DNA from: an uncultured Chthonomonas sp.
Lineage (GTDB): Bacteria > Armatimonadota > Chthonomonadetes > Chthonomonadales > Chthonomonadaceae
Assembly (NCBI GenBank): GCA_903859705.1
Contig: CAIONQ010000029.1
Span: forward strand, 62,001-126,000
Reading direction: 5' to 3'
Length of the DNA: 64,000 nt
The position numbers and the translations under genes were made by a program. The notes under the pieces are model-generated. The model was not told the origin of the DNA and searched no databases. It saw only the letters and a program-made list of their open reading frames with translations. This document shows, one piece after another, positions 1-64,000 of this stretch (within the stretch, counting starts at the first letter, position 1; each line of letters begins with the position of its first letter).

Positions 1-360
1 CCGCTAGCCATGGGTGTTAAGCCTGTTGCCGAAAAAGCAAAGCTCAGCGAAACGGAAGCGCCGGCCGTTGCAGATCTGCTTCAGAAGTACCACGAAGCCG
101 TGCACAAAGCACTTGGCTTTGAGCAGAAGGTTCAGCGCACAGAAAATGGCAATGGGGGAACCTCCGTTTCTGTAAGCACCAGCGTAAACATAAGCGGCTC
201 TCAGCAGGAGCTTGAGCAGAAGGCTCAGAAGGCGCATGAAGTGATTGAGGCTGCACGCAAGGCCCTTGGTGCGCAGGCACTCAAATCCATAGCCGCAGAT
301 CATGCTTCGGAGTGGAAGGGCCTCGCAGGCCAGCGATTTCAGTTTCAGACTCTCAACTAA
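1..360 (+). CDS. Hypothetical protein, 5' end probably outside the window
   Basis: The reading frame is open from the first base; an ATG sits at position 10 and the frame stops at 358-360. From that ATG the product is 116 residues, but upstream codons are also open, so the true start may be outside the window. The middle holds a low-complexity Gly/Ser/Val stretch (about residues 47-63) flanked by Glu/Lys/Ala-rich helices with coiled-coil character. There is no signal peptide, membrane segment or recognisable catalytic motif, and I do not recognise the family. A strong intrinsic terminator follows directly, so it ends its transcription unit. Confidence 0.55.
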   Translation, partial: PLAMGVKPVAEKAKLSETEAPAVADLLQKYHEAVHKALGFEQKVQRTENGNGGTSVSVSTSVNISGSQQELEQKAQKAHEVIEAARKALGAQALKSIAADHASEWKGLAGQRFQFQTLN

Positions 361-383
361 AATCTGCAACATTGTTTCTTAAT

Positions 384-428
384 AAACGGCCGCCTTATCG
401 GAGCTTTTTCCGTAGGGCGGCCGTTTTG
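384..428 (+). terminator. Intrinsic terminator after the first gene
   Basis: An 11-bp stem (384-394 pairing with 416-426) is built on AACGGCCGCC and its complement. The descending arm ends in TTTT and TGT follows. It lies 24 bases after the stop of the first gene. Confidence 0.8.
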
Positions 429-485
429 TGTTAGAATACCGTTGCAGAAAACCTGCCCGTGCAGCCTCATGTTGGAGCCACCAGG

Positions 486-1136
486 GTGTACAATCCAGAT
501 CATTTCAGAGAGTCGGATACGGAAGAGCTCATCTCGTTTATTCGCAGTCACCCCTTTGGCACCCTTATATCGCCAGTGGCCGCCGGCATGCCCCACATAA
601 CCCACATTCCGTTTGGCGTGCATCAAATGGCAGAAGGCGCGTACTGCCTGCGTGCGCATTTGGCCAGGGCCAACCCTCATTGTGCAGCGCTTGAACATGG
701 GGCGCGGGCTCTTGCAATCTTTATGGGGCCACACGCCTATGTATCGCCAGCATGGTACACCGTGGCGCCTGCCGTTCCTACCTGGAATTTTAGCGCAGTG
801 CATGTGCAGGGCCCGGTGAGGCTGCTGAGTGCAGAAGAATCGCTTATTACACTGCGCGCGCTTACGGCAGAAAACGAGGCCCATGTTGGCGGAAGCTGGA
901 GCCTGGATGAGCAGAACCCTGAGTACCTTGCCAGAATGGTGCAAGGGATAGTTGGGTTTGAGCTTCAGATAGAACTGCTTGAGGGAAAGTTTAAGATGAG
1001 CCAGAACCGATCAGAGGCCGACCGTGTTTCGATTTGTGAAGCGCTGGAATCTCGCCCAATATCCGATAGTAATAGCCACGAAACAGCGGGATGGGTGCGG
1101 CACATCGATGCGCACAGAAGGAGTGGTTCTCGGTGA
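486..1136 (+). CDS. PaiB-like FMN-binding protein (negative transcriptional regulator family)
   Basis: This 216-residue protein matches the PaiB/FMN-binding split-barrel family over its whole length. Visible family features are the N-terminal VYNPDHF, then FGTLIS near residue 30, THIPFGVH, HLARANPH, a central FMGPHAYVSPAWY, VPTWNFSAVHVQG and a late KMSQNRSE. Family members bind a flavin and are annotated either as repressors of degradative enzymes or as uncharacterised flavoproteins. The start is taken as GTG 486 because GGAG at 474-477 is well spaced; an ATG at 459 has no such site. The last four bases overlap the GTG start of the next gene (GTGA), so the two genes are probably translationally coupled. 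The regulatory role is inherited from the family and not shown here. Confidence 0.85.
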   Translation: MYNPDHFRESDTEELISFIRSHPFGTLISPVAAGMPHITHIPFGVHQMAEGAYCLRAHLARANPHCAALEHGARALAIFMGPHAYVSPAWYTVAPAVPTWNFSAVHVQGPVRLLSAEESLITLRALTAENEAHVGGSWSLDEQNPEYLARMVQGIVGFELQIELLEGKFKMSQNRSEADRVSICEALESRPISDSNSHETAGWVRHIDAHRRSGSR

Positions 1137-2863
1137 AAGCGCGTGGTTTCTCTGCGCTGCCAGCTTCGCGGCGCAATCTCTGGTTTGTTATCATTGCCCT
1201 GTGTATTGCGTTAGGTAGCACGCTGCTTCACTTCCCAAGTTTGAAGGGGCAGTTAGTTACCGATGATCTGGTGCTTGTTAGTGATTTCGATAGGCGTGGT
1301 TGTGGCGATAAAGACCCGGTAGGCTGCTTTCACAACCTCATTGGTCACTTTTACTACCGCCCAATGCTATCGGCATCCTTTGCATTCGGGCAGATGTTTC
1401 ATAACAACGATTCGGTATGGTTTCATCGCGAAAATCTGGCGATGCACTTGTTTGCAGTGCTTGCCTGTATCTGGGCTTTTCGGCTGCTGTTTCGGCGCCG
1501 CCATACCGCGCTCATCGCCGGGGCGGTGGTAGCGTTTCATCCATTTAATGTAACGGTAACCAGCTGGATAGGTGGCCGTACAGATACCATGGCACTGGGC
1601 TTTATGGCAGTTTATGCGCTGGGGGTAATGCAGGCCGGCAGGCGTATTCGGTTAATGCAGCACATACCTGCAAAGCGCAAACTGCCAGGCAGGGCTGGGG
1701 CCGTGCTGTGGGCGTCCGTTGCAGCCATTGCGCTGCTTGCTTCTGTGTTTACTAAAGAACAATCTATGGGCTTGCTGTTTCTGGCACCCATGCTGGCTAT
1801 GGGCGTAAAAGGCGCATCCCATCGCAAAAAGCCATTTCCTTACTGGACGGCCGTTTATCTCATCCCAGTAGGCATCTTTGCTGTGGTGGCGCACAGTGTG
1901 CTACAGTATCTGGATTTTGATCATGCCGATTGGAGCATTCCGCAGCATATAGAGATGGTTGGCCGCACCATGAGCTACTATGCCAGCGAGTTTTTTCTGC
2001 CCACGGTAAACGATCAGCACGTAAGCACTATTGGGCCCTGGAATCAATCCGAAATTCTCCGCGCGCTTATTGGCTATGCTGCAGCAGTATTGTGGTGTGT
2101 TTGTGTGGTACGTACCTGGAAAAATCGGCAGGCGCGCCTGTGCCTGCTATGGGCCAGCCTGTGCATTGGCCCGGTGCTAAACGTTATTCCCATTCCCAAC
2201 GCCCTTGCTGCACCATTCCGAACAGCAGTGGCCATGTTTGGTGTATCCGGCTGCCTTGCCCTGTTGCTTTCTCCGGATGAGGTAAAGCTAAAAGCTGGCA
2301 GCAGGCTTGCCGCCCTTGCCCCCAGGCTACGTTTGGCGGCGGGCGCATGCCTGGCGGCACTTTACCTTACAGTAACGGTAATGGATGTGCCGAACTGGAT
2401 GAGTGAATGGACCTATGTGCAGGCGCAGGTGGCTGCAGATCCTAATTTTGTGTGTGCGCGTGCATCGGTAGCCAGCGGATACGCCTTGCGCGGAGATCTG
2501 CAGGGGGCGCTAAGCCGATACAACGTTTGCCTGGAGATGCTGTTTGGCAAAGATACGCCGGTAGAAAAGTACGCAGATATGCTGCGCGCCCCGCATATGC
2601 TGCCGGTTATGCAGAGCATGAGCACTCTGCGTTACCGGCCGCTGCAATACATCCCTCAGGTTATTCGAGAGCGCGGAAAAGTGCTACTGGCGTTGAAACG
2701 CTACGAAGAGGCCGCCAGAGACTTTCGGGCAGTGCTCACGGTTTCTGCAGATGATACGGATGCGCGCACGGCCCTGGTAAGCTGTTACCGCAGTTTAGGG
2801 CAAAACGAACAGGCCGAGGCCGTGAAATCAATGCAGGATGTGCTGGCTCACCATCCGCTATAA
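1133..2863 (+). CDS. Polytopic membrane protein, TMTC/GT-C glycosyltransferase-like with C-terminal TPR
   Basis: The 576-residue protein has about ten hydrophobic segments over residues 15-430. The first extracytoplasmic loop carries an acidic TDD motif, as in GT-C polyprenyl-phosphate-dependent mannosyltransferases. A later SWIGGRTDTMA segment resembles the conserved W-I-x-G-R-x-D signature of TMTC/O-mannosyltransferase-like proteins. The last 100 residues form TPR-like helices (LALKRYEEAARDFRAVL). By family it would transfer a sugar from a lipid carrier onto a protein outside the membrane, with the TPR binding partners; this is inference. The start is GTG 1133, overlapping the previous stop by four bases and preceded by AGAAGGAG at 1116-1123. 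It converges with tag, seven bases away. Confidence 0.75.
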   Translation: MKARGFSALPASRRNLWFVIIALCIALGSTLLHFPSLKGQLVTDDLVLVSDFDRRGCGDKDPVGCFHNLIGHFYYRPMLSASFAFGQMFHNNDSVWFHRENLAMHLFAVLACIWAFRLLFRRRHTALIAGAVVAFHPFNVTVTSWIGGRTDTMALGFMAVYALGVMQAGRRIRLMQHIPAKRKLPGRAGAVLWASVAAIALLASVFTKEQSMGLLFLAPMLAMGVKGASHRKKPFPYWTAVYLIPVGIFAVVAHSVLQYLDFDHADWSIPQHIEMVGRTMSYYASEFFLPTVNDQHVSTIGPWNQSEILRALIGYAAAVLWCVCVVRTWKNRQARLCLLWASLCIGPVLNVIPIPNALAAPFRTAVAMFGVSGCLALLLSPDEVKLKAGSRLAALAPRLRLAAGACLAALYLTVTVMDVPNWMSEWTYVQAQVAADPNFVCARASVASGYALRGDLQGALSRYNVCLEMLFGKDTPVEKYADMLRAPHMLPVMQSMSTLRYRPLQYIPQVIRERGKVLLALKRYEEAARDFRAVLTVSADDTDARTALVSCYRSLGQNEQAEAVKSMQDVLAHHPL

Positions 2864-2870
2864 ACGGCAA

Positions 2871-3419
2871 TTATCTGTTTCGGCAAAAACAGTCGGCGGT
2901 ATGGTCGTTCACAACTCCCGTAGCCTGTAAAAAGGCATAACAGATAGTGGTGCCGATAAACCGAAAACCACGCTTCTTCAGGTCTTTACTCAACGCATCA
3001 GAGAGTGGAGTGCTTGCCGGCAGATCTGCCATGGTTTGCGGCAGGTTATCTACTATCTTGCCATCGGTAAATTTCCACAGGTAGGCATCAAAGCTACCAA
3101 ATTCGGCCTGTACGCGTTTAAAAGCCGCCGCATTATCGATGGTAGATGTTATTTTGAGGCGGTTGCGTACAATCCCGGCATCGCCCATCAGGCGTTCTAC
3201 ATCTTCGGAAGTCATATTGCTAACGGCCTCAATGTCAAAGCTTAAGAAGGCGTTGCGGTAACCGTCTCGCTTCTTCAATACTATTTCCCAGCTTAGCCCG
3301 GCCTGCGCGCCTTCAAGCGTCAGCATCTCAAACAGCAGGGTGTCATCATGCACTGGCACGCCCCACTCGTCATCGTGGTAGCTCAAGCACGGCTCTGTTT
3401 GGGCCCAGTCACATCGCAT
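2871..3419 (-). CDS. tag: DNA-3-methyladenine glycosylase I
   Basis: The 182-residue product is a full-length Tag enzyme. It begins MRCDWAQ, has YHDDEWGVPVHDD (zinc-binding Cys and His plus the EWG motif), LEGAQAGLSWEIVLKKR in the active-site pocket, and ends with HTADCFC, which supplies the remaining zinc His and Cys. Tag excises 3-methyladenine from alkylated DNA as the first step of base excision repair. The open frame runs further upstream, but the ATG at 3417-3419 fits the family N-terminus and has AAGGAG just upstream on the minus strand. It stands alone between two + strand units. Confidence 0.95.
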   Translation of the reverse strand: MRCDWAQTEPCLSYHDDEWGVPVHDDTLLFEMLTLEGAQAGLSWEIVLKKRDGYRNAFLSFDIEAVSNMTSEDVERLMGDAGIVRNRLKITSTIDNAAAFKRVQAEFGSFDAYLWKFTDGKIVDNLPQTMADLPASTPLSDALSKDLKKRGFRFIGTTICYAFLQATGVVNDHTADCFCRNR

Positions 3420-3525
3420 TGGTATCTCCTTGCTAAAAGTGGGTGAGGCACGCTCCGCAAATTCGGTGTTGCAGGTAAAAACGCCTGCCGGGTTTTCGGT
3501 GCTCACACAAAGGTACAATAGTGGC

Positions 3526-4833
3526 ATGTCCACGGCAACTTCAAACGCCGCCGATCCAATCGCGGCCATTGACGATAAAACAACAAAGTGCATCCGGTGC
3601 GGCTTCTGCCTTGATGCCTGCCCTACGTTTCGCCTTACTGGTATGGAAACGCGCAGCCCGCGCGGCAGAATATACCTGGTTAAGAGCTGGCGGCAGGGGA
3701 CGATTCCATTTGATAGTGATGTGATGGAGGCGCTGGATAGCTGCCTGGGTTGCCGCGCGTGTGAAACCGCCTGCCCATCCGGTGTTGAGTATGGCGCAAT
3801 CCTCGAAATGGCGCGCAGCCACATCGAAGCCTCTGGCATGCGGCCGGCAGCCCAAACTTTTGCCCGTAAACAGCTGCTTGGCACGTTAACAGCACCCGGT
3901 AAACTTGCGGCATCACTCAAGGCAGCCAGCCTTATGGGGCGGTTTACAGGCGGCAAGCTTCCTGGCTTTGCAGCACGTATGCTCACCGGCTCTCAGCAAG
4001 CTTCGGTTACGCTGCCATTGCCCTCAAGTGCAGGCACCTCGGTGCAAAATCTGCCAGAGCGCAGTTTGGCACAGGGCCGCCGAAGGCGCACAGTGGGTGT
4101 GCTTGCCGGCTGTGTTATGCGGGTTATGTTTGGCGATATTAATTCTGCCACGGTACGGGTTCTGCAAACCAATGGATGTGATGTGATTGCACCTGCTGCT
4201 GCGGGGTGCTGTGGAGCCCTGCATCTGCACACCGGTTTTCATGATGATGGCCTGGCGCGCGCGCGCCAGCTAATTGACGTTTTTGCTCCCCTGTTGGATA
4301 GCATGGATGCCATTATCATCAACTCCGCAGGTTGTGGTTCAACCATAAGAGAGTATGGCGAGCTGTTTGCCAACGATCCCGTTTATAGAGATAAAGCAAA
4401 GCGGATGGCTGCGAAAGCCCGCGATATTAATGAGTGGCTGGTGGAAATTGGCTACACTGCCCCCGCAGGAAAATGCAAGGCGGTGGTGGCCTACCACGAT
4501 GCCTGCCACCTGGCCCATGGCCAGAAGGTGCGCCAGCAGCCTCGAGAACTGTTGAAATCCATCCCTGGTGTAACTCTGGTAGAGATGGAAGAGGCCGATA
4601 CCTGCTGCGGCAGTGCCGGAATATATAACATTACAGAGCCCGATCTGGCAAAGAGGCTGTTGGAGCGCAAGCTAAACAACATTCGGGAAACAGGTGCTGA
4701 AATAATTGCCGCTGCAAACCCGGGCTGCCTTGCATGGCTGCAGCAAGGGGCGAAAGAGGCGGGTATGAACCTGCGCATTTGCCACCCTGTAGAGCTGCTG
4801 GATGAGGCATACCGCCAGGAGAAGGGCCGATAG
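3526..4833 (+). CDS. glcF: Glycolate oxidase iron-sulfur subunit
   Basis: The 435-residue protein has the GlcF plan. Two 4Fe-4S motifs lie near the N-terminus (CIRCGFCLDACP and CLGCRACETACP), followed by two CCG-type cysteine-rich domains (GCCGALHLHTG, TCCGSAGIYN), with NSAGCGSTIREYG and AYHDACHLAHGQ matching the family. GlcF passes electrons from the FAD subunits that oxidise glycolate to glyoxylate. No glcD or glcE lies in the window, so its partners must be elsewhere. ATG 3526 is chosen because the family N-terminus begins here; an AAAGG lies upstream. The next gene, a phosphoglycolate phosphatase-like HAD enzyme, overlaps its stop codon, which fits a glycolate pathway operon. Confidence 0.92.
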   Translation: MSTATSNAADPIAAIDDKTTKCIRCGFCLDACPTFRLTGMETRSPRGRIYLVKSWRQGTIPFDSDVMEALDSCLGCRACETACPSGVEYGAILEMARSHIEASGMRPAAQTFARKQLLGTLTAPGKLAASLKAASLMGRFTGGKLPGFAARMLTGSQQASVTLPLPSSAGTSVQNLPERSLAQGRRRRTVGVLAGCVMRVMFGDINSATVRVLQTNGCDVIAPAAAGCCGALHLHTGFHDDGLARARQLIDVFAPLLDSMDAIIINSAGCGSTIREYGELFANDPVYRDKAKRMAAKARDINEWLVEIGYTAPAGKCKAVVAYHDACHLAHGQKVRQQPRELLKSIPGVTLVEMEEADTCCGSAGIYNITEPDLAKRLLERKLNNIRETGAEIIAAANPGCLAWLQQGAKEAGMNLRICHPVELLDEAYRQEKGR

Positions 4834-5525
4834 AAACCGCTGCTGCTACCCCCATCCGCTCTCTGTTATTTGATTTGGATGGAACCATCACAAACCCTAT
4901 GGAGGGTATTACCCGCAGTATTCAGTTTGCACTGGAAACGCTGGATGCTTCCAAAAACAGATCGCAAGAAGAGCTGCAGCGTTACATTGGCCCGCCGCTG
5001 CGCCCTGTTTTTGCCGAGCTGTTAGAAAACGATGATCCGTCCGTGGCGGAGGAGGCCCTGCGCCTGTACAGGGTGCGCTATGCCGATGTTGGCATGATGG
5101 AGTGTTACCTTTACCCGGGCATACCCGAGGCGCTGGAATCCCTGCATACAGCCGGTTTTGCTCTTTATCTTGCCACCTCTAAGCCTCATATCTATGCCAC
5201 ACAGATTCTCAACAACTTTGGCCTTGGTAAGTATTTTACGCACATGCATGGGTCTGAGTTGAATGGTGTTAGGGATGACAAAGCGGAACTGATTGAGTAC
5301 ATTGTTGCCACCGAGAAGCTTACGCCTGCAGCAGCGCTGATGATTGGTGATCGCAAGTATGACATTATCGGAGGCAAGGGGAATGGCTTGCTAACCGCCG
5401 GTGTTACGTATGGTTTTGGCGGCCAGATAGAGCTATCTGAAGCCGGGGCAGACTATATATTTGATTCGCCCACCGCACTGGCTACCTGGCTGCTGCATTG
5501 CAGCCCCGCTGGAGGTTTGCGTTGA
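4830..5525 (+). CDS. gph: HAD-family phosphoglycolate phosphatase-like hydrolase, probable non-standard start
   Basis: HAD motif I (FDLDGT) lies at the very N-terminus, motif II is around ATSKPH, and motif III/IV is MIGDRKYDIIGGKGNG. The cap region NPMEGITRSIQFAL fits the phosphoglycolate phosphatase branch. By family it would hydrolyse 2-phosphoglycolate to glycolate, the substrate of the enzyme encoded by glcF just upstream. The start is odd: no ATG, GTG or TTG occurs in frame between the upstream stop at 4803 and the catalytic motif. The first TTG (4875) falls inside FDLDGT and would remove the nucleophile strand. ATA 4830 overlaps the glcF stop (ATAG) and sits eight bases after AGGAG at 4817-4821, so I propose it. 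CTG 4863 is the alternative. The end overlaps the next start (TTGA). Confidence 0.8.
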   Translation: METAAATPIRSLLFDLDGTITNPMEGITRSIQFALETLDASKNRSQEELQRYIGPPLRPVFAELLENDDPSVAEEALRLYRVRYADVGMMECYLYPGIPEALESLHTAGFALYLATSKPHIYATQILNNFGLGKYFTHMHGSELNGVRDDKAELIEYIVATEKLTPAAALMIGDRKYDIIGGKGNGLLTAGVTYGFGGQIELSEAGADYIFDSPTALATWLLHCSPAGGLR

Positions 5526-7036
5526 TACCGCGTTTAGATGAGGCATTTCGAGATTTTCTTGATACCGATCTTGATGCCTATTTTGAGCGTGCAGCCCACC
5601 TTGGCACCGCCGGGGGCAGGCTGCAGCAGTTTCATGAAGCGGCAGCCACGGTGCCTGCCTATGCTCAGTTTCTTGAAGAGCATGGCATCGAAACTGCGGA
5701 TGTTGCCAGTATTTCAGATTTTCAGAAGATACCGCCCGTAACCCGCGAAAACTACCTGCTCAAATACCCTCTATCCGATCTATGCAGAAACGGGGATTTG
5801 GCCGCGTGCGATATGATTGCCGTATCCTCAGGGTCTACAGGCAAGCCAGGTTTTTGGCCGCGAACGGCTCAGGATGAGCTGGGTGTGGCGCGCCGATTTG
5901 AACAGATTTTTAGAGATGGGTTTGGTATTGAGCCTCATGGCAAATCTGTGCTGGCGGTGGTCTGTTTTGCGCTGGGTACCTGGGTTGGTGGCATGTACAC
6001 AGCCGCATGCTGCCGGCATCTGGCGGCAAGAGGGTACAGAATTACGGTAATCACGCCTGGCAGCAATCAAGATGAGATTTTTCGCACCGTGCAGGATCTG
6101 GCTCTGAGCTACGATACAACTGTTTTGCTTGGCTACCCGCCATTCCTGAAGAATGTTATTGATACGGGTGCCGCGCAGGGCATAAACTGGGCCTTATACA
6201 ACATTCGGCTGGTAATGGCTGGCGAAGTGTTTAGTGAAGAGTGGCGCTCGTTAATGGCAGAGCGTACGGGGCTGGCAACAGAAGAGATCAACCACTTCGC
6301 AGCTTCTATGTACGGCACGGCCGATGCCGGTGTGCTGGGGGTAGAAACGCCTATCTCCGTTGCCATACGGCGGTTTCTTGCTCAAAAGCCAGAGGTTGCG
6401 CGGATTCTCTTTGGGGAATCTCGGCTTCCAACGCTGGTTCAGTACGATCCGGCATCCCGCAGTTTTGAAAAGCAGGATGGCAGGATGTTGTTTACCGGGC
6501 GCAATGGCATTCCGCTGGTTCGATACGATATTCTGGATAATGGTGGGCTCTTCGGTTATGAAGAGCTGCTTTCTGCGGTGCAGAAGCAGGGTTTTGAGCT
6601 GCCCGCAGCACTGAAGCAAACAACTGTGAGGGTGCTTCCGTTTGTGTATGTGTTTGGCAGAAGCAACTTTACGGTGAGCTACTTTGGAGCAAACATTTTC
6701 CCGGAGAACATTACCGTTGGGCTGGAACAGCCCGGGATTAGAGAGTGGACCACTGGTAAGTTTGTGTTGGAGACCGGTGAGGATGCAGATAGGATGCTGC
6801 AGCTACGGGTTACTGTAGAAATGGCAACGGGAGAGGCACCTACTGAAGAACGTGCACAGCTTGCTGCGGCCTCTATAAAAACGCACCTTGAGCGGTTGAA
6901 CAGCGAGTTCTTAAACTATGCCCCGGCAGAGTATCGCATGCCGCTCGTGGTGCTACGCGCAATGGGTGATCCTGAGTATTTTCCGGTGGGTATTAAGCAC
7001 CGCTATACACGGGCAGTTGCCCCTCAGGGCTCCTGA
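5522..7036 (+). CDS. AMP-dependent adenylate-forming enzyme, phenylacetate-CoA ligase-like
   Basis: The 504-residue protein has the P-loop of the adenylate-forming superfamily (SSGSTGKPGFWPR, near residue 110). An EEINHFAASMYGTADAG segment fills the place of the A5 motif, and RYDILDNGG resembles the A7 region. Overall length and the N-terminal layout (PVTRENYLLKYPL) fit PaaK-like or coenzyme F390 synthetase-like proteins. It would activate a carboxylate with ATP; the substrate is unknown. The TTG at 5522 overlaps the previous stop (TTGA), with GGAGG at 5511-5515 six bases upstream, so it is translated with gph. A functional link to glycolate metabolism is not evident. Its last 13 bases overlap a convergent small gene. 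Confidence 0.8.
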   Translation: MIPRLDEAFRDFLDTDLDAYFERAAHLGTAGGRLQQFHEAAATVPAYAQFLEEHGIETADVASISDFQKIPPVTRENYLLKYPLSDLCRNGDLAACDMIAVSSGSTGKPGFWPRTAQDELGVARRFEQIFRDGFGIEPHGKSVLAVVCFALGTWVGGMYTAACCRHLAARGYRITVITPGSNQDEIFRTVQDLALSYDTTVLLGYPPFLKNVIDTGAAQGINWALYNIRLVMAGEVFSEEWRSLMAERTGLATEEINHFAASMYGTADAGVLGVETPISVAIRRFLAQKPEVARILFGESRLPTLVQYDPASRSFEKQDGRMLFTGRNGIPLVRYDILDNGGLFGYEELLSAVQKQGFELPAALKQTTVRVLPFVYVFGRSNFTVSYFGANIFPENITVGLEQPGIREWTTGKFVLETGEDADRMLQLRVTVEMATGEAPTEERAQLAAASIKTHLERLNSEFLNYAPAEYRMPLVVLRAMGDPEYFPVGIKHRYTRAVAPQGS

Positions 7037-7392
7037 ATTTCGCCAAAAAGGGTATGCAACCGCTGTGCCGCATGTTGCTCAATATTGAAAAATGAGAGGT
7101 CAAAGGCCAGGGTCCAGAGCATTATCAGGGCCTCATCGCTGGGGTGATCCAACACTTTCACAAAGAAATCCTTTAAGATCTCTTCATACGTAGTTTTGGT
7201 TTCGCGCAGCTCAAATCGGCGCTCACCGGGCTGCTGCTGGAATATCTCGTCCTGATAGCGGTCCATAAATTCGCGCACGTTGGCCGGTGTTGCCTTTTCC
7301 AGGCCACTGCCAAATTGCTTACGAACCGCAACCCTGAAGGCATCCAGTTTCTTACTCTCTCCATCGAACTGTGATCGCTCGCCATCTGCCAT
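7024..7392 (-). CDS. Hypothetical acidic protein downstream of the XPB helicase
   Basis: The 122-residue soluble protein is rich in Glu, Asp and aromatic residues, with segments such as EFMDRYQDEIFQ and TYEEILKDFFVKVL that suggest an all-helical fold. There is no signal peptide or membrane segment and I do not recognise a family. It lies 66 bases after the helicase gene on the same strand, so co-transcription is likely. The start has no strong Shine-Dalgarno site. Its 3' end overlaps the convergent ligase-like gene by 13 bases. Confidence 0.6.
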   Translation of the reverse strand: MADGERSQFDGESKKLDAFRVAVRKQFGSGLEKATPANVREFMDRYQDEIFQQQPGERRFELRETKTTYEEILKDFFVKVLDHPSDEALIMLWTLAFDLSFFNIEQHAAQRLHTLFGEIQEP

Positions 7393-7458
7393 AGGTGCTC
7401 AATCGCTCCCGTCCGCATTAGAAAGAGGCAGCACACACATGTGCGTTAGCCCTTTAGT

Positions 7459-9321
7459 TTAAGACGCCGGATCTGCGGCTTTGAGTTCTGGTAATATCGT
7501 TTCCGCATCCAGAATTTCGTAACGGTACCCCTGTTCGGTAAGAAACAGCTGCCTGTGGGTGGCAAAATCCTGGTCTCGTGTTTCGCGTGTAACCAGGGAG
7601 TAGAAGTGGGCGGTGCTGCCATCGGTCTTTGGCCGCAGGATGCGCCCCAGGCGCTGTGCCTCTTCCTGGCGTGAGCCGAATGTGCCGGATACCTGGATGG
7701 CTACGTTGGCATCTGGCAAATCGATGGAGAAGTTGGCCACTTTGCTAACAATGAGCCGCTTAATTTCGCCAGTTCGGAAGCCTGCGTAAATCTCTTCGCG
7801 CTCTTTCTGTGGGGTTTTTCCTGTAATTACCGGTATGTTAAAGCGTTCGGTAATGCTCCGCAACTGCTCCAGATACTGGCCAATAATCAGTATATTATCT
7901 CCAGAGTGTTTGTTAAATAGCGCTTCTATCAGCAGCTCTTTTGTGGGGTTGCAGCTTGCGATTCTGAACTTATCGCGCATTTCGGCAACGGCATATTCCA
8001 GGCGCAGCTCTTCTGCAAGAGGCACTCTTATTTCGGTACACATGGCGGTGGCAATCCAGCCCTGTTTTTCCAGCACCTTCCAAGGAACGTCTGCCTTCTT
8101 GGGGCCAATGAGCGAGAACACGTCGTCTTCACGCCCATCCTCACGCACCAGGGTTGCGGTTAAGCCCAGGCGACGCTTGGCTTGAATTTCGGCGGTAATA
8201 CGGAAAACAGGGGCTGGCAGCAGATGCACTTCATCGTATACAATCATGCCCCAGTTGTATTTGTTAAACAGATCCAGGTTCAGATAACCCTCTGCAGCTT
8301 CTGCAGTTTTACGCTTTTTGAGCGGGCCAGCATCCGGGTCAAACCAACCATCGGTATCCTGATCATCCGAGAGGTCGTCCAGTGCGCCAAAGCCATCGGT
8401 GAGGCCCGCTGCTGCGGCTTTACTTGCCTTCTTAGCTCTGGCTTTTTCAGGATCTCGCCGGCTGGTTAGCACCTGATAGGTAGCAATCGTAACGGCCCTA
8501 ACTTCTTTGCGCTCGCCATTGTATTCGCCAACCTGGTCTGCCGTAAGGGTGGTTTTATCCAGGATTTCATCGCGCCACTGATGCGCTGCCGTTATGCCGG
8601 TTACAATGATTAGCGTGTGCATCTGTGCACGCACCATCGCATCCATGCCAATAATGGTTTTGCCAGCACCGCATGGCAGTACCAGTACGCCGGAGCCACC
8701 TGCGGCGGATCCACCTGCCCAGAAGGAAGCGGTTGCGGCTTCCTGATAAGGGCGTGGCATAAACGGTTTGCCCTTACGGGTTATTTCGCGGAAGCGCATC
8801 TCCAGATGATCGCCTTCGGTGTAACCTGCAAGGTCTTCAACGGGAAAGCCAATTTTTGTAAGTATCTGCTTTATGCGGCCGCGTTCCAGCAGCGGAATCT
8901 CATTGGTGCGGGCATCAATTGGGTTTAGCAGATATTTTTGAACCTGTTTGTTGTGCCGGATCTCGGTCATTAACAGGTTATCTTCGGCCTGCAGCATCAG
9001 GGAGCCATCGCGTAGAAAGAGTTTAAGGCGGCCATATCTGCCAACATAATCTCTTATATCGTGGAGTATGTTTCCCGGTACGTCGTACTTGGAGTACTCG
9101 GCAAGAATCCCGGTCATCTCTTCGGCGGTCATGCCGGCGGCCCGCGCATTCCAGAGAGAAAGAGGCGTTAAGCGGTATGTGTGGATATGCTCTGGACTCT
9201 TAATAAGTTCGCAAAAGGCAGAAAGCTGATCGCGGCACTCTTCATAACGCGGATTATCAACTTCCAGCAGGGCGGTTCTATCGGATTGAACGATGAGCGG
9301 ATTGTTCGGATTATAGGCCAT
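7459..9321 (-). CDS. XPB/Ssl2-type DNA helicase (SF2)
   Basis: The 620-residue protein has a bacterial XPB architecture. An N-terminal damage-recognition-like region covers about residues 1-185, then motif I LPCGAGKT, motif Ia VTGITAAHQW, motif II DEVH, motif III LTATL followed by the RED motif VREDGRED, and the C-terminal helicase lobe with GTFGSRQEEAQRLGRILRP (motif VI). XPB enzymes are 3'-5' ATP-dependent translocases that open damaged DNA. An acidic-basic insert of about 60-70 residues lies between motifs Ia and II (8300-8450), rich in Asp, Ala and Lys. ATG 9321 is chosen; GGAGG lies 11 bases upstream. A TTG at 9351 is possible but weaker. Confidence 0.93.
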   Translation of the reverse strand: MAYNPNNPLIVQSDRTALLEVDNPRYEECRDQLSAFCELIKSPEHIHTYRLTPLSLWNARAAGMTAEEMTGILAEYSKYDVPGNILHDIRDYVGRYGRLKLFLRDGSLMLQAEDNLLMTEIRHNKQVQKYLLNPIDARTNEIPLLERGRIKQILTKIGFPVEDLAGYTEGDHLEMRFREITRKGKPFMPRPYQEAATASFWAGGSAAGGSGVLVLPCGAGKTIIGMDAMVRAQMHTLIIVTGITAAHQWRDEILDKTTLTADQVGEYNGERKEVRAVTIATYQVLTSRRDPEKARAKKASKAAAAGLTDGFGALDDLSDDQDTDGWFDPDAGPLKKRKTAEAAEGYLNLDLFNKYNWGMIVYDEVHLLPAPVFRITAEIQAKRRLGLTATLVREDGREDDVFSLIGPKKADVPWKVLEKQGWIATAMCTEIRVPLAEELRLEYAVAEMRDKFRIASCNPTKELLIEALFNKHSGDNILIIGQYLEQLRSITERFNIPVITGKTPQKEREEIYAGFRTGEIKRLIVSKVANFSIDLPDANVAIQVSGTFGSRQEEAQRLGRILRPKTDGSTAHFYSLVTRETRDQDFATHRQLFLTEQGYRYEILDAETILPELKAADPAS

Positions 9322-9634
9322 CAGAGCCTGTGCCTCCACATAATGCAGCAAAACGAATTAGGCAGCCAAAATTGGCCGCAACATACAAGTTTACCCGTTC
9401 AGCAGAGTTCTTGCTACGCAGAAAACTTCCCCGTTGCAACTGTGGTGTACGGATTGCTAAATTACTGGGTGGTATTGGCGATAAATACTGCCGGAAATCC
9501 GGCTTAATCGCAGTGTTGGTTAATCTCTTACAAAGAAAATTGCAAGCCAGTAAACCGCATGGGGTACCACGCAGGCAGCACCCCATTTAACCACAGTCGC
9601 TGGTTCTACACCGGCAACAGCGCTATGCAAAGAG
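9322..9634. other. Intergenic region with two small hairpins
   Basis: No gene is supported here. GCCGG/CCGGC (9490-9503) and ATGGGGT/ACCCCAT (9559-9586) can form stems. The second lies downstream of the zinc-ribbon gene on the minus strand and might help terminate it, but it has no U-run. Confidence 0.4.
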
Positions 9635-10564
9635 CTACCTGAGCAGGCCGGAACCCGATCCAGAATCGGTTTTGATGTCAAACTCTTTGCGGATTCGGTA
9701 CTTATCACAAACATCGCCCAGGGCATCATCTGCCTGCCTTGCAGTGTCATCTGCTTCGGCAGAAGCTTTACCCTGCATCTCGGTAAGCGCAGATAGCGCC
9801 TTACCCGGGTCGGTATTTGCCTGTGCCAGAGCGTTGTGCACCTGCAAGAACATGCTTTCCACCTTGCCAAGATGCTCGTAGTACTTCTTCTGCAGAATGG
9901 CGCAGCTGGCGGGGGGCTGGCGGGTTAAGAAGTATTTTGCAAGCTGATCCCAGCGGGCGGGATACTGTTCAAACCCCTTATTCATGCTGGGCAAAAAATT
10001 CTTAGAGGCTTCATCACTGGATGCAGCCGCTGCTTCCTGAGATTTTTCCATGGCGCTTTGCATAAGTGCTGTTGCCATAAAATCTTTAATCAGCGACATT
10101 TTGCGCTGTTCAACCTCTTTCAAAAACCTCAGATAATCCAGCACATCTTCCGGAGATTGCTGGCCATCTGGTTTCTGAATAAGATCTGGCGGAGCCTGTG
10201 AAGTGCCGGGTGCCTGAACCAGCGGAGCATTCTTGCTGTCGCCGGGCATCTGTACCAGGCTGCCGTTGCCGCTGCTGCCGGGCGCATTTACCAGCGTGCC
10301 ATTTTTTGTGTTTGCTGCCGAGTGCAACAGCCCGGATCTTACAACCACGGCACCAAGCGCAGCTACGGCCAGGCAGAGCATGCCAATAACTGCCTTTGTA
10401 GATTTACTGAGGCCAGAAGATGCGGGTTTAGCAAAACCTGCTGGCTGCGCAGGTGCTTCCGCTCTGGGGGCAGGCTGGGCTGCGGCAGGCTGAACCGGCG
10501 TGCCACACTTCAAGCAGAAGCGTGATTGCGGCGGCAGATCTGCCTGGCATTTTGTGCATTTCAT
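9635..10564 (-). CDS. Zinc-ribbon, single-pass membrane protein
   Basis: The 309-residue protein starts with a zinc ribbon (CTKC at residues 3-6 and CLKC at 17-20). It continues with a Pro/Ala-rich linker, one transmembrane helix (about residues 58-78) and a disordered stretch with three imperfect repeats of the type NAPLVQAPG (about residues 85-125). The C-terminal domain is helical. The topology suggests a cytoplasmic ribbon and an extracytoplasmic helical domain. No enzymatic motif is visible and the function is unknown. The gene has its own strong promoter at 10642-10670 whose spacer is a palindrome, so it is probably regulated. Confidence 0.8.
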   Translation of the reverse strand: MKCTKCQADLPPQSRFCLKCGTPVQPAAAQPAPRAEAPAQPAGFAKPASSGLSKSTKAVIGMLCLAVAALGAVVVRSGLLHSAANTKNGTLVNAPGSSGNGSLVQMPGDSKNAPLVQAPGTSQAPPDLIQKPDGQQSPEDVLDYLRFLKEVEQRKMSLIKDFMATALMQSAMEKSQEAAAASSDEASKNFLPSMNKGFEQYPARWDQLAKYFLTRQPPASCAILQKKYYEHLGKVESMFLQVHNALAQANTDPGKALSALTEMQGKASAEADDTARQADDALGDVCDKYRIRKEFDIKTDSGSGSGLLR

Positions 10565-10641
10565 AAACTCTCTGCTCCTGCCCGCACAATGGGCTCAATG
10601 GCGCATATTTTGCGTTTGAGCCGGTTCTCAATAGCGTTGGC

Positions 10642-10670
10642 ACTATACCCTGCTCATGGCAGGGTGTCAA
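10642..10670 (-). promoter_or_regulatory. Sigma70 promoter with palindromic spacer (candidate operator)
   Basis: On the minus strand a consensus -35 (TTGACA, 10665-10670) is followed by a 17-bp spacer (10648-10664) and a -10 TATAGT (10642-10647). The spacer is itself an inverted repeat, CCCTGC-N5-GCAGGG. Transcription would start near 10635 and reach the zinc-ribbon gene 70 bases downstream. Confidence 0.8.
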
Positions 10671-11187
10671 TTCTGTGCGCATTCGTTGATCCTGGCAGAA
10701 AAACGGTGGTATCGCACTTATTAAGACGCAATAACACACTGCTATTGCGCCTGAGATTCTGTTTACCAAAGGGTTGGGCCTGCACGATAGAGTGTTGTAC
10801 AGGCGGGAAATACAGCTATTTGCGTTCGGAGTGAAACCTGAAGGCAACTTAGCCTGTCTGTATTAGTGAGGCGTTCAAAACGCAGAAGAGACATGAGCTC
10901 TTCTGCCAGGATCCAAAAAACGCCGGAATGACATAGACGGAGATACGTTTGATGTCGGATTTCTCATTTATCAAAGGCAGAGATGCGCGCAAGGCTGTGC
11001 GGGCCGGGCGAGCTGGCAGTTCTGCGGGTACATGTTTGCGGTTTTGCCGCATGCTGTGGTGCTGATGCGCCCCGGTGCACCATGTATCTGTGTTACTGCC
11101 CGCACTCAGAGAGTTCTGAGGCGGGTTTTTTGTTAACAGCCAGCGCCACAGCCGCATCCGGTATTGAGTAAGAAAGGATGATTGGTA
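10671..11187 (+). other. Non-coding region, possibly a structured RNA ending at a terminator
   Basis: There is no convincing gene on either strand. On the + strand several stems can form: GCAGAAGAG/CTCTTCTGC (10882-10906), TGCGG/CCGCA near 11036-11051, GGTGC/GCACC near 11058-11082. All lie just before a strong terminator at 11099-11132. A weak promoter-like pair is TTGTAC (10795) and TATTTG (10817). It could be a small RNA or a leader of the small gene at 11188. No known riboswitch, SRP, tmRNA or RNase P signature was found. Confidence 0.35.
11099..11132 (+). terminator. Strong intrinsic terminator upstream of the small basic protein gene
   Basis: CCCGC plus CTCAGA (11099-11110, one bulged A) pairs with TCTGAG plus GCGGG (11115-11125) around the loop GAGT, followed by seven T. 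It faces right, yet no protein gene ends here, so it must end an unannotated RNA or act as an attenuator. Confidence 0.8.
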
Positions 11188-11475
11188 ATGACTGCGATGG
11201 CAGAAAAGAAAGTTACTACTGCGGGAAAGACGCTGAGGCGATCTACACACCGCGTAAGTGTTGAGCTGCAGATTAAGCGCGAAGCCGCGCTGGCACAGCT
11301 TGAGAAGGCGCTGGCTAAAGCAGCTGGTGAGCAGGCTGCTGGCCTGCACAGCTCCAATAGCAGCGTAAGCCACAGGGCGCGTGTTCAGGCCGCCCGGGCG
11401 CGGTACGCGCTGGCTACTCACACCGATATGGAGAGGGTAAGCGCAGGCGCCTGGGTGCGCAAGCGCTACCTGTAA
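11188..11475 (+). CDS. Small basic alanine-rich protein, unknown
   Basis: The 95-residue product is rich in Ala, Arg and Lys with no hydrophobic segment. A long central helix runs through LQIKREAALAQLEKALAKA. ATG 11188 has AAAGGA nine bases upstream; the ATG at 11197 is also possible. The composition would fit a nucleic-acid-associated protein, but no family is recognised. A 17-bp-stem terminator follows the stop, supporting a real monocistronic gene. Confidence 0.6.
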   Translation: MTAMAEKKVTTAGKTLRRSTHRVSVELQIKREAALAQLEKALAKAAGEQAAGLHSSNSSVSHRARVQAARARYALATHTDMERVSAGAWVRKRYL

Positions 11476-11490
11476 ACCGCGTTAATCTAT

Positions 11491-11540
11491 AAAAGCCGCG
11501 TACATACAGCAAACAATTTGCGGTATGTACGCGGCTTTTG
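11491..11540. terminator. Bidirectional terminator
   Basis: A 17-bp perfect stem (11491-11507 with 11523-11539) carries A-runs on the left arm and T-runs on the right arm. It serves the small basic protein gene on the + strand and the STN-like gene on the - strand. Confidence 0.9.
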
Positions 11541-11573
11541 CTTTGATGTGGGTGCGGCATGGTGGATGAAGAG

Positions 11574-12320
11574 TTACCTGCCACCCCGGCCACTGCCACC
11601 ACTAAAAAATGGGCCAAAGTAGTATCCGCCACGCCCACGGGTGCTGGTGTTGTTGGCCCCTGTATCCGGGTTGGAGTAGCTGGAGCTGCCGAAGGTGCCG
11701 TTAATAAACCCGTAATCGTTGTAATTGCGAGATCCGCTTAACGAGCCACCGCCCGCCCGAAAGCCGCCAAAGCCCTGTGCATTGGGGTTTCTGCCGCCGA
11801 GCGCAATTTCACTTCCGGTTAAAAATGTAATCAGCTCACTGGTAGCTGCCGCAATGGGGTCGCCCCCATTATATTTCGGGCCGGGCCGCCTAGGCGCGGG
11901 TTTGTCTGGAGCGCCATCCGCGGGCTTATCGGGCTCTGTTTTTGGCGTAAAGTGAAACAGGCCAAGATTCACTTTGCAGCTAATGGGCGAAGAGGCCGCC
12001 TTAACAATGGCCGCCACAACGCTCTTTAACGGCACACCTGCCACATGCAGGCTTACCTTTACATTCTTAATAGAGCTATCCAGAGCATAATCCGCATTTG
12101 CGCTCTTCATAAGGTCTGGCAAAATATCTACCAGCCGAGCATTTTCACAATCCAGCGATACCAGGTGATTTTCTGGCGCATTGGGATCGGCACCATTCTG
12201 CGTACCACTATCTGGAGGAGGCTGAATGGCAAGTGTTGGCACAGCCGTAACTGTAAGCAGAGCCGCCGCAAGCAAAACGGGAGCGATGGCAGATTTAGTG
12301 TGGGCAACGAAATACTGCAT
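11574..12320 (-). CDS. Exported STN-like (secretin N-terminal) protein with Gly-rich tail
   Basis: The 248-residue protein has a signal peptide (hydrophobic core about residues 12-28, cleavage near TLA-IQ). It then has a fold resembling the secretin/TonB short N-terminal (STN) domain, about residues 50-125 (VSLDCENARLVDILPDLM, then DSSIKNVKVSLHVAGVPLKS). A proline-rich linker and a Gly/Ser/Asn/Tyr-rich low-complexity tail follow. STN domains usually sit in outer-membrane secretins or receptors, but no channel-forming part is present. A similar domain occurs twice in the protein encoded at 35768-36991. GGAGAG precedes the ATG. Its role is unknown; surface or envelope scaffolding is a guess. 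Confidence 0.65.
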   Translation of the reverse strand: MQYFVAHTKSAIAPVLLAAALLTVTAVPTLAIQPPPDSGTQNGADPNAPENHLVSLDCENARLVDILPDLMKSANADYALDSSIKNVKVSLHVAGVPLKSVVAAIVKAASSPISCKVNLGLFHFTPKTEPDKPADGAPDKPAPRRPGPKYNGGDPIAAATSELITFLTGSEIALGGRNPNAQGFGGFRAGGGSLSGSRNYNDYGFINGTFGSSSYSNPDTGANNTSTRGRGGYYFGPFFSGGSGRGGR

Positions 12321-12425
12321 AGGTTACTCTCCGCAGCGCAGGGTTGGGTGAACGGAATGAAACGATAAGGTTGAAGCAACCTTGTTGCTATTACAGCATT
12401 ATAGACGAAATGTGTGCTGTATACG

Positions 12426-13562
12426 TTACTCGGCTTCCAGCCGAAACGTTTGTTCTGCATCTGCGGGCAGGCGGTGTGGCCGGTTAACCCGCGTGGATAC
12501 AGGCATCTTGCGGCCGCACTCTGCGCTATTCAGAGCAGCGTGTATTACTTCCATCACATGCTTCGCCCGTGCAATGCCTGCCCGCGGTGCATCCCCGCTG
12601 CGCATGCAGCGTGCCAAATCTGCCAGGCCCAGGCCACGGCTGTTCTCCGCAAACCCATGTTTCAGTTCCGCTTCTCGCCATGTGTTGGTTGCATCTTCTA
12701 TGCGCCTCCACAATATGGGTCCGCCAAAGGTGGATGGGTTTGCCCCTCTTATGCTGCCCTCCGTGCCAAATATCTCGAGTGGGCTTCCGCCATTGGCGGG
12801 AGTATCGTAGCTGCAGATAATGCTGCCATGTATGCCACATTCCAACTCAAGCAGGGCAGTATAGTGTGTTGGGGTGGTTACTTTAATCTTCTGGCCCTTT
12901 AGCGGCTCAGAAGTGATGGTACGCTGCCCAAAGGCCTGGCTTGCGGCTGCGGTAACCGCCGCTGCTGGCCCCAGCAGGGCAGTAATGGCGGTGATGGCAT
13001 AGGGGCCAAAATCCATCAACGGGCCTCCGCCAGGCCGATACATAAAGTGCGGGGCAGGGTGCCATGTTTCGTTTCCGCGGCTCAGCATATGCACGGCAAA
13101 CCCAACGGGCCTGCCTATGGCACCGGAATCGATAAGTGCACGAACGGTTTGAAGCCCAGCACCAAGAAACGTATCTGGCGCTGCTCCAACCTGCAGCCCG
13201 CGGTCGGCAGAAAGAGCAATTATTTCTGCCAGTTGCACTTCGGTGCTAGCAAGTGGCTTTTCTGAGTAAAGGTGTTTACCAGCAGTCAAAATGGCGCAGC
13301 TTATTGCATGATGTTCTGTAATCGGGGTCAGGTTAACCACCAGGTCAACATCCGGCGCGTTTATTACCTCCTCAACGGTGGCCGCCCTGGCCCCACACAT
13401 TGCCGCCATCGCAACAGCGCGCTCTGGAATAATGTCTGCACAGGCAATAAACTTGAGACAATCAAACTGCATTGCAGTTCGCAGATATACCGGGCAAACA
13501 TGCCCACAGCCAATAATTGCAATTCTGATTGGCGCGTGATTTTCGGTTGGCGATACACACAT
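12426..13562 (-). CDS. Gfo/Idh/MocA family NAD(P)-dependent oxidoreductase
   Basis: The 378-residue protein starts with a Rossmann fold (IRIAIIGCGHVCPVYL), has the family's EKP motif in LYSEKPLAST, and GGGPLMDFGPYAITAI in the C-terminal domain where substrate-binding residues lie. The family oxidises or reduces sugars and related polyols. ATG 13562 has AAAGG about nine bases upstream. It appears to be monocistronic; nothing nearby names the substrate. Confidence 0.92.
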   Translation of the reverse strand: MCVSPTENHAPIRIAIIGCGHVCPVYLRTAMQFDCLKFIACADIIPERAVAMAAMCGARAATVEEVINAPDVDLVVNLTPITEHHAISCAILTAGKHLYSEKPLASTEVQLAEIIALSADRGLQVGAAPDTFLGAGLQTVRALIDSGAIGRPVGFAVHMLSRGNETWHPAPHFMYRPGGGPLMDFGPYAITAITALLGPAAAVTAAASQAFGQRTITSEPLKGQKIKVTTPTHYTALLELECGIHGSIICSYDTPANGGSPLEIFGTEGSIRGANPSTFGGPILWRRIEDATNTWREAELKHGFAENSRGLGLADLARCMRSGDAPRAGIARAKHVMEVIHAALNSAECGRKMPVSTRVNRPHRLPADAEQTFRLEAE

Positions 13563-14106
13563 TTACGGTACCTTTGAGCAGGCTGTTGTGTTGAGCCTGG
13601 GTGGGTAAAAGTTAGTTGGTATCAATAGTAACTCCTGCGACCGCGCGCAAGAGTTGCTCACAGGGTTTACCGGAGCGGCTGCATCCTCACAGCGTAAAGG
13701 ACTCCAATTACTGAAGTTAAACCGTATTACTGTCCACTCCCTGTGGCTCTATACTGGTTTGCCTCAGAATCGGCCTCCTTTGCAGATCCAGCGCGGAGCA
13801 GCTGAGAGCGATTTACCATGGAATCGGGTGAGCCAACGGTGTGCAATAGGGATTCTGATTGAACCGATAGGATACGCGCAGCAAGAATCCCACACTTGCA
13901 GCTTCCTTAATACGTTCATCAAGATACTGAAGGCTAATTAGCAGATCGCCCGGCCAAGGGTGTGCTCATCGCACTACCCTGAGTGTTGTGATTATCGTCA
14001 TCCGTACTTTTGCCAAATTACTGGTGGCAGGAGAACGGCCAGAAATCGTACTGTTCGTGCAGTGTTGGTGCCGTTTGTGCATTAAGTCGATTAGCCTGCA
14101 GTTAGT
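13563..14106. other. Intergenic region without recognised features
   Basis: This stretch of 544 bases holds only short, atypical reading frames (longest 95 codons, no ribosome site) and no convincing repeat, tRNA or terminator. It should contain the promoter of the oxidoreductase gene, which I could not define. Confidence 0.5.
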
Positions 14107-14787
14107 TCACCGTGGTCTGGCTGCAACGCCCGTAAAGTGAATTGACTCTTCAATTTGCCGAAATTCGTGCAGCGCGGTTTCGTTTGCTGCACCTTCTGTT
14201 GCTATGCTGCAAAAGAACCACACCCTGTCTGAACCAACAGGGTGCATGCACAGCCAGGCTGCGTGCATGGGATGTTGTTTATCGCTGTATTCCACATAGG
14301 TTGATGGCACGCCGGAGATCAATCGCTTTTGCGGTTGGGCGGTGACGTTAAGAGAGCCTCCGATTTGCAGAAACGGGTACCCGTTGGCGTCGATCGTAAT
14401 ATAGGTAGGGTTGATTTCCCGGTACGCAGATATCGACCATTGATCCGGAAGGGGTTGAGCTGGCGCGATGATTCCCTGTTTCAATACATATTTCTTAAAT
14501 AGATACAACAGGTTCTGATGTTGTTGGGGCGTGTAGCGAATGCGCGTACCTTGTGGGAGTTCAGAAGAGGGGCTGTTTGCCCCGGCGGGTAGTATTCTGC
14601 TGAGCACAGTGAAGTGTACCCGTGTGCCAATGTTGGGGCCCGCAGTTAAGACCTGCTCGGTTCGGGAGTAACTATCCACCCACCACAATCTGGCCATCAG
14701 AAGTCCAAATGCCGCCAGTATACACGTAAATGTAAGCCATAGCCTGCGTTGTGATATGAATTTGCTGTGAGGCTCCGCGGTTACCAT
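14107..14787 (-). CDS. Membrane-anchored protein of unknown function, last gene of the Tes-like cluster
   Basis: The 226-residue protein has one N-terminal membrane helix (about residues 15-35, LTFTCILAAFGLLMA) and a soluble domain outside. ATG 14787 is chosen because it overlaps the end of the preceding small membrane protein gene by seven bases. A longer upstream frame is only the shadow of that gene. No known domain is recognised. Its position as distal gene of a probable five-gene minus-strand unit suggests an accessory role to the radical SAM enzyme. Confidence 0.7.
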   Translation of the reverse strand: MVTAEPHSKFISQRRLWLTFTCILAAFGLLMARLWWVDSYSRTEQVLTAGPNIGTRVHFTVLSRILPAGANSPSSELPQGTRIRYTPQQHQNLLYLFKKYVLKQGIIAPAQPLPDQWSISAYREINPTYITIDANGYPFLQIGGSLNVTAQPQKRLISGVPSTYVEYSDKQHPMHAAWLCMHPVGSDRVWFFCSIATEGAANETALHEFRQIEESIHFTGVAARPR

Positions 14788-15071
14788 GGAAGTGGCGACC
14801 AGGGGTGCCCGGCGTGCTGCGGATGCAAAACGGCGTATAGCTGCCAGGCGAAGATACCGGCCCAGAACAGGGTAACCCAGGGCGGCTTCGCCCAGCAACG
14901 ATACTGTTTTACGCCGTATAGAGCAGCTACCACATAGAAGATAACCGAGAGCGCGGAAAGGGCAAGCAGCGAAAAGCGCTGAAATATCAGCACCAGCAGT
15001 GCCGCCTTGCAAAAGGTAAAGGCCCAGCCCTCATAACGCCTGCCTGCAGTTTGTCTATCGTATTCACTCAT
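14781..15071 (-). CDS. Small integral membrane protein
   Basis: The 96-residue protein has three likely membrane helices (about residues 18-30, 33-52, 65-82). It starts two bases after the stop of the radical SAM gene and overlaps the next gene by seven bases, which indicates one polycistronic mRNA. No family is recognised. Confidence 0.7.
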   Translation of the reverse strand: MSEYDRQTAGRRYEGWAFTFCKAALLVLIFQRFSLLALSALSVIFYVVAALYGVKQYRCWAKPPWVTLFWAGIFAWQLYAVLHPQHAGHPWSPLPW

Positions 15072-15073
15072 AG

Positions 15074-16486
15074 TTACCCGCCCTGTTTTGCCACGCTTAG
15101 CGGTATGGCTACCGTACGCTGGCGCCGTGCCCGGTGAAGAACGTTGTATTCGCAGAACGAAACAGCCTGCCCATCCTCCAGTAGGATCTTAGTGCAGCAC
15201 TGAGTGGTGCGGGCCGCATCGTAGGTATGTACATCCATAAAAGGCTTTACCACAATTCGGAAGATGCGCTTGCCTGCCTGTTCCGGGTTGCCCAATAGTG
15301 GCATAAGCTCTTTTACACCGCCCTCCCGATAAAGAAGCGCAAGGTCTTTCAATGTTTGCCGTGCACGCAGATGGGTTACATCGGACCATACCCGCCGCGT
15401 TGCGCTGGATATCAGCCCGGCAAAGCTGATTCTATCTGAGAACATATCCAGGTACCGCCCCACATCCAGGTGGCGTGGCAACGGCTGCATAACGGTGCGC
15501 TTAGCATCCAAAAAACCATAGGTAATGGCACAGCAATCCGGGTGGGAACAGGGAAGCGCAACAAAATCGGAGAGCTGCAATGCTCCGCCTGTTTGTGCTT
15601 CCAGTGCGTGCAGCACATCGGTAAGGGTCATGCGTTCGGCGGGTTTATACTCACTACCGTGCAGGTACCTGCCGGAGCTCATAACCGGCTGGAAGTTGAG
15701 GCCATTGATGTTATCCATCGTGAGCGCAAAGCGGTACAGATCGCCAATTTCGTTATCGTTGATCCCTTTTTCAATTACAGGGGCCAGTGTTGTAAAGATG
15801 CCACGGGCATGCGCCTGCTCCAGGGCGGCCATCTTCTCAGTCAATAGCACTTTGCCATAAAGACGTTCGTGCACCGCAGGCTGGAAGCTGGAGAAGCTGA
15901 GGAAGAGTTCGGTGCGATCTCGGTGAGCAGCAATGCCATCCGCGATGGCAGCGCTTTGAGCTACCCGCAGCCCATTGGTATTTATCAGTATTCTGCCAAT
16001 AGGGTAGGTTAGGGCCAGTGCCAGAATATCCAGAAACTGAGGGTGGATGGTTGGCTCGCCCCCACTCAGCATAAGCAGATCCAGCCGGTTTGTGGTTTTG
16101 AAAAATGCATCCAGTCGGCCACGTATCTCTTCAATGGTCATAAAGTTATGCCCATGCGCATCGGCAAAACAGGTTGGGCATTGCAGGTTGCAGGCGAGAG
16201 TTATCTCGAGCAGAAGCACGCACACGGGTGGGCCATCTTCGCAAGTTTCCCCGGCGCCACAGCATCCGCCCGGCATCCCCATGCGTGCCGAAGTATACAG
16301 GCGGAGGCGTTTGTATTCGGCTGCATCACCTGCAAGCAAGGATTTGTTGCCTCCGTGCTGCGGGCAAACAGAGGTGAGCCAGATCTTACCGGCTTCCTCC
16401 CGGATTTCTGCTGGCGTGGAAGCACGGCATACCGGGCATAGCGAGGATGTGTGCTCTATAAACGGCAATGGCTCGGAACTATCCAT
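15074..16486 (-). CDS. Radical SAM protein of the MJ0619/Tes (tetraether lipid synthase-like) family
   Basis: The 470-residue protein has the layout of the MJ0619 group. An N-terminal rubredoxin-like pair covers CPVC (residues 18-21) and CPQHGG, followed by a Cys-rich GCCGAGETC. The radical SAM motif CNLQCPTC comes next, then SGGEPTIHP and INTNGLR. Late signatures PCSHPDCCAITYGF and CEYN may bind further metal. In archaea, family members join lipid tails to form tetraethers, and older annotation calls them pterin methylases. Related bacterial enzymes have been linked to membrane-spanning lipids. The neighbours are all membrane proteins, including an Lgt-like one, which fits a lipid-directed reaction. 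The exact substrate is inference. GGGAG lies 12 bases before the ATG. Confidence 0.85.
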   Translation of the reverse strand: MDSSEPLPFIEHTSSLCPVCRASTPAEIREEAGKIWLTSVCPQHGGNKSLLAGDAAEYKRLRLYTSARMGMPGGCCGAGETCEDGPPVCVLLLEITLACNLQCPTCFADAHGHNFMTIEEIRGRLDAFFKTTNRLDLLMLSGGEPTIHPQFLDILALALTYPIGRILINTNGLRVAQSAAIADGIAAHRDRTELFLSFSSFQPAVHERLYGKVLLTEKMAALEQAHARGIFTTLAPVIEKGINDNEIGDLYRFALTMDNINGLNFQPVMSSGRYLHGSEYKPAERMTLTDVLHALEAQTGGALQLSDFVALPCSHPDCCAITYGFLDAKRTVMQPLPRHLDVGRYLDMFSDRISFAGLISSATRRVWSDVTHLRARQTLKDLALLYREGGVKELMPLLGNPEQAGKRIFRIVVKPFMDVHTYDAARTTQCCTKILLEDGQAVSFCEYNVLHRARRQRTVAIPLSVAKQGG

Positions 16487-16577
16487 CTACTGTGAGTGCT
16501 CCCTTACAACCCGGGCTGCTGCAGTAGGCAAGCGGTTGCTGACAACACTGAATATGCCTGTTCAAGTTGTTGTGCCA

Positions 16578-16895
16578 TTAACTTTGATAGCGTACCAGGC
16601 ACACCGCCGCTAATCCCAGTATCAGGGCTAAGAGAAGCGCCAGCGAGGTTAGTAAGCCATAGCAGAAGTTGCGCCTGTCTTTCCACAGGAACGATGCAAT
16701 TAAAGGAATGGCAATCAACCCGATGCCGAATGCATATAGAAGTGCGCAGCCAAGCAGCAGGCCAATTATGAAATCTCCAACAGGAGAGGTGAACGGCCCT
16801 TTGCCTTCGGGATTCGGTGCTAAATAGGCACCGCAGTTCGGGCAAAACTCTTGCTCGGAAGTTAACTCTTGCTTGCAGAAACGGCATCTGGACAT
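16578..16895 (-). CDS. Zinc-ribbon protein with two membrane helices
   Basis: The 105-residue protein begins with a zinc ribbon (CRFC at residues 4-7 and CPNC at 18-21) and continues into two hydrophobic helices (about residues 40-70 and 78-102). The ATG at 16895 lies inside the end of the Lgt-like gene (34-base overlap) and lacks a clear ribosome site, so translational coupling is likely. Zinc-ribbon membrane proteins of this size have no single known role. Confidence 0.7.
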   Translation of the reverse strand: MSRCRFCKQELTSEQEFCPNCGAYLAPNPEGKGPFTSPVGDFIIGLLLGCALLYAFGIGLIAIPLIASFLWKDRRNFCYGLLTSLALLLALILGLAAVCLVRYQS

Positions 16896-17545
16896 AGGGA
16901 GGGTACACACTTTCTCAGCTTCGTAAACCGATAGCCAAAAAATAGAAAGCCCACAATGCACGCCCACTGAGCTATGCTGAGGCCCATCACTGGAGGAGGT
17001 GTTTCCCTCCAGAACTCCATAACGAATCGGAAGATGCTGTACAGCGCAGCCTGCATATAAAACAGCGCATTTTCAGGCGGGCTTTTCCGATTATATATTA
17101 GTAGTATTCCAAGTATAGCAAAGTTTGCCAGAGATAGATATATCTGGGTGGGATGCCTAAACGCTCCGTGTTGATACACCGCCCATGGCAGGTTGCAGGA
17201 TTTGCCGTAACAGCATTTGCCGAAATAGCACCCGAAACGGCCCAAAATTTCGCCGGCGCTTATTGCAATTGCAAACAGATCTCCCAGTGGCCTACGAACA
17301 CCAAGCAGCTTCTTACAAACCGCCACGCACAGGTATCCGCCAGCTATGGCTCCCAGTACGGTTTTACCAGCGGTGCCGCCAATAATGCGCTGCGTTAGGC
17401 CAGCAAAAGCAAGGCCACCGAGTAGGCCAGCAAACATCAAAATTATAACCCCCTCTGTCATCAGTTTGCGTGTTCGGGCCATCCACAAAAAGGCCAGAAG
17501 CCCGGTTGTGTACCCGGCGGCATAGCTGATAGCAGAGAGGGTCAT
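16862..17545 (-). CDS. Lgt-like (prolipoprotein diacylglyceryl transferase family) membrane protein
   Basis: The 227-residue polytopic protein has seven or so hydrophobic segments. Near residue 100 it carries GEILGRFGCYFGKCCYGKSC and later RHPTQIYLSLANF. These match the positions of the Lgt signature (GRxGNFxNxE) and the RHPxQLYE motif. The canonical Asn and Glu are replaced by a Cys-rich GCYFGKCCYG. Classical Lgt moves diacylglyceryl from phosphatidylglycerol to a lipoprotein Cys. This divergent version, next to a lipid-linked radical SAM enzyme, may act on another lipid or sulfur substrate (inference). AAGG precedes the ATG. A VOC gene lies 41 bases upstream. Confidence 0.8.
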   Translation of the reverse strand: MTLSAISYAAGYTTGLLAFLWMARTRKLMTEGVIILMFAGLLGGLAFAGLTQRIIGGTAGKTVLGAIAGGYLCVAVCKKLLGVRRPLGDLFAIAISAGEILGRFGCYFGKCCYGKSCNLPWAVYQHGAFRHPTQIYLSLANFAILGILLIYNRKSPPENALFYMQAALYSIFRFVMEFWRETPPPVMGLSIAQWACIVGFLFFGYRFTKLRKCVPSLCPDAVSASKS

Positions 17546-17586
17546 GGCGATTACCTTATGCAGGGGGCCAGGAGAAGTACCTCAAA

Positions 17587-18051
17587 TTAGAGTTCATCGT
17601 TCTGGAAGAACTCCACGAGCTCCCCATTTGGCCCTCGGAAGAAGGCCACCGTAAAGGTTTTTTCAGGCATATCTGCATTCGGGGGCACTACGCTCTTGGG
17701 CTCTACGGTAATGGTGGCCCCCAGTGAACGTGCTTTTTCGATGGCTTTGTGAATATCGGTGGTGCGGAAGGCAATGTGCATAAACACCGTTTCTGGCAGT
17801 TCTGGCCAGAGCTCACCGGTGCCGCCTGCAAACACTTCCAGGTAGTTGCCATCGCCAGAATCCAGCAGGGCTGCCCGGCTATCTTTGCCGCCATTGGCGC
17901 GGTCATCGGTACCCCAGCCATAGGTGCGGGTAAAGCCGAGGCCATCGATGTAAAACCGAAGCGTAAAGTCGAAATCTATGGCGCGAATTGCCACATGGTG
18001 GTATCCGCCCCCACCGATTACGGAATTCTGGCCATTGTTTTTGCCGGGCAT
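17587..18051 (-). CDS. VOC (glyoxalase/dioxygenase fold) family protein
   Basis: The roughly 154-residue protein has the paired beta-alpha-beta-beta-beta modules of the VOC superfamily. Candidate metal ligands sit at the usual four places: His in YHHVAIR, Glu in YLEVFA, His in MHIAF and Glu in LVEFF. Members include glyoxalase I, epimerases and ring-cleavage dioxygenases, so the reaction cannot be named. Two adjacent ATGs exist. The second (18051) has AGGAG six bases upstream, so it is chosen over 18054 and over GTG 18087. Confidence 0.8.
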   Translation of the reverse strand: MPGKNNGQNSVIGGGGYHHVAIRAIDFDFTLRFYIDGLGFTRTYGWGTDDRANGGKDSRAALLDSGDGNYLEVFAGGTGELWPELPETVFMHIAFRTTDIHKAIEKARSLGATITVEPKSVVPPNADMPEKTFTVAFFRGPNGELVEFFQNDEL

Positions 18052-18123
18052 CATGTTCTCCTGTTTTGGCAGCTGTGGAGCTGCCACGTTGGGTTGATAA
18101 TACTCACAATTTGCGTTGGGAAA

Positions 18124-19866
18124 CTACCAGTCTGCTGGCCGAATATCTTCCAACAGAAACTGAATGGATCTTCGCCCATTAAAGTGGTTAAACTGCGGTC
18201 GGTAGCACAGGTCCATGCTCATCTCCCTGTCTAACACATCGGCGAGCTCGCCCCGGTTCCACCACGGTGCATCCACGGTATCCAGTGGGTTTACGCCCTC
18301 CGCCTTCAGAATTAGTTTGAGGTGTTTGCCATCCTGCCCCATGCGTTTGATATCCACAATGCGCACCCCTTTGCTTATGAACTGTGGTTCCGGGTTGGCA
18401 TTGCCGAATGGGCGCAGCATGGATATCTGATCCAGCAGTTTAGCGGAGACATCTGTAATAGGGATCTCTGCAGAGGCCATGAGTGTTGGCACGCAGTCTT
18501 CTTCAGATAGCCGGGAGCAGGCAATATCGTTCATCTGCTCAGCGAAGGCGCTCACATTGCCTGCCTTAATGCTGAGGCCGGCGGCATGGGCATGGCCGCC
18601 ATATTCCCGAAGCAACGGGCCACAGGCATCGATGGCCTGAAATACATTGAATGCCGCGATGCTGCGAGCAGAGCCACGGCCGCTGCCCTCGCCATCCAGT
18701 GCAATCACCACACAGGGGCGGCAGGTGCGCTCCACAATCTTGCTGGCAACAATGCCCACCACACTGCCCGACCATCCTTCACCGGCCACCACCACGCAAC
18801 GCGTGCTTTCCAGATCCATGGTGGTTACCTGCTGCATGGCTTCCTGAAAAATGCGCTCTTGCACCGTTCGCCGTTCTAAGTTGAACTGATCCAGCCTTTG
18901 AGCAAGTGCCCGCGCTTCGCTTTCATCTTTGGTAAGCAACAGATCCAGAGCGTGCTGGGTTTCATCTATACGGCTGGCAGAGTTGAGGCGTGGCCCCATG
19001 GCAAAGGCAACGCCATGGGAATCGATTGCCTTATCGGCATATCCAGAAACATCTGCCAGGGCGCGCAGCCCCGGCTTGCGCGTGGTTTGCAGGGCCTCCA
19101 GGCCAAACTTCACCAGTATCCGGTTCTCATCTATCAGCGGCATAACATCGGTAACCGTGCCGATGGCTGCCAGATCCATATAGCCGCGTCTAAAGGCTGA
19201 AACGCTGATGCCAAGGTGGCGGGTTAGCGCTTCGCAAAGTTTGAAGGCAACGCCAACACCGGCCAGGTCGGCAAAAGGGTACTTCGAATCGGCCCGGTGA
19301 GGGTTTACTACGGCAACAGCCTTCGGCAGGGCACCGCTTGCATTCGGAGTATGATGATCGGTGATGATCACATCGATCCCGGCTTCACGCGCCATTTCAA
19401 CCTCGTTGATGCGCTGTATGCCGCAATCCGTAGTTACAATCAGGGATACACCTTCCTGCTTTGCGCGCTCAATAAATGGGCTGCGCATATCGTAGCCATC
19501 TCGGCCCCGATGCGGCACAAACACATCTACATTGGCACCGAGGGCACGCAGGCAGCGGGTCCAGAGGGCGGCGCTTGTAACACCATCGCCATCATAATCG
19601 CCATGCACCAGGATCTTCTCTTTGTTATTGATCGCTGTTTTCAGGCGTTCGCACGCAACTTCTGCATCTGGCAGCAAAAACGGATCGTGCATATGATCCA
19701 GGCTGGGATAAAGAAATCGGTGGGCTGCAGCAGGATCGGTAATGCCGCGCTGCACAAGCAGCATGGCAACCGTTGGGTGCAGATCCAGCTCTCGTTGCAG
19801 GGTTAGTTCTGCATCATCATCGCCGTGGTGTAGGCGCCAGAGTTTGGGGGCAAATGGGCGTGGCAT
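18124..19866 (-). CDS. recJ: Single-stranded-DNA-specific exonuclease RecJ
   Basis: The 580-residue protein carries the DHH phosphoesterase motifs in order: HGDYDGDGVTS, TTDCG, ITDHHTP and VVNPHRADS with AGVGVAFKL. The DHHA1 domain with GGHAHAAG follows, then a C-terminal OB-like region. RecJ degrades single-stranded DNA 5' to 3' in recombination and base excision repair. The length matches the family. It is followed 72 bases later by the VOC gene, and wecB lies 90 bases upstream, all on the same strand. Confidence 0.95.
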   Translation of the reverse strand: MPRPFAPKLWRLHHGDDDAELTLQRELDLHPTVAMLLVQRGITDPAAAHRFLYPSLDHMHDPFLLPDAEVACERLKTAINNKEKILVHGDYDGDGVTSAALWTRCLRALGANVDVFVPHRGRDGYDMRSPFIERAKQEGVSLIVTTDCGIQRINEVEMAREAGIDVIITDHHTPNASGALPKAVAVVNPHRADSKYPFADLAGVGVAFKLCEALTRHLGISVSAFRRGYMDLAAIGTVTDVMPLIDENRILVKFGLEALQTTRKPGLRALADVSGYADKAIDSHGVAFAMGPRLNSASRIDETQHALDLLLTKDESEARALAQRLDQFNLERRTVQERIFQEAMQQVTTMDLESTRCVVVAGEGWSGSVVGIVASKIVERTCRPCVVIALDGEGSGRGSARSIAAFNVFQAIDACGPLLREYGGHAHAAGLSIKAGNVSAFAEQMNDIACSRLSEEDCVPTLMASAEIPITDVSAKLLDQISMLRPFGNANPEPQFISKGVRIVDIKRMGQDGKHLKLILKAEGVNPLDTVDAPWWNRGELADVLDREMSMDLCYRPQFNHFNGRRSIQFLLEDIRPADW

Positions 19867-19956
19867 AGTAAATCAACTTACCGCCGCCCCGAAACAAGCG
19901 TGGGCGGCGGCGAAAAACAGTGATTCGGAGATTATGTGGGCTGCGAAATCGCCGCG

Positions 19957-21105
19957 TTATTCCGTGGAGCCACGACGAGCGGAGTTCTTTAGAACCTCGG
20001 CAATCATGGCTGCGGCACAACCATCGCCATAGGGGTTTTCGGCATGGGCCATCTGCGCTCGTGCCACCGGGTCGGTAAGCAGAGAACGCGCCTCCGTAAG
20101 AATTACTTCCCTATCGGTTCCAATCAGTTTTGCAGTTCCGGCATCCACACCTTCCGGGCGTTCGGTGGTTTTGCGCAGCACCAGTATCGGCACTCCGAAG
20201 GTAGGTGCTTCCTCCTGCACTCCGCCGCTATCCGTAAGAATCAGGTTGGCTCGCTGCATCAGCTTAACAAAGGGCACATAATCCGGCGGTTCGATGAGGT
20301 GTACGTTGGAGATAGGCTCCAGAATAGGCTTCAGCGTATCCCGGACTATGGGGTTACGGTGCATGGCAACCACCACATCGCAATCCGGGAACTCGCCAGC
20401 AATAGTTGCGAGTGCTGAGGCGATGTTCTGCATCGGCTCTCCCCAGTTTTCGCGGCGGTGCGCGGTAACCAGGATTAGGCGTCTGTCGCTTTCTACAATA
20501 GCGCGCAGTTCCGGATCTTCAAAGGTGTAATCCAGCGAGGCCACCGTTCGTAGCGCATCGATGCTGGTGTTGCCGGTTACGTAGATGGTTGCCGGATCCA
20601 GGCCCTCTTTCAGCAGATTCTCTCGGGAGGGTTCGGTGGGAGCAAAGTGCCAGGTAGTGAGCGCAGCCACCAGCCTTCGGTTCGCCTCTTCGGGAAATGG
20701 ATCGTACAGATTCCCTGTGCGCAGCCCGGCCTCTACATGCCCAAAGGGTACCTGGTGGTAAAACGCTGCAAGCCCCGCTACAAAGGTGGTGGTTGTATCC
20801 CCCTGAGCAAGGCACACATCTGCTGGATGCTCCTGCAGCCAGGCATCTAAACCCTGCAGGGAGCGTGTGGTGATCTCCGTAAGGGTTTGCCCATGTTTCA
20901 TGATCTTCAGATCATGATCTGGCGTAATCCCAAAAACGCGCAGCACCTGATCCAACTGCTCACGATGCTGGCCAGTTACCACAACAGTTACTTCAAAATC
21001 CTGGGGGTGTTTCTTTAGCTCAAGCACCACGGGTGCCATTTTAATGGCATCTGGCCTGGTGCCGAATACACAGAGAACGCGCGTTTTATTGCTGGTTGAA
21101 TCCAT
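19957..21105 (-). CDS. wecB: UDP-N-acetylglucosamine 2-epimerase (non-hydrolysing)
   Basis: The 382-residue protein shows the WecB/MnaA signature throughout: CVFGTRPDAIKMAPV at the N-terminus, TGQHREQLDQ, AQGDTTT, GHVEAGLRTG, VTAHRRENWG and DSGGVQEEAP with TERPEG in the UDP-binding lobe. It interconverts UDP-GlcNAc and UDP-ManNAc for cell-surface polysaccharides. ATG 21105 fits the family start; a GTG two codons upstream is possible. No other nucleotide-sugar genes are nearby. Confidence 0.95.
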   Translation of the reverse strand: MDSTSNKTRVLCVFGTRPDAIKMAPVVLELKKHPQDFEVTVVVTGQHREQLDQVLRVFGITPDHDLKIMKHGQTLTEITTRSLQGLDAWLQEHPADVCLAQGDTTTTFVAGLAAFYHQVPFGHVEAGLRTGNLYDPFPEEANRRLVAALTTWHFAPTEPSRENLLKEGLDPATIYVTGNTSIDALRTVASLDYTFEDPELRAIVESDRRLILVTAHRRENWGEPMQNIASALATIAGEFPDCDVVVAMHRNPIVRDTLKPILEPISNVHLIEPPDYVPFVKLMQRANLILTDSGGVQEEAPTFGVPILVLRKTTERPEGVDAGTAKLIGTDREVILTEARSLLTDPVARAQMAHAENPYGDGCAAAMIAEVLKNSARRGSTE

Positions 21106-21208
21106 GACCACTCATCTGCTGCAAAGGAAATACCGGAGCGTTACCGGGTTAGTCAGTATAGCATTCCGGCAGAGGTGCGTCAACCAACATGCGGACCTGT
21201 GATGACCA

Positions 21209-21240
21209 TCAGGCTGCCGCACAATGCTGCGGCAGCCTGA
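21209..21240. terminator. Strong hairpin between wecB and the lipoprotein gene
   Basis: A perfect 13-bp stem (21209-21221 with 21228-21240) has a six-base loop, located 20 bases after the lipoprotein stop on the minus strand. It lacks a U-run, so termination may be weak or the hairpin may stabilise the transcript end. Confidence 0.55.
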
Positions 21241-21260
21241 AAACTCATACCAGCAGAGTG

Positions 21261-21740
21261 TCAGTGAAGTAGGTCTAAGCCACTGAGCAGTCTTCCACCA
21301 TTTTTCTTTACCAGGGTAAGTCGTACGCCTGTGCCATGATTGGTTTTGGCGCTTACAACTGCCTGAGTGGAATCCGAGCTCTCCGATTTCCATTCTGTAA
21401 GCATGGCGGCTGTTGCGCCTGTGTCCTTAAAAGACTTTGAGTAGTTCTGAAGGAAGGAAGTGCGGAAGGCAGATTTGTTAGCATCATCCTTAAGCGCCAT
21501 ATATTGAGTGCCAACATCCAACCCACTTGCCTTGAAGCCTTCCCAATCGATATCGCCTTGCACGGTAAGATCTCCTTCGGCCATCTGTGTGAAGATCTTT
21601 TTGGCAACATCTGGATCGGTAAGAGATGAGTTGCCAGCGGCTGGTGAGAGCGCACTCTTGTTGCAGCCCACTGCCAGCACGGCAAAAGCAGCAATACTGC
21701 CAATTGCATAGAGTGTGCGGTGAGAACGGAAACAATGCAT
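21261..21740 (-). CDS. Small lipoprotein, unknown function
   Basis: The 159-residue protein begins with a signal peptide and a lipobox (LAVGC, Cys at about residue 26) and continues with a compact alpha/beta domain (VAKKIFTQMAEGDL ... GVRLTLVKKNGGRLLSGL). The fold resembles small NTF2- or DUF4878-like lipoproteins, but I cannot name a family. GGAGGA stands eight bases before the ATG. It is transcribed divergently from the exported protein gene to its right. Confidence 0.7.
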   Translation of the reverse strand: MHCFRSHRTLYAIGSIAAFAVLAVGCNKSALSPAAGNSSLTDPDVAKKIFTQMAEGDLTVQGDIDWEGFKASGLDVGTQYMALKDDANKSAFRTSFLQNYSKSFKDTGATAAMLTEWKSESSDSTQAVVSAKTNHGTGVRLTLVKKNGGRLLSGLDLLH

Positions 21741-21898
21741 AGCTGTTCCTCCATGTTGCCCATTGCTTGCAGGTTCTGCAAGGCTGATTGGATAGTGTAC
21801 CCGGGCGTATGGCCGGTATAATTGCATTGAGGCGCATGGCCGCGCCAAATTCCAACAGAGGGTTCCTTTTGGAACAAACTCAGGAGATGAGTGCTGCT

Positions 21899-22564
21899 AT
21901 GGTATCTGCCCACTATTCTACGTATCGATATGGTGTTGCCGCCGTGCTGGCAATGCTGGTTTGTGCACCGGCCGCCCGGGCGCAAGATACGGCACCCGCA
22001 TCCTCTACGTCAATTATTGAGGCCGCTGGACCCAAGCCGGGAGATAATGGCAAGCGTCATCTCAATGTAGAGGGCAAAGACAAAGGGAAATATGCCTGTT
22101 TTGGCCTTGTTCAGTTTGATGGTGCTGCGCTAAAAACCACTCTGGATAAGAAATATGGCGTTGGCAAATACAAGGTTACTGGCCTTACCCTGGAATTGGC
22201 CCGCAGCTCGGCTTCTTTTTCTGCAGCTGGAAAGGTAAATGTATACACCCTTGCAGGCAAGGTAGATGCAGCCGCGCTAAAGTATCCTCTGGACCTGAAG
22301 GGCAATCTGAAGCCAGCGCTGCTCGGCAGCATTGAATTTACTGTTTCAGCAAAGGCCGCAGGGTTTGCTGCCGCAGATGCAGATAAGCTGGATCTGATAA
22401 AGGGCGGTAAAGGTGCCGCAATTTTCACCACACTTTCTACAGGCGGTGTTGTAACACTGGCTCTTGCAGAAGGCGATTCAAAGGTTGCCGCAACCTGGGC
22501 AGGCAAAGAGAATAGCCAGGTTGCTGCACCCACACTAAACGTTACTGTAACCAAAAAGAAGTAG
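21899..22564 (+). CDS. Exported protein, unknown function
   Basis: This protein of about 221 residues has a signal peptide ending near ARAQD, a Lys/Gly-rich segment (NGKRHLNVEGKDKGKYACFG) and a beta-rich domain with repeated Ala/Lys/Gly strands. That domain may be a galactose-binding or immunoglobulin-like fold. AGGAG (21882-21886) directly abuts an ATG at 21887; the second ATG at 21899, twelve bases from it, is more plausible. No enzymatic motif is visible. A bidirectional terminator shared with glnA follows. Confidence 0.6.
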   Translation: MVSAHYSTYRYGVAAVLAMLVCAPAARAQDTAPASSTSIIEAAGPKPGDNGKRHLNVEGKDKGKYACFGLVQFDGAALKTTLDKKYGVGKYKVTGLTLELARSSASFSAAGKVNVYTLAGKVDAAALKYPLDLKGNLKPALLGSIEFTVSAKAAGFAAADADKLDLIKGGKGAAIFTTLSTGGVVTLALAEGDSKVAATWAGKENSQVAAPTLNVTVTKKK

Positions 22565-22590
22565 TCTGTGCAACCGGCATAATACAAAAG

Positions 22591-22634
22591 CCAATCGGCC
22601 CGCCCCATTTGTGTGGGGCGGGCCGATTGGTTTA
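22591..22634. terminator. Bidirectional terminator between exported protein gene and glnA
   Basis: A perfect 17-bp stem (22591-22607 with 22614-22630) with loop TTTGTG is followed by TTTATA on the right. It sits between two converging genes. Confidence 0.9.
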
Positions 22635-22670
22635 TAAGCAGTCGATATCCGATTTCGGAAGGTTCCGAAA

Positions 22671-24086
22671 TTAGATGTCGTAGTACATGGAGAATTCGTA
22701 CGGATGCGGGCGAAGTGCCAGCTGCTTGAATTCCTGATTGTACTTGTAATCAATCCAGGTATCGATAAGATCCTTGGTGAATACGCCGCCCTTGAGCAGG
22801 TACTCATGATCGGCCTCGAGTGCCGCCAGGCTCTCTTCCAGGCTGCCAGGAGTCTGGGCGATGCCCTTGCGCTCGGCGGGCTCCATCTCGTACAGGTCCT
22901 TGTCGATTGGGGACGGCGGAACGATCTTGTTCTGAATACCATCCAGGCCAGCCATCAGCAGTGCTGAGAAGGCGAGGTACGGGTTGGCTGAAGGATCGGG
23001 AGCGCGGAACTCAACGCGCTTGGCCTTGGGAGACTTGCTTGCCATTGGGATGCGGACGCAAGCAGAGCGGTTTCGGGCGGAGTAGATCAGGTTGATCGGA
23101 GCCTCGTAACCCGGAACCAGGCGGCGGTAGGAGTTTGTGGTAGGTGCGCAGAAGGCCAGCAGGGACGGGGCATGCTTCAGCAGGCCGCCGATGTAGTAGA
23201 TGGCCATTTCGGAAAGACCGGCATAGCCCTTCTCATCTGCGAATAGCGGAACGCCATCCTTCCAGAGAGACTGGTGTACGTGCATACCAGAGCCGTTGTC
23301 TCCGAAGAGTGGCTTGGGCATGAAGGTAACGGTGTAACCGTTCTGTACAGCCGTGTTCTTCACGATGTACTTGTACTTCATGAGGTTATCGGCCTGGGTA
23401 ACCAGGGTTCCGAACCGCATATCGATTTCGCATTGGCCAGCGGTGCCGACCTCATGGTGCTGCATTTCGATTTCGATGCCGCTCTCCATCAGGTTGAGCA
23501 TCATCTCGGTGCGGAGGTCCTGCAGGCTATCTGTTGGGGGAACCGGGAAGTATCCGCGCTTGTACGGGATCTTGTAACCCAGGTTCGGCTTCTCATCGCG
23601 ACCGCTGTTCCAAATACCCTCATCGCTATCGATGTAGTAGAAACCGGAGTGCGAGGTCTGATCGAAGCGAATGTCGTTGAAAACGTAGAATTCCGCTTCC
23701 GGGCCCAGGAAGGCGGTATCGGCCAGGCCGGTGCTCTTCAGGTAGGCTTCTGCCTTCTTGGCAACCTGGCGTGGGTCGCGATTGTACTTTTCGCGGGTGA
23801 TCGGATCTTCGATATCGCAGGTGATGTTAAGCGTGGTTACTTCGAAGAAGGGATCAACGAATGCGGTATCGGGATCCGGGATAAGAAGCATATCCGACTC
23901 GTTGATCGCCTTAAATCCGCGGATCGAGGAGCCATCAAATGCCAGACCGTCGGCAAATACGTCTTCGGTAAGCAACTTCGCGGGAATCGAGAAGTGCTGC
24001 TGCTGGCCGGGAAGATCCGTAAAGCGAATGTCAACTACCTTCGCCTCAGTCTCTTTAACGAGATCAATCACATCCTTGGGCGTCAT
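22671..24086 (-). CDS. glnA: Glutamine synthetase, type I
   Basis: The 471-residue enzyme carries all GSI landmarks: [10 protein letters not shown] near the start, [36 protein letters not shown], the ATP-binding [17 protein letters not shown], and NRSACVRIP with [16 protein letters not shown]. It makes glutamine from glutamate, ammonia and ATP. A Tyr in DLYEMEP matches the adenylylation-site region. ATG 24086 is preferred over ATG 24098, because the distance to VDIRFTD then equals that in E. coli GlnA and because AAAGGAG directly abuts 24098. It is preceded by a long hairpin-rich leader and consensus promoter. amt lies some 19 kb away. Confidence 0.96.
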
Positions 24087-24330
24087 TGTTGCGCTCATCT
24101 CCTTTGTTTCATTTAGCGCCCGTAGGCGCTACAGGATATCCAAGTGTCTTTCGCAAACCCGCTGCGCCATCCTGGTGCCGGGCACGAAAAAAACGCTCCC
24201 GCCTGAGAGCTGAAAAAGCTACTATCGGCGAAGAACGCTTTTGTTAGATACAGAGCGCAACATCGCGCCTGAAATAATGGAAAACGGATTTTGCCGCAAT
24301 TACGGCGGGCGTACTCGCCCATACAAAAAT
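24087..24330 (-). promoter_or_regulatory. Structured glnA leader with attenuator-like terminator
   Basis: Between the promoter and glnA lies a leader of about 230 bases. Minus-strand stems are GGGCG/CGCCC and GCCG/CGGC (about 24295-24321) and GCGC/GCGC (about 24249-24262). A long imperfect hairpin at 24187-24242 is followed by seven T: an intrinsic terminator placed before the gene. A last stem, TAGCGCC/GGCGCTA (24114-24131), stands near the ribosome site. Premature termination control is inferred; no known riboswitch core was recognised. Confidence 0.6.
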
Positions 24331-24360
24331 AGTGTAGCACGTTGGCGCAGGCACTGTCAA
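24331..24360 (-). promoter_or_regulatory. glnA sigma70 promoter
   Basis: On the minus strand, TTGACA (24355-24360), an 18-bp spacer, and TACACT (24331-24336). It is the only good promoter upstream of glnA. Confidence 0.75.
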
Positions 24361-24435
24361 CGATTCCCTGCACAGTTGCGGCATCTAAGGCTTTTGTATA
24401 TTTGCTGCAAACTGCTTGGAGCCCCAAAAGGAAAT

Positions 24436-24470
24436 TGGCTCGCCTGCTATGGTAGCTGGCGAGCCGATTT
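24436..24470 (-). terminator. Terminator of the exported TPR-like gene
   Basis: GGCTCGCC/GGCGAGCC (24437-24444 with 24458-24465) extends outward by A-T pairs with one mismatch. On the minus strand it is followed by a T-rich tract, 25 bases after the stop at 24495. Confidence 0.7.
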
Positions 24471-24494
24471 CCGTTGTTAGTGCCGAGAGGCAGG

Positions 24495-24935
24495 TTACTT
24501 CGGAACACCACCGGGCATATTGCGGTAGATGTCTTCGATGGCCTGTTTCTCTTCAATGCTGCCGCGGTGCTTAGGATCAATCTCCAGGGCGCGGCGGAAG
24601 AGGGCCAGAGCGGCGCGATACTGAATGCGCGGCGAGAGCTTGCCCTGCGGCAGGTGCATCAGGGTATCGCCATATTTGAAATTAGCCTCAACCACTGATT
24701 TCTGAGCGGGTGCAGCCTTGGGGGCCTTCTTCAGCTTAGCTTCTGCATCGGCTACGTTCTTGGCAAGCGGTGCCAGCTCAGGGTTGTCCTTTGGTGCCTG
24801 CTTCAGCGCTTCGGCGCAGGTAAGGGGCTTCTGGCCAGCAAAGGGCGGGGCGCCCGGATGCGCCTGTGCATGTGCGATGCCAGTGCCGAACAGAATCGCC
24901 ATGGCAGCGACCGGGATCTGCAGGAATTTCTTCAT
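24495..24935 (-). CDS. Exported helical (TPR-like) protein
   Basis: The 146-residue protein has a signal peptide (MKKFLQIPVAAMAILFGTGIAHA) and helical repeats typical of a short TPR unit at the C-terminus (YRAALALFRRALEIDPKHRGS). The middle is Lys/Ala/Pro-rich. It probably acts in the periplasm as a binding module; no partner is evident. It has its own terminator and lies upstream of glnA on the same strand. Confidence 0.7.
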   Translation of the reverse strand: MKKFLQIPVAAMAILFGTGIAHAQAHPGAPPFAGQKPLTCAEALKQAPKDNPELAPLAKNVADAEAKLKKAPKAAPAQKSVVEANFKYGDTLMHLPQGKLSPRIQYRAALALFRRALEIDPKHRGSIEEKQAIEDIYRNMPGGVPK

Positions 24936-25112
24936 TTATATATGCCTTTCGTAATCAGCGTTATGCAACACCACGGGGGCGCTGCGCTCAGAGCAAGTGA
25001 AAGCTCTGGAAGCCTGCTGGATAACGGCGTGTGGCATAGCCATACGCGACTGCTAATCAGGGTACCCCAAACGGTGCCGGGTGGCAACTCCGAAAGGGTT
25101 TAGTATGCTGTT

Positions 25113-25772
25113 TTACAGCTCTCCGCGCGCTTCCAATCTTTTATATAGCTGATAGGAATATAGGAGCGGGTAAAGCACAGCAAGAATGAATGCTATAAGA
25201 GTGGGCACCGGGTTTACGCCCAGCAGAGTTAGCAGGGCACCCAGTAACCCGGAGCCGACCATCAACCTGCCGGCTAGCCGATGCGTGGGATCCCATACTT
25301 TATCGCTGGCGAGAGTCCACGGTGTCTTAACTCCCATCCAGGGGTTGCGCCGAATTTTCCCCATTACATTGCCAAGCAGGCCAAAGAAGAAAAACATCCC
25401 TGTGAACAGCACTTTGTTGAAATCCATAGCAGGCAACAAAGCTGCTTCCAGCATCATAACATGTATGTATGTCATCAAACCAGTTATCACAACCATCATG
25501 TAGTTGTATATGTCACCGGTTTGGCCAGTAATATTTTCTCTAAATTGAAGTGGCGTCATTGCTGGAAGTGCACCCAAAAATGCCGTCATAAGTAAGATTA
25601 TGCCGGGCATCAGTAACACGGCAGTTTTTTTGTCGGCAAATCCATCCGGTTTCCCATGGATGTTCCAGTGGATTGGCATCTTATCCGGCAGCTGCTTGTA
25701 GATTAAGGCGGTGTAAACGGCAATGCCCACAAGTATTAAAGCAATGGCTATCATTGCATGGCTGCGTTTCAT
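25113..25772 (-). CDS. sdpI: SdpI-family membrane protein (DUF1648)
   Basis: The 219-residue protein has the DUF1648 N-terminal module (LPDKMPIHWNIHGKPDGFADK) followed by six or so membrane segments and the SdpI C-terminal motif (NPWMGVKTPWTLASDKVWDPTHRLAGRL). In Bacillus, SdpI gives immunity against the SdpC toxin and signals toxin presence by sequestering SdpR. No sdpABC toxin genes are here, so it may be a general homologue. It overlaps sdpR by four bases (ATGA). Confidence 0.9.
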   Translation of the reverse strand: MKRSHAMIAIALILVGIAVYTALIYKQLPDKMPIHWNIHGKPDGFADKKTAVLLMPGIILLMTAFLGALPAMTPLQFRENITGQTGDIYNYMMVVITGLMTYIHVMMLEAALLPAMDFNKVLFTGMFFFFGLLGNVMGKIRRNPWMGVKTPWTLASDKVWDPTHRLAGRLMVGSGLLGALLTLLGVNPVPTLIAFILAVLYPLLYSYQLYKRLEARGEL

Positions 25773-26125
25773 TTTTTGTCTCCTGTAGTGCCATCCGGGC
25801 TGCTTTCGGGCTGAGCATCGCCCTCCGGATTGACGCGAAGAGTTACGAGTGGTTTCTGTTCGGTAATCCGTGCTCCAAAGAGATCGAACAGTGCCGCGGT
25901 AACATCCTGGAATACGGTTGTATTAAGTGCGTAGTATATTTGTTGGCCATCTCGCCGGGCAAAAATGAGATCTGCCTGTTTGAGAATGCTGAAGTGGTGA
26001 GACATAGAGGGTGCAGATATGGCAAATTGCTCGCAGATCTGGCCGGCAGTTTTTTCCCCTTCCCCCAGAAGCTTTAGTATCTTCCTGCGAGTGGGGTCTG
26101 CAAGGGCTTTAAACACCAGATCCAT
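25769..26125 (-). CDS. sdpR: ArsR/SdpR-family transcriptional repressor
   Basis: The 118-residue protein starts MDLVFKALADPTRRKILKLL, the hallmark of the SdpR branch. A winged helix follows (AISAPSMSHHFSILKQADLI as recognition region, then RDGQQIYYAL as wing). No metal-binding Cys cluster is visible, as in SdpR. A disordered acidic tail follows. It probably represses its own operon through the inverted repeat at 26142-26165. Confidence 0.9.
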   Translation of the reverse strand: MDLVFKALADPTRRKILKLLGEGEKTAGQICEQFAISAPSMSHHFSILKQADLIFARRDGQQIYYALNTTVFQDVTAALFDLFGARITEQKPLVTLRVNPEGDAQPESSPDGTTGDKK

Positions 26126-26141
26126 GCGAAACTCCTGTTGA

Positions 26142-26194
26142 TTAGATAGTTAGATAACTGTCTAATTATCGCGCAGGTTTCGAATGTTTGTCAA
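26142..26194 (-). promoter_or_regulatory. sdpR-sdpI promoter and operator
   Basis: On the minus strand TTGACA (26189-26194), an 18-bp spacer and GATAAT (26165-26170) form the promoter. Immediately downstream an inverted repeat, TTAGATAGTT and AACTGTCTAA separated by four bases (26142-26165, one mismatch), covers the start of transcription. The gene begins 17 bases further. Confidence 0.8.
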
Positions 26195-26329
26195 GAGTCG
26201 CTCGTTTTTCAATGGGCGTCCCATCGGTGGCATGTAACAAAACTCCCCTCAGGGTATCCTATCCATCATCAGGTTATATATCTTCAAGAGTTCAAGAGCG
26301 AAAACGGCCAATCCGTGGAGTGAAAGTGT

Positions 26330-28828
26330 ATGAGATTTTCTACTGCGCTATTCGTATTGACGTTGGCACTGGCCCCGGCCCCGGCATTGATGCCTGTAGC
26401 TTTTGCACAGGCCGGTGTGGGGGCGCAGGCAACAGTTACTCCGCAAGCTGCTGAGTTCTTCGAGAAGAAGGTGCGGCCCCTTCTGGTGGATAACTGCATC
26501 TCCTGCCATGGCGATAGCAAGGCCAATGGAGGCCTAAGGCTCGATAGCCTGAATGCAATCCTAAAAGGCGGCGATAGCGGTACAGCGCTTGTACCTGGCA
26601 ATGCTGGCAAAAGTCGGTTGGTTAAGGCCATTGCCTACAACTCTGATTTGAAAATGCCACCTTCCGGCAAACTGAGTGCAGATGCCATCGCCACCCTAAC
26701 CCAGTGGGTTACTATGGGCGCACCCTGGCCAGGCGCAAAGCCAACGGCACCGCAGGCTACAAACGGGGAGTATGTAATTCCCGATGAGATGCGCAAATGG
26801 TGGTCTTTCAAACCCGTAACTAAGCCTTCCACGCCTCAAGTAAAAGCCAAATGGTGGGTTAAGTCACCTATAGATTCTTTTATACTTGCAAAGTTGGAGC
26901 AAAAAAGCCTCAAGCCATCTCCCTATGTGGATAGAAGAACTCTGATTAGGCGCGCATCTTTCGATCTTACCGGGCTTCCACCTACACCGGAAGCAGTGGA
27001 ATCGTTTGTTAACGACAAACGCACGGATGCGTATTCCCGGGTGGTAGATAATCTGCTTGCTTCTCCGCAGTATGGTGAGCGTTGGGGCCGCCACTGGCTG
27101 GATATTGCCCGCTATGCAGATACAAAAGGCTATGCCTTTACCGAAGATCCCGTTTACCACAATGCATACACTTACCGAGACTATGTAATACGTTCATTTA
27201 ATGAGGATCTACCCTACGATCAGTTTGTGGTGCAGCAGCTTGCTGCAGATAAGCTGGACCTGGGTGATGATAAGCGCCCGCTGGCGGCCCTTGGGTTCCT
27301 GAATGTGGGACGCCGCTTTCTGAACGATCCCGTATTCATCAATGATGATCGTATCGACTGTACATGCCGGGGTTTGCTTGGCCTTACAGTTGGCTGCGCA
27401 CGCTGCCACAACCACAAGTTCGACCCGGTATCGATGAAGGATTACTACGCACTTTACGGCGTGTTTGCAAGCGGTTTTGAGCCCAATCCGCCTCCCGCAA
27501 TTTCGCCGAAGTCTATTTCCGGCCCATTTGAGGCACACAACGCACAGATCTTAAGCACAGAAAAACAGGTGCAAGACCAGGTGCGGTCAGAAATGACCCA
27601 ACTTAGAGCCCGCGTAGAGAAGGATCCGGGCAAGGCAAGCCCAGAAGTGAAGCAGATACTTCAAAGCATCCGCCTTGAGAACCTGCCAGATGGTGGGCAA
27701 CTTGCAAAACTGATGCCGGCTTTTAGCCCTGCGGCAGCCGATAGCATTAAGAAGCTGCAGGCTACTGTGGCAGATTTGCGCGCCCATATACCGCCCACTC
27801 CAGAGTTTGCCATGGCAACTCAAGATCTGCCAAAACCGTTCGATGCGTATGTGTTTCTGCGAGGTAACCCTGGCAACCGGGGAGACGCGGTTCCACGCCG
27901 TTTTATCCAGCTTCTATCCGGCGAAGGTGCAAAACCCTACGCGGATGGTGGCCGGCTTCAGCTTGGCCAGGATATAGCGAACAAAAACAACCCTCTTACT
28001 GCCCGTGTTTTTGTAAACCGGGTATGGATGTATCACTTTGGCCAGGCCATTGTGAGAACTCCAAGCGATTTCGGCACGCGGGGCGAAAAGCCCACAAACC
28101 CGGCTCTTCTGGATTGGCTTGCCGCTTCCTTCATGGAAGATGGATGGTCGATCAAGAAGCTGCATCGCCGCATTATGCTATCCAGCGCGTATCAGCAGAG
28201 CTGTGATGGCAGCCAGGCTGCCTTTAATGCCGATCCAGAAAACAGGCTTGTTTACCGCCAGAATCGTCAACGCCTGGATTTTGAATCCCTGCGAGATACG
28301 ATGTTGGCAGTTGCAGGAAAGCTGGACAAATCGGTGGGTGGGCCAGCTGTGGAGATCACAAAGGCACCATTTTCCACCCGGCGTACGGTATACGGGTTTA
28401 TAGACAGGCAGAACCTGCAGCCACTATTCCGTGCCTTCGATTTTGCCAGCCCGGATTCAAGCAGCGCACAGCGATTTAATACTACCGTTCCGCAGCAAAG
28501 CCTGTTCATGATGAACAGCCCCTTTATAGTGGAGCAGGCCAAAGCACTGGCGGCACGGCCCGAGGTTATGGGGGCAAAAACTGTAACTGCACAGGTTACG
28601 GTGCTATACAAACTACTATATCAACGTATGCCAGGTCATGAGGAGATAGCAGCTGCAGAGAGCTTTCTGCGTGGGTTAGAGCAGCTGAGGCAGGCATCTG
28701 CCACCGGAGACACCAGCGTAAGAACAGCATCCCTTGGCCAGAAGCCGGCGGTGGCGCGGGCCCTCAGTCCATTAGAGGAGTACGCACAAACTCTTCTGCT
28801 TACGAATGAGCTACTGTTTGTAGACTGA
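26330..28828 (+). CDS. PSCyt1/DUF1549/DUF1553 cytochrome-domain protein
   Basis: The 832-residue exported protein has a signal peptide (to about residue 28). A PSCyt1 c-type heme motif CISCHG (residues 56-61) is followed by a DUF1549 region (about 175-385, with SPIDSFILAKLE, RRASFDLTGLPPTPE, YGERWGRHWLDIARYADTKGY and a CARCHNHKFDP heme-like CxxCH) and a DUF1553 region (about 540-800, with NPLTARVFVNRVWMYHFG and the QQSLFMMNSP stretch). Such proteins are abundant in Planctomycetota, Verrucomicrobiota and relatives, usually with a DUF1501 partner. None is present here. Function is poorly known; a role in extracytoplasmic polymer oxidation is often proposed. Confidence 0.9.
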   Translation: MRFSTALFVLTLALAPAPALMPVAFAQAGVGAQATVTPQAAEFFEKKVRPLLVDNCISCHGDSKANGGLRLDSLNAILKGGDSGTALVPGNAGKSRLVKAIAYNSDLKMPPSGKLSADAIATLTQWVTMGAPWPGAKPTAPQATNGEYVIPDEMRKWWSFKPVTKPSTPQVKAKWWVKSPIDSFILAKLEQKSLKPSPYVDRRTLIRRASFDLTGLPPTPEAVESFVNDKRTDAYSRVVDNLLASPQYGERWGRHWLDIARYADTKGYAFTEDPVYHNAYTYRDYVIRSFNEDLPYDQFVVQQLAADKLDLGDDKRPLAALGFLNVGRRFLNDPVFINDDRIDCTCRGLLGLTVGCARCHNHKFDPVSMKDYYALYGVFASGFEPNPPPAISPKSISGPFEAHNAQILSTEKQVQDQVRSEMTQLRARVEKDPGKASPEVKQILQSIRLENLPDGGQLAKLMPAFSPAAADSIKKLQATVADLRAHIPPTPEFAMATQDLPKPFDAYVFLRGNPGNRGDAVPRRFIQLLSGEGAKPYADGGRLQLGQDIANKNNPLTARVFVNRVWMYHFGQAIVRTPSDFGTRGEKPTNPALLDWLAASFMEDGWSIKKLHRRIMLSSAYQQSCDGSQAAFNADPENRLVYRQNRQRLDFESLRDTMLAVAGKLDKSVGGPAVEITKAPFSTRRTVYGFIDRQNLQPLFRAFDFASPDSSSAQRFNTTVPQQSLFMMNSPFIVEQAKALAARPEVMGAKTVTAQVTVLYKLLYQRMPGHEEIAAAESFLRGLEQLRQASATGDTSVRTASLGQKPAVARALSPLEEYAQTLLLTNELLFVD

Positions 28829-28846
28829 TGGCACATTCTTAAGGGG

Positions 28847-28875
28847 TTGCATTCGCGTTGTGGATCGTGTAAAAT
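28847..28875 (+). promoter_or_regulatory. Promoter of the HesB/IscA gene
   Basis: TTGCAT (28847-28852), a 17-bp spacer and TAAAAT (28870-28875). It leaves a leader of about 170 bases before the gene; the leader holds a short GTGC/GCAC stem. Confidence 0.65.
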
Positions 28876-29052
28876 GCCCAATAAGCTTATGTGCGCAATT
28901 TGTGCACGGCGCAAACAGGGAACGCAGCGCAGTTCGCGAGCGTATGTTCAATACCGGCTCTATGCAGATACCATGTTTGGGGCTGCGATTACTGGACTAT
29001 AAGAACCATATATACAGGCTTTTACCAGGCATTTTGAAAGGAGTGAGAAACC

Positions 29053-29478
29053 ATGGCAACTCTGGAAGTTACCACGGGCGCTGAAGTTACCCTCACAGAG
29101 TCGGCCGCGGAGCAGATCCTTGGTCTTCTGGAGCGAGAAGGCAAGCCAGAGGCAGCTCTGCGCGTGTTTGTATCAGGTGGCGGATGCTCGGGCTTGAACT
29201 ACGGTATGGCAATCGATGAAAGCATCGAAGAGGGCGATACTGTTTACAGCAGCTTTGGTGTACGCATAGTTGTAGATCAGCTGAGCCTGCCTCATATTAA
29301 GGGCGCCAGCGTAGACTATGTCGACGATGTTATGGGCGGCGGCTTTAAGATCGATAACCCCAACGCAACTCGTTCCTGTGGCTGTGGCAACTCCTTCGGC
29401 ACCGAAGATGGCCCAGATGCCGCATCTGGTGGATGTGGCACTGGTGGCGGTTGCGGTTCTGGTTGCGGCTGCGGTTAA
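29053..29478 (+). CDS. HesB/IscA/ErpA-type iron-sulfur cluster insertion protein with Cys-Gly tail
   Basis: The 141-residue protein contains the complete A-type carrier core of about 115 residues, with SGGGCSGLNYGM and NATRSCGCGNSF supplying the three cluster-binding cysteines. It would deliver Fe-S clusters to apoproteins. After the core comes an unusual tail of Gly and Cys (SGGCGTGGGCGSGCGCG at the end), giving five extra cysteines. GAAAGGAG is eight bases upstream of the ATG. It is monocistronic with its own promoter and a UUCG-capped terminator. Confidence 0.93.
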   Translation: MATLEVTTGAEVTLTESAAEQILGLLEREGKPEAALRVFVSGGGCSGLNYGMAIDESIEEGDTVYSSFGVRIVVDQLSLPHIKGASVDYVDDVMGGGFKIDNPNATRSCGCGNSFGTEDGPDAASGGCGTGGGCGSGCGCG

Positions 29479-29518
29479 TATCTGCAGCGTTCCGCCAGGA
29501 ACTTAGCTTACGCATTAG

Positions 29519-29546
29519 AAATGGAGGCCTTCGGGCCTCCATTTTG
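29519..29546 (+). terminator. UUCG-tetraloop terminator after the IscA-like gene
   Basis: AATGGAGGCC and GGCCTCCATT (29519-29529 with 29534-29544) close a TTCG loop and are followed by TTTTG. Confidence 0.9.
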
Positions 29547-29656
29547 TTGTTTGGATCTCAACTCATTCTGCCTTTCATTTATCTATTCCACAGAATATTG
29601 CATAAACCGGAAACTTTGCCCCCAAACGGGGAGTATACAGAAACAGAACAAGCTCA

Positions 29657-29686
29657 CTTGACAATATAACACTCAAGTGGTATTCT
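29657..29686 (+). promoter_or_regulatory. dnaK operon promoter with HAIR-type HspR operator
   Basis: TTGACA (29658-29663), a 17-bp spacer and TATTCT (29681-29686) form a sigma70 promoter. Superimposed is a HspR-associated inverted repeat: arms CTTGACA (29657-29663) and ACTCAAG (29671-29677) separated by exactly seven bases. The right arm is identical to the known consensus and the left arm has five of seven matches. hspR is encoded at the end of the operon, so negative autoregulation is expected. Confidence 0.88.
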
Positions 29687-29760
29687 AATACCAGCACCAA
29701 TCTGGCAGCAATTATCCGGTTTAAACCGATAATCAGCGATATGCGTGGAGGCAAAGAAAG

Positions 29761-31617
29761 ATGGGCAAGGCTGTTGGCATCGACCTGGGAACAACCAACT
29801 CTGTGGTTGCGATTATTGAAGGTGGCGAACCCACCGTTATTCCTAATGCAGAGGGTGGCCGTCTCACCGCGTCGGTGGTAGGTTTTAACAAAGCGGGCGA
29901 AAGGCTCGTAGGTTCAAGCGCAAAGCGCCAGGCTATTATCAGCCCGGACAGAACAATCATCTCGATCAAGCGCAAGATCGGCACCAACGACAAGGTGTCT
30001 ATAGATGGAAAGGCATATTCTGCCGAAGAGATTTCGGCCATGATCCTGCAGAAGCTAAAGGCAGACGCAGAGGCCTACCTTGGTGAGCCCGTAACCGAAG
30101 CTGTTATTACTGTTCCCGCCTACTTCAACGATGCCGAGCGAACTGCAACGCAGCATGCTGGCGAAATTGCTGGCCTGAAGGTTCTGCGCATCATCAACGA
30201 GCCAACCGCTGCGGCTTTGGCTTATGGTCTGGATCGCAAAAAGGAAGAAACCGTTCTGGTGTTCGACCTTGGTGGTGGAACCTTCGACGTTTCCCTGCTG
30301 GAAATCGGTAAAACCGATGATGGCGGTGCAGTACTTGAAGTTCTCTCCACCAGTGGTGATACCCACCTCGGCGGCGACGACTGGGATCAGCGAATTGTGG
30401 ATTACGTTTGCGACGAGTTCAAGAAAGAGACCGCCATTGAGCTGAAGAAGGACAAACAGGCCCTTCAGCGAGTGCGGGAAGCGGCTGAAAAGGCCAAAAT
30501 TGAACTTTCCAGCGTAGTGCAAACCAACATCAATCTGCCGTTTATTAGCAGCACGCCAGAGGGCCCGGCGCATCTGGATGTTAATGTTTCTCGAGCCAAG
30601 TTCGAAGAACTTACCCGTGATCTTGTAGAGCGCTGCAAAGGCCCGTTCGAGCGTGCAATTTCTGATGCCAAGATTCAAGCATCCGAAATTGATGAGATCG
30701 TGCTTGTTGGCGGATCCACCCGCATGCCAATGATCCACGACCTGGTTCGAGCACTTGGCGGTGGCAAAGAACCAAACAAGGGTGTAAACCCGGATGAAGT
30801 TGTTGCTGTTGGCGCTGCCGTACAGGCAGGTGTACTTTCTGGTGATACCAGTGCAACCAAGGGTGGTGGCATCCTGTTGCTGGATGTAACCCCGCTCAGC
30901 CTCGGTATTGAGACCATGGGTGGCGTTATGACCAGGCTCATTGAGCGCAACACCACCATTCCAACGCGTAAGAGCGAAGTGTTCTCTACTGCGGAAGATG
31001 GCCAAACCAGCGTGCATGTTAAGGTGTATCAGGGTGAGCGCGAGATTGCCGGGCACAACAAAATGCTTGGTGATTTCCAGCTTACCGGCATTCCTGCAGC
31101 ACGCCGCGGCGTTCCCCAGATTGAAGTTACCTTCGATCTCGATGCCAACGGCATCGTAAGTGTATCAGCACGCGACAAAGCTACTGGCCGTGAGCAGAAG
31201 ATCACCATTACCGGCTCCGGAAGCCTCAATAAAGATGAGGTTGACCGCATGGTAAAAGAGGCTGCTGCACATGCCGAAGAAGATAAGAAGCTGCGGGAGC
31301 GAGCAGAAGCACGCAACCGCGCCGAATCTCTTATCAACAACACCGAGCGTCAGATTAAGGATCTCGGGGAGAAGGTGCCTTCGGACACTCGAACCACAGT
31401 TGAGGGCCACATCGCCACTCTGCGTACTGCGCTAAATGGCAACGATACGCCAACCGAGGAGCTGCAGACGCTTACCTCTGAGCTGGAGCAGGCAACCTTT
31501 AAGCTGAGTGAACTGCTGTATCAGCAGGCCACCGGAGAAGAGGCTGGCACAGAAGCCACCCATGGCGCAGAGGCACCGCATGCCGATGATGACACCGTGG
31601 AAGCCGAGTTCAAGTAA
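29761..31617 (+). CDS. dnaK: Chaperone DnaK (Hsp70)
   Basis: The 618-residue protein has the complete Hsp70 plan: the ATPase domain with [30 protein letters not shown] and [10 protein letters not shown], the interdomain linker [14 protein letters not shown], the substrate-binding domain, and a lid ending in an acidic tail ([10 protein letters not shown]). It folds or holds client proteins with DnaJ and a nucleotide exchange factor. It heads the operon dnaK-hsp20-dnaJ-hspR. The usual grpE is absent between dnaK and dnaJ. Confidence 0.97.
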
Positions 31618-31631
31618 AGCAAATCAACCCT

Positions 31632-31693
31632 TATCTGCCGGCAAGGGTGCGTAACCCGAACCGGCAGATATAGCCGCCCCACCAAGATGGGGC
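31632..31693 (+). other. Intergenic hairpins between dnaK and hsp20
   Basis: TATCTGCCGG/CCGGCAGATA (31632-31641 with 31661-31670) encloses a GGGT/ACCC inner stem, and GCCCCA/TGGGGC (31676-31693) follows. There is no U-run, so these may set mRNA stability or processing rather than termination. Confidence 0.6.
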
Positions 31694-31726
31694 CAGCAAT
31701 TCCCAGCCTGATGGAAGGAGACAGAG

Positions 31727-32173
31727 ATGAATATCACCCGTTATGACCGCGATCCTCTCGATACTATTTTTCGCTTGCAGGATGACATTGCCCGTGCGCT
31801 TAACCCCCGCAACGCTCAGCCGCGCGAGAACGTTTCTTCTCGTGTCTGGAGCCCTTCGGTCGATGTCTTTGAAGATAACGACTGTATCATCATTAGAGCG
31901 GATCTTCCTGGTGTAAACCAGGAAGATATCGATATCGAAATGAATGGCGATACCCTCACCATAAAGGGCGAACGAAAGTTTGATGATGAGGAGCGTAAAG
32001 ATGGTTACGTTCGCCTGGAGCGCCAGTACGGTGCCTTCCAGCGCAGCTTTACCATTGGCGTTCCTGTAGATATCAATGCGGTTAAGGCCAGTTACCGAAA
32101 TGGCATTCTGGAGCTTACTCTGCCCAAGGTAGAGGTTTCCAGGCCCAAAAAGGTACAGATAAGCGCAGAATAG
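31727..32173 (+). CDS. Small heat shock protein Hsp20
   Basis: The 148-residue protein has an alpha-crystallin domain (about residues 43-135) with WSPSVDVFEDND at the start, the middle ADLPGVNQEDIDIEMNGDTLTIKGER, and the diagnostic ASYRNGILELTLPK near the end. It binds unfolding proteins without ATP. Its position between dnaK and dnaJ, where grpE usually lies, is unusual. AAGGAG lies 8-9 bases before the ATG. Confidence 0.95.
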   Translation: MNITRYDRDPLDTIFRLQDDIARALNPRNAQPRENVSSRVWSPSVDVFEDNDCIIIRADLPGVNQEDIDIEMNGDTLTIKGERKFDDEERKDGYVRLERQYGAFQRSFTIGVPVDINAVKASYRNGILELTLPKVEVSRPKKVQISAE

Positions 32174-32184
32174 CAGCAATCAAA

Positions 32185-32220
32185 CGGCGGCAGGCAATTT
32201 CAGAGCCCTGCCTGCCGCCG
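32185..32220 (+). other. Intergenic hairpin between hsp20 and dnaJ
   Basis: A 12-bp stem, CGGCGGCAGGCA with TGCCTGCCGCCG (32185-32196 with 32209-32220), has no U-run. It may limit read-through or protect the upstream mRNA, changing the ratio of chaperones. Confidence 0.65.
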
Positions 32221-32264
32221 GCCATTTGGCCAATAGAATTCCACCTCCCGGGGGGTGATTGATA

Positions 32265-33272
32265 GTGAACGACTATTACAAGGTGCTTGGCGTCTCCTCA
32301 GATGCAACCGAAGAAGACATCAAGAAGGCGCACAGAAAGCTTGCCAGAAAGCACCATCCTGATCTGAACCCCGGCAATACAAAGGCCGAAGACCAGTTCA
32401 AAAAGATCCAGGAGGCATACGACGTACTTTCTGACCCGGATAAGCGCAAGAAGTACGATATGTATGGGGATGCATGGCAACAGGGCCCGTTTGCCGGTGG
32501 GCAGTCTGCGCCAGGCAACCAGGGCTACGGCGATCCATTTGCAGGCGCGAATGCCGGTGGCAGCATCAATCTGGAAGATCTGTTTGGCAGTATGTTCAGC
32601 GGGGGGTCGCCCTTCGGCCAGAACGCGCCGGCAGATGATGTTGAGGTATCCCTTGATGTGAGCATAGAAGATGCCTACCGGGGTGCTTCACGGCGCGTAA
32701 CCGTTACTATTGAAGATACCTGTACAGAGTGCGGTGGTGCTGGCCAGAAACGTAATAACCGTGGGCAGTTTGAACTTAACGGAGGTGTGTGTAACCGTTG
32801 CCGTGGCCGAGGACGAACCGCAGCTCAGCGTGCTTTACAGGTAACTGTACCCGCAGGTGCGTGGGATGGCATGTCCATTATACAGCGCGGACAGGGTCCT
32901 GCAGATGCACGTGGTCGTAAGAGTGATCTAATACTAAAGGTTCACCTTATGCCACATCCACGCTATGAGCGCGATGGCCAAAACATACTATTTGATGTGC
33001 AGATTCCCTATACGGTGGCTGCGTTGGGTGGTGAGGTTCCTGTAGAGCTTCCATCTGGCACAACCAGGCAACTCACTGTCCCGCCGGGCATCCAGAGCGG
33101 GCAAAAGATGAAGCTTACGGGCCAGGGAATGCCGGCGCTGAAAGATCGCCGTGTAGGAGATGCCTTCGCCCGCGTCAAAATAATGGTACCAAAGGATCTC
33201 AGCGATGCCGAGAAGCAACTTCTTGAGCAACTGGGCGAGATCCGCAGAGATCCGATACGTCGGAACCGGTAG
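32265..33272 (+). CDS. dnaJ: DnaJ-family co-chaperone with a reduced zinc domain
   Basis: The 335-residue protein has a J domain (residues 1-65, with HHPDLNP containing the HPD tripeptide). A Gly/Phe-rich stretch (about 70-120) and the two-barrel substrate-binding region with [29 protein letters not shown] and [19 protein letters not shown] follow. Classical DnaJ has four CxxCxGxG motifs binding two zinc ions; here only two are present (CTECGGAG and CNRCRGRG), enough for one. It should stimulate the ATPase of DnaK. GTG 32265 is chosen, with GGGGGTG about seven bases upstream; a TTG at 32259 is possible. Confidence 0.92.
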
Positions 33273-33320
33273 CCTCGGCACTACCTGAAATATGGCGGCG
33301 ATGCAGCAGGGAGCAAAAGA

Positions 33321-33668
33321 TTGGCCACGCATGATAGAAAAGAACCCGTCTATATGATTGGCGTGGTGGTGAATCTCACCCAGATGCATGCACAGACCAT
33401 CCGGCTGTACGAGCGACTGGGGCTTGTAACCCCGCAGCGAAAAAGCAAGAACCGGCTCTATTCAGAATCGGATGTAGAACGCTTGAAACAGATAAGGCGC
33501 TTTACACAGGATATGGGTGTAAACCTGGCCGGGGTTGAAGTTATTCTGGATCTGCTGAGCAAACTGGAACAGGTACAGACCGAGCGAGATGCCCTGGTAG
33601 AACGTAACACCGAGTTTGAGGCGCGCGTGCGAGACTATTTGGCTCGCACTGGTGGCAAGTTCCCCTGA
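33321..33668 (+). CDS. hspR: MerR-family heat-shock repressor HspR
   Basis: The 115-residue protein has the MerR winged helix (VYMIGVVVNLTQMHAQTIRLYERLGLVTP followed by KSKNRLYSESDVERLKQI) and a coiled-coil helix. The sequence around HAQTIRLYE is typical of HspR, which binds HAIR sites and usually uses DnaK as co-repressor. The start is TTG 33321, with AGGGAG about eight bases upstream. The frame is interrupted by TGA at 33666-33668 but continues open for 67 codons (see the next entry). A HAIR-type site lies on the operon promoter. Confidence 0.92.
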   Translation: MATHDRKEPVYMIGVVVNLTQMHAQTIRLYERLGLVTPQRKSKNRLYSESDVERLKQIRRFTQDMGVNLAGVEVILDLLSKLEQVQTERDALVERNTEFEARVRDYLARTGGKFP

Positions 33669-33869
33669 CTGGATCAGCTTCCGCCGTTGCCTCCCGGCAC
33701 TCCGGAGCGCGCAGGGCTACCATTACCTCCCGAAGGCAGTGAGATGAAGCAACTGCCAGATGCGCCCATCATCTTACCAGCGCCAAAAAAGCTGGGCTCT
33801 GCAACAGCAAAAGAATCGCGCTTTACAGAAAAACTGACTCGGGCCCGCAAACGCGGCACCGAAGATTGA
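33669..33869 (+). CDS. In-frame proline-rich extension of hspR after a TGA stop
   Basis: Directly after the hspR TGA (context TGA-C) the same frame runs for 67 codons to TGA 33867-33869. The peptide is Pro/Leu-rich at first (LPPLPPGTPERAGLPLPPEG) and then Lys/Arg-rich. An internal ATG (33744) and TTG (33687) are possible starts, but no clear ribosome site precedes either. It could be the C-terminal part of HspR reached by stop read-through, the product of a recent nonsense mutation, or a separate small gene. A terminator follows at 33879, so it belongs to the operon mRNA. Confidence 0.45.
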   Translation: MDQLPPLPPGTPERAGLPLPPEGSEMKQLPDAPIILPAPKKLGSATAKESRFTEKLTRARKRGTED

Positions 33870-33878
33870 AATTCCAGC

Positions 33879-33914
33879 CGGCCCTCTGCACACGAATAGT
33901 GGTGCAGAGGGCCG
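33879..33914 (+). terminator. Terminator-like hairpin ending the heat-shock operon
   Basis: A 13-bp perfect stem (33879-33891 with 33902-33914) is followed by an AT-rich tract without a true U-run. It lies just after the extension ORF. Confidence 0.6.
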
Positions 33915-33948
33915 ATTGATTATTGAGTACAGGAGTATGAATTAACCG

Positions 33949-33975
33949 GGTAACCTTTTGTAACGGCGCTGCGTC
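33949..33975 (+). promoter_or_regulatory. ECF-type promoter upstream of the sigma factor gene
   Basis: GGTAACC (33949-33955) and CGTC (33972-33975) are separated by 16 bases. This resembles the GGAAC / CGTC pattern used by many ECF sigma factors and suggests autoregulation. Confidence 0.55.
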
Positions 33976-34095
33976 AAAAGTTCGAGACTGTTTGACGGAA
34001 TGACTATATCGGGAGCACCCGGGCGGAGAAACTCCCCGTGGTGAACAACGCAGATGTCAAGTCAGGAAGCCTGTGCGCCAGGGTGGGGAACACCA

Positions 34096-34734
34096 ATGAG
34101 CGGGGAGCGCGAACGCGTGGCCGCACCAGATGACGATCTGCTGATCGTACAGCGCTTTTTGCGCGGTGATGTGGCTGCGTTTGATATCCTCTTTGCCAGA
34201 TACCAGGATTATGTGTATCACATTGTCTTCGGTATTATTGGCAATGCGGAAGAGGCCAGAGACATCTCTCAGGAGGTGTTTGTAACCGTATATCGCTCTC
34301 TGCCAAAATTTCGGCAGAGTGCTCGCTTCGCAACGTGGCTTTACCGCATAGCTGTTAACCGCGCTGTGGATGCTGCAAGAGGTTCTCGCCGATGGCGGTT
34401 TCTGCCGATAATGGATGTTGCCGGAATAGGCGATAGGCCGGCAGATAGGGATGAAGAGCCAGATCTGGTATTTGAACGTACAGAAGAGCGTGAGTCGGTT
34501 CAGCGCATCCTGATGGATTGCCCAATTAACCACCGTGAGGTTCTAGTACTGTTCTACTACCGTGGCCTAAGCGTAGAAGAGATTGCTGAAACGCTTAGCT
34601 GCTCCATCTCTGCGATCAAGGTGCGCCTGCACCGGGCGCGCAAAGTATTTCGTGATCTATATGAGGCTTCTCCGGAGCGCAAGCATGCCTCGGAACGGGA
34701 TCGAGCCCAGAGAGCGGTAAACGATGCCAGCTGA
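34096..34734 (+). CDS. ECF RNA polymerase sigma factor
   Basis: The 212-residue protein has sigma region 2 (LARYQDYVYHIVFGIIGNAEEARDISQEVFVTVYRSL, with FATWLYRIAVNRAVDAAR) and region 4 (HREVLVLFYYRGLSVEEIAETLSCSISAIKVRLHRARK). Regions 1.1 and 3 are absent, placing it in the SigW/RpoE-like ECF group. ATG 34096 has a GGTGGGG-type ribosome site; ATG 34054 would add 14 residues without one. Its gene overlaps that of the anti-sigma factor by 11 bases. Confidence 0.9.
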   Translation: MSGERERVAAPDDDLLIVQRFLRGDVAAFDILFARYQDYVYHIVFGIIGNAEEARDISQEVFVTVYRSLPKFRQSARFATWLYRIAVNRAVDAARGSRRWRFLPIMDVAGIGDRPADRDEEPDLVFERTEERESVQRILMDCPINHREVLVLFYYRGLSVEEIAETLSCSISAIKVRLHRARKVFRDLYEASPERKHASERDRAQRAVNDAS

Positions 34735-35668
34735 ATACTCATCCGCCTGCTGTGATAGGCGTGAGCTGCAGATACAAAACTATCTTGATGCGTGCCTGAG
34801 TGCTGTAGAGATTGCAGACCTCAAGGCACATGCATCCGCTTGCCCTGCCTGTAGCCATGCATTGAACAGTGCCGGTGACGCACATCTTGCTCTATGCAAT
34901 GCAGCGGCAAGTTTGCCAGTTCCCGGTGATCTTTATTCTGGATTTGCTGCCAAATTGCAGCAAGATAAGAAACAAAGCCTGGGTCTATATTCGTTTGGCC
35001 GGGCCTCTCTGGGGCTGGCAGCGGCGGCCTGCTTGGCAATGCTGTGGTTTCATCGCCCAGTCACAACCACAGGTACAATCCTTCAAACATCGGATGGTCA
35101 TAACAAACAGGTTGCAGCAATTGGTCCGCAGATGATGCCCTCTGGTGTAAGCACCGAAGAGAGCCAGAGCCTGGCACCACACACAAACTCAAAATCTAAG
35201 CGGTCGGTAGCGGCCGGTGAAGCATATACTCCAACTCCCACAATCAGGCAGGTGCAATTGCAGGTGTCTGCCAGCCGCAGTGAGCGGCAGGTACATAATG
35301 CCAAACAGGTTTTGGCAGGGCAACCCGCTGGCTTAGCACGGATCACTAGTCTGAGCAGTAACAGAAAACTCATGGTTTCGGCCGGTGTTGTCAATCGCTA
35401 TCAAAACCCAGAAGTTTCACCATCATTGTCGGCTGCAACCGTGGCGCTTTCCCATCCACTAGTGGCAAACGGCAAAACTATGGGAAAAGATACGACTATA
35501 ACAATGCCCCCTGCAGCTTCAGGCGAATTTGCCCTGGTAGTGCAGGATGATGTTCGCGGGTTTACTTCCGAAGTGCGCGGCTGTGTAGTGGCAGATTCCA
35601 GGGAAGATCGCCGGCTCAACTCTTCTGCCGATGTGCACGTTGAGGTGCTGCGTGATTCAGATCCATAG
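34724..35668 (+). CDS. Zinc-containing membrane anti-sigma factor
   Basis: The 314-residue protein begins with an anti-sigma zinc-binding domain (HASACPAC, the HxxxCxxC motif, near residue 37). One transmembrane helix (about residues 89-107, ASLGLAAAACLAMLWF) and a long low-complexity extracytoplasmic region rich in Ser, Gln and Val follow. It should hold the ECF sigma factor at the membrane until a signal arrives. The C-terminal sensor shows no recognised fold. It overlaps the sigma gene and lies 99 bases before an STN-like exported protein gene. Confidence 0.82.
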   Translation: MPAEYSSACCDRRELQIQNYLDACLSAVEIADLKAHASACPACSHALNSAGDAHLALCNAAASLPVPGDLYSGFAAKLQQDKKQSLGLYSFGRASLGLAAAACLAMLWFHRPVTTTGTILQTSDGHNKQVAAIGPQMMPSGVSTEESQSLAPHTNSKSKRSVAAGEAYTPTPTIRQVQLQVSASRSERQVHNAKQVLAGQPAGLARITSLSSNRKLMVSAGVVNRYQNPEVSPSLSAATVALSHPLVANGKTMGKDTTITMPPAASGEFALVVQDDVRGFTSEVRGCVVADSREDRRLNSSADVHVEVLRDSDP

Positions 35669-35767
35669 GCGAATCCTCAAAATCCCCTCCACACCAATCG
35701 GGGTGGTATTGGGATGCCAGCGTACTGCAATTATTATCGAATTGAACCGAACCGAGAGGCTTGACAA

Positions 35768-36991
35768 ATGATTCAGGCAGTTAAACACAGATGTACTGGT
35801 GTTGCCGCCACATTCAAGTGGGGGACGCGGGTACTCGCAGTTACCGTGGCGGCCCTTGGCGCCACCGGCTTTGTTACAGCGCCAGCAAGCGCCTCAGCAA
35901 TGGATGCTTCTGAGCCCACTCAGGCATCTGCTGCCCCATCTCGCCTGCACGTAACGGGTACGCGCACCGCATTTTCCATAGATGGGGATCATTCCGATGT
36001 GCTTGCATGCATCAAAGCCGTGTTCAGTCAGGCAGGAAAGCAGTTTGATGCTGATGCCTCAGTAGGCGGGCAGATTACTCTGCAGCTTGCAGGGCAACCG
36101 CTCGAAACCGCGCTTACCTCTATCTGTAAGGGCGCGTACCTGAAGTATCACATCGATCCCAATACGGGAATCTATCATTTCGAACAGGATGCCGATGCCA
36201 TTAAAGCGGCATTTACCCACCTACAAGATCTGAACGCAGCACTGAGGCAGCAGTTGCGGGATATGGGCCTCGAAGTGCCGGAAGATGCCATGCTAAATCT
36301 TGCACCTGCTGGTACTACCAGGCTCAAATCACCAATTACTGCCCAGCGCGGTGGGGCTGGCGGGGGCTTTGGCGGCGCACGAGCAGCCGATGCAGCTCCT
36401 AATACAACGAATGGTGCAGCCACCCTGGAATCTACAGCAAAAGCTGCCGGGCCGCGCGGTGCAAAATCGGATATTGGTGCATCAGGCCGTGCCGGGGGGC
36501 AAATAAGAACAGATTTCCTGCCGGAATCGTTTGTGCGTCAGTTTCTGTTGCCTGGTGCAACGGCCAACAGTAATATCAGCCCACAGGATTTTCAGAGCCA
36601 GTACGGAACATTTTTGAAACAGAATGGGCTGGTAGCAATAAATACTAATGGAAATGCAGTGCCCATGTCTGATCTATTTTCAGAGCTGAGCAGGCAAACT
36701 AATACTCTCATTTTGCTGGATCCATCTGTACCGCGTGGAAGTAAGTTTCGTATCAATCTGTCGCTTCCAGCCTGCACACTCACCGAAGCATTGAACGTTA
36801 TTTTACCGGCGGCACATCTGCGTTGGCGCTCACTCAACGGTTCTACGTATATTAGTGCCACGCCGGATTTTCAACTGTTCTTCGGAAGTCAGCTAAACCC
36901 GGGTGTTATCTTCGGTAACACCGCGAATGGGGCGCAGGGCGCGCTTAAACCACAGCAGCAGGGTGGCCAACCGGGAGGGCGGCAGAACTGA
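35768..36991 (+). CDS. Exported protein with two STN/secretin-N-like domains
   Basis: The 407-residue protein has a signal peptide (to about residue 44). A first STN-like domain (about 62-140, with VLACIKAVFSQAGKQFDADASVGGQITLQLAGQPLETALTSICKGA as its pattern) precedes a Gly/Ala-rich linker. A second domain (about 295-365) has AVPMSDLFSELSRQTNTLILLD followed by LPACTLTEALNVILPAAHLRW. STN domains commonly precede secretin channels or TonB receptors, but no beta-barrel is present. It follows the sigma/anti-sigma pair and may be their target or part of the signal chain. It shares its domain with the protein at 11574-12320. GAGAGG precedes the ATG. Confidence 0.72.
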   Translation: MIQAVKHRCTGVAATFKWGTRVLAVTVAALGATGFVTAPASASAMDASEPTQASAAPSRLHVTGTRTAFSIDGDHSDVLACIKAVFSQAGKQFDADASVGGQITLQLAGQPLETALTSICKGAYLKYHIDPNTGIYHFEQDADAIKAAFTHLQDLNAALRQQLRDMGLEVPEDAMLNLAPAGTTRLKSPITAQRGGAGGGFGGARAADAAPNTTNGAATLESTAKAAGPRGAKSDIGASGRAGGQIRTDFLPESFVRQFLLPGATANSNISPQDFQSQYGTFLKQNGLVAINTNGNAVPMSDLFSELSRQTNTLILLDPSVPRGSKFRINLSLPACTLTEALNVILPAAHLRWRSLNGSTYISATPDFQLFFGSQLNPGVIFGNTANGAQGALKPQQQGGQPGGRQN

Positions 36992-37126
36992 TTGCCGCAT
37001 TAAAAACGCTGCAAGCCAAACAGCATGCCGCGAGTATTTGCTTTTAACAGGATTTGTACCTGCCACCGCCGAATTCAGATAGTAGTTTGATTCTAAATTC
37101 TTAGATACGGTGGTTAGGTACAGAAC

Positions 37127-38530
37127 ATGATTGCGAAGGGCGGATATATAAAGGATATTCTGGTCAGTTCCCCTGGCCGGACCGTGGATGCCCACGGATG
37201 GGTAAAAACCCGCAGAGATAGCAAGGGCGTTCACTTCATTCAGTTGAACGATGGTAGCTGCTTCGCTGATCTGCAGGTGGTTATAGAAGCCGGGAGCATC
37301 CCGGAAGATACCCTGAAAGTTGTAACTACTGGTGCTTGCGTACGCATAACCGGTGTACTTACAGAGAGCCCTGCTGCGGGCCAGGCCGTTGAGCTTAAAG
37401 CAATCGCCATCCACGTGTTTGGGGTGGCAGATTCTGCTTCTTACCCGCTGCAGAAAAAAGGCCATACCATGGAGTTTCTGCGGGATATTGCACACCTGCG
37501 TACCCGCTCTAACACCTTTGGCGCCGTTTTCCGAGTGCGAAATGCCCTCGCCTTTGCAATTCACACCTTCTTTCAAGATCGTGGCTTCCAGTATGTTCAC
37601 ACTCCCATCATAACCGCTTCTGATTGCGAAGGTGCCGGTGCCATGTTTGGCGTTACCACGCTGGATATGCAGAATGTGCCCCGCATTGCAGAGGGCCCGA
37701 ATGCGGGGAAGGTAGATTACACCCAGGATTTCTTTGGGAAGCCAGCATTTCTTACGGTTAGTGGTCAGCTGAATGCCGAGATTTTTGCGCTCGCATTCTC
37801 CAATGTTTACACCTTTGGCCCCACGTTCCGTGCAGAAAATTCCAACACTCCACGCCATCTGGCTGAGTTCTGGATGATTGAGCCAGAGATGGCCTTCTGT
37901 GATCTTGCCGGAGATATGGAATTAGCCGAGGCCTTCCTAAAATCTGTAATTGGCCAGGTGATGGATGCATGCCCGGGAGATCTGGAGTTCTTCAATAAGC
38001 GCATTGATAACACCATTCTGGAAACTCTTGAGAATGTTGTAAACAATGATTTTGAGCATGTGCCTTACACTGAGGCAGTTCGGATACTTGAAAACAGTGG
38101 CCAGAGCTGGGAATTTCCAGTATTTTGGGGTGCTGATCTGCAATCAGAACACGAGCGCTATCTAACCGAACAAACGTTTAAGAAACCAGTTATCGTTACC
38201 GATTACCCGCGGGAAATCAAAGCGTTTTATATGCGCGCTAACGATGATGGCAAAACAGTGCGCGCTATGGACGTTCTTGCACCTCGCATTGGTGAGATTA
38301 TTGGCGGCAGCCAGCGTGAAGAGCGTTACGACGTACTGCTGGATAAGATTCGCGAAAGCGAACTGAGTGAAGAGGCCTACTGGTGGTATCTGGAGCTACG
38401 CAAATTCGGCAGCGCACCTCATGCCGGCTTTGGCCTCGGGTTTGAGCGCCTGATGTTGTACCTTACAGGTATGAAGAACATCCGCGATGTTATCCCTTTC
38501 CCACGCACACCGGGAACCGCAGAGTTTTGA
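37127..38530 (+). CDS. asnS: Asparaginyl-tRNA synthetase
   Basis: The 467-residue protein has an N-terminal OB anticodon-binding domain ([25 protein letters not shown]). The class II catalytic core carries motif 2 [22 protein letters not shown] and motif 3 [15 protein letters not shown] near the C-terminus. [14 protein letters not shown] with its insert is characteristic of AsnRS. It charges tRNA-Asn. It lies upstream of a truncated GH38-like gene with almost no gap. Confidence 0.97.
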
Positions 38531-38573
38531 TGCCGCTGCAGACGGCCGTCCTTATTTAGATCGGAACTGCACC

Positions 38574-40454
38574 ATGTTAAACGGCGCCCTACCGCCCGCT
38601 GCGGCAAATGCTGCCGCCTGGTTAGAGCATATCAGGCAATACGCCATAGTGCCAGAATCTGAACCGGCACCCGGCGTATTCCGCCTGCATGTATCTGCTG
38701 CACCACCGCCATCGCTGCCACAACTACTGGTAAAATCCGGATACCGGCTGCTGGCTTTGGAAGCCGAGCGAGAACTGTTGGATAAGTGGGCACCGCTTTT
38801 ACCACAACAGTTCGCGTGGCAAGGCATCGATGGCACGCGGATTGCTGTATGTGTTGGGGCATTGCCTTCTGAGGGTGGGCTGCAGGCGCTGTTGCCGCTG
38901 GAGGAAGATCTGCTTCTCAGCTCGTTGCCGCTTTATGTTGGGGAGCTGCCGGCAGCGGGTGGCGAGCCGCCGGTGCTTCATTCAGCTGCCGAGTACCGGC
39001 TGAATTCCACAAGAATAACGGCAGATTTTCTGGATGCAGTGCGCCCACATTCCGTAGGCGATCTGGATCTAGAGATAACCGATGCGGCAGAACGCTCTCG
39101 CAGAGCCATTACGGAGTTTGCCTCCGCCATAGATACCAGTGGGCTCAAGCGGCCAATAATTGTAATAAGCAACATGTCGCACTTCGCCAACGAGGTTATC
39201 AGCATTCCACTGAAGCCCGGCGAATCTCCGGTTACTGCGGTTGGGCCGGAAGGCGAAACACAACCGGTTCAGATTGTGGAACATGGCACCACTACCAGTG
39301 CATTGTTCATTCCCCGAAATGTGCCGCTTCACGGATATGCGGTGTGGGATATCGGCGCTACTTTGATACCCGCTGAGCCGGAAGATAGTGTAACAGCCGG
39401 GCGCAGTTTTCTAGAGAATTCCAGTTTGAGGGTTGAGTTTGATACGCGTTCGGGCCTCATGACTCGCATTACAGATCAGGAATCTGGCAGAGATCTGTTG
39501 GATGAAACCTCCAGAGTTCATCGCAACGGAAAACGAGAGCTTATTCCTGGTGCCTGTGGTGCCTCTGTTAGCCTGGATTCAGGTTCAGATGTTTTGGCAT
39601 CGGATGCAGCTACCATTGAGGTTATAGAGCATGGGCCGGTGCGAGGAGGCGTGCGGTTTACGCGCACCCTGCCGGATAAGCGCTCTACACTGAAAACGGC
39701 ATTTCGCCTTACTTCTGGATCTACGCGCATTGATATTGGTCTGGAACTGCAATGGTATGGCAGCAAACCCGATGAGATTATTGTACGCTTCCCTCTTACT
39801 CTCAATACACCTGTAATCTCTCGCGCCACGGCATTTGGTTCCAGCGTGAGGGCCATAAGAGCCTGGCAGCCAGCGAGTTCAGCGCTCTGTGAGCAGGATT
39901 CTTGCCTGTGGGTAGATGCCTCTGAAGGAGATTATGGCGCGGCATTGATATCTGCCGTGCCGGCAGCAATTGGAGCCGATGTGAATGGGTTGTTTGTTCG
40001 CATCCCAGTACAAGCAGCACGAGACGAAAAGTTGCCCGCGATAACCAGAGCGCATTTTTCGTTATTGGTTCATGATGGAGGGCTTCAGGATGGTGAGGTA
40101 GTAGAGAACAGCATTGCCCTTTCTCGGACGCTGCTACATGCTCAGGCGCCGCCAGTTCTTGGGGATGGATTGCCGCTTCTGGAATCCTACTTTGAGGTGG
40201 ATAATGCTTCAGTATTCATCCACTCTATAGAGTGTACAAGGACCAGTCGTGGCAACTTGCAGGAAGTGTTTGTACGGCTATATGAAGCTTACAACACGCG
40301 AGGAGAGGTCTTGCTTACGTGCCGTTTGCCGGTAAAGCAGGTCCACTTATGCGATGTGTTGGGCAACGAAATCGTGCCTGTTCCTGTTGAGAATGGAGAG
40401 GCACTGTTGCCAGTACTGCCATTCGAAATGATTACCGTTCGGTACACTCTGTAA
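38574..40454 (+). CDS. GH38 alpha-mannosidase-like protein lacking most of the catalytic domain
   Basis: The product from ATG 38574 is 626 residues. Residues 40-100 resemble only the end of a GH38 catalytic domain (LPQLLVKSGYRLLAL and FAWQGIDGTRIAVC match the place where GH38 has the KS.. and W.G.DGSRV segments). The rest is the GH38 middle and C-terminal beta-sandwich region with SIPLKPGESPVT, VWDIGATLIPAE and ENSSLRVEFDTRSGLMTRITDQESGRDLL. The N-terminal His and Asp metal site and nucleophile region are missing. The frame is open back to 38487 inside asnS. It is either a relic or a non-catalytic glycan-binding protein. Confidence 0.75.
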   Translation: MLNGALPPAAANAAAWLEHIRQYAIVPESEPAPGVFRLHVSAAPPPSLPQLLVKSGYRLLALEAERELLDKWAPLLPQQFAWQGIDGTRIAVCVGALPSEGGLQALLPLEEDLLLSSLPLYVGELPAAGGEPPVLHSAAEYRLNSTRITADFLDAVRPHSVGDLDLEITDAAERSRRAITEFASAIDTSGLKRPIIVISNMSHFANEVISIPLKPGESPVTAVGPEGETQPVQIVEHGTTTSALFIPRNVPLHGYAVWDIGATLIPAEPEDSVTAGRSFLENSSLRVEFDTRSGLMTRITDQESGRDLLDETSRVHRNGKRELIPGACGASVSLDSGSDVLASDAATIEVIEHGPVRGGVRFTRTLPDKRSTLKTAFRLTSGSTRIDIGLELQWYGSKPDEIIVRFPLTLNTPVISRATAFGSSVRAIRAWQPASSALCEQDSCLWVDASEGDYGAALISAVPAAIGADVNGLFVRIPVQAARDEKLPAITRAHFSLLVHDGGLQDGEVVENSIALSRTLLHAQAPPVLGDGLPLLESYFEVDNASVFIHSIECTRTSRGNLQEVFVRLYEAYNTRGEVLLTCRLPVKQVHLCDVLGNEIVPVPVENGEALLPVLPFEMITVRYTL

Positions 40455-40504
40455 TTGGGTTACAGGCTTGATATGCCGCTGAATTGAGAAAGTGATCGGC
40501 CCTG

Positions 40505-41368
40505 ATGATTTTGACTGATGCGCAGCAGCGTTTGCTGCCCACCGATAATGAAGTGGATTTTTATCGTGAACACGGTTACTACGTGTCTCCGGTGCTGTTT
40601 ACTGAGCAAGAGCTATCTGTAATTCTGGATGCCAGTGAGCGTTTTTATCGTAGTGAAGTGGACGAGCCTGCTGCCACGGTGCCAGATCGCTATCGACCAA
40701 CAGGTAAATACGGCCCTGGGTTACGAAAGCACGATCAGTCTTCAATGTTCAGCAAACAGCTGCGGATGTTGGCAACCAGCCCTTTGCTTGGTGCAATCGC
40801 GTCTCGCCTCAGTGGCTCTCCGCAGATTCGCCTGTGGCATGATCAGCTGCTCTACAAGCCAACCGATTCCCCTGAGAAGCAAAGCAATGTAGGTTGGCAC
40901 ACGGATAGGGGGTATTGGAAAACCTGCACTTCTCAGAACATGGTTACAGCATGGGTTCCTTTCCATGATTGTGATGAGGAGATGGGGACCATCACCATGG
41001 TAGATGGCAGCCATTTATGGCCGGATAATACGGATGGCCTCAACTTTTTCAGCAATGATTTGGAAGGATTGGAGAGGAACTTTATAACCGGCGGCAAGCC
41101 TGTAGTTAAGACACCGATTAACCTGTTAAAGGGCCAGGTAAGCTTCCACCATTGCCTAACCATTCATGGAAGTGGCCCAAACCGCCGTACTGAGCCGCGC
41201 CGATCTATGGCTGTCCATATGCAAGATCAGGCCAACCGCTATAAGGAATATCGTTATCCCGATGGGCGGCTGGCCCGACATGACCTTGATGTATTGTGCC
41301 GCAAACTTGGCGACTATCCTGATTACTCAGATCCTGATTTCTGCCCGGTGTTGTACAGCAGCGAGTAG
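40505..41368 (+). CDS. Phytanoyl-CoA dioxygenase (PhyH) family protein
   Basis: The 287-residue protein shows the PhyH layout. YREHGYYVSPVLFTEQEL lies at the start, the 2-oxoglutarate/Fe motif HxD is in VGWHTDRGYW (about residue 131), a conserved TAWVPFHDCDEEMGTITMVDGSH follows, and the distal His and Arg are in HHCLTIHGSGPNRRTEPRRS. These Fe(II)/2-oxoglutarate oxygenases hydroxylate small molecules. The substrate is unknown. The gene follows the GH38-like gene after 50 bases. Confidence 0.9.
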   Translation: MILTDAQQRLLPTDNEVDFYREHGYYVSPVLFTEQELSVILDASERFYRSEVDEPAATVPDRYRPTGKYGPGLRKHDQSSMFSKQLRMLATSPLLGAIASRLSGSPQIRLWHDQLLYKPTDSPEKQSNVGWHTDRGYWKTCTSQNMVTAWVPFHDCDEEMGTITMVDGSHLWPDNTDGLNFFSNDLEGLERNFITGGKPVVKTPINLLKGQVSFHHCLTIHGSGPNRRTEPRRSMAVHMQDQANRYKEYRYPDGRLARHDLDVLCRKLGDYPDYSDPDFCPVLYSSE

Positions 41369-41377
41369 TTACTACCC

Positions 41378-42028
41378 TCAGGCAACAACGTCGTCCAGCC
41401 GAATTAGTCCGCGCTTAAGTGCTGCGGTTGTGGCTTGGGTACGGTCGCTAACACCCAGCTTCGGAAATATACTGTTGCAGTGTGTGCGCACTGTGCCCTC
41501 GCCAACCCCCAGCGCTGCGGCTATCTCTTTATTACTGCGGCCGGTAACCAGCAGGCGCAAAACATCCAGTTCGCGCGATGTAAGCTCTGGCAAGCGCATT
41601 CGGTTCATTACGCGGTTGGCCAGATCTGGTGCAACATTGCGCTGCCCATCGTTGGCAGTTCGGATGCTATTCAGCAGATCATCCGGAGCAACGCCTTTCA
41701 GCATGTAGGCCATGGCACCAGCCCGAAGCCCCTGATAGATGTCCTCATCGGTATCAAATGTCGTGAGGATAATAATGCGCGCCGATCGGTATTCCTTACG
41801 AATAGCCTCTATCACCTCAATGCCATTCTTATATGGCATTCTAAGATCCACCAGGGCCACATCTGGCTCGTATTGCCGATACATCGCAATGGCCTGCTCA
41901 CCGTCTTCAGCCAGGGCCACCACGTTCATATCCGCCTCATGGTTGATAATAGCAGAAAGCCCGTGCCTCACAATCGGATGATCGTCGGCAATCAATACCG
42001 TAATTGTCTGAGTCTCTGTTGTGCTCAT
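41378..42028 (-). CDS. NarL/FixJ-type response regulator
   Basis: The 216-residue protein has a receiver domain with the phosphoacceptor Asp at residue 61 (VALVDLRMP), acidic DD at 15-16, and K/T positions in the usual places. A LuxR-type helix-turn-helix follows (LTSRELDVLRLLVTGRSNKEIAAALGVGEGTVRTHC). Its ATG overlaps the stop of the kinase gene by one base. It should respond to the kinase next to it. The regulated genes are unknown; amt is just upstream. Confidence 0.94.
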   Translation of the reverse strand: MSTTETQTITVLIADDHPIVRHGLSAIINHEADMNVVALAEDGEQAIAMYRQYEPDVALVDLRMPYKNGIEVIEAIRKEYRSARIIILTTFDTDEDIYQGLRAGAMAYMLKGVAPDDLLNSIRTANDGQRNVAPDLANRVMNRMRLPELTSRELDVLRLLVTGRSNKEIAAALGVGEGTVRTHCNSIFPKLGVSDRTQATTAALKRGLIRLDDVVA

Positions 42029-43050
42029 TACTGATCTAAATCCCTTCGCTGTCTCCGAACTGGCACGATCACCGAAACACGTGTGCCTTCGCCGGGGCTG
42101 CTATCCACACTAAGTTGGGCATGCATCTCTGCAGCCCGCTCCGTTATCCCTTCCATGCCGAAACCACGGGCACCTTCCGACCTGGAATTAGTAACAAAGC
42201 CACGTCCGGAATCTACAATAGTTAGTTGTACGGATTTTGCAGAGTAGTTCATTTCAATTTCAATTTTATCTGCACCCGAGTGGCGTAATGCGTTAGTAAC
42301 AGCCTCCTGCCCAATGCGCATGAGGTTAGCTTCGATGGATTCTGGAAGTCGATACTCCTGGCCTATTGTATTTACACTGGTTTCAACCGGGAGCCCGCGC
42401 GTCATCTCGCCAAGTAACCTTCGCAGTGATTCAATCAGCCCGAGCTCTTCAAGTGGTTTAGCGCGCAACGCCGTAACAGATCGCCGCGCCTCCTCCAGGC
42501 ATTGCTCTGCAAGCAATTTAGCCTGGTGCAGCGATGAGTTGGTATCCACGCCACCCTGTAAGCGCTCCTCCACCTGCAGTTGAATAACGATGCCAGTTAA
42601 GCCCTGTGCCAACGTGTCATGAATTTCGCGTGCCATGCGGTTACGCTCTTCAAGTATGGCAGCACTGCGTGTTGTTGCACGTACTCGTTCGGCCATATTT
42701 GCTGTGAACAGGCTCACCACAAGAAACATCGCCAGAAGCACCACGTCATGGGCGGAGCCGATGTGCATGGAGAATAGCGGCTCGATAAAGAAGTAGTCCC
42801 ACAGTGCTACGCTAAGCACTGCTGCAGCAATTGCCGGACGCGCACCGTAGCGGTTAGCACACAGCGCTACGATTGGTAGGTATAGCAGATCTACATCGTG
42901 AGATAGGTTCCAGTCGCGCCCTGCCAACAAAAACAGGCCGGTTGCGCCAAGCACAAGCCCGGTTGCCGCAGTATAGGCAGGCATCTCTGCTGCCGGGCTG
43001 CGCAATACTGGGATATCCGGTACATTAACATTTTTTTTCAAGCGCATCAT
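42028..43050 (-). CDS. Membrane histidine kinase with DUF4118 sensor
   Basis: The 340-residue protein has a DUF4118 module (four-helix membrane part as in KdpD, about residues 22-118, YLPIVALCANRYGARPAI). A HisKA_3 dimerisation helix with the phosphoacceptor His144 (EERNRMAREIHDTLAQGL) and a HATPase domain (IGQEAVTNALRHSGA, VDSGRGF, GFGMEGI) follow. It is a NarX/DesK-type kinase. ATG 43050 is chosen; an ATG follows at 43047. A strong terminator separates it from amt upstream. Confidence 0.93.
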   Translation of the reverse strand: MMRLKKNVNVPDIPVLRSPAAEMPAYTAATGLVLGATGLFLLAGRDWNLSHDVDLLYLPIVALCANRYGARPAIAAAVLSVALWDYFFIEPLFSMHIGSAHDVVLLAMFLVVSLFTANMAERVRATTRSAAILEERNRMAREIHDTLAQGLTGIVIQLQVEERLQGGVDTNSSLHQAKLLAEQCLEEARRSVTALRAKPLEELGLIESLRRLLGEMTRGLPVETSVNTIGQEYRLPESIEANLMRIGQEAVTNALRHSGADKIEIEMNYSAKSVQLTIVDSGRGFVTNSRSEGARGFGMEGITERAAEMHAQLSVDSSPGEGTRVSVIVPVRRQRRDLDQ

Positions 43051-43114
43051 ATCTGCAATTTTACCAGTTATACAACGAATGCATTCTGTGTGCAGATAAT
43101 TGCTCGTTGGTAAC

Positions 43115-43148
43115 AAAATGGGCCGGCGCTCGAAAGAGCGCCGGCCCA
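43115..43148 (-). terminator. Terminator of amt
   Basis: A 13-bp GC-rich stem (43119-43131 with 43136-43148) is capped by a four-base loop. On the minus strand it is followed by TTTTG. It lies 27 bases after the amt stop and before the kinase gene. Confidence 0.92.
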
Positions 43149-43174
43149 CGTAGATTTAGCCTTTAAGCGGCGAA

Positions 43175-44746
43175 TTACTCGCCAGTGGCTGGGCCATGAG
43201 CCGGGTTTGCATCGTGCAGAACAAACTCCGGATAAGCTCCAATTCCATGTTCGTGAATATCCAGACCCTCGAGCTCGCCCTCTTTGGAGACGCGCAGAGT
43301 GCCAGTTGCTTTTACAGCAAACATCAGGATAAGGGCAATCGCAAACGTTGCCAGTGTGATAATGAGGTTGCCAATAACCTGAGCCTTCAGCAAGCCCATA
43401 CCACCACCATACAGCAGTCCCTTAAGCCGCGTTGCACCGGGATCGGATCCCAGAGAGTTAGCTGCACCGAAGGAGCCAGTTGCAAACAAACCGAGTGAGA
43501 TGGTTCCCCAGATTCCACACATTCCGTGAACAGGAACAGCCCCGATCGGATCATCAATGCGCAGGTACTCCAGAAGGTTAATACCCATTACAACGATGAC
43601 ACCAGCAACAAGGCCTATTGCGATTGATCCCGTTGGGCTTACCCAGTAGCAGGGGCAGGTGATTGCAACCAGGCCAGCCAGGAAGCCGTTAACAGTGAAG
43701 CCAAGGTCCCACTTCTTGGTTTGTGGGAAGGCATAGAACATTGCAGAAAGGCCGGCGGCGCAGGCAGCCAGAGTTGTGTTGGTAGCAACTCGGCCACAGC
43801 CCTGGAAATCCATTGCAGAAAGCGTGGAGCCCGGGTTAAATCCGTACCAACCGAACCAGAGGATCAGGCCGCCAACAGCAGCAATCACCAGATCGTGCGG
43901 GAGCATTGGGCCGCCGCCATCGCGCTTGAACTTTCGACCAAGGCGCGGGCCAAGGGCAATAGAACCTGCGAGGGCGATTACGCCGCCGATTGTGTGTACA
44001 ACCGTAGAACCTGCGAAATCGTGGAAGCTATTGCCGAGAGTCGGCAGGAACATATCCTTCGCACCCATGGTTACCAGGAAACCATCTGGCCCCCATGCCC
44101 AGTGGCCGATAATTGGATAGATGAAACCGGACACACCTACGCTATACAGCAGATCACCGATAAACCCTGTTCGGCCGATCATTGCGCCGGAGGTAATGGT
44201 GGAGCAGGTATCTGCAAAAGCAAACTGGAAGAGCCAGAATGCCAGGAAGGATACACCTGTAGACTCGTAAGTGGAAGGAATATTGTTGAGGAAGTACCAG
44301 TTATGGCCCTTGCCGTCGCCGCTTCCGATCCAGGGGCTTCCGTGGCCGAACATGAATGCAAAGCCGAATGCGTAGAACAGTAGTCCGCAAAGGCAGGTAT
44401 CTACGATACACTCCATCAGCACGTTCACGGTTTCACGGGAGCGGCAGAAGCCAGCCTCCAGCATTGTGAACCCTACCTGCATACCAAAAACGAGGAATGC
44501 GGCCAGCAGAACCCAGAGTGTGTTGATCGGGTTAACGATGTCGTTGCCCTTGAGCACCGGATCATCGGCATGTGCAGCGCCACCAATCACTCCAGATAAC
44601 AGGGCAAACACCATGGCCAGAATAGCCAGTGCGCCAAGCTTGCCTGCAAACAGGGTGAGGCCATAGCGCCTCCACTCGGGGTCGGAAATGCGCTGCCGCA
44701 TCCGCGACAGCTTGTAAGCTCTGGTTTCACTGCGTGAAGACGTCAA
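43175..44746 (-). CDS. amt: Ammonium transporter
   Basis: The 523-residue protein has eleven membrane segments of the Amt/MEP/Rh family with GFTMLEAGFCRSRETVNVLMEC, the signature DFAGSTVVHTIGG (pore His), and GFNPGSTL. A hydrophilic N-terminal extension of about 30 residues precedes the first helix, and there is a C-terminal regulatory tail. It imports ammonium. TTG 44746 is the start indicated by GGAGGA nine bases upstream. The GlnK partner is not in the window. glnA (24086) is also unaccompanied by regulators. A palindrome at 44794-44810 lies upstream. Confidence 0.95.
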   Translation of the reverse strand: MTSSRSETRAYKLSRMRQRISDPEWRRYGLTLFAGKLGALAILAMVFALLSGVIGGAAHADDPVLKGNDIVNPINTLWVLLAAFLVFGMQVGFTMLEAGFCRSRETVNVLMECIVDTCLCGLLFYAFGFAFMFGHGSPWIGSGDGKGHNWYFLNNIPSTYESTGVSFLAFWLFQFAFADTCSTITSGAMIGRTGFIGDLLYSVGVSGFIYPIIGHWAWGPDGFLVTMGAKDMFLPTLGNSFHDFAGSTVVHTIGGVIALAGSIALGPRLGRKFKRDGGGPMLPHDLVIAAVGGLILWFGWYGFNPGSTLSAMDFQGCGRVATNTTLAACAAGLSAMFYAFPQTKKWDLGFTVNGFLAGLVAITCPCYWVSPTGSIAIGLVAGVIVVMGINLLEYLRIDDPIGAVPVHGMCGIWGTISLGLFATGSFGAANSLGSDPGATRLKGLLYGGGMGLLKAQVIGNLIITLATFAIALILMFAVKATGTLRVSKEGELEGLDIHEHGIGAYPEFVLHDANPAHGPATGE

Positions 44747-45534
44747 AATCAGCTTCCTCCTCTGTATTTAGCCACAGAAGCAGCGCTCGCACAGTAATGC
44801 TTAGCATTACCGGCAAGGTTACATTGGTCTGTTTGAATGGGGGATAGGCTGCCCGGATTGCAACGCTACAGCGCCGCAATTGGGCGCAGGGTGCAACAGG
44901 AACAGAGATCCCTGGACTAACTGCTTCGTCGGAAGAAAGTCTCAGGTGTGGGGATACAGAGCAGGTGCTCCATATGGGTGCTCAACGCAGAGCAGATTTT
45001 GGCACGGGGCATTGTGCCATCTACAATACAGGTGAAGGGAAATCGGGATGCTTCCAAAAATTCTCCTGGGTTCTAAAATTCTCCAGTCCGCTCCACACAT
45101 TTGGGTTGGATTGCTAGAGAAAAAAAGTCAGGGACTACGCCGTCACCATAACCAAAGAGAAACAGCCGGCAACGTCAATGTCGCTGGAGGAAGCATGAAA
45201 AGTATACGGGCGTGCGCCCTATTGGAACAATCCGCCAATAAGCATATCAAAAACTATGTAATAAAGTATATCGATGACTATGTAGGCGTAGATATGGCGT
45301 GGATGCCTGCAGCAACTCTGAAAGTTTGGACATACCGACAAGATTTATCAAGCGCGTGTTACTAATTTACAATTATGCCCGGCACATGTGTTAAGACCGT
45401 ATCCCTGTGTAGATGTTAGACATAGGTAGTTAATTTGCCACCTATGTGCGGTTGAACTATCCATTTCCACACTGAAGCACACCCACGATAACTTTGTGCA
45501 GGGTATCGCCCTGTGTGGGCCTAAAATAGGGTCC
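44747..45534. other. Long intergenic region with a palindrome upstream of amt
   Basis: This region of 788 bases contains GTAATGC/GCATTAC (44794-44810), a 17-bp inverted repeat 48 bases before the amt start. A candidate 105-codon + strand frame (45048-45365) has no ribosome site and atypical composition, so I leave it out. No RNA gene was recognised. Confidence 0.45.
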
Positions 45535-48057
45535 ATGGAAAACTCTGCTCTTCGAATCCGTCTGGCGCAACTGGCCACCCTGTGTATCTTCTTACTTATA
45601 AAGCTGCCAGGGGCAGCTGCAAACCCGGCGACCGGTATTACCTTCACAACTTCTTTTACCAGGGTAAGAATAAGTGCAACTGGCGACATATGTTCGCTAG
45701 TTGGGAAGAGCTCTGGAAGAGAGTATAGCCCTGCAGGGCATCCGTCGCCGTTGCTGAGCCTGCAGAAGCGCGAAGCTGTTGTCACTCCCATCTCGGCTAC
45801 GTTCGCCTCACACCGGGCAGTTACAGATATTACGCTGCGCTACGCCGGTGGCATAACTGCCATTGTTAGAGCAGAGGCCAGGAAGTACTACATCCGGTTT
45901 CAGCTACTATCGCTTACGCCGCGGGCTGGAGTTGATTGTGTGGTTTGGGGGCCGGTACATACTACTCTCTCTGGTCGAATCGGTGACCTCATTGGAGTTG
46001 TACACAGCGTTCACCATGACTGGGCCATAGGCATGGTTGGGTTAAATGATAACACCATCGGTGGTCCGCCTTCGGAGAGCGACTTTTTCCAGATGGGGTA
46101 CTACATACACTCCACCAATCCGGCTGAGCACCCTGCCCCATCTCCCTATCGGGAGGGGCAACGGCTGGGAGTGGGCGGTGATGGTAAGAATGACGTAGCA
46201 TTCTTCAGCCATCCTGAGGAGTTCTTTCAGTTTGTAGTGGGCAGTGCTGCGCGCGTCGAGCCCGAGACTGGTTCCTCGGTAACTTACCATTCGCGAGATA
46301 GGCGCAAGCCCTATACATTTCTGTTTTCATTGCTTCCAGATTTTCCAGATTCATTGCCGAGGCATCAGATAACCGATCCCGTGGATGCAGACTTTATCGG
46401 CTCTGCCGTTGCCCTGTATGCCTGCCCAGAGCAACGCGGATTAACGGTTATCGAAAACATAATTCTTGCGGAAGGGCTGCCTCATATCACGCGGGATGGT
46501 ATCTGGATACGAGATCCACGTGCCGAAAAGCCCGATATGGCGTGGTATGGCCCGCACGACAAACTAATAGAATATGCAGATGCTCTTGGCCTGAAAGCCG
46601 TTCAAGATGAATCCCTGGGTGAGTACTATCCCAACCCTGCGGATAGGTGGGCTGGCAAACGCGTAGGCTACTCCGGCGGCAGAAGTACCACTATCAAAGA
46701 GTTTACTGAGGAGGCCAGCAAGCACGGCATTCTGTATGGCCTTCATACTCTGTGTACCTTCATACAGCCACACAGCAGCGATGTGCACCCAATCCCCAAC
46801 CCGCACCTACAAACTGTATTGAGAACCAATATCACGGCAGCTATAACTGCCACGGATACGGATCTAACAGTGGCAGATAGTTCCTATCTCGCAGAGCCGG
46901 GCACGTGGCATGGGGGGCCAAACGAGAGCGTATTGCGCATCGGCACCGAATTGCTTACCTACAAAGGCATCACTTCCTCTGCACCTTACGCTCTAACTGG
47001 CGTAAAACGTGGCCAGTACGGTACACATGCCTCCGCACATAAGGTAGGCGATGAGGTAGCCAAACTGCAGATGAATTGCTACCACGGCTTTGTGCCAGAT
47101 ATGAAGTTGCTGCTTGATTACGCAGATTATTACGCTGCCCTGCTAAATGATGGCGGCATGCAGTACATCGATTTTGATGGCCTGGAGAGCACCCTGTATC
47201 AGAACCAGGGATACTACGCTGTGCGTTCATTCTTTCGTCGGCTGTTCGATTCTTATCAAAAGCTTAGCGGTGGTAAGTATTTGCGCGTTATGGCCTCGGC
47301 AACATTCCCTGGCGGCTGGGAGTACGAAAGCGTTGGCAATGTTGGGGGCGGAACGCAAAATTTTGATCCGGTTGCAAACAAATGGGGAATAGAAGGCAAA
47401 GATATCCGCAATGGATACGAAAACAGCTACTACCCCGGTACGTTCGGAATCCAGAGCTACTCCAGCAATTGGAGTGTTTATGATGCAGAAAACCTGCAGG
47501 CAAAATCGATTGGCTGGGGAGCCACCTATATGCTGGGGCTGAGCGAGAATAGCGTTGAGCGCAGTGGCGAGAAACAACGCATCTTTAGCCAGTTTAAAAT
47601 GTGGGAAGATGCCAGGGCAGCTGGCTTCTTTACTCCTGCACTTAAGGCACAACTCCGAGATATGACCCGCAAGTTCCACCTGGTACGCCGTGGAAACTCA
47701 TACAGGGTGTTGCCGGTTGCAGAGCTGCGCGGAAGTGGCCAGGATAAAAGCACATCGGTCTCCCTTAGTAACCCGTTTGCCGCACAACCACTGGAGCTTG
47801 CACTGCAAATGCGAGCTGATACAAATGTAATCGACCTGCTGTTGCCAGACGGCACCGCGATGCACCTCGCCAGCAAAGTATCAAAAGGCCATTTCGTGAT
47901 AATTCGTGAGGGGAAGGCCTATGTCGCCGATTCTGCACGCAAAAGGCTAACTGACATTGCACTGAATCGGGTTCCCATATTGCCGGCAAGAACCTCTACC
48001 ATCCAGGTGCTGTCTCAGGCGCCATACGATGTTACTGTATGGGCACTTGGAAGGTAG
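45535..48057 (+). CDS. Secreted putative glycoside hydrolase, family not recognised
   Basis: The 840-residue protein has a signal peptide (to about residue 29) and a beta-rich N-terminal domain (about 30-310). A TIM-barrel-like region (about 320-660) has DEYLE-type acidic stretches (VQDESLGEYYP, MQYIDFDGLE). Late beta-sandwich repeats follow. Candidate catalytic acids are the D in IDFDG and E in QDESLGE, by analogy with GH36/GH31-type barrels. I do not recognise a CAZy family with confidence. ATG 45535 is chosen as start of the signal peptide. No partner gene is adjacent. Confidence 0.6.
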   Translation: MENSALRIRLAQLATLCIFLLIKLPGAAANPATGITFTTSFTRVRISATGDICSLVGKSSGREYSPAGHPSPLLSLQKREAVVTPISATFASHRAVTDITLRYAGGITAIVRAEARKYYIRFQLLSLTPRAGVDCVVWGPVHTTLSGRIGDLIGVVHSVHHDWAIGMVGLNDNTIGGPPSESDFFQMGYYIHSTNPAEHPAPSPYREGQRLGVGGDGKNDVAFFSHPEEFFQFVVGSAARVEPETGSSVTYHSRDRRKPYTFLFSLLPDFPDSLPRHQITDPVDADFIGSAVALYACPEQRGLTVIENIILAEGLPHITRDGIWIRDPRAEKPDMAWYGPHDKLIEYADALGLKAVQDESLGEYYPNPADRWAGKRVGYSGGRSTTIKEFTEEASKHGILYGLHTLCTFIQPHSSDVHPIPNPHLQTVLRTNITAAITATDTDLTVADSSYLAEPGTWHGGPNESVLRIGTELLTYKGITSSAPYALTGVKRGQYGTHASAHKVGDEVAKLQMNCYHGFVPDMKLLLDYADYYAALLNDGGMQYIDFDGLESTLYQNQGYYAVRSFFRRLFDSYQKLSGGKYLRVMASATFPGGWEYESVGNVGGGTQNFDPVANKWGIEGKDIRNGYENSYYPGTFGIQSYSSNWSVYDAENLQAKSIGWGATYMLGLSENSVERSGEKQRIFSQFKMWEDARAAGFFTPALKAQLRDMTRKFHLVRRGNSYRVLPVAELRGSGQDKSTSVSLSNPFAAQPLELALQMRADTNVIDLLLPDGTAMHLASKVSKGHFVIIREGKAYVADSARKRLTDIALNRVPILPARTSTIQVLSQAPYDVTVWALGR

Positions 48058-48306
48058 ATAGACCTCCACTGCGCCTACGGTTGCCAGGCTCATACACCGT
48101 GTTACCAGTGCCTTTTTTGGCAGGCGCCCTTTATTCATCAACATGGCGCATTAGAAGCACGAAAAGGTAGTTTACACCCGGCACACCGCCATTGGTAGGA
48201 ATTTGGATTTTAGGTAGACATAAATACGCTTTATTAGATATACTATTTTTGTTGTTAGAATCGTCTTACAAACCTGTGTACTGAGGGTGATGGGTGGGAA
48301 GATGCA

Positions 48307-49326
48307 ATGACTATAAAACAGCAACGCAAGCGGGTTACCCGGGAACCCAGAGTAGATTGGGATGGTGCCTGGAAAGAGGCCATACAGCAGCTGTTTGGCC
48401 CATTTCTGGAGCTGTTGTTTCCAGAGTTATTTGCACTGGTAGATTGGGCCATTCCACCAGTGTTTCTGGAGCAGGAGTTTCGGCTAATAAGGCGCCGTGC
48501 TAAAATCGGCAAGCGCTCAGTGGATAAGCTGGCTCGGGTGCAAACGGTAGATGGATTGCTGCGAACATTGCTAATCCACATGGAGTTTCAGAATCAGGTA
48601 GATGAAGATATAGAGGAGCGGTTGTATACTTATAATACTTCCATCTCCCTGATATTGCAGGAGCAAGTAGTTACAGTAGCAGTGCTTGGAGATAGCGATT
48701 CGGATTGGAAGCCAGATACGTACTCCTTCGCAACCGGTGGGTTCAATGTTTGTATGCGTTTCCCAATTGCCAAGTTGCTGGATTACAGCAGCCAATGGGA
48801 TATGCTGGAGGCAAGCACCAACCCATTTGCAGTGGTGGTGATGGCGCACCTGAAGTCGCTTGAAACGTATGGACAACCAGAGACGCGGTTTGAGTGGAAG
48901 CTGCGCATAGCAGAATCGCTGTATGCGCAAACAGGTTCCCATTCTAAAGAGAAGATAGAGCAGTTGATACTGTTTATCGATCTGCTTATGCCACAAACCG
49001 AACAGTATGAGACTACTTATGTAGCCCGCGTTCACGAATTAGAGGAGCAGCAAACCGTGAAAACACTGGCACCTATGCAAAAGCTATTTATTAAGCAGGG
49101 CCGTCAAGAAGGTCGACAAGAGGGCATGTTGGAAGGTCGACAAGAGGGCATGTTGGAAGGCCGACAGGAAGGCATGCACCTGTTGCTTCTGGCACAAATA
49201 GCGGCTCGCTTTGGCGAAGTTCCTGAAGAAATTGAAGTTAAGGTTCAGGGTCTTTCTGTGGATGCTGCCAGAGAAGTAGCGATCAAACTAATCACCGCAA
49301 CAAGCCTGGCAGATCTCGGGTTGTAA
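48307..49326 (+). CDS. Rpn/PD-(D/E)XK family putative nuclease-transposase
   Basis: The 339-residue protein shows the Rpn/DUF4351-type layout. WKEAIQQLFGPFLELLFPEL lies at the start, IHMEFQNQVD (about residues 94-103) carries the Glu/Gln of the nuclease core, ERLYTYNT follows, and the C-terminal helical part is Lys/Glu-rich. Members promote recombination or are called transposases (not IS elements). GRQEGMLE repeats around residue 270 reflect a perfect DNA tandem repeat. GGTGGGAAG precedes the ATG. No inverted repeats were found at its ends. Confidence 0.82.
   Translation: MTIKQQRKRVTREPRVDWDGAWKEAIQQLFGPFLELLFPELFALVDWAIPPVFLEQEFRLIRRRAKIGKRSVDKLARVQTVDGLLRTLLIHMEFQNQVDEDIEERLYTYNTSISLILQEQVVTVAVLGDSDSDWKPDTYSFATGGFNVCMRFPIAKLLDYSSQWDMLEASTNPFAVVVMAHLKSLETYGQPETRFEWKLRIAESLYAQTGSHSKEKIEQLILFIDLLMPQTEQYETTYVARVHELEEQQTVKTLAPMQKLFIKQGRQEGRQEGMLEGRQEGMLEGRQEGMHLLLLAQIAARFGEVPEEIEVKVQGLSVDAAREVAIKLITATSLADLGL
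49099..49176 (+). repeat. 24-bp tandem repeat in the Rpn-like gene
   Basis: Two perfect 24-bp units (49111-49134 and 49135-49158) encode GRQEGMLE twice and are flanked by a diverged partial unit on each side. The unit is a multiple of three, so copy changes keep the frame. The repeat could vary in number between isolates. Confidence 0.9.
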
Positions 49327-49376
49327 TCCTATAGTGATGGGCGTTGTAACTCAGTGCTGCAACTGCTTCTGCTTTT

Positions 49377-52300
49377 TCAATGCACCCCCGGCATCTGTAA
49401 TTTCAGTAGATGCGCGCCCCCATCGTCCGAACGATATAGGCCATCGCTAAATAGGAACCACCATCGGTCTCCATTCGCTCTGTCTGGCGCTATTGCGATG
49501 AGGCCACCCGCGGCAGGGCCGCCCTGCATCTTTATCCACGACCACTCAAATGCCCATTGCGTGCTGAGTGAAACACGATGCATATCTGCTGGCAGCAAGC
49601 TCATAGTTAAGAAGCGACCAAACTTATCTTCCCCGCGTGCCGATGCGCCCAATGCCGTGCAAGGGGACAGCCAATCCAGGCTTTTCTGAGGTGGAAACAG
49701 GCTCATATGCCCGCCGCTGTTGCTCTGAACTCCATGGCTTGTGGCATAGGTAAACTCGTAAATGTTCTGGGTAGCCTTATCAAAAGCAATATTGTAAAAG
49801 CCAGTATCTGGCCTTTCATCCAGCAGGCTCAGAGTCTGAACCCCATCCGGTGAACTATAGCTCCGAGAGTTCTTCGTGCTGGTTGTTACCTTTGGCGTGC
49901 CGCGCCCTAGCAGCGCCATAAAGGCATCCGGGCAGGTTGTTATCCCAATCTGGGTTTTGCCACGAGCAGTTGCCGGGTAGTATCGCTCCCAGGGCCAAAC
50001 GGTAACAGCGGTTATCCGTTCTCCCTGCAAACCTATACGTGTCCAGGTTCGGCCAGAATCCGGGCTCTTAAATAGCCCTGCCGATTCGCATCCAACATAA
50101 ACTATCTCGGGGTTTCGCAGGTCGAACCCAATCACCTCACCACAGAGAGAAGAGGGGCCTTCACCGTCAAAGTCGCCGGGGAATATGAGTTTATCCCAGG
50201 TGTCACCACCATCTTCCGAGCGCCATAAGGCACTACCGTTGCCATTGCCGCCGCCCCGAAAAACTACACGCGGGTTGGCCGGGTGGATGGCAATGCTGCG
50301 CACACTCAAATCTGGCCCCGTAATCCCGGCATTGCATGCTCGCCAGGTATTTCCGCCATCCTCAGATCTCAACACGCCGTCCCCGGCAGATCGCACCATC
50401 ACTACTTTCGGGTTAGAGAGGGAAACCACTACACCAGTAAGCCGATTGCCGGCTGTGCGCCCATCCGTAATGGCTGCTGGGGCAGGCAGTGTAATGGCAT
50501 TATCTGAAACTACGCTTAGCCTGGATACTGAGGCGCTGTAGTGGGCTCTGGCCTCCTGTGGGAGTGCGCTTAAGAACAGGCCCACGCTCATTTCAGGGCG
50601 CGCCCTACGGTACTGGTAGCCCCCAAGCTGCCACTCGGTGCCGTTTGCAGATGTCCAGGCGGTAAAGGCATTTCCCCGGCGCTGAATACGTAGCCACGAG
50701 TGGCCGTGTGGCATTTCGTAAGATGCGATGCGTTCAGCACCCAGGTCCGAGTTATCCGGAGAGCACCGCAGGCCATCGGCTGCAGTTTGCACCAGGTGGA
50801 AGTCTGTGCCCCATTCCCAGTTCATACCATCTGCCTTTTCGCGCGCGGTTAGCCCAACCCACGCTCGGCGGTTAACGGGTTCACCGTGGCTGCCATTGTA
50901 GGCATCCACATGGCAGGTTGCCGTAAAGTCACCGGTTATCTGTTTACTTACGGTATGCATTCCGCTGCCGAAGAACTGAAAAGCATCTGGCGCAATTTGG
51001 GTTATGTTATGAGGAGCACGCTGGTCGCCAACGTTATGGGCTGTCCACTCTGCCGATATGGTGTCTGCCCGGATGGCAAGCGTGGTTTTGATTGTATCCA
51101 CGGTGTGGTTACGATCGTAAATCACTCTTGCCCACAGTGTGTTGCTACCGGCAGGCAGTGGGCCGTGGTATACAAGGCTTCCGTCCGTGGCAGCAGAAGA
51201 GGCAAGCTGCAGACTGCCCAGGTAGAGGGCAATTCTATCCAAATGCCTTCCATTTGTTGTCACCTTTACGCGCACGTCTGCAGTTCCCAGGCCCATGTCT
51301 CGGGCGGTTATATCTGCTTCTGGCAGGTGGGAAGCAGGCAGGTACAGGCTCTCGGGGCCAATTGGGCTTCGTTTTAACCCGGGGCCTTCCCAGCTAAGTT
51401 CAAAGTTTTGAGCGGGTAACGCATCGTACAGGTACTCCAGCGAAATGGGGTGCATACCTGCAGAAAGCCCAATGCTGGCGGTGCGGCGGGTAGATCCGTG
51501 TTGTCCGTCCCACTCCAGTACCGTCGTGTTGCCAATCTTAAGCCTGTAGGCGCCATCAATCTGTGCAGAAAAAAGGTACATCCCAGATGCGGGTACCTTT
51601 AGTAGGCCCGTAAACTGCAGGGCACTGCCTGCGGTTTGCTCCTCCAGTACACTCAGATCGAATCCTCGAGAAATACCCGAGCGCTGTGGCTTACCTGTCT
51701 TTGCCTCGTTTAAATAGATCCATCGGTGCTGTTCGTCCGGAACTTGCAGTGGGCTGTAAAAGTAACTGCGGTTGCGAGCTGTCTCTTTCAAAAGCGATAC
51801 ATAGGTTAGCCCGGGCCGCACCGTTGAAACAGGGGTTGCTAGCTGCAATGCCGGCAGGGGCGTGGCCCGCAAAACAACCGGTTTGGAGGTTTGATCAAAT
51901 ACGTCGGTTATAGTAAGGCGTACCCACGGTGCGGTTACAGCTGAGCTGGCGGATACTCTTGCAATGCTTACACCCGGCATTCTCTCTTCATGGGTGGCCA
52001 GCGGGGCTCCTTTGCAATCCGATGTGCGGAAAAGCGCAATGCGGTAAGATAGCTGCGGTGCGGCCGTATCTGGCACATGCCACTTAACCATTACCTGGCC
52101 ACCAACGCTCTGCGCCTCTACTCCTGTTACCGCAGCGGCATCCAGAGTGGGCCTCTCTGGCTGCATTACCTTAAATTCAAATCGTTTATCGCCCGCAAGT
52201 GGGCGGCCAGTTAGCCGCATGGGTATCAGGTCGGAGCGTTGAGCATACTCAATTGCTGCGTATTCATGATCGCCTTCCAATACCTTGTTGACAACCACAT

Positions 52301-53027
52301 ATTCGGTTTTATCAATAGCTATGGTATCGGTGGGGTACCAGTGCCCATCTTTGCGGGCATATCCCAGCCTGCGGTGCAATGAGCGCACCGCTTTCTCGCT
52401 GGTGAGTGGTTCAATAAAACCGCTGTTGCCCACAAACGAGGTTGCCTCAATTGGCAGCCGGGCAATGGCAATAAGGTGCCACTGGCCGGTTTTCATATCT
52501 TTAATCCAGCGCCCCACGCAGGATGTTCCAGTACCATCTTTCATTGGCCACACGCGGGCCAGCATGCGATACCAGGATTGGCTGTGGATAAACGACCATC
52601 CCTCTGCCCCCAGTGTGCCGCTCAGGCCTTCGCCGCCATACATATTGCGCAAAAACAGGTTGGGCGCTGTGTCTACAAATCGCACCGGTGTTCCATCTGC
52701 AGAGCTTCCCCAGAATGACCATACTGTGCCCGGCCGAAAGGTAGCCTCGAGTTTTTGATCCTGGTTTGGGCGTGATCCCGGGCCATCTGGCACGGTGGAA
52801 GTAAACCCGGAATAGAACGAAATGTTGTTCGGTTTGGGGTTAAAGCCGGAATTCCAGTTAGCGTAATAGGTGCCAGATGGCCACCATGGCCATCGCAGGT
52901 CCATCATAATAATGTCGGAACCGTCGCGTACATTCTCGGAGTACCAGGTGGCCCTGGCGGGCCGGCAAAACAGGCTCAGGCTTACAACAGTGGCCGCGGC
53001 CACTCCCAGTAGCACGGCAAATCTCAT
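49377..53027 (-). CDS. Large exported protein with DUF3472, PA14 and BNR/Asp-box repeats
   Basis: The 1216-residue protein has a signal peptide. Its N-terminal region (about 30-270) fits DUF3472. A fibronectin-like segment follows. A PA14 domain (about 450-580, with GLLKVPASGMYLFSAQIDGAYRLKIGNT) comes next, then a laminin-G-like segment with WLRIQRRGNAFTAWTSANGTEW. The C-terminal part has four Asp-box motifs (SEDGGNTW, SEDGGDTW, SPDSGRTW, SDDGGAH), a sialidase/sortilin-type propeller. It is likely a secreted carbohydrate-binding or glycosidase protein. It overlaps the GH172 gene by four bases (ATGA) and is thus part of the same operon. Confidence 0.82.
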   Translation of the reverse strand: MRFAVLLGVAAATVVSLSLFCRPARATWYSENVRDGSDIIMMDLRWPWWPSGTYYANWNSGFNPKPNNISFYSGFTSTVPDGPGSRPNQDQKLEATFRPGTVWSFWGSSADGTPVRFVDTAPNLFLRNMYGGEGLSGTLGAEGWSFIHSQSWYRMLARVWPMKDGTGTSCVGRWIKDMKTGQWHLIAIARLPIEATSFVGNSGFIEPLTSEKAVRSLHRRLGYARKDGHWYPTDTIAIDKTEYVVVNKVLEGDHEYAAIEYAQRSDLIPMRLTGRPLAGDKRFEFKVMQPERPTLDAAAVTGVEAQSVGGQVMVKWHVPDTAAPQLSYRIALFRTSDCKGAPLATHEERMPGVSIARVSASSAVTAPWVRLTITDVFDQTSKPVVLRATPLPALQLATPVSTVRPGLTYVSLLKETARNRSYFYSPLQVPDEQHRWIYLNEAKTGKPQRSGISRGFDLSVLEEQTAGSALQFTGLLKVPASGMYLFSAQIDGAYRLKIGNTTVLEWDGQHGSTRRTASIGLSAGMHPISLEYLYDALPAQNFELSWEGPGLKRSPIGPESLYLPASHLPEADITARDMGLGTADVRVKVTTNGRHLDRIALYLGSLQLASSAATDGSLVYHGPLPAGSNTLWARVIYDRNHTVDTIKTTLAIRADTISAEWTAHNVGDQRAPHNITQIAPDAFQFFGSGMHTVSKQITGDFTATCHVDAYNGSHGEPVNRRAWVGLTAREKADGMNWEWGTDFHLVQTAADGLRCSPDNSDLGAERIASYEMPHGHSWLRIQRRGNAFTAWTSANGTEWQLGGYQYRRARPEMSVGLFLSALPQEARAHYSASVSRLSVVSDNAITLPAPAAITDGRTAGNRLTGVVVSLSNPKVVMVRSAGDGVLRSEDGGNTWRACNAGITGPDLSVRSIAIHPANPRVVFRGGGNGNGSALWRSEDGGDTWDKLIFPGDFDGEGPSSLCGEVIGFDLRNPEIVYVGCESAGLFKSPDSGRTWTRIGLQGERITAVTVWPWERYYPATARGKTQIGITTCPDAFMALLGRGTPKVTTSTKNSRSYSSPDGVQTLSLLDERPDTGFYNIAFDKATQNIYEFTYATSHGVQSNSGGHMSLFPPQKSLDWLSPCTALGASARGEDKFGRFLTMSLLPADMHRVSLSTQWAFEWSWIKMQGGPAAGGLIAIAPDRANGDRWWFLFSDGLYRSDDGGAHLLKLQMPGVH

Positions 53028-55123
53028 GGTTTCTCCACCGTAACGTAATCAAGGCCGAAGAAGTATTTTGCACCTACCGAGTTTGCATTGGCCCCACATA
53101 CTGTAATACGCAGTGTATAAAGGCCTTTTTCTGGCGTTGCCACTCCCAAATCAAAGGCTGGGCCGGGCTGAACCGCCGGTGCCCAGCAGTCCAGAGTTTC
53201 AGCTACCCTGTGGTCATTTAGCTCTAACTGCAGGGTTGCAAAATCCGGGGCCTGTGTGGGGTACAGGTGGATGCGATGTGGCACGTTATCTGGCGATGGC
53301 CACTGCAGCACAAGCTCATCCCCAACGTGTTTCGCTTTCACAATCAGGTGTTTGCCAGCACTCCAGCGTGCTCCCCCAAACGGCTCCATATCTTGTACAC
53401 CCACCGATAAGTTCTCAGTCTTCGATACAACGTGCATCGTTTCGCATTCAATGGCACCGGGTTTGTGTGGCACGGCGGTTGCCGCCCGGGCATCTTCCAG
53501 TGTGGGCACGGGCCGGGTGGCATCTGTGGGCTGGGGAGCAACAGTGCTGGTTGCGCCGGGCAGAGCATACCAGAATGTGGTGGCCGCGTAGGTAAGCGCC
53601 ATAGGCTTCCAGGATATCAGTTCAAAGTTGAACTTAAGGGCCCTGCGGAATGGGATGGCATCCAGGCCTCGGGTTCTAATTAGCGTACTGTGGCCCTGTG
53701 TCATCTCCTGGTCCAGCCTCGGCTGGCCAACAAATGCAGCCAGAAAAACCGGCTGAGGTGCGTAAGAAAAGCCGTAGTAGTCCTCTGTGCCCGTTCCAAG
53801 GTGGGAAGGAAACGTATCGGAATCAACCCAGATCTTCTCGTTGCCTTCGCCATACCAGGTTGCCAGCGGGTTGTATAGCGCAAGCACATCCCCCACATAA
53901 ACGCCACGGCCCGCTATTGTGTTGTAGTTCCACTCCCGCACAGGGTCTGTTTTTAGCCCCATTTCATAGTGCCAGCTTGCATGGAAATGCATTGAGTTCT
54001 CATCCCAAATCCAGGCGGCCGTATGTGCAGATAGGGCGGCACTTATCGGGGCATCGCCCAGATTATGCAGCGCAATCTGAGCCGAAATGCGATAGGGCAT
54101 TGCCCAGCAGCAGCGCATTTCGCCGTTTTTATCCACCTGAGTAAATCGGTTTCTAACCGTGTTGAGGCCAACTCCGCTGCCGAACAGGTCTGAAACCGGG
54201 CACCACACGGTGTCCTCGCCATCGCAACGCATCTCTAATATCAGGGAGCGCAGGGCACGTTCTGAAAGTGGAAGTAATTTTGGATTCAGTTTAAGCGTTA
54301 ACAACTGCACGGCATTTGGGCCACCCGGCAGTGCCAGAGATTGTTTGCCCCCGGGTGCCAAGGCAGCATTAACGGCGGATGTTTGCCCCGGGGCTTTTGC
54401 CACAACCGGGGCAGCAAGTGCCTGATTTACGCGTTCAATAGAGGGCCGTGCAGATTCCAGATCCTGATTGGTAAAGGTTTTAACGCGGGTATCGGCATCA
54501 TAGCTGCGGTAATTAATCTGGTAATAGCGTGCTCCCTGGCTCTTCTCTTCCCAGGTTACTTTACAGTGCTTTGCATAAGGTATCGGCAGGTACAGCGTGT
54601 TGCCGCCGTTGCCATCTGGCCTATACCCCGGGTGAGCTTGTGCCAGTGGGCCTTTGACGTTAAGGCCGCTGGTAAACAGGTCGTAAGCCAGAAAGCTGAT
54701 TTGCGGTGTGGAAGCGCCATCCAGATACACCCGCATGGTGCCGTGTTTATTCTGATCTGTGGTAAGCCAGAATCGCACAATAGCGCCCGGGCCATCCGCA
54801 TCCATCATCACCTTTTCGGTGCGTCCCTGCGTGGTTTCTGTTCGGATATACTGGTTTTGATCGCTATTGGCAAACCAACCTGGCAAATCTGGCGATATGC
54901 GGGCTCTATCGTAGCTGCTGGCCTCATGCGATGTGTAATATCGCTGAGGAAACCGGGCTATGCTCGAGGTGTCTGCAAGCTCCTTCAACAGCGAAGAAAG
55001 CGAAATCTGTACGGCTTGAGCCAAGCAGTGCATACATCCCATGCCCAGTACCAATATACAAACAAGGCCGGTACTCAGATGCTGCAGAAGCGATGCCTTA
55101 CGAAGCGTGATACCGAACTTCAT
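53024..55123 (-). CDS. GH172 (DUF2961) secreted glycosidase
   Basis: The 699-residue protein has a signal peptide (to about residue 36) and the DUF2961 core (residues 55-460) with SSYDRARISPDLPGWFANSD, DGPGAIVRFWLT, YLPIPYAKHCKVTWEE and later GTGTEDYYGFSYA. This is the GH172 signature. The family contains difructose-anhydride and arabinofuranosidase-type enzymes acting on fructans or arabinans. The C-terminal third is probably a carbohydrate-binding sandwich. It is coupled to the DUF3472/PA14/BNR gene downstream. Confidence 0.87.
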   Translation of the reverse strand: MKFGITLRKASLLQHLSTGLVCILVLGMGCMHCLAQAVQISLSSLLKELADTSSIARFPQRYYTSHEASSYDRARISPDLPGWFANSDQNQYIRTETTQGRTEKVMMDADGPGAIVRFWLTTDQNKHGTMRVYLDGASTPQISFLAYDLFTSGLNVKGPLAQAHPGYRPDGNGGNTLYLPIPYAKHCKVTWEEKSQGARYYQINYRSYDADTRVKTFTNQDLESARPSIERVNQALAAPVVAKAPGQTSAVNAALAPGGKQSLALPGGPNAVQLLTLKLNPKLLPLSERALRSLILEMRCDGEDTVWCPVSDLFGSGVGLNTVRNRFTQVDKNGEMRCCWAMPYRISAQIALHNLGDAPISAALSAHTAAWIWDENSMHFHASWHYEMGLKTDPVREWNYNTIAGRGVYVGDVLALYNPLATWYGEGNEKIWVDSDTFPSHLGTGTEDYYGFSYAPQPVFLAAFVGQPRLDQEMTQGHSTLIRTRGLDAIPFRRALKFNFELISWKPMALTYAATTFWYALPGATSTVAPQPTDATRPVPTLEDARAATAVPHKPGAIECETMHVVSKTENLSVGVQDMEPFGGARWSAGKHLIVKAKHVGDELVLQWPSPDNVPHRIHLYPTQAPDFATLQLELNDHRVAETLDCWAPAVQPGPAFDLGVATPEKGLYTLRITVCGANANSVGAKYFFGLDYVTVEKP

Positions 55124-55231
55124 TTATGCCAAACCCTCATTCCTCTCTCGCAGATATGTGTTTTGAAAAACGTGCTTACAGAGGATAGCATATCACTGGG
55201 AAGTGGGTTTATGTGGAGGGTTTTTCCTTTT

Positions 55232-58200
55232 TCATCGGGTTTTGTTGGTTTCGGGCCAATCTGTTGGCGCGATGCTGCACGTGCTTATTGCCAGTAGCGC
55301 AGGTATTCCGGCATTTCTGTTTGCGCCTGAGATGAGATCGATGGTTGTGATTTTGACATCTGGCTTCGGATTATTCCATTGCATGGAGTAGGCCGCGGCG
55401 CTTAGCTGGGTGCCAGCGTATGGTTTCGACCAGGCGAGCTGTGCTCCCGACAGGGGCGCAGGGGATTGCGGATGGTAGTCGTCGATATCCAGCTCTGCCC
55501 GAACTGGGATACGGGCGGCAGTGCCATCTTCGTAGTGCACCACGTAAGCGGCTATTTCACTGCTGCGGTTCTCTTTGATATCGTTTTGGCTGCGCCGTGC
55601 GTCTATGCGTGCTGTATGAAGGAAGAATAGTGCATCGGCCTTACCATTTACGGGTATTCCATTCACCTCTGATGGACCCGCTATGCCATTGCCGCCAAGC
55701 ATCACCACCGTTGGTACCGGCGATGTTGCAAAATCGTAGATGTTGTAGCTTACGCCGCCGAAGACGTGCTTGCCGGTTGGCAGATCTGCAAATGTGTAGC
55801 TCTTGTCTCCAAACCAGCCCTGGGATGTGCGGTAGGCATTGGCACTTCGTGATAGATCGATGGGTGTATAGCGCAAGCCTGCGCCCGCAATAAGCGTGCG
55901 CCCACCAGCGAATGGGGCCTTCAAATTGTGAAGCAGGGTGCTGAGGATTGCCTGCTTTTTCTGCGCATTCTCGGGTACCGCCTCGGTATGCTGAAACTTT
56001 ACATTGCAGAGTATTATTCCGCCGGGGCCGCGCGGATAGCTCATGAGTGCGCCGATGTTCAGCAAAGGCTTCACCTTTTGATAATAATCTGCTGGGCGCT
56101 TTGCCTTCAGGTAAATATTATCGATACCTATTAGCGCCCCTTTGCCTGCCTGTGGCTGCCACTTTGTAATCTGCAGAGTAACCTTATCGGTTGGGTGGGG
56201 CTGGCGTATGGCAAAGGTCTGCTGCGTGTTATCTGGCCGGGTTTCGTAATCCTGGTGGTCATTTGGGCCAAAAACCAGGCTCACACCGGTTTGTGGCCAG
56301 TAGTTGGTATTGCCAATCCAGGTGAACTCGGTAAGTGTTAGCGGTTTTGGAAAGGAAATAGGCACCTCAAACGGCCGACCATCGGCAGGCACCGGGAAGT
56401 TGATTATGAGGGGCCAACCATCGGCACCCACAAAGTTGTTAACAATGTTTCCATAGGCAGAGAATGTTGATTTCCCAAACGGGGCCACGTCCTCATAATC
56501 CACCACATAGCTAAACGCATTCGTATCCGGGTAGTCTCCCGCCTGCCAGTTGAATATCCGCTGTCCGGAGCTCATTACGATATTGGGCGCGGTGAGGCCC
56601 GCCAATAGCGGGGAGCGCACCGCCGGAAAGGTAACCTTTTCGCGCTGAAACGGCCGTATCATGTGTTCAAAACCAACAATCCGGTTGAAATCTGCAAGGC
56701 CCTCCGGAGTTAATCCATATAGAATAAGCCAGCCGCCAGAGGCGTAGTATTTTGTTAGCTGCCCGCCGCTGCTTGCCAGAGTTTTGAGCGCATCTGGAGT
56801 AGCGTTTATAACCGCGATGCCGCCGGGCTTTGCTAAGGCAGCAAGCGGAGTATCTGCCTTTGTAATGGCCACACCCATGGCTTTAACCGCGGCCTCAAGG
56901 TGCGTGTTGCCGCCAGAATAGAGGGCGGTTGGCCTGAATGTTTGATCGTAGCTGCGCGCGTAGGATGCCATGTTGCATAGCAGCTGCTGCGCCACAACGT
57001 TGGTGCCGAGCGTGCTCTCTACCTGCAGCTGGCAAACCAGCAGCATTCCCTGGCCCACCTGTATTTCTGCAAGTGCGGTACTGTTTAGCCCATTTCCGCA
57101 CTGTATAAGTGAGCGCGCTCCTCTGGTCGGCTTTTCATAGGCATCCACATACACATTGTTGGCACCTGCCCAAACGGTGAAGTCTGCCTGCTTTAGGCCC
57201 CGGAAAATGGGATGATCCAGATCCTCGCAAAAGGCGATGCTTCCATGATTAGTGGCCGGTGCCATCTCTGCTGGGAGCCCCTGATAGTGCAGAGGATGCG
57301 CCTGCTCCAGCACAACAACACAGTGGCCTGTGGCTGCGTAAGCAGCCAGCCGGCTCGACCCACTTTCGGCTGCGCTCAGCGCATCTTTGCCAACAAGAAT
57401 CGTTTTAATATCGGCCGGGAGGGTGTTGAGGCTTGTAAGTGTTAAGAAGCTTGTGCCGGCAGCGCGCAGGGTGGCAGCTGCCGTGCCAGCAGGATCGTAA
57501 ACGGCTAACCAGGGTTTGCTGGTGGCGCTTGCAGGAGTTGTATTGGGGGACGTGAGCACCGAAGGAGCGGGAAGAACCGATAGCGGCCGCACATCCTCAA
57601 AAACCCGGCTGCCTTTTACCAGCAGGGCAAGGGTAAGTGAACCCTCCATGCGTGAAGATGCTGAGGGCAGTGGGATTGTAATAGGAAATTTCTGGCTGCC
57701 GCCAGTAGGCACAGCATGTACAGAGCTACCGGAGGCAGCCGTTTTGCCATTAAGGATAAGCTTCCACTCCAGGGTGATAGGGTCTGCATACCGGGTGTCG
57801 TTAAAGATACCTATGGTTCGCTGCACCTTCTGGGCAGATCTAAATCGCCAGTCCCACTCGCGGCACAGGGCGGCAATGGGCTGCCAGGATTTGTAGTACA
57901 GATCCGATTCGCCACCCATCCAGAAGTGAAAAGATACCTGCCCGTTCCAGCGGTAGCCTTCGGAGAGCATACGGCCGATAAGGCCCATTGCGGGATAGGA
58001 TTCTGCCTTGCCCACAAAAGCACTTTCGCCGCCAACTGCGGCCAGTGCTGAGGCATCGTTGCCCTGTGCAAAAAAGCTCTCACCCATCAATATGGGCTTT
58101 TGCCCGGTAATTGGCCAGCGCTGATGGCCCGGCTGGCCGGATTTGCGGGCTTCGGCCAGCGTGTACGCCTCTTCCGGGTAGTTGGAGAAATCTGCTTCCA

Positions 58201-60355
58201 GATAGTGGCCACCGTATACCGGCATAGATTCATCCAGAAGTGCGTTTCCTCCATCCGTCATCTGTGGGCGGGTGGGGTCCAGGGCGGCCAGCTCTGCGGC
58301 AGTGCGGCGTATCTCGGGATCGGTGTACTGGTTTAGCCCGAATACATTGGCATTGATGAAGGTGATCTCGTTTTCCATCGACCAGATAAAGATCGATGGA
58401 TGGTTGCGCTGGCCTTTTGCCCATGCCAGCAACTGCTTTCTAAAATGATCGAACAGGGCGCGGTGCGCCACCGTTTTCTCTTTGCCGCCCTCATTAATGT
58501 TTTCGGTTAATCGGTAGTTGGCGCCCTCCCCATCAAAGATGCCTGTGCGCCGTATCGGCACACCATTTGCATCCATGAAATCGAGCACCTGCTCCATCTC
58601 CATGCCATCCAGCCCGGTTTCGGCCCAAATGCGCTGCATGTTCTGGCCATGCTTTTTCCAGGTGGCTACCGCCTGCGGGTTTGCTTTGCCATACTCTGCG
58701 AGATCGGCACGCCCATGCCACGGAATACCGTTTAGCTGGAACTCTTTGCCCTGCCACTCCCACTCTCTAAAGCCGAACTTAGTAAGGCGCTCATCCACCA
58801 CCTTGCCGGCAACAATAACCCGGGTGCGAACCTGGTACTGCTGAGGATCATCTGGCCACCAGAGGCGCGGATTTGCCCATGGCTGGCGCAGCTTCAGTAC
58901 GGAATCAGAGCCGGGTGGAATGGATACATGCGATGCTGGGAAAGTTGCTTCTGGCGCACTGCCTTTGCCATTAAACGGGATAATCTCGTTGCTAACCTCC
59001 GCCTCAACAGCTAGTGTGCCCGGGTTATGCAGAGTTAACTCCAACCCCAGACTGTGCGTGCGCACCGAGGGGAGCGCAAACACATCGGAGGTATAAACTG
59101 GCCCGGAAACTATAATCGATGGCTCCTGAAGAATGCCATTTTCCATGTGGTTCCAAACCGGATAATCCAGCTGCATAGAAACGCCCTGGTTGGAGTTGAA
59201 AAACTCCGTCGGCAGCACAAAGCTAAAGCGGGGGTTCTTGCCATCGGATGGGTTCAGTGCATAGTAGGTATCTTTAATGCCCAGCCATACCTCGTTGATG
59301 CCCGGCTTAAGTGCGGCCGTGAGGTCTACATCCCATATTGCGTATGGCAGATCGGTAGAGGCAATCTGTTTGCCATTTACAAACAGGGTTGCAATAAAGT
59401 TTACCGAAGGCAGGTGCAGCACATAAGATTGGCCCGTGCCGTTTTGCGGCACATCTATGCGGGTTCTCAAAAAATATCGGTGCGCAAAGGTCATATCCGG
59501 GCGCAGTTTATTGCGGTCACCCGGCACCTGCATGCTGCTCCAGTGCAGTGTTTCGGCATCTGGCACGGCAGGAATGGGATCTGTTCTGCCCTCTACAAGT
59601 TGTTCATCATAGCGCGCAAACTGCCACAATCCCTTTAGTGGAAGCACCGTTCTTACCGTGGTGCGTTCGGCGGGAACCGCAAATACTTTAGCAGCCGCCT
59701 CGCGATCTGGCGCTGAAGTTGCGGCTGGGTCTCCCGGCTTAAATCTGCCATTGGGGTTGAAGCCGGTGCTGGAGATGCAGAGTGCATCCGAGGCATAGAG
59801 CACACGTTGGATGACATGTTTTGCGTCGTAATTTCTCGGGATTCGTATCTCAAGCCGATGCTTGCCAGATGGGAGCGAGAGCTCGCCCATTTTGACCCAT
59901 GCAACCTCGGCCCAGAACCCAATCTCGGTTAAATCGGTGGTTATCTGATCTGGCCCAACTGTTTTCCAGTCCGAAACACCAACAATGCGCCACTCAAAGG
60001 GGGAACGTACAAATTCAAATCCAATGCGATTCCAGATGGCCTGTACGGCGGCCTCTGAAGTTACAAAATCGTAACCAAACACCAAACCGCCTTCGGGCAC
60101 ACGCTTCTCAACATCGCCTGCCTCTATGCTAAGCTGCAGCCAGCGGTCACCGCTCATCACCCCGGCCCAGGGCGAGGGAGCAATGGGAGATGTGGCGCTA
60201 TCCGGAGCTTCGGCCTCTATCCACACCGTACCTGCCTGCTGTGCTGGTGCGGGCTTCGGTGATGAAACAAGCATTATAAAGGCGAGGGCGGCCAGCGCGG
60301 CGCTTCTGAAACAAGAGCAAAGCAGGGAAGATTTACGGACCAGTGCAGATATCAT
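55232..60355 (-). CDS. Very large exported GH2-type glycosidase
   Basis: The 1707-residue protein begins with a signal peptide, then a galactose-binding jelly roll. The GH2 sandwich domains follow (PLKGLWQFARYDEQL, FAHRYFLRTRIDVP, NGKQIASTDLPYAIWDVDL). The GH2 barrel has the acid/base Glu663 in WSMENE and the nucleophile Glu759 in MGESFF. The remaining C-terminal half holds several beta and glutamine-amidotransferase-like segments without known motifs. A beta-galactosidase, beta-mannosidase or beta-glucuronidase-like activity is possible. AGAAAGG precedes the ATG. It is upstream of the GH172 gene on the same strand. Confidence 0.85.
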   Translation of the reverse strand: MISALVRKSSLLCSCFRSAALAALAFIMLVSSPKPAPAQQAGTVWIEAEAPDSATSPIAPSPWAGVMSGDRWLQLSIEAGDVEKRVPEGGLVFGYDFVTSEAAVQAIWNRIGFEFVRSPFEWRIVGVSDWKTVGPDQITTDLTEIGFWAEVAWVKMGELSLPSGKHRLEIRIPRNYDAKHVIQRVLYASDALCISSTGFNPNGRFKPGDPAATSAPDREAAAKVFAVPAERTTVRTVLPLKGLWQFARYDEQLVEGRTDPIPAVPDAETLHWSSMQVPGDRNKLRPDMTFAHRYFLRTRIDVPQNGTGQSYVLHLPSVNFIATLFVNGKQIASTDLPYAIWDVDLTAALKPGINEVWLGIKDTYYALNPSDGKNPRFSFVLPTEFFNSNQGVSMQLDYPVWNHMENGILQEPSIIVSGPVYTSDVFALPSVRTHSLGLELTLHNPGTLAVEAEVSNEIIPFNGKGSAPEATFPASHVSIPPGSDSVLKLRQPWANPRLWWPDDPQQYQVRTRVIVAGKVVDERLTKFGFREWEWQGKEFQLNGIPWHGRADLAEYGKANPQAVATWKKHGQNMQRIWAETGLDGMEMEQVLDFMDANGVPIRRTGIFDGEGANYRLTENINEGGKEKTVAHRALFDHFRKQLLAWAKGQRNHPSIFIWSMENEITFINANVFGLNQYTDPEIRRTAAELAALDPTRPQMTDGGNALLDESMPVYGGHYLEADFSNYPEEAYTLAEARKSGQPGHQRWPITGQKPILMGESFFAQGNDASALAAVGGESAFVGKAESYPAMGLIGRMLSEGYRWNGQVSFHFWMGGESDLYYKSWQPIAALCREWDWRFRSAQKVQRTIGIFNDTRYADPITLEWKLILNGKTAASGSSVHAVPTGGSQKFPITIPLPSASSRMEGSLTLALLVKGSRVFEDVRPLSVLPAPSVLTSPNTTPASATSKPWLAVYDPAGTAAATLRAAGTSFLTLTSLNTLPADIKTILVGKDALSAAESGSSRLAAYAATGHCVVVLEQAHPLHYQGLPAEMAPATNHGSIAFCEDLDHPIFRGLKQADFTVWAGANNVYVDAYEKPTRGARSLIQCGNGLNSTALAEIQVGQGMLLVCQLQVESTLGTNVVAQQLLCNMASYARSYDQTFRPTALYSGGNTHLEAAVKAMGVAITKADTPLAALAKPGGIAVINATPDALKTLASSGGQLTKYYASGGWLILYGLTPEGLADFNRIVGFEHMIRPFQREKVTFPAVRSPLLAGLTAPNIVMSSGQRIFNWQAGDYPDTNAFSYVVDYEDVAPFGKSTFSAYGNIVNNFVGADGWPLIINFPVPADGRPFEVPISFPKPLTLTEFTWIGNTNYWPQTGVSLVFGPNDHQDYETRPDNTQQTFAIRQPHPTDKVTLQITKWQPQAGKGALIGIDNIYLKAKRPADYYQKVKPLLNIGALMSYPRGPGGIILCNVKFQHTEAVPENAQKKQAILSTLLHNLKAPFAGGRTLIAGAGLRYTPIDLSRSANAYRTSQGWFGDKSYTFADLPTGKHVFGGVSYNIYDFATSPVPTVVMLGGNGIAGPSEVNGIPVNGKADALFFLHTARIDARRSQNDIKENRSSEIAAYVVHYEDGTAARIPVRAELDIDDYHPQSPAPLSGAQLAWSKPYAGTQLSAAAYSMQWNNPKPDVKITTIDLISGANRNAGIPALLAISTCSIAPTDWPETNKTR

Positions 60356-60561
60356 CTTGCTGGCCTTTCTCTAATCAGGTATAGGGCAGTACGGCTTTTT
60401 TTGAGTGCTTACTTGCTCAGGTTTCGCGCTGTGGTATGGTTGCACCTCTGTTTGGTGAGTTAGTAGTTTGATTCCGGGGTGGTTGAGGATGTCGATTAAG
60501 CTCTGTAACAACTGGTGCCGCGTTACCAGTATTTGGCTGGTGGCTAACGGTTACACGCCGC

Positions 60562-61740
60562 TTAACCGCGCTGCAACGCTGCCTGTGCCTGCAGCGCCAG
60601 CTGCCCGTGCGGGAAGAGCCGGAGCATTTCTGCATAGATGGCCAGTGCCTGCCCGCGGTTTTGAAATACGCTATCCATTAACTGAGCAAGGCGGTAAAGG
60701 GCCACTTCGGTATCAGGCGCGGTGGGTGCCAGGTCATAAACCCTGCGGTACACCTGGGATGCCAGATCGTTGGAGTATCTCTTCTCTAACAATGAGCCCA
60801 GGCGCAGGTAGAACACGGGATGCAAGCCTCCGCTCTGGATTGGGATGCGCAGGACCACGTAGGCAAGTCGCTCCGGATTTTCGATAGAAACCAGGCGGTT
60901 GGCGTACTGGTTCAGTACATGCAGAAGGGCTTCGGGGTTTGCTCCGTTGTATGCGCTGGAGGCCTTTTCCAGGTAGGCCATTACCAGGTGCATGTCTTCG
61001 GTTGGGCGCTGAAGCAGGGTGGTGAGATCGTTGAGGGAGAGCAGGGTGTAATCTTTTACATCTGCCTGCAGTGCCTGTACCTCGGATACTTCTTCGCTAT
61101 CTCTCCGAACCCGGAACAGGGCCACAAACAGGATTCCTGCAAGGGCGCCACCAATGTGCGCCAGGTGGCCCACTCCATCGCCCCCTTTAAATATCAGCGC
61201 CTCAAACACATCCATGCCGGTGTATAGCAGCACTATCCAGCGCGCTTGTATCTCCCAAACTCCTCGCCAAAACCAGCCAAACCAGTACAGAACACATATT
61301 TGCGAGTAGGGAAACAGGTACAGGTAGGCGCCAGCAACCCCCATAATTGCCCCGGATGCCCCCAGCGATGGCGCTGTTGGGTTGGCAACCCCCCAAACCA
61401 GGTCCTCCAATACATCACCACAAAACCCGGCTACAAAGTACATGGCAAGAAACTTTGCCGGGCGCAGCCGCCCTTCTGCAGCGGCACCAAACAGCCAAAG
61501 AAACAGCATGTTGCCTATGAGGTGGAATGGCTCTGAATGCAGGAACATGGCGGTAATAATGCGCCAGGGCTCGCTCCACATGGTGTTGTGCGTTAAAGCC
61601 AAACTTGCAACAGATTCTCTGGTAACTACCAGCCCCATTTCGGTGGTGAATGCATATACAAGGACATTTACCGCGATTAGGCCTATGGTGAAATAGGGCG
61701 GGTGCTCCGGTGGGTTTTTTGCTCTGTAGGGTATGAACAT
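60562..61740 (-). CDS. Rhomboid-family intramembrane protease with C-terminal TPR
   Basis: The 392-residue protein has six membrane helices with HLIGNMLFLWLFG (about residues 73-85), the catalytic Ser129 in GASGAI and His195 in AHIGGALAG. The C-terminal 170 residues are soluble helical repeats of TPR type (YNGANPEALLHVL, LASQVYRRVYDLAP, ALAIYAEMLRLFP). It cleaves membrane proteins in the bilayer. The TPR part is unusual and may bind substrates. It lies between two glycosidase genes but has no obvious functional link to them. Confidence 0.9.
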   Translation of the reverse strand: MFIPYRAKNPPEHPPYFTIGLIAVNVLVYAFTTEMGLVVTRESVASLALTHNTMWSEPWRIITAMFLHSEPFHLIGNMLFLWLFGAAAEGRLRPAKFLAMYFVAGFCGDVLEDLVWGVANPTAPSLGASGAIMGVAGAYLYLFPYSQICVLYWFGWFWRGVWEIQARWIVLLYTGMDVFEALIFKGGDGVGHLAHIGGALAGILFVALFRVRRDSEEVSEVQALQADVKDYTLLSLNDLTTLLQRPTEDMHLVMAYLEKASSAYNGANPEALLHVLNQYANRLVSIENPERLAYVVLRIPIQSGGLHPVFYLRLGSLLEKRYSNDLASQVYRRVYDLAPTAPDTEVALYRLAQLMDSVFQNRGQALAIYAEMLRLFPHGQLALQAQAALQRG

Positions 61741-61776
61741 CGTTTGTTATTGATACTCGCAAGTTGCAGACAGTGT

Positions 61777-62049
61777 TTAGTAAAATAACCGGGGATTGGA
61801 AGAGTTGTGATAAGCAGCTGCGGGCACTGGCCCAACAGTAACTTCCCACACACTATTGGTGCCCCTGGTAAGCCGGGCAATGCCCGCACCTGGAATATCG
61901 CCTGTATTAAGGCGAACAGGCTGTGCCGCCATTATTCTAAAGTTGGTGTGGCGATCTGAGCTAATCTCTGGAAACGTTACAAACTGGGCACGAACAGGCA
62001 ATGCCAGGGCAGCAAATGCCGCCATAGCAGCAATCTTACACATATTCAT
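61777..62049 (-). CDS. Small exported protein
   Basis: The 90-residue product has a signal peptide (MNMCKIAAMAAFAALALPVRA) and a mature part of about 70 residues, which looks like a short beta-domain. GGGAG is eight bases upstream of ATG 62049. No family is recognised. It sits between the rhomboid gene and a GH-A gene. Confidence 0.55.
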   Translation of the reverse strand: MNMCKIAAMAAFAALALPVRAQFVTFPEISSDRHTNFRIMAAQPVRLNTGDIPGAGIARLTRGTNSVWEVTVGPVPAAAYHNSSNPRLFY

Positions 62050-62107
62050 ACTTCGATCTCCCGATACCAACCAGAGTAATGGCACATCGAAACAGTTTTC
62101 TGTTCCA

Positions 62108-64000
62108 TTATTCTACAACAACATAAAGCGCATTCGGTGGCAGTTTTACTTTGAGGCTTCCGCCGGCCTTCACGGCTTCGGCTTCACCAATTACGTAGCC
62201 TGCCGCATCCAGGATATAGGCACGGCTCAAGCCCGGGTTTTTCAGGGTTACGGTTGCATTGCAGGCGCTAATTCGCCATGGCATAGATCCTGTGTTCAGA
62301 ATTTCAAACCCGTGAAACGTTTGCTTGCCATCGTCGCTCTTAAAATCTGCCTGTTTCGCACTCCAGCCGGTGGGCCGCGCGCGAGTTGTGATTTGAATCA
62401 GGACTTTTTTTGATGCCGAGAGCGCTTTTTCATCCATAGATGCACAGAGGATAGAGGCATATTCATCGGTGCTCTGGATAATGACATTTGTGAGGGCGAA
62501 CTGCCCCTTTTTTGCTAAAAAGCCACAGGCGCCCTGCGCTGCGGGTGCATCAACGGTGCAAATGCCGCTGCCATAATCCAATTTTACCTCCCCGGTAATG
62601 CTGGTTACCAGGCTTTTTGCCGGGTCTATCAACCTGCTGAGGTCTTCGGTTCTGGAGTTGGCGGGATTACCTCCATACTTTACCTCTACCGGGCCAGCAA
62701 GAAACGCCAGCGGATCTACCCCTTTTTGCAGGATGGATTTTCCGCCGGTGTTGCCGGTGTTGCGGTTAGGATCGAAGGTTTTGTCTTCGGCAAGAATCGG
62801 ATCTTTGCGTTCCCACATATCCTGCAGGCTTCGTTCTTCGTGCACCACTGGTTCGCCCTGCTTCACATAGCCCAGCCTGTAAACAAGCGCGGCGGCGGGG
62901 AAGCTGCCCATAATCATGGGGGTAGAGCATGTCCACTTATTTAGTGGATGGCTGCCCTGAATAGTGAGGAAGTTGAAGTACGGATCTGGATCGTATTGCG
63001 GGGTGCCCCCGGCTGCAAACCAGTACAGGGAGCTTACACCTGTAAGCGACTGATATACCGCTGCAAGAAATGTTGCTTCCGATTGGTAGCCCTCCGGGCT
63101 TACCCAATCCGATTCGGTGATAACCATGGGATGGCCCACGGGCTGCTTAAGGTTAAACGGAAGGCTACGCGGATCCAGCAGGCAGGAGCTATTTGTGAAG
63201 TGGTGGCCTGCATCTATGCGCCAGCCATTGTTCTCTCCGGTGTGCACGCCGCCGGTGTAGCGGTTAACGGCAAGCACATCGCAGGCGGTGTTGGTGTACC
63301 GCTCTAAGTCGTTTAGGTGAACAGGATCGGCAGTTATCCAGTTAGAAGCGTTTATTAGCTGCTTGCAACCCAGGTCTTTATGATAGTAATCGGCGATATC
63401 CACATAGAATTTACGCTGCGTTGCCGCAAAAAACTGCGTTTGATCGGCTGTGCGCTTTGCCATACCCCCCGTTTGCGGCTGCGTAAGCACCCAGGTATCC
63501 AGAATGGCGGCCATGCCGTTATTCAGATCGTCTTTTTCATTGGATGCACCCTGCCAGGATGCTTTGATGGCATCTGCGGAGCCATATTTTGCTTTGAGCC
63601 ACGTTCCAAACTTAAGGCCAAGCGCGGCCTTTTGTTGCGGGTGCAGGCCCTGCATGGTCCAGAAGAACATGCCATCTTCGTTCTGAACCTGAATGAGGGC
63701 AACGGCTGCCTCTCTGGATAGAGGAACCCCGGTGTACGGGTTTGGCTTGGAGTAAAGCTCTTTAACCCAGGCTTTATAACCCTGCTGCAGCTTTTCGTTA
63801 AAAAACAGCAACCCCCACAAATCGGTATTGCCTGTATAGCCATCAATGCCCCAGCGCGTAACATCTTTTGCGGTGGCCCAGTAAGGGGAGAGGGTGCAGT
63901 AGATGCCCTCTTTCTTCATGGCGGCAACGCAGCGCCATATCCCATCTATCTCTTTTGTGTTGACATCGGTAAGGGCGCCACCAGGGCCAGGCGGGGCAAT
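62108..64000 (-). CDS. GH-A clan glycoside hydrolase, N-terminus outside the window
   Basis: The 630 visible residues start inside the protein, because the frame is open to the window edge; an ATG at 63919 is internal. The TIM-barrel shows a catalytic acid/base Glu in VQNEDG (codon at 63677-63679) and a nucleophile Glu in VITESDW (codon at 63113-63115), the pattern of GH-A clan enzymes (for example GH42, GH5, GH35). LKxxGIYCTLSPYW and the remaining C-terminal beta-rich domains fit an exo-type glycosidase. The exact family cannot be named from the fragment. It is likely secreted, but the signal region is not visible. Confidence 0.82.
   Translation of the reverse strand: MAPPGPGGALTDVNTKEIDGIWRCVAAMKKEGIYCTLSPYWATAKDVTRWGIDGYTGNTDLWGLLFFNEKLQQGYKAWVKELYSKPNPYTGVPLSREAAVALIQVQNEDGMFFWTMQGLHPQQKAALGLKFGTWLKAKYGSADAIKASWQGASNEKDDLNNGMAAILDTWVLTQPQTGGMAKRTADQTQFFAATQRKFYVDIADYYHKDLGCKQLINASNWITADPVHLNDLERYTNTACDVLAVNRYTGGVHTGENNGWRIDAGHHFTNSSCLLDPRSLPFNLKQPVGHPMVITESDWVSPEGYQSEATFLAAVYQSLTGVSSLYWFAAGGTPQYDPDPYFNFLTIQGSHPLNKWTCSTPMIMGSFPAAALVYRLGYVKQGEPVVHEERSLQDMWERKDPILAEDKTFDPNRNTGNTGGKSILQKGVDPLAFLAGPVEVKYGGNPANSRTEDLSRLIDPAKSLVTSITGEVKLDYGSGICTVDAPAAQGACGFLAKKGQFALTNVIIQSTDEYASILCASMDEKALSASKKVLIQITTRARPTGWSAKQADFKSDDGKQTFHGFEILNTGSMPWRISACNATVTLKNPGLSRAYILDAAGYVIGEAEAVKAGGSLKVKLPPNALYVVVE

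Follow-up and report, generated by a model that had tools for sequence, protein, structure and literature searches.

Tes (also GDGT-MAS, of the MJ0619 family) is the archaeal tetraether synthase. In Tes, the auxiliary-cluster sites hold the lipid tails and form an S-C intermediate (PMC9433317). Met439 and Tyr459 are fully conserved across 1000 archaeal Tes homologues, and the M439A enzyme is still active in vitro (PMC9433317). Homologues of Tes have been counted in hundreds of bacterial genomes, and their role there is without proof (PMC8941075, PMC11868695). Of 13 Armatimonadota MAGs from the Black Sea, 7 had homologues of Mss, the bacterial membrane-spanning lipid synthase (PMC11868695). The makers of many of the bacterial membrane-spanning lipids that serve as climate proxies are still unknown.

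Lgt (phosphatidylglycerol:prolipoprotein diacylglyceryl transferase) is an enzyme that uses phosphatidylglycerol. Two papers describe the roles of its active-site residues, report His, Tyr, Trp or Phe at position 103, and propose the HGGL motif as the peptide site (PMC4728403, PMC13251419). The substitutions N146C and E151C/D have already been published (PMC13251419).

Here we describe a locus from the Armatimonadota that contains genes for a Tes-like radical SAM (rSAM) enzyme and an Lgt-like protein. At least five bacterial phyla share this pair, which we did not find described in earlier literature. We consider it an even call that the locus encodes a membrane-lipid-modification system, consisting of the Tes-like rSAM enzyme and a dedicated (non-housekeeping) Lgt-like protein, often with a small membrane protein that has two conserved cysteines.

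Results

Gene layout

The window is the whole 64,000-nt stretch of DNA that was analyzed. A first-pass annotation had claimed five ORFs in it. All five were present on the minus strand, and their coordinates and motifs were recovered:

16862 to 17545, minus strand: Lgt-like protein with seven transmembrane segments, partner of the rSAM enzyme, 227 amino acids (from PF01790, model match, clade and residue counts)
16578 to 16895, minus strand: zinc-ribbon membrane protein, 105 amino acids from the likely ATG at 16895 (ORF open from 16967)
15074 to 16486, minus strand: Tes-like rSAM enzyme, 470 amino acids (from NCBIfam, structure match and alignment to Mj Tes)
14781 to 15071, minus strand: membrane protein of 96 amino acids, with relatives adjoining the rSAM gene in three phyla
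14107 to 14787, minus strand: last gene, protein of 226 amino acids from the likely ATG at 14787 (ORF listed as 15012-14107; from hydropathy)

Counting from the likely ATGs, the zinc-ribbon and Lgt-like genes share 34 nt, and the last gene and the 96-aa gene share 7 nt. The rSAM and 96-aa genes are separated by 2 nt. The Pfam families Radical_SAM, Zn_ribbon_HMPTM and LGT were all matched far above cut-off by proteins of the locus. The GC content of the stretch (0.53-0.54) was the same as that of its flanks, and a scan of the locus for promoters and terminators gave nothing stronger than in shuffled sequences.

We rejected the notion of a fixed five-gene operon. Across loci, only the rSAM, the Lgt-like protein and the 96-aa protein recur. 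Of the five families that had been expected to occur together, these three are widespread and the other two, the zinc-ribbon protein and the product of the last gene, are local. Conservation of the gene set does not extend to the flanking VOC and Gfo/Idh genes in the loci compared.

The rSAM protein has the fold of GDGT-MAS

The rSAM protein matched PF04055 with 61 bits (cut-off 29.5) and has the CX3CX2C cluster motif. Each of the motifs first reported for it (CPVC/CPQHGG, CNLQCPTC, PCSHPDCC and FCEYN) was found. Its metal-site residues are a rubredoxin-like site (C17/C20/C41/H44), a cysteine-rich N-terminal loop (C75/C76/C82/C89), the SAM cluster (C99/C103/C106) and a C-terminal auxiliary cluster region (C313/C318/C319/C430/C431/C445). 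The sequence matched 7tol (GDGT-MAS) with an E value of 2.8e-48. A structural comparison, which the first-pass annotation had called for, grouped the model with Tes/GDGT-MAS. The model aligned with 7tom over 406 residues, between positions 6 and 458, with a Z score of 35.5 and an rmsd of 3.2, covering the whole-chain GDGT-MAS fold; other rSAM structures gave Z scores of about 17 or less. Since no solved structure other than GDGT-MAS matches along the entire chain, the substrate cannot be deduced from the fold by itself. Placement of the protein among pterin- or RNA-modifying enzymes had been named beforehand as an outcome that would speak against a lipid role; both fold and sequence side with Tes/GDGT-MAS instead. 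We also rejected a pterin or RNA role based on the HMPTM domain name, because MJ0619 is GDGT-MAS (PMC9433317).

Judged by family scores, the rSAM protein is not an equivalog of Tes or TrsS. It scored 196 bits with the NCBIfam model for Tes (NF045702), under the cut-off of 450, and other Lgt-paired rSAMs tested were likewise under this cut-off. Its best model was TrsS (NF045646), with 231 bits over most of its length, under the cut-off of 490. A plain TrsS identity was rejected from this score together with the position in the tree. In the alignment to Mj Tes, Met439 and Tyr459 are replaced by Lys414 and Ile434. Thus the description "Tes-like" holds for fold and cysteines, but the name "Tes" does not.

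In these alignments, the cluster-ligand position of Met439 is a marker of rSAM subfamily. Archaeal Tes has Met there, most Lgt-paired rSAMs have Lys, and Gln occurs in an unpaired clade, mostly of Chloroflexota, that is possibly nearer to Mss. Relatives of the Chloroflexota and Eremiobacterota types have an N-terminal cluster loop that varies or is without its cysteines. Both features would fit an rSAM that performs some other radical modification of lipid tails, such as desaturation, sulfur insertion, cyclization or cross-linking to another group. However, the window rSAM keeps the cysteines that presumably ligate the cluster of the S-C intermediate. Furthermore, since M439A Tes is active in vitro, replacement of Met439 and Tyr459 is not decisive against a Tes-like role. 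We regard one of these other modifications as rather doubtful, although it is the strongest of the alternatives to tail coupling.

The rSAM and Lgt-like genes are linked across phyla

The Lgt-like gene adjoins a Tes-like rSAM gene in Armatimonadota, Chloroflexota, Eremiobacterota, Actinomycetota and Bacteroidota. Among Armatimonadota genomes with a strong rSAM match, 15 of 21 had the Lgt-like gene next to it, and a 16th is probably paired (the contigs are split). The two genes were neighbors in 9 of 23 cases in Chloroflexota and 10 of 17 in Eremiobacterota. An assignment of one locus (L066) to Rubrobacter was dropped, since the phylum sample from its genome overlaps with the one from the Chloroflexota genome. 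Four of ten records from a plasmid collection were paired: those of Nonomuraea gerenzanensis, Mycobacterium branderi, M. avium and Persicobacter. Nonomuraea and the Mycobacterium plasmids are the actinomycetotal carriers, and Persicobacter is the carrier in Bacteroidota. Not every Tes-like enzyme needs an Lgt-like partner, because 6 of the 21 armatimonadotal rSAMs were without an Lgt shown adjacent.

In the rSAM clade to which the window protein belongs, 21 of 24 entries are Lgt-adjacent. For one of the three others (L058), the contig starts before the expected position of the Lgt-like gene. The 43 rSAM-adjacent Lgt-like proteins group together as one clade, and the 30 housekeeping Lgts in the tree fall outside it (support 96/92; 100/99 in a smaller tree). 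Distances among paired rSAM and Lgt-like proteins were correlated (r 0.49; none of 2000 permutations was as high). In 22 genomes the correlation of the rSAM with its partner was 0.48, compared to 0.34 for the housekeeping Lgt as control. As a mirror-tree signal, this correlation is moderate. The co-occurrence of rSAM and Lgt-like genes, to be sought by a neighborhood search, is conserved across phyla. Along with the placement of the rSAM on the Tes side, this means that both tests set beforehand as able to refute the original claim came out in favor of its core.

The Lgt-like protein is distinct from housekeeping Lgt

The Lgt-like protein matched PF01790 with 90 bits (cut-off 24.9), and the top match of its model was E. 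coli Lgt (5azb; TM 0.73/0.60). With TIGR00544, the equivalog model for the Lgt enzyme, it scored 46.5 bits, under the cut-off of 118.9. A separate, full-scoring housekeeping Lgt is present in the same genome (C154, 204 bits), reading GRFGCLFNGCCYG.

GCYFGKCCYG is present in the Lgt-like protein, and its replacement of the Asn/Glu signature had been taken as special. This view did not hold up. A C...CC pattern is the rule in housekeeping Lgts of Armatimonadota, the housekeeping Lgt of the cell itself carries GC..GCCYG as its signature, and the substitutions N146C and E151C/D were published before. We therefore rejected GCYFGKCCYG as a marker of the partner.

Other residues do set the partner apart in alignments: loss of His103 and Asn149, Lys or Arg at Met100, and retention of the phosphatidylglycerol-site arginines. 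The positions of E. coli Met100, His103 and Asn149 are Lys61, Leu64 and Gly109 in the window protein. The residues Arg103, Arg173, Glu177 and Arg180 of the phosphatidylglycerol site are retained. Arg103 and Arg173 correspond to the essential Arg143 and Arg239 of E. coli and are kept in 43 of 43 partners; equivalents of Arg143, Arg239 and Arg246 are kept in 41-43 of the 43. Because Lgt uses phosphatidylglycerol and the arginine equivalents are kept, we count these residues in favor of an Lgt-like protein that handles phosphatidylglycerol. It lacks the His of HGGL, however, and might have no transferase activity.

The pair may act in tail-to-tail coupling or in lipoprotein modification. In the latter case, the Lgt-like protein would lipidate a special set of lipoproteins, and the rSAM would act on their attached diacylglyceryl chains or on the polypeptide close to the lipidated Cys. 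Membership in the Lgt family and the retained phosphatidylglycerol site fit this idea, as does the M. branderi plasmid, which has two DUF3558 genes upstream of the pair. Lipoproteins are common among DUF3558 proteins. However, the M. avium locus has no annotated DUF3558 genes, and no conserved lipoprotein gene lies beside the pair in the loci compared. In addition, position 103, in the proposed HGGL peptide site, is His, Tyr, Trp or Phe in none of the 43 partners, and the head region is shorter (median 17 residues, compared to 24 in housekeeping Lgts). We think that lipoprotein modification is unlikely.

The smaller proteins

The 96-aa membrane protein is the third conserved member of the set. 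It has a conserved AFTFCK...RCWAKPPW, and relatives that retain both cysteines adjoin the rSAM gene in Armatimonadota, Eremiobacterota and Chloroflexota. It was absent beside several Lgt-paired rSAMs in the loci compared and so is not a general rSAM substrate. The zinc-ribbon protein has CxxC...CxxC and hydrophobic stretches, with weak zinc-ribbon matches below cut-off; in the compared loci its relatives were confined to near relatives (L039, L040 and L057). The last gene had been grouped with the 96-aa protein as a second small membrane protein. That description suits the 96-aa protein, but by hydropathy the last gene product has a single hydrophobic segment, at its N terminus, together with a soluble domain. 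It matched no Pfam or NCBIfam family and gave no tblastn match in the compared loci.

Another reading would make the rSAM a maturase, acting on a small molecule, a cofactor or the small Cys-bearing membrane protein, with the Lgt-like protein only anchoring or lipidating a component. In its favor, the top NCBIfam model is for a (seleno)protein, though under cut-off, and the 96-aa partner carries two conserved cysteines. Against it, a lipid enzyme is by a wide margin the nearest solved structure, and the 96-aa protein is missing beside several paired rSAMs. We consider this reading improbable.

Discussion

The recurrent pair suggests an undescribed way of remodeling membrane lipids. The fold, the metal-site residues, the gene linkage across phyla, and the separate Lgt clade with its residue signature are observed. 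We infer that a lipid would be the substrate and its tails would be coupled, with the small proteins having roles and the steps occurring in the order given here. The Lgt-like protein would bind phosphatidylglycerol, or a lipid derived from it, in the membrane through the retained arginine site. It would then present that lipid, or transfer the diacylglyceryl part to an acceptor other than the normal lipobox peptide. The rSAM would abstract H from an acyl-tail carbon by means of the 5'-deoxyadenosyl radical, and the carbon radical would be parked on the C-terminal [4Fe-4S] cluster, as in Tes. The rSAM would then form a new bond. In the simplest case this would be a C-C bond between two tails, and the product would be a membrane-spanning lipid. 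An ether lipid had also been proposed as product. This is unsupported, since a search of the genome did not find DUF2229, a domain of the enzymes Ger/PlsA that form ethers.

A more specific version is less likely than not: an undescribed, partly plasmid-borne lipid-remodeling pathway in at least five phyla, in which the Lgt paralogue would use phosphatidylglycerol as donor of a diacylglyceryl group for a non-protein acceptor, and the Tes-like enzyme would join or functionalize the tails, giving a new class of membrane lipid. The conserved Lgt-like partner splits the bacterial Tes homologues into likely functional classes, and Lgt paralogues annotated as lipoprotein enzymes gain a likely different role. 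Nonomuraea gerenzanensis, Mycobacterium branderi and Persicobacter psychrovividus are carriers in which the product could be sought.

Among known systems, TrsS (a radical SAM (seleno)protein) has the NCBIfam model that scores highest with the rSAM, at 231 bits and covering most of the protein. However, a true TrsS (L116, 538 bits) is far from the clade of the window rSAM and has no Lgt beside it. Mss, compared here by description only, couples lipid tails in bacteria. Its partner in the literature is Ger, whose domain DUF2229 was not found in the genome of the locus. Assignment to Mss would call for more than 30% identity to a characterized Mss (E at most 1e-30), along with a co-occurring Ger. 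MSMEG_5408, the second Lgt homologue of M. smegmatis, is like the Lgt-like protein a divergent paralogue, with N146C and found beside a housekeeping Lgt; it differs in that the available part of the source describes no rSAM link (PMC13251419), and this comparison too is by description only. Lgt itself shares with the Lgt-like protein the fold of seven transmembrane segments, the GR.G...G motif and the phosphatidylglycerol-site arginines. In contrast, the Lgt-like protein has lost His103 and Asn149, has Lys or Arg at Met100, belongs to its own clade, and occurs in a genome with a separate full-scoring Lgt. We know of no description of Tes that includes an Lgt-like partner. Tes and the rSAM share the whole-chain fold, the rubredoxin-like site, CX3CX2C and the C-terminal auxiliary cysteines. 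The two are about 25% identical, and the rSAM reaches 196 of the 450 bits required, with Met439 and Tyr459 replaced and the N-terminal cluster loop altered. Unlike Tes, it is from a bacterial host and has an Lgt-like partner.

Locus and linkage of the radical SAM and Lgt-like genes

In the host genome (6.24 Mb; its named near relatives are Armatimonadota), the five-gene set is flanked by a VOC/glyoxalase-family gene on one side and a Gfo/Idh/MocA gene on the other. The open reading frames, by likely start, are:

17545, minus strand: Lgt-like gene
16895, minus strand: zinc-ribbon gene
16486, minus strand: radical SAM gene
15071, minus strand: gene for a 96-aa membrane protein
14787, minus strand: last gene

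Close spacing suggests that the set is co-transcribed: two neighbouring gene pairs overlap, by 34 and 7 nt, and a third is separated by 2 nt. A few kb downstream (9635-10564) lies the gene of a further zinc-ribbon protein, whose soluble part is long; we saw no link between this protein and the Lgt-like/radical SAM pair.

Among genomes with a strong radical SAM match, we found an Lgt-like gene next to it in 15 of 21 from Armatimonadota (a probable 16th is split over contigs), 9 of 23 from Chloroflexota, and at least 10 of 17 from Eremiobacterota, the last a lower bound because the loci had 1.5 kb flanks. The two genes are also adjacent in Nonomuraea gerenzanensis and on plasmids of Mycobacterium branderi (pJCM12687), M. 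avium (pS2b) and Persicobacter psychrovividus (pPP1). In the radical SAM tree, 21 of 24 rows in the window's clade were Lgt-adjacent, as were 0 of 13 in a separate, mostly Chloroflexota clade. All 43 adjacent partners formed one clade (96/92) of the Lgt tree, apart from 30 housekeeping Lgts (many from the same genomes). This result is open to bias, as the profile used to collect the adjacent set was itself derived mostly from such partners and the tree was rooted at its midpoint. Distances of paired proteins correlated at 0.48, compared to 0.34 for the housekeeping control (22 genomes), a moderate effect.

We saw no paired radical SAM gene in the same-genus genome G001 or in genome G003, and several carriers outside Armatimonadota are plasmids. 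Based on these results, the set has a patchy distribution and is probably transferred horizontally. A locus labelled Rubrobacter (JADDPT010000047.1) encodes proteins that group with Chloroflexia, and there is overlap between the phylum sample of its genome and that for Chloroflexota; it is probably mislabelled or wrongly binned.

Small membrane proteins

The first-pass annotation proposed a possible lipid-modifying cluster of five genes. Three of their families (radical SAM, Lgt-like and 96-aa proteins) recur across phyla, but the zinc-ribbon protein was near only three relatives, and different small membrane proteins occupy its slot in other phyla. The 96-aa protein (AFTFCK ... RCWAKPPW) adjoins the radical SAM protein in Armatimonadota and Eremiobacterota; a diverged form retaining both cysteines does so in Chloroflexota, and a downstream Nonomuraea reading frame resembles it by eye. 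On the M. branderi (L161, 3322-6515) and M. avium (L163, 3192-6512) plasmids, small proteins between the pair end in a common CTGLNP motif.

The Lgt-like protein

The Lgt-like protein is predicted to have seven helices and the Lgt fold (model against E. coli Lgt, 5azb: TM 0.73/0.60). GCYFGKCCYG does not distinguish it, contrary to the earlier suggestion: the GC...GCCYG pattern is common to the host's second, full-scoring Lgt (contig C154, 204 bits) and most Armatimonadota housekeeping Lgts. Substitutions N146C and E151C/D in Lgt are on record (PMC13251419).

Other positions separate the 43 partners from the 30 housekeeping Lgts. At E. coli Met100, 39/43 partners have Lys or Arg and 30/30 housekeeping proteins Leu, Met or Ile. 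The His103 position is His in 0/43 partners versus 14/30 housekeeping proteins, and the Asn149 position is Asn in 4/43 versus 29/30. Equivalents of Arg143, Arg239, Arg246 and Gly154 are retained. For E. coli Lgt, PMC4728403 places Met100 at the first phosphatidylglycerol site and proposes HGGL as the peptide site. Together, these residues indicate a donor side that is largely retained and an acceptor side that is altered. Two extra, very divergent PF01790 proteins in Chloroflexota (L194, L195) fall far outside both Lgt clades.

The radical SAM protein

In Pfam, the radical SAM protein scored 61 bits for Radical_SAM and 49 bits for the N-terminal zinc ribbon of HMPTM. Its top NCBIfam models were TrsS (231 bits; cut-off 490) and Tes (196 bits; cut-off 450), both far below cut-off. 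The closest solved structure by sequence was GDGT-MAS, the archaeal tetraether synthase Tes (E 2.8e-48). An AlphaFold model (pLDDT 74, pTM 0.82) likewise matched GDGT-MAS best (7tom/7tol; E 2e-32, Z 35.5), followed by MoaA (Z 17).

An Armatimonadota Tes/TrsS-like radical SAM gene (L044, ~4083-4088) has an in-frame TGA after TGT (DAPC*PADGG), a candidate selenocysteine codon, in an otherwise continuous frame scoring 268 bits against TrsS with the TGA read through. On M. vanbaalenii and haloarchaeal plasmids (L162, L165, L166), the gene immediately after a related radical SAM gene encodes a methyltransferase rather than an Lgt. A protein from the Eremiobacterota sample (L158) retains Met439 and Tyr459 of archaeal Tes, with no Lgt within the fetched stretch; it is possibly a truer bacterial Tes.

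Possible function and comparison with Tes

The fold, the cluster residues and the phosphatidylglycerol-family partner suggest that the pair acts on membrane lipids, a reading with about an even chance of being right. With Tes as a guide, tail coupling would be the simplest reaction. That the pair makes a wholly new lipid class is less likely. The ether lipid also suggested earlier is without support by the Ger/PlsA route: DUF2229, a domain of those ether-forming enzymes, was not found in the host genome.

The rubredoxin-like C17/C20/C41/H44, SAM-cluster C99/C103/C106 and C-terminal C318/C319, C430/C431 and C445 all align with Tes. In archaeal Tes, Met439, a labile cluster ligand, and Tyr459 are both invariant (PMC9433317); here they are replaced by Lys414 and Ile434. 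Thus, the protein is Tes-like in fold, but its score and these two replacements set it apart from Tes itself. Most paired enzymes have Lys at the Met439 position, and the unpaired, mostly Chloroflexota clade has Gln, in a comparison whose unpaired list included two loci (L150, L152) that do have an Lgt. Lys at the ligand position leaves room for a radical outcome other than coupling. TrsS (L116), in contrast to most paired enzymes, has Met there.
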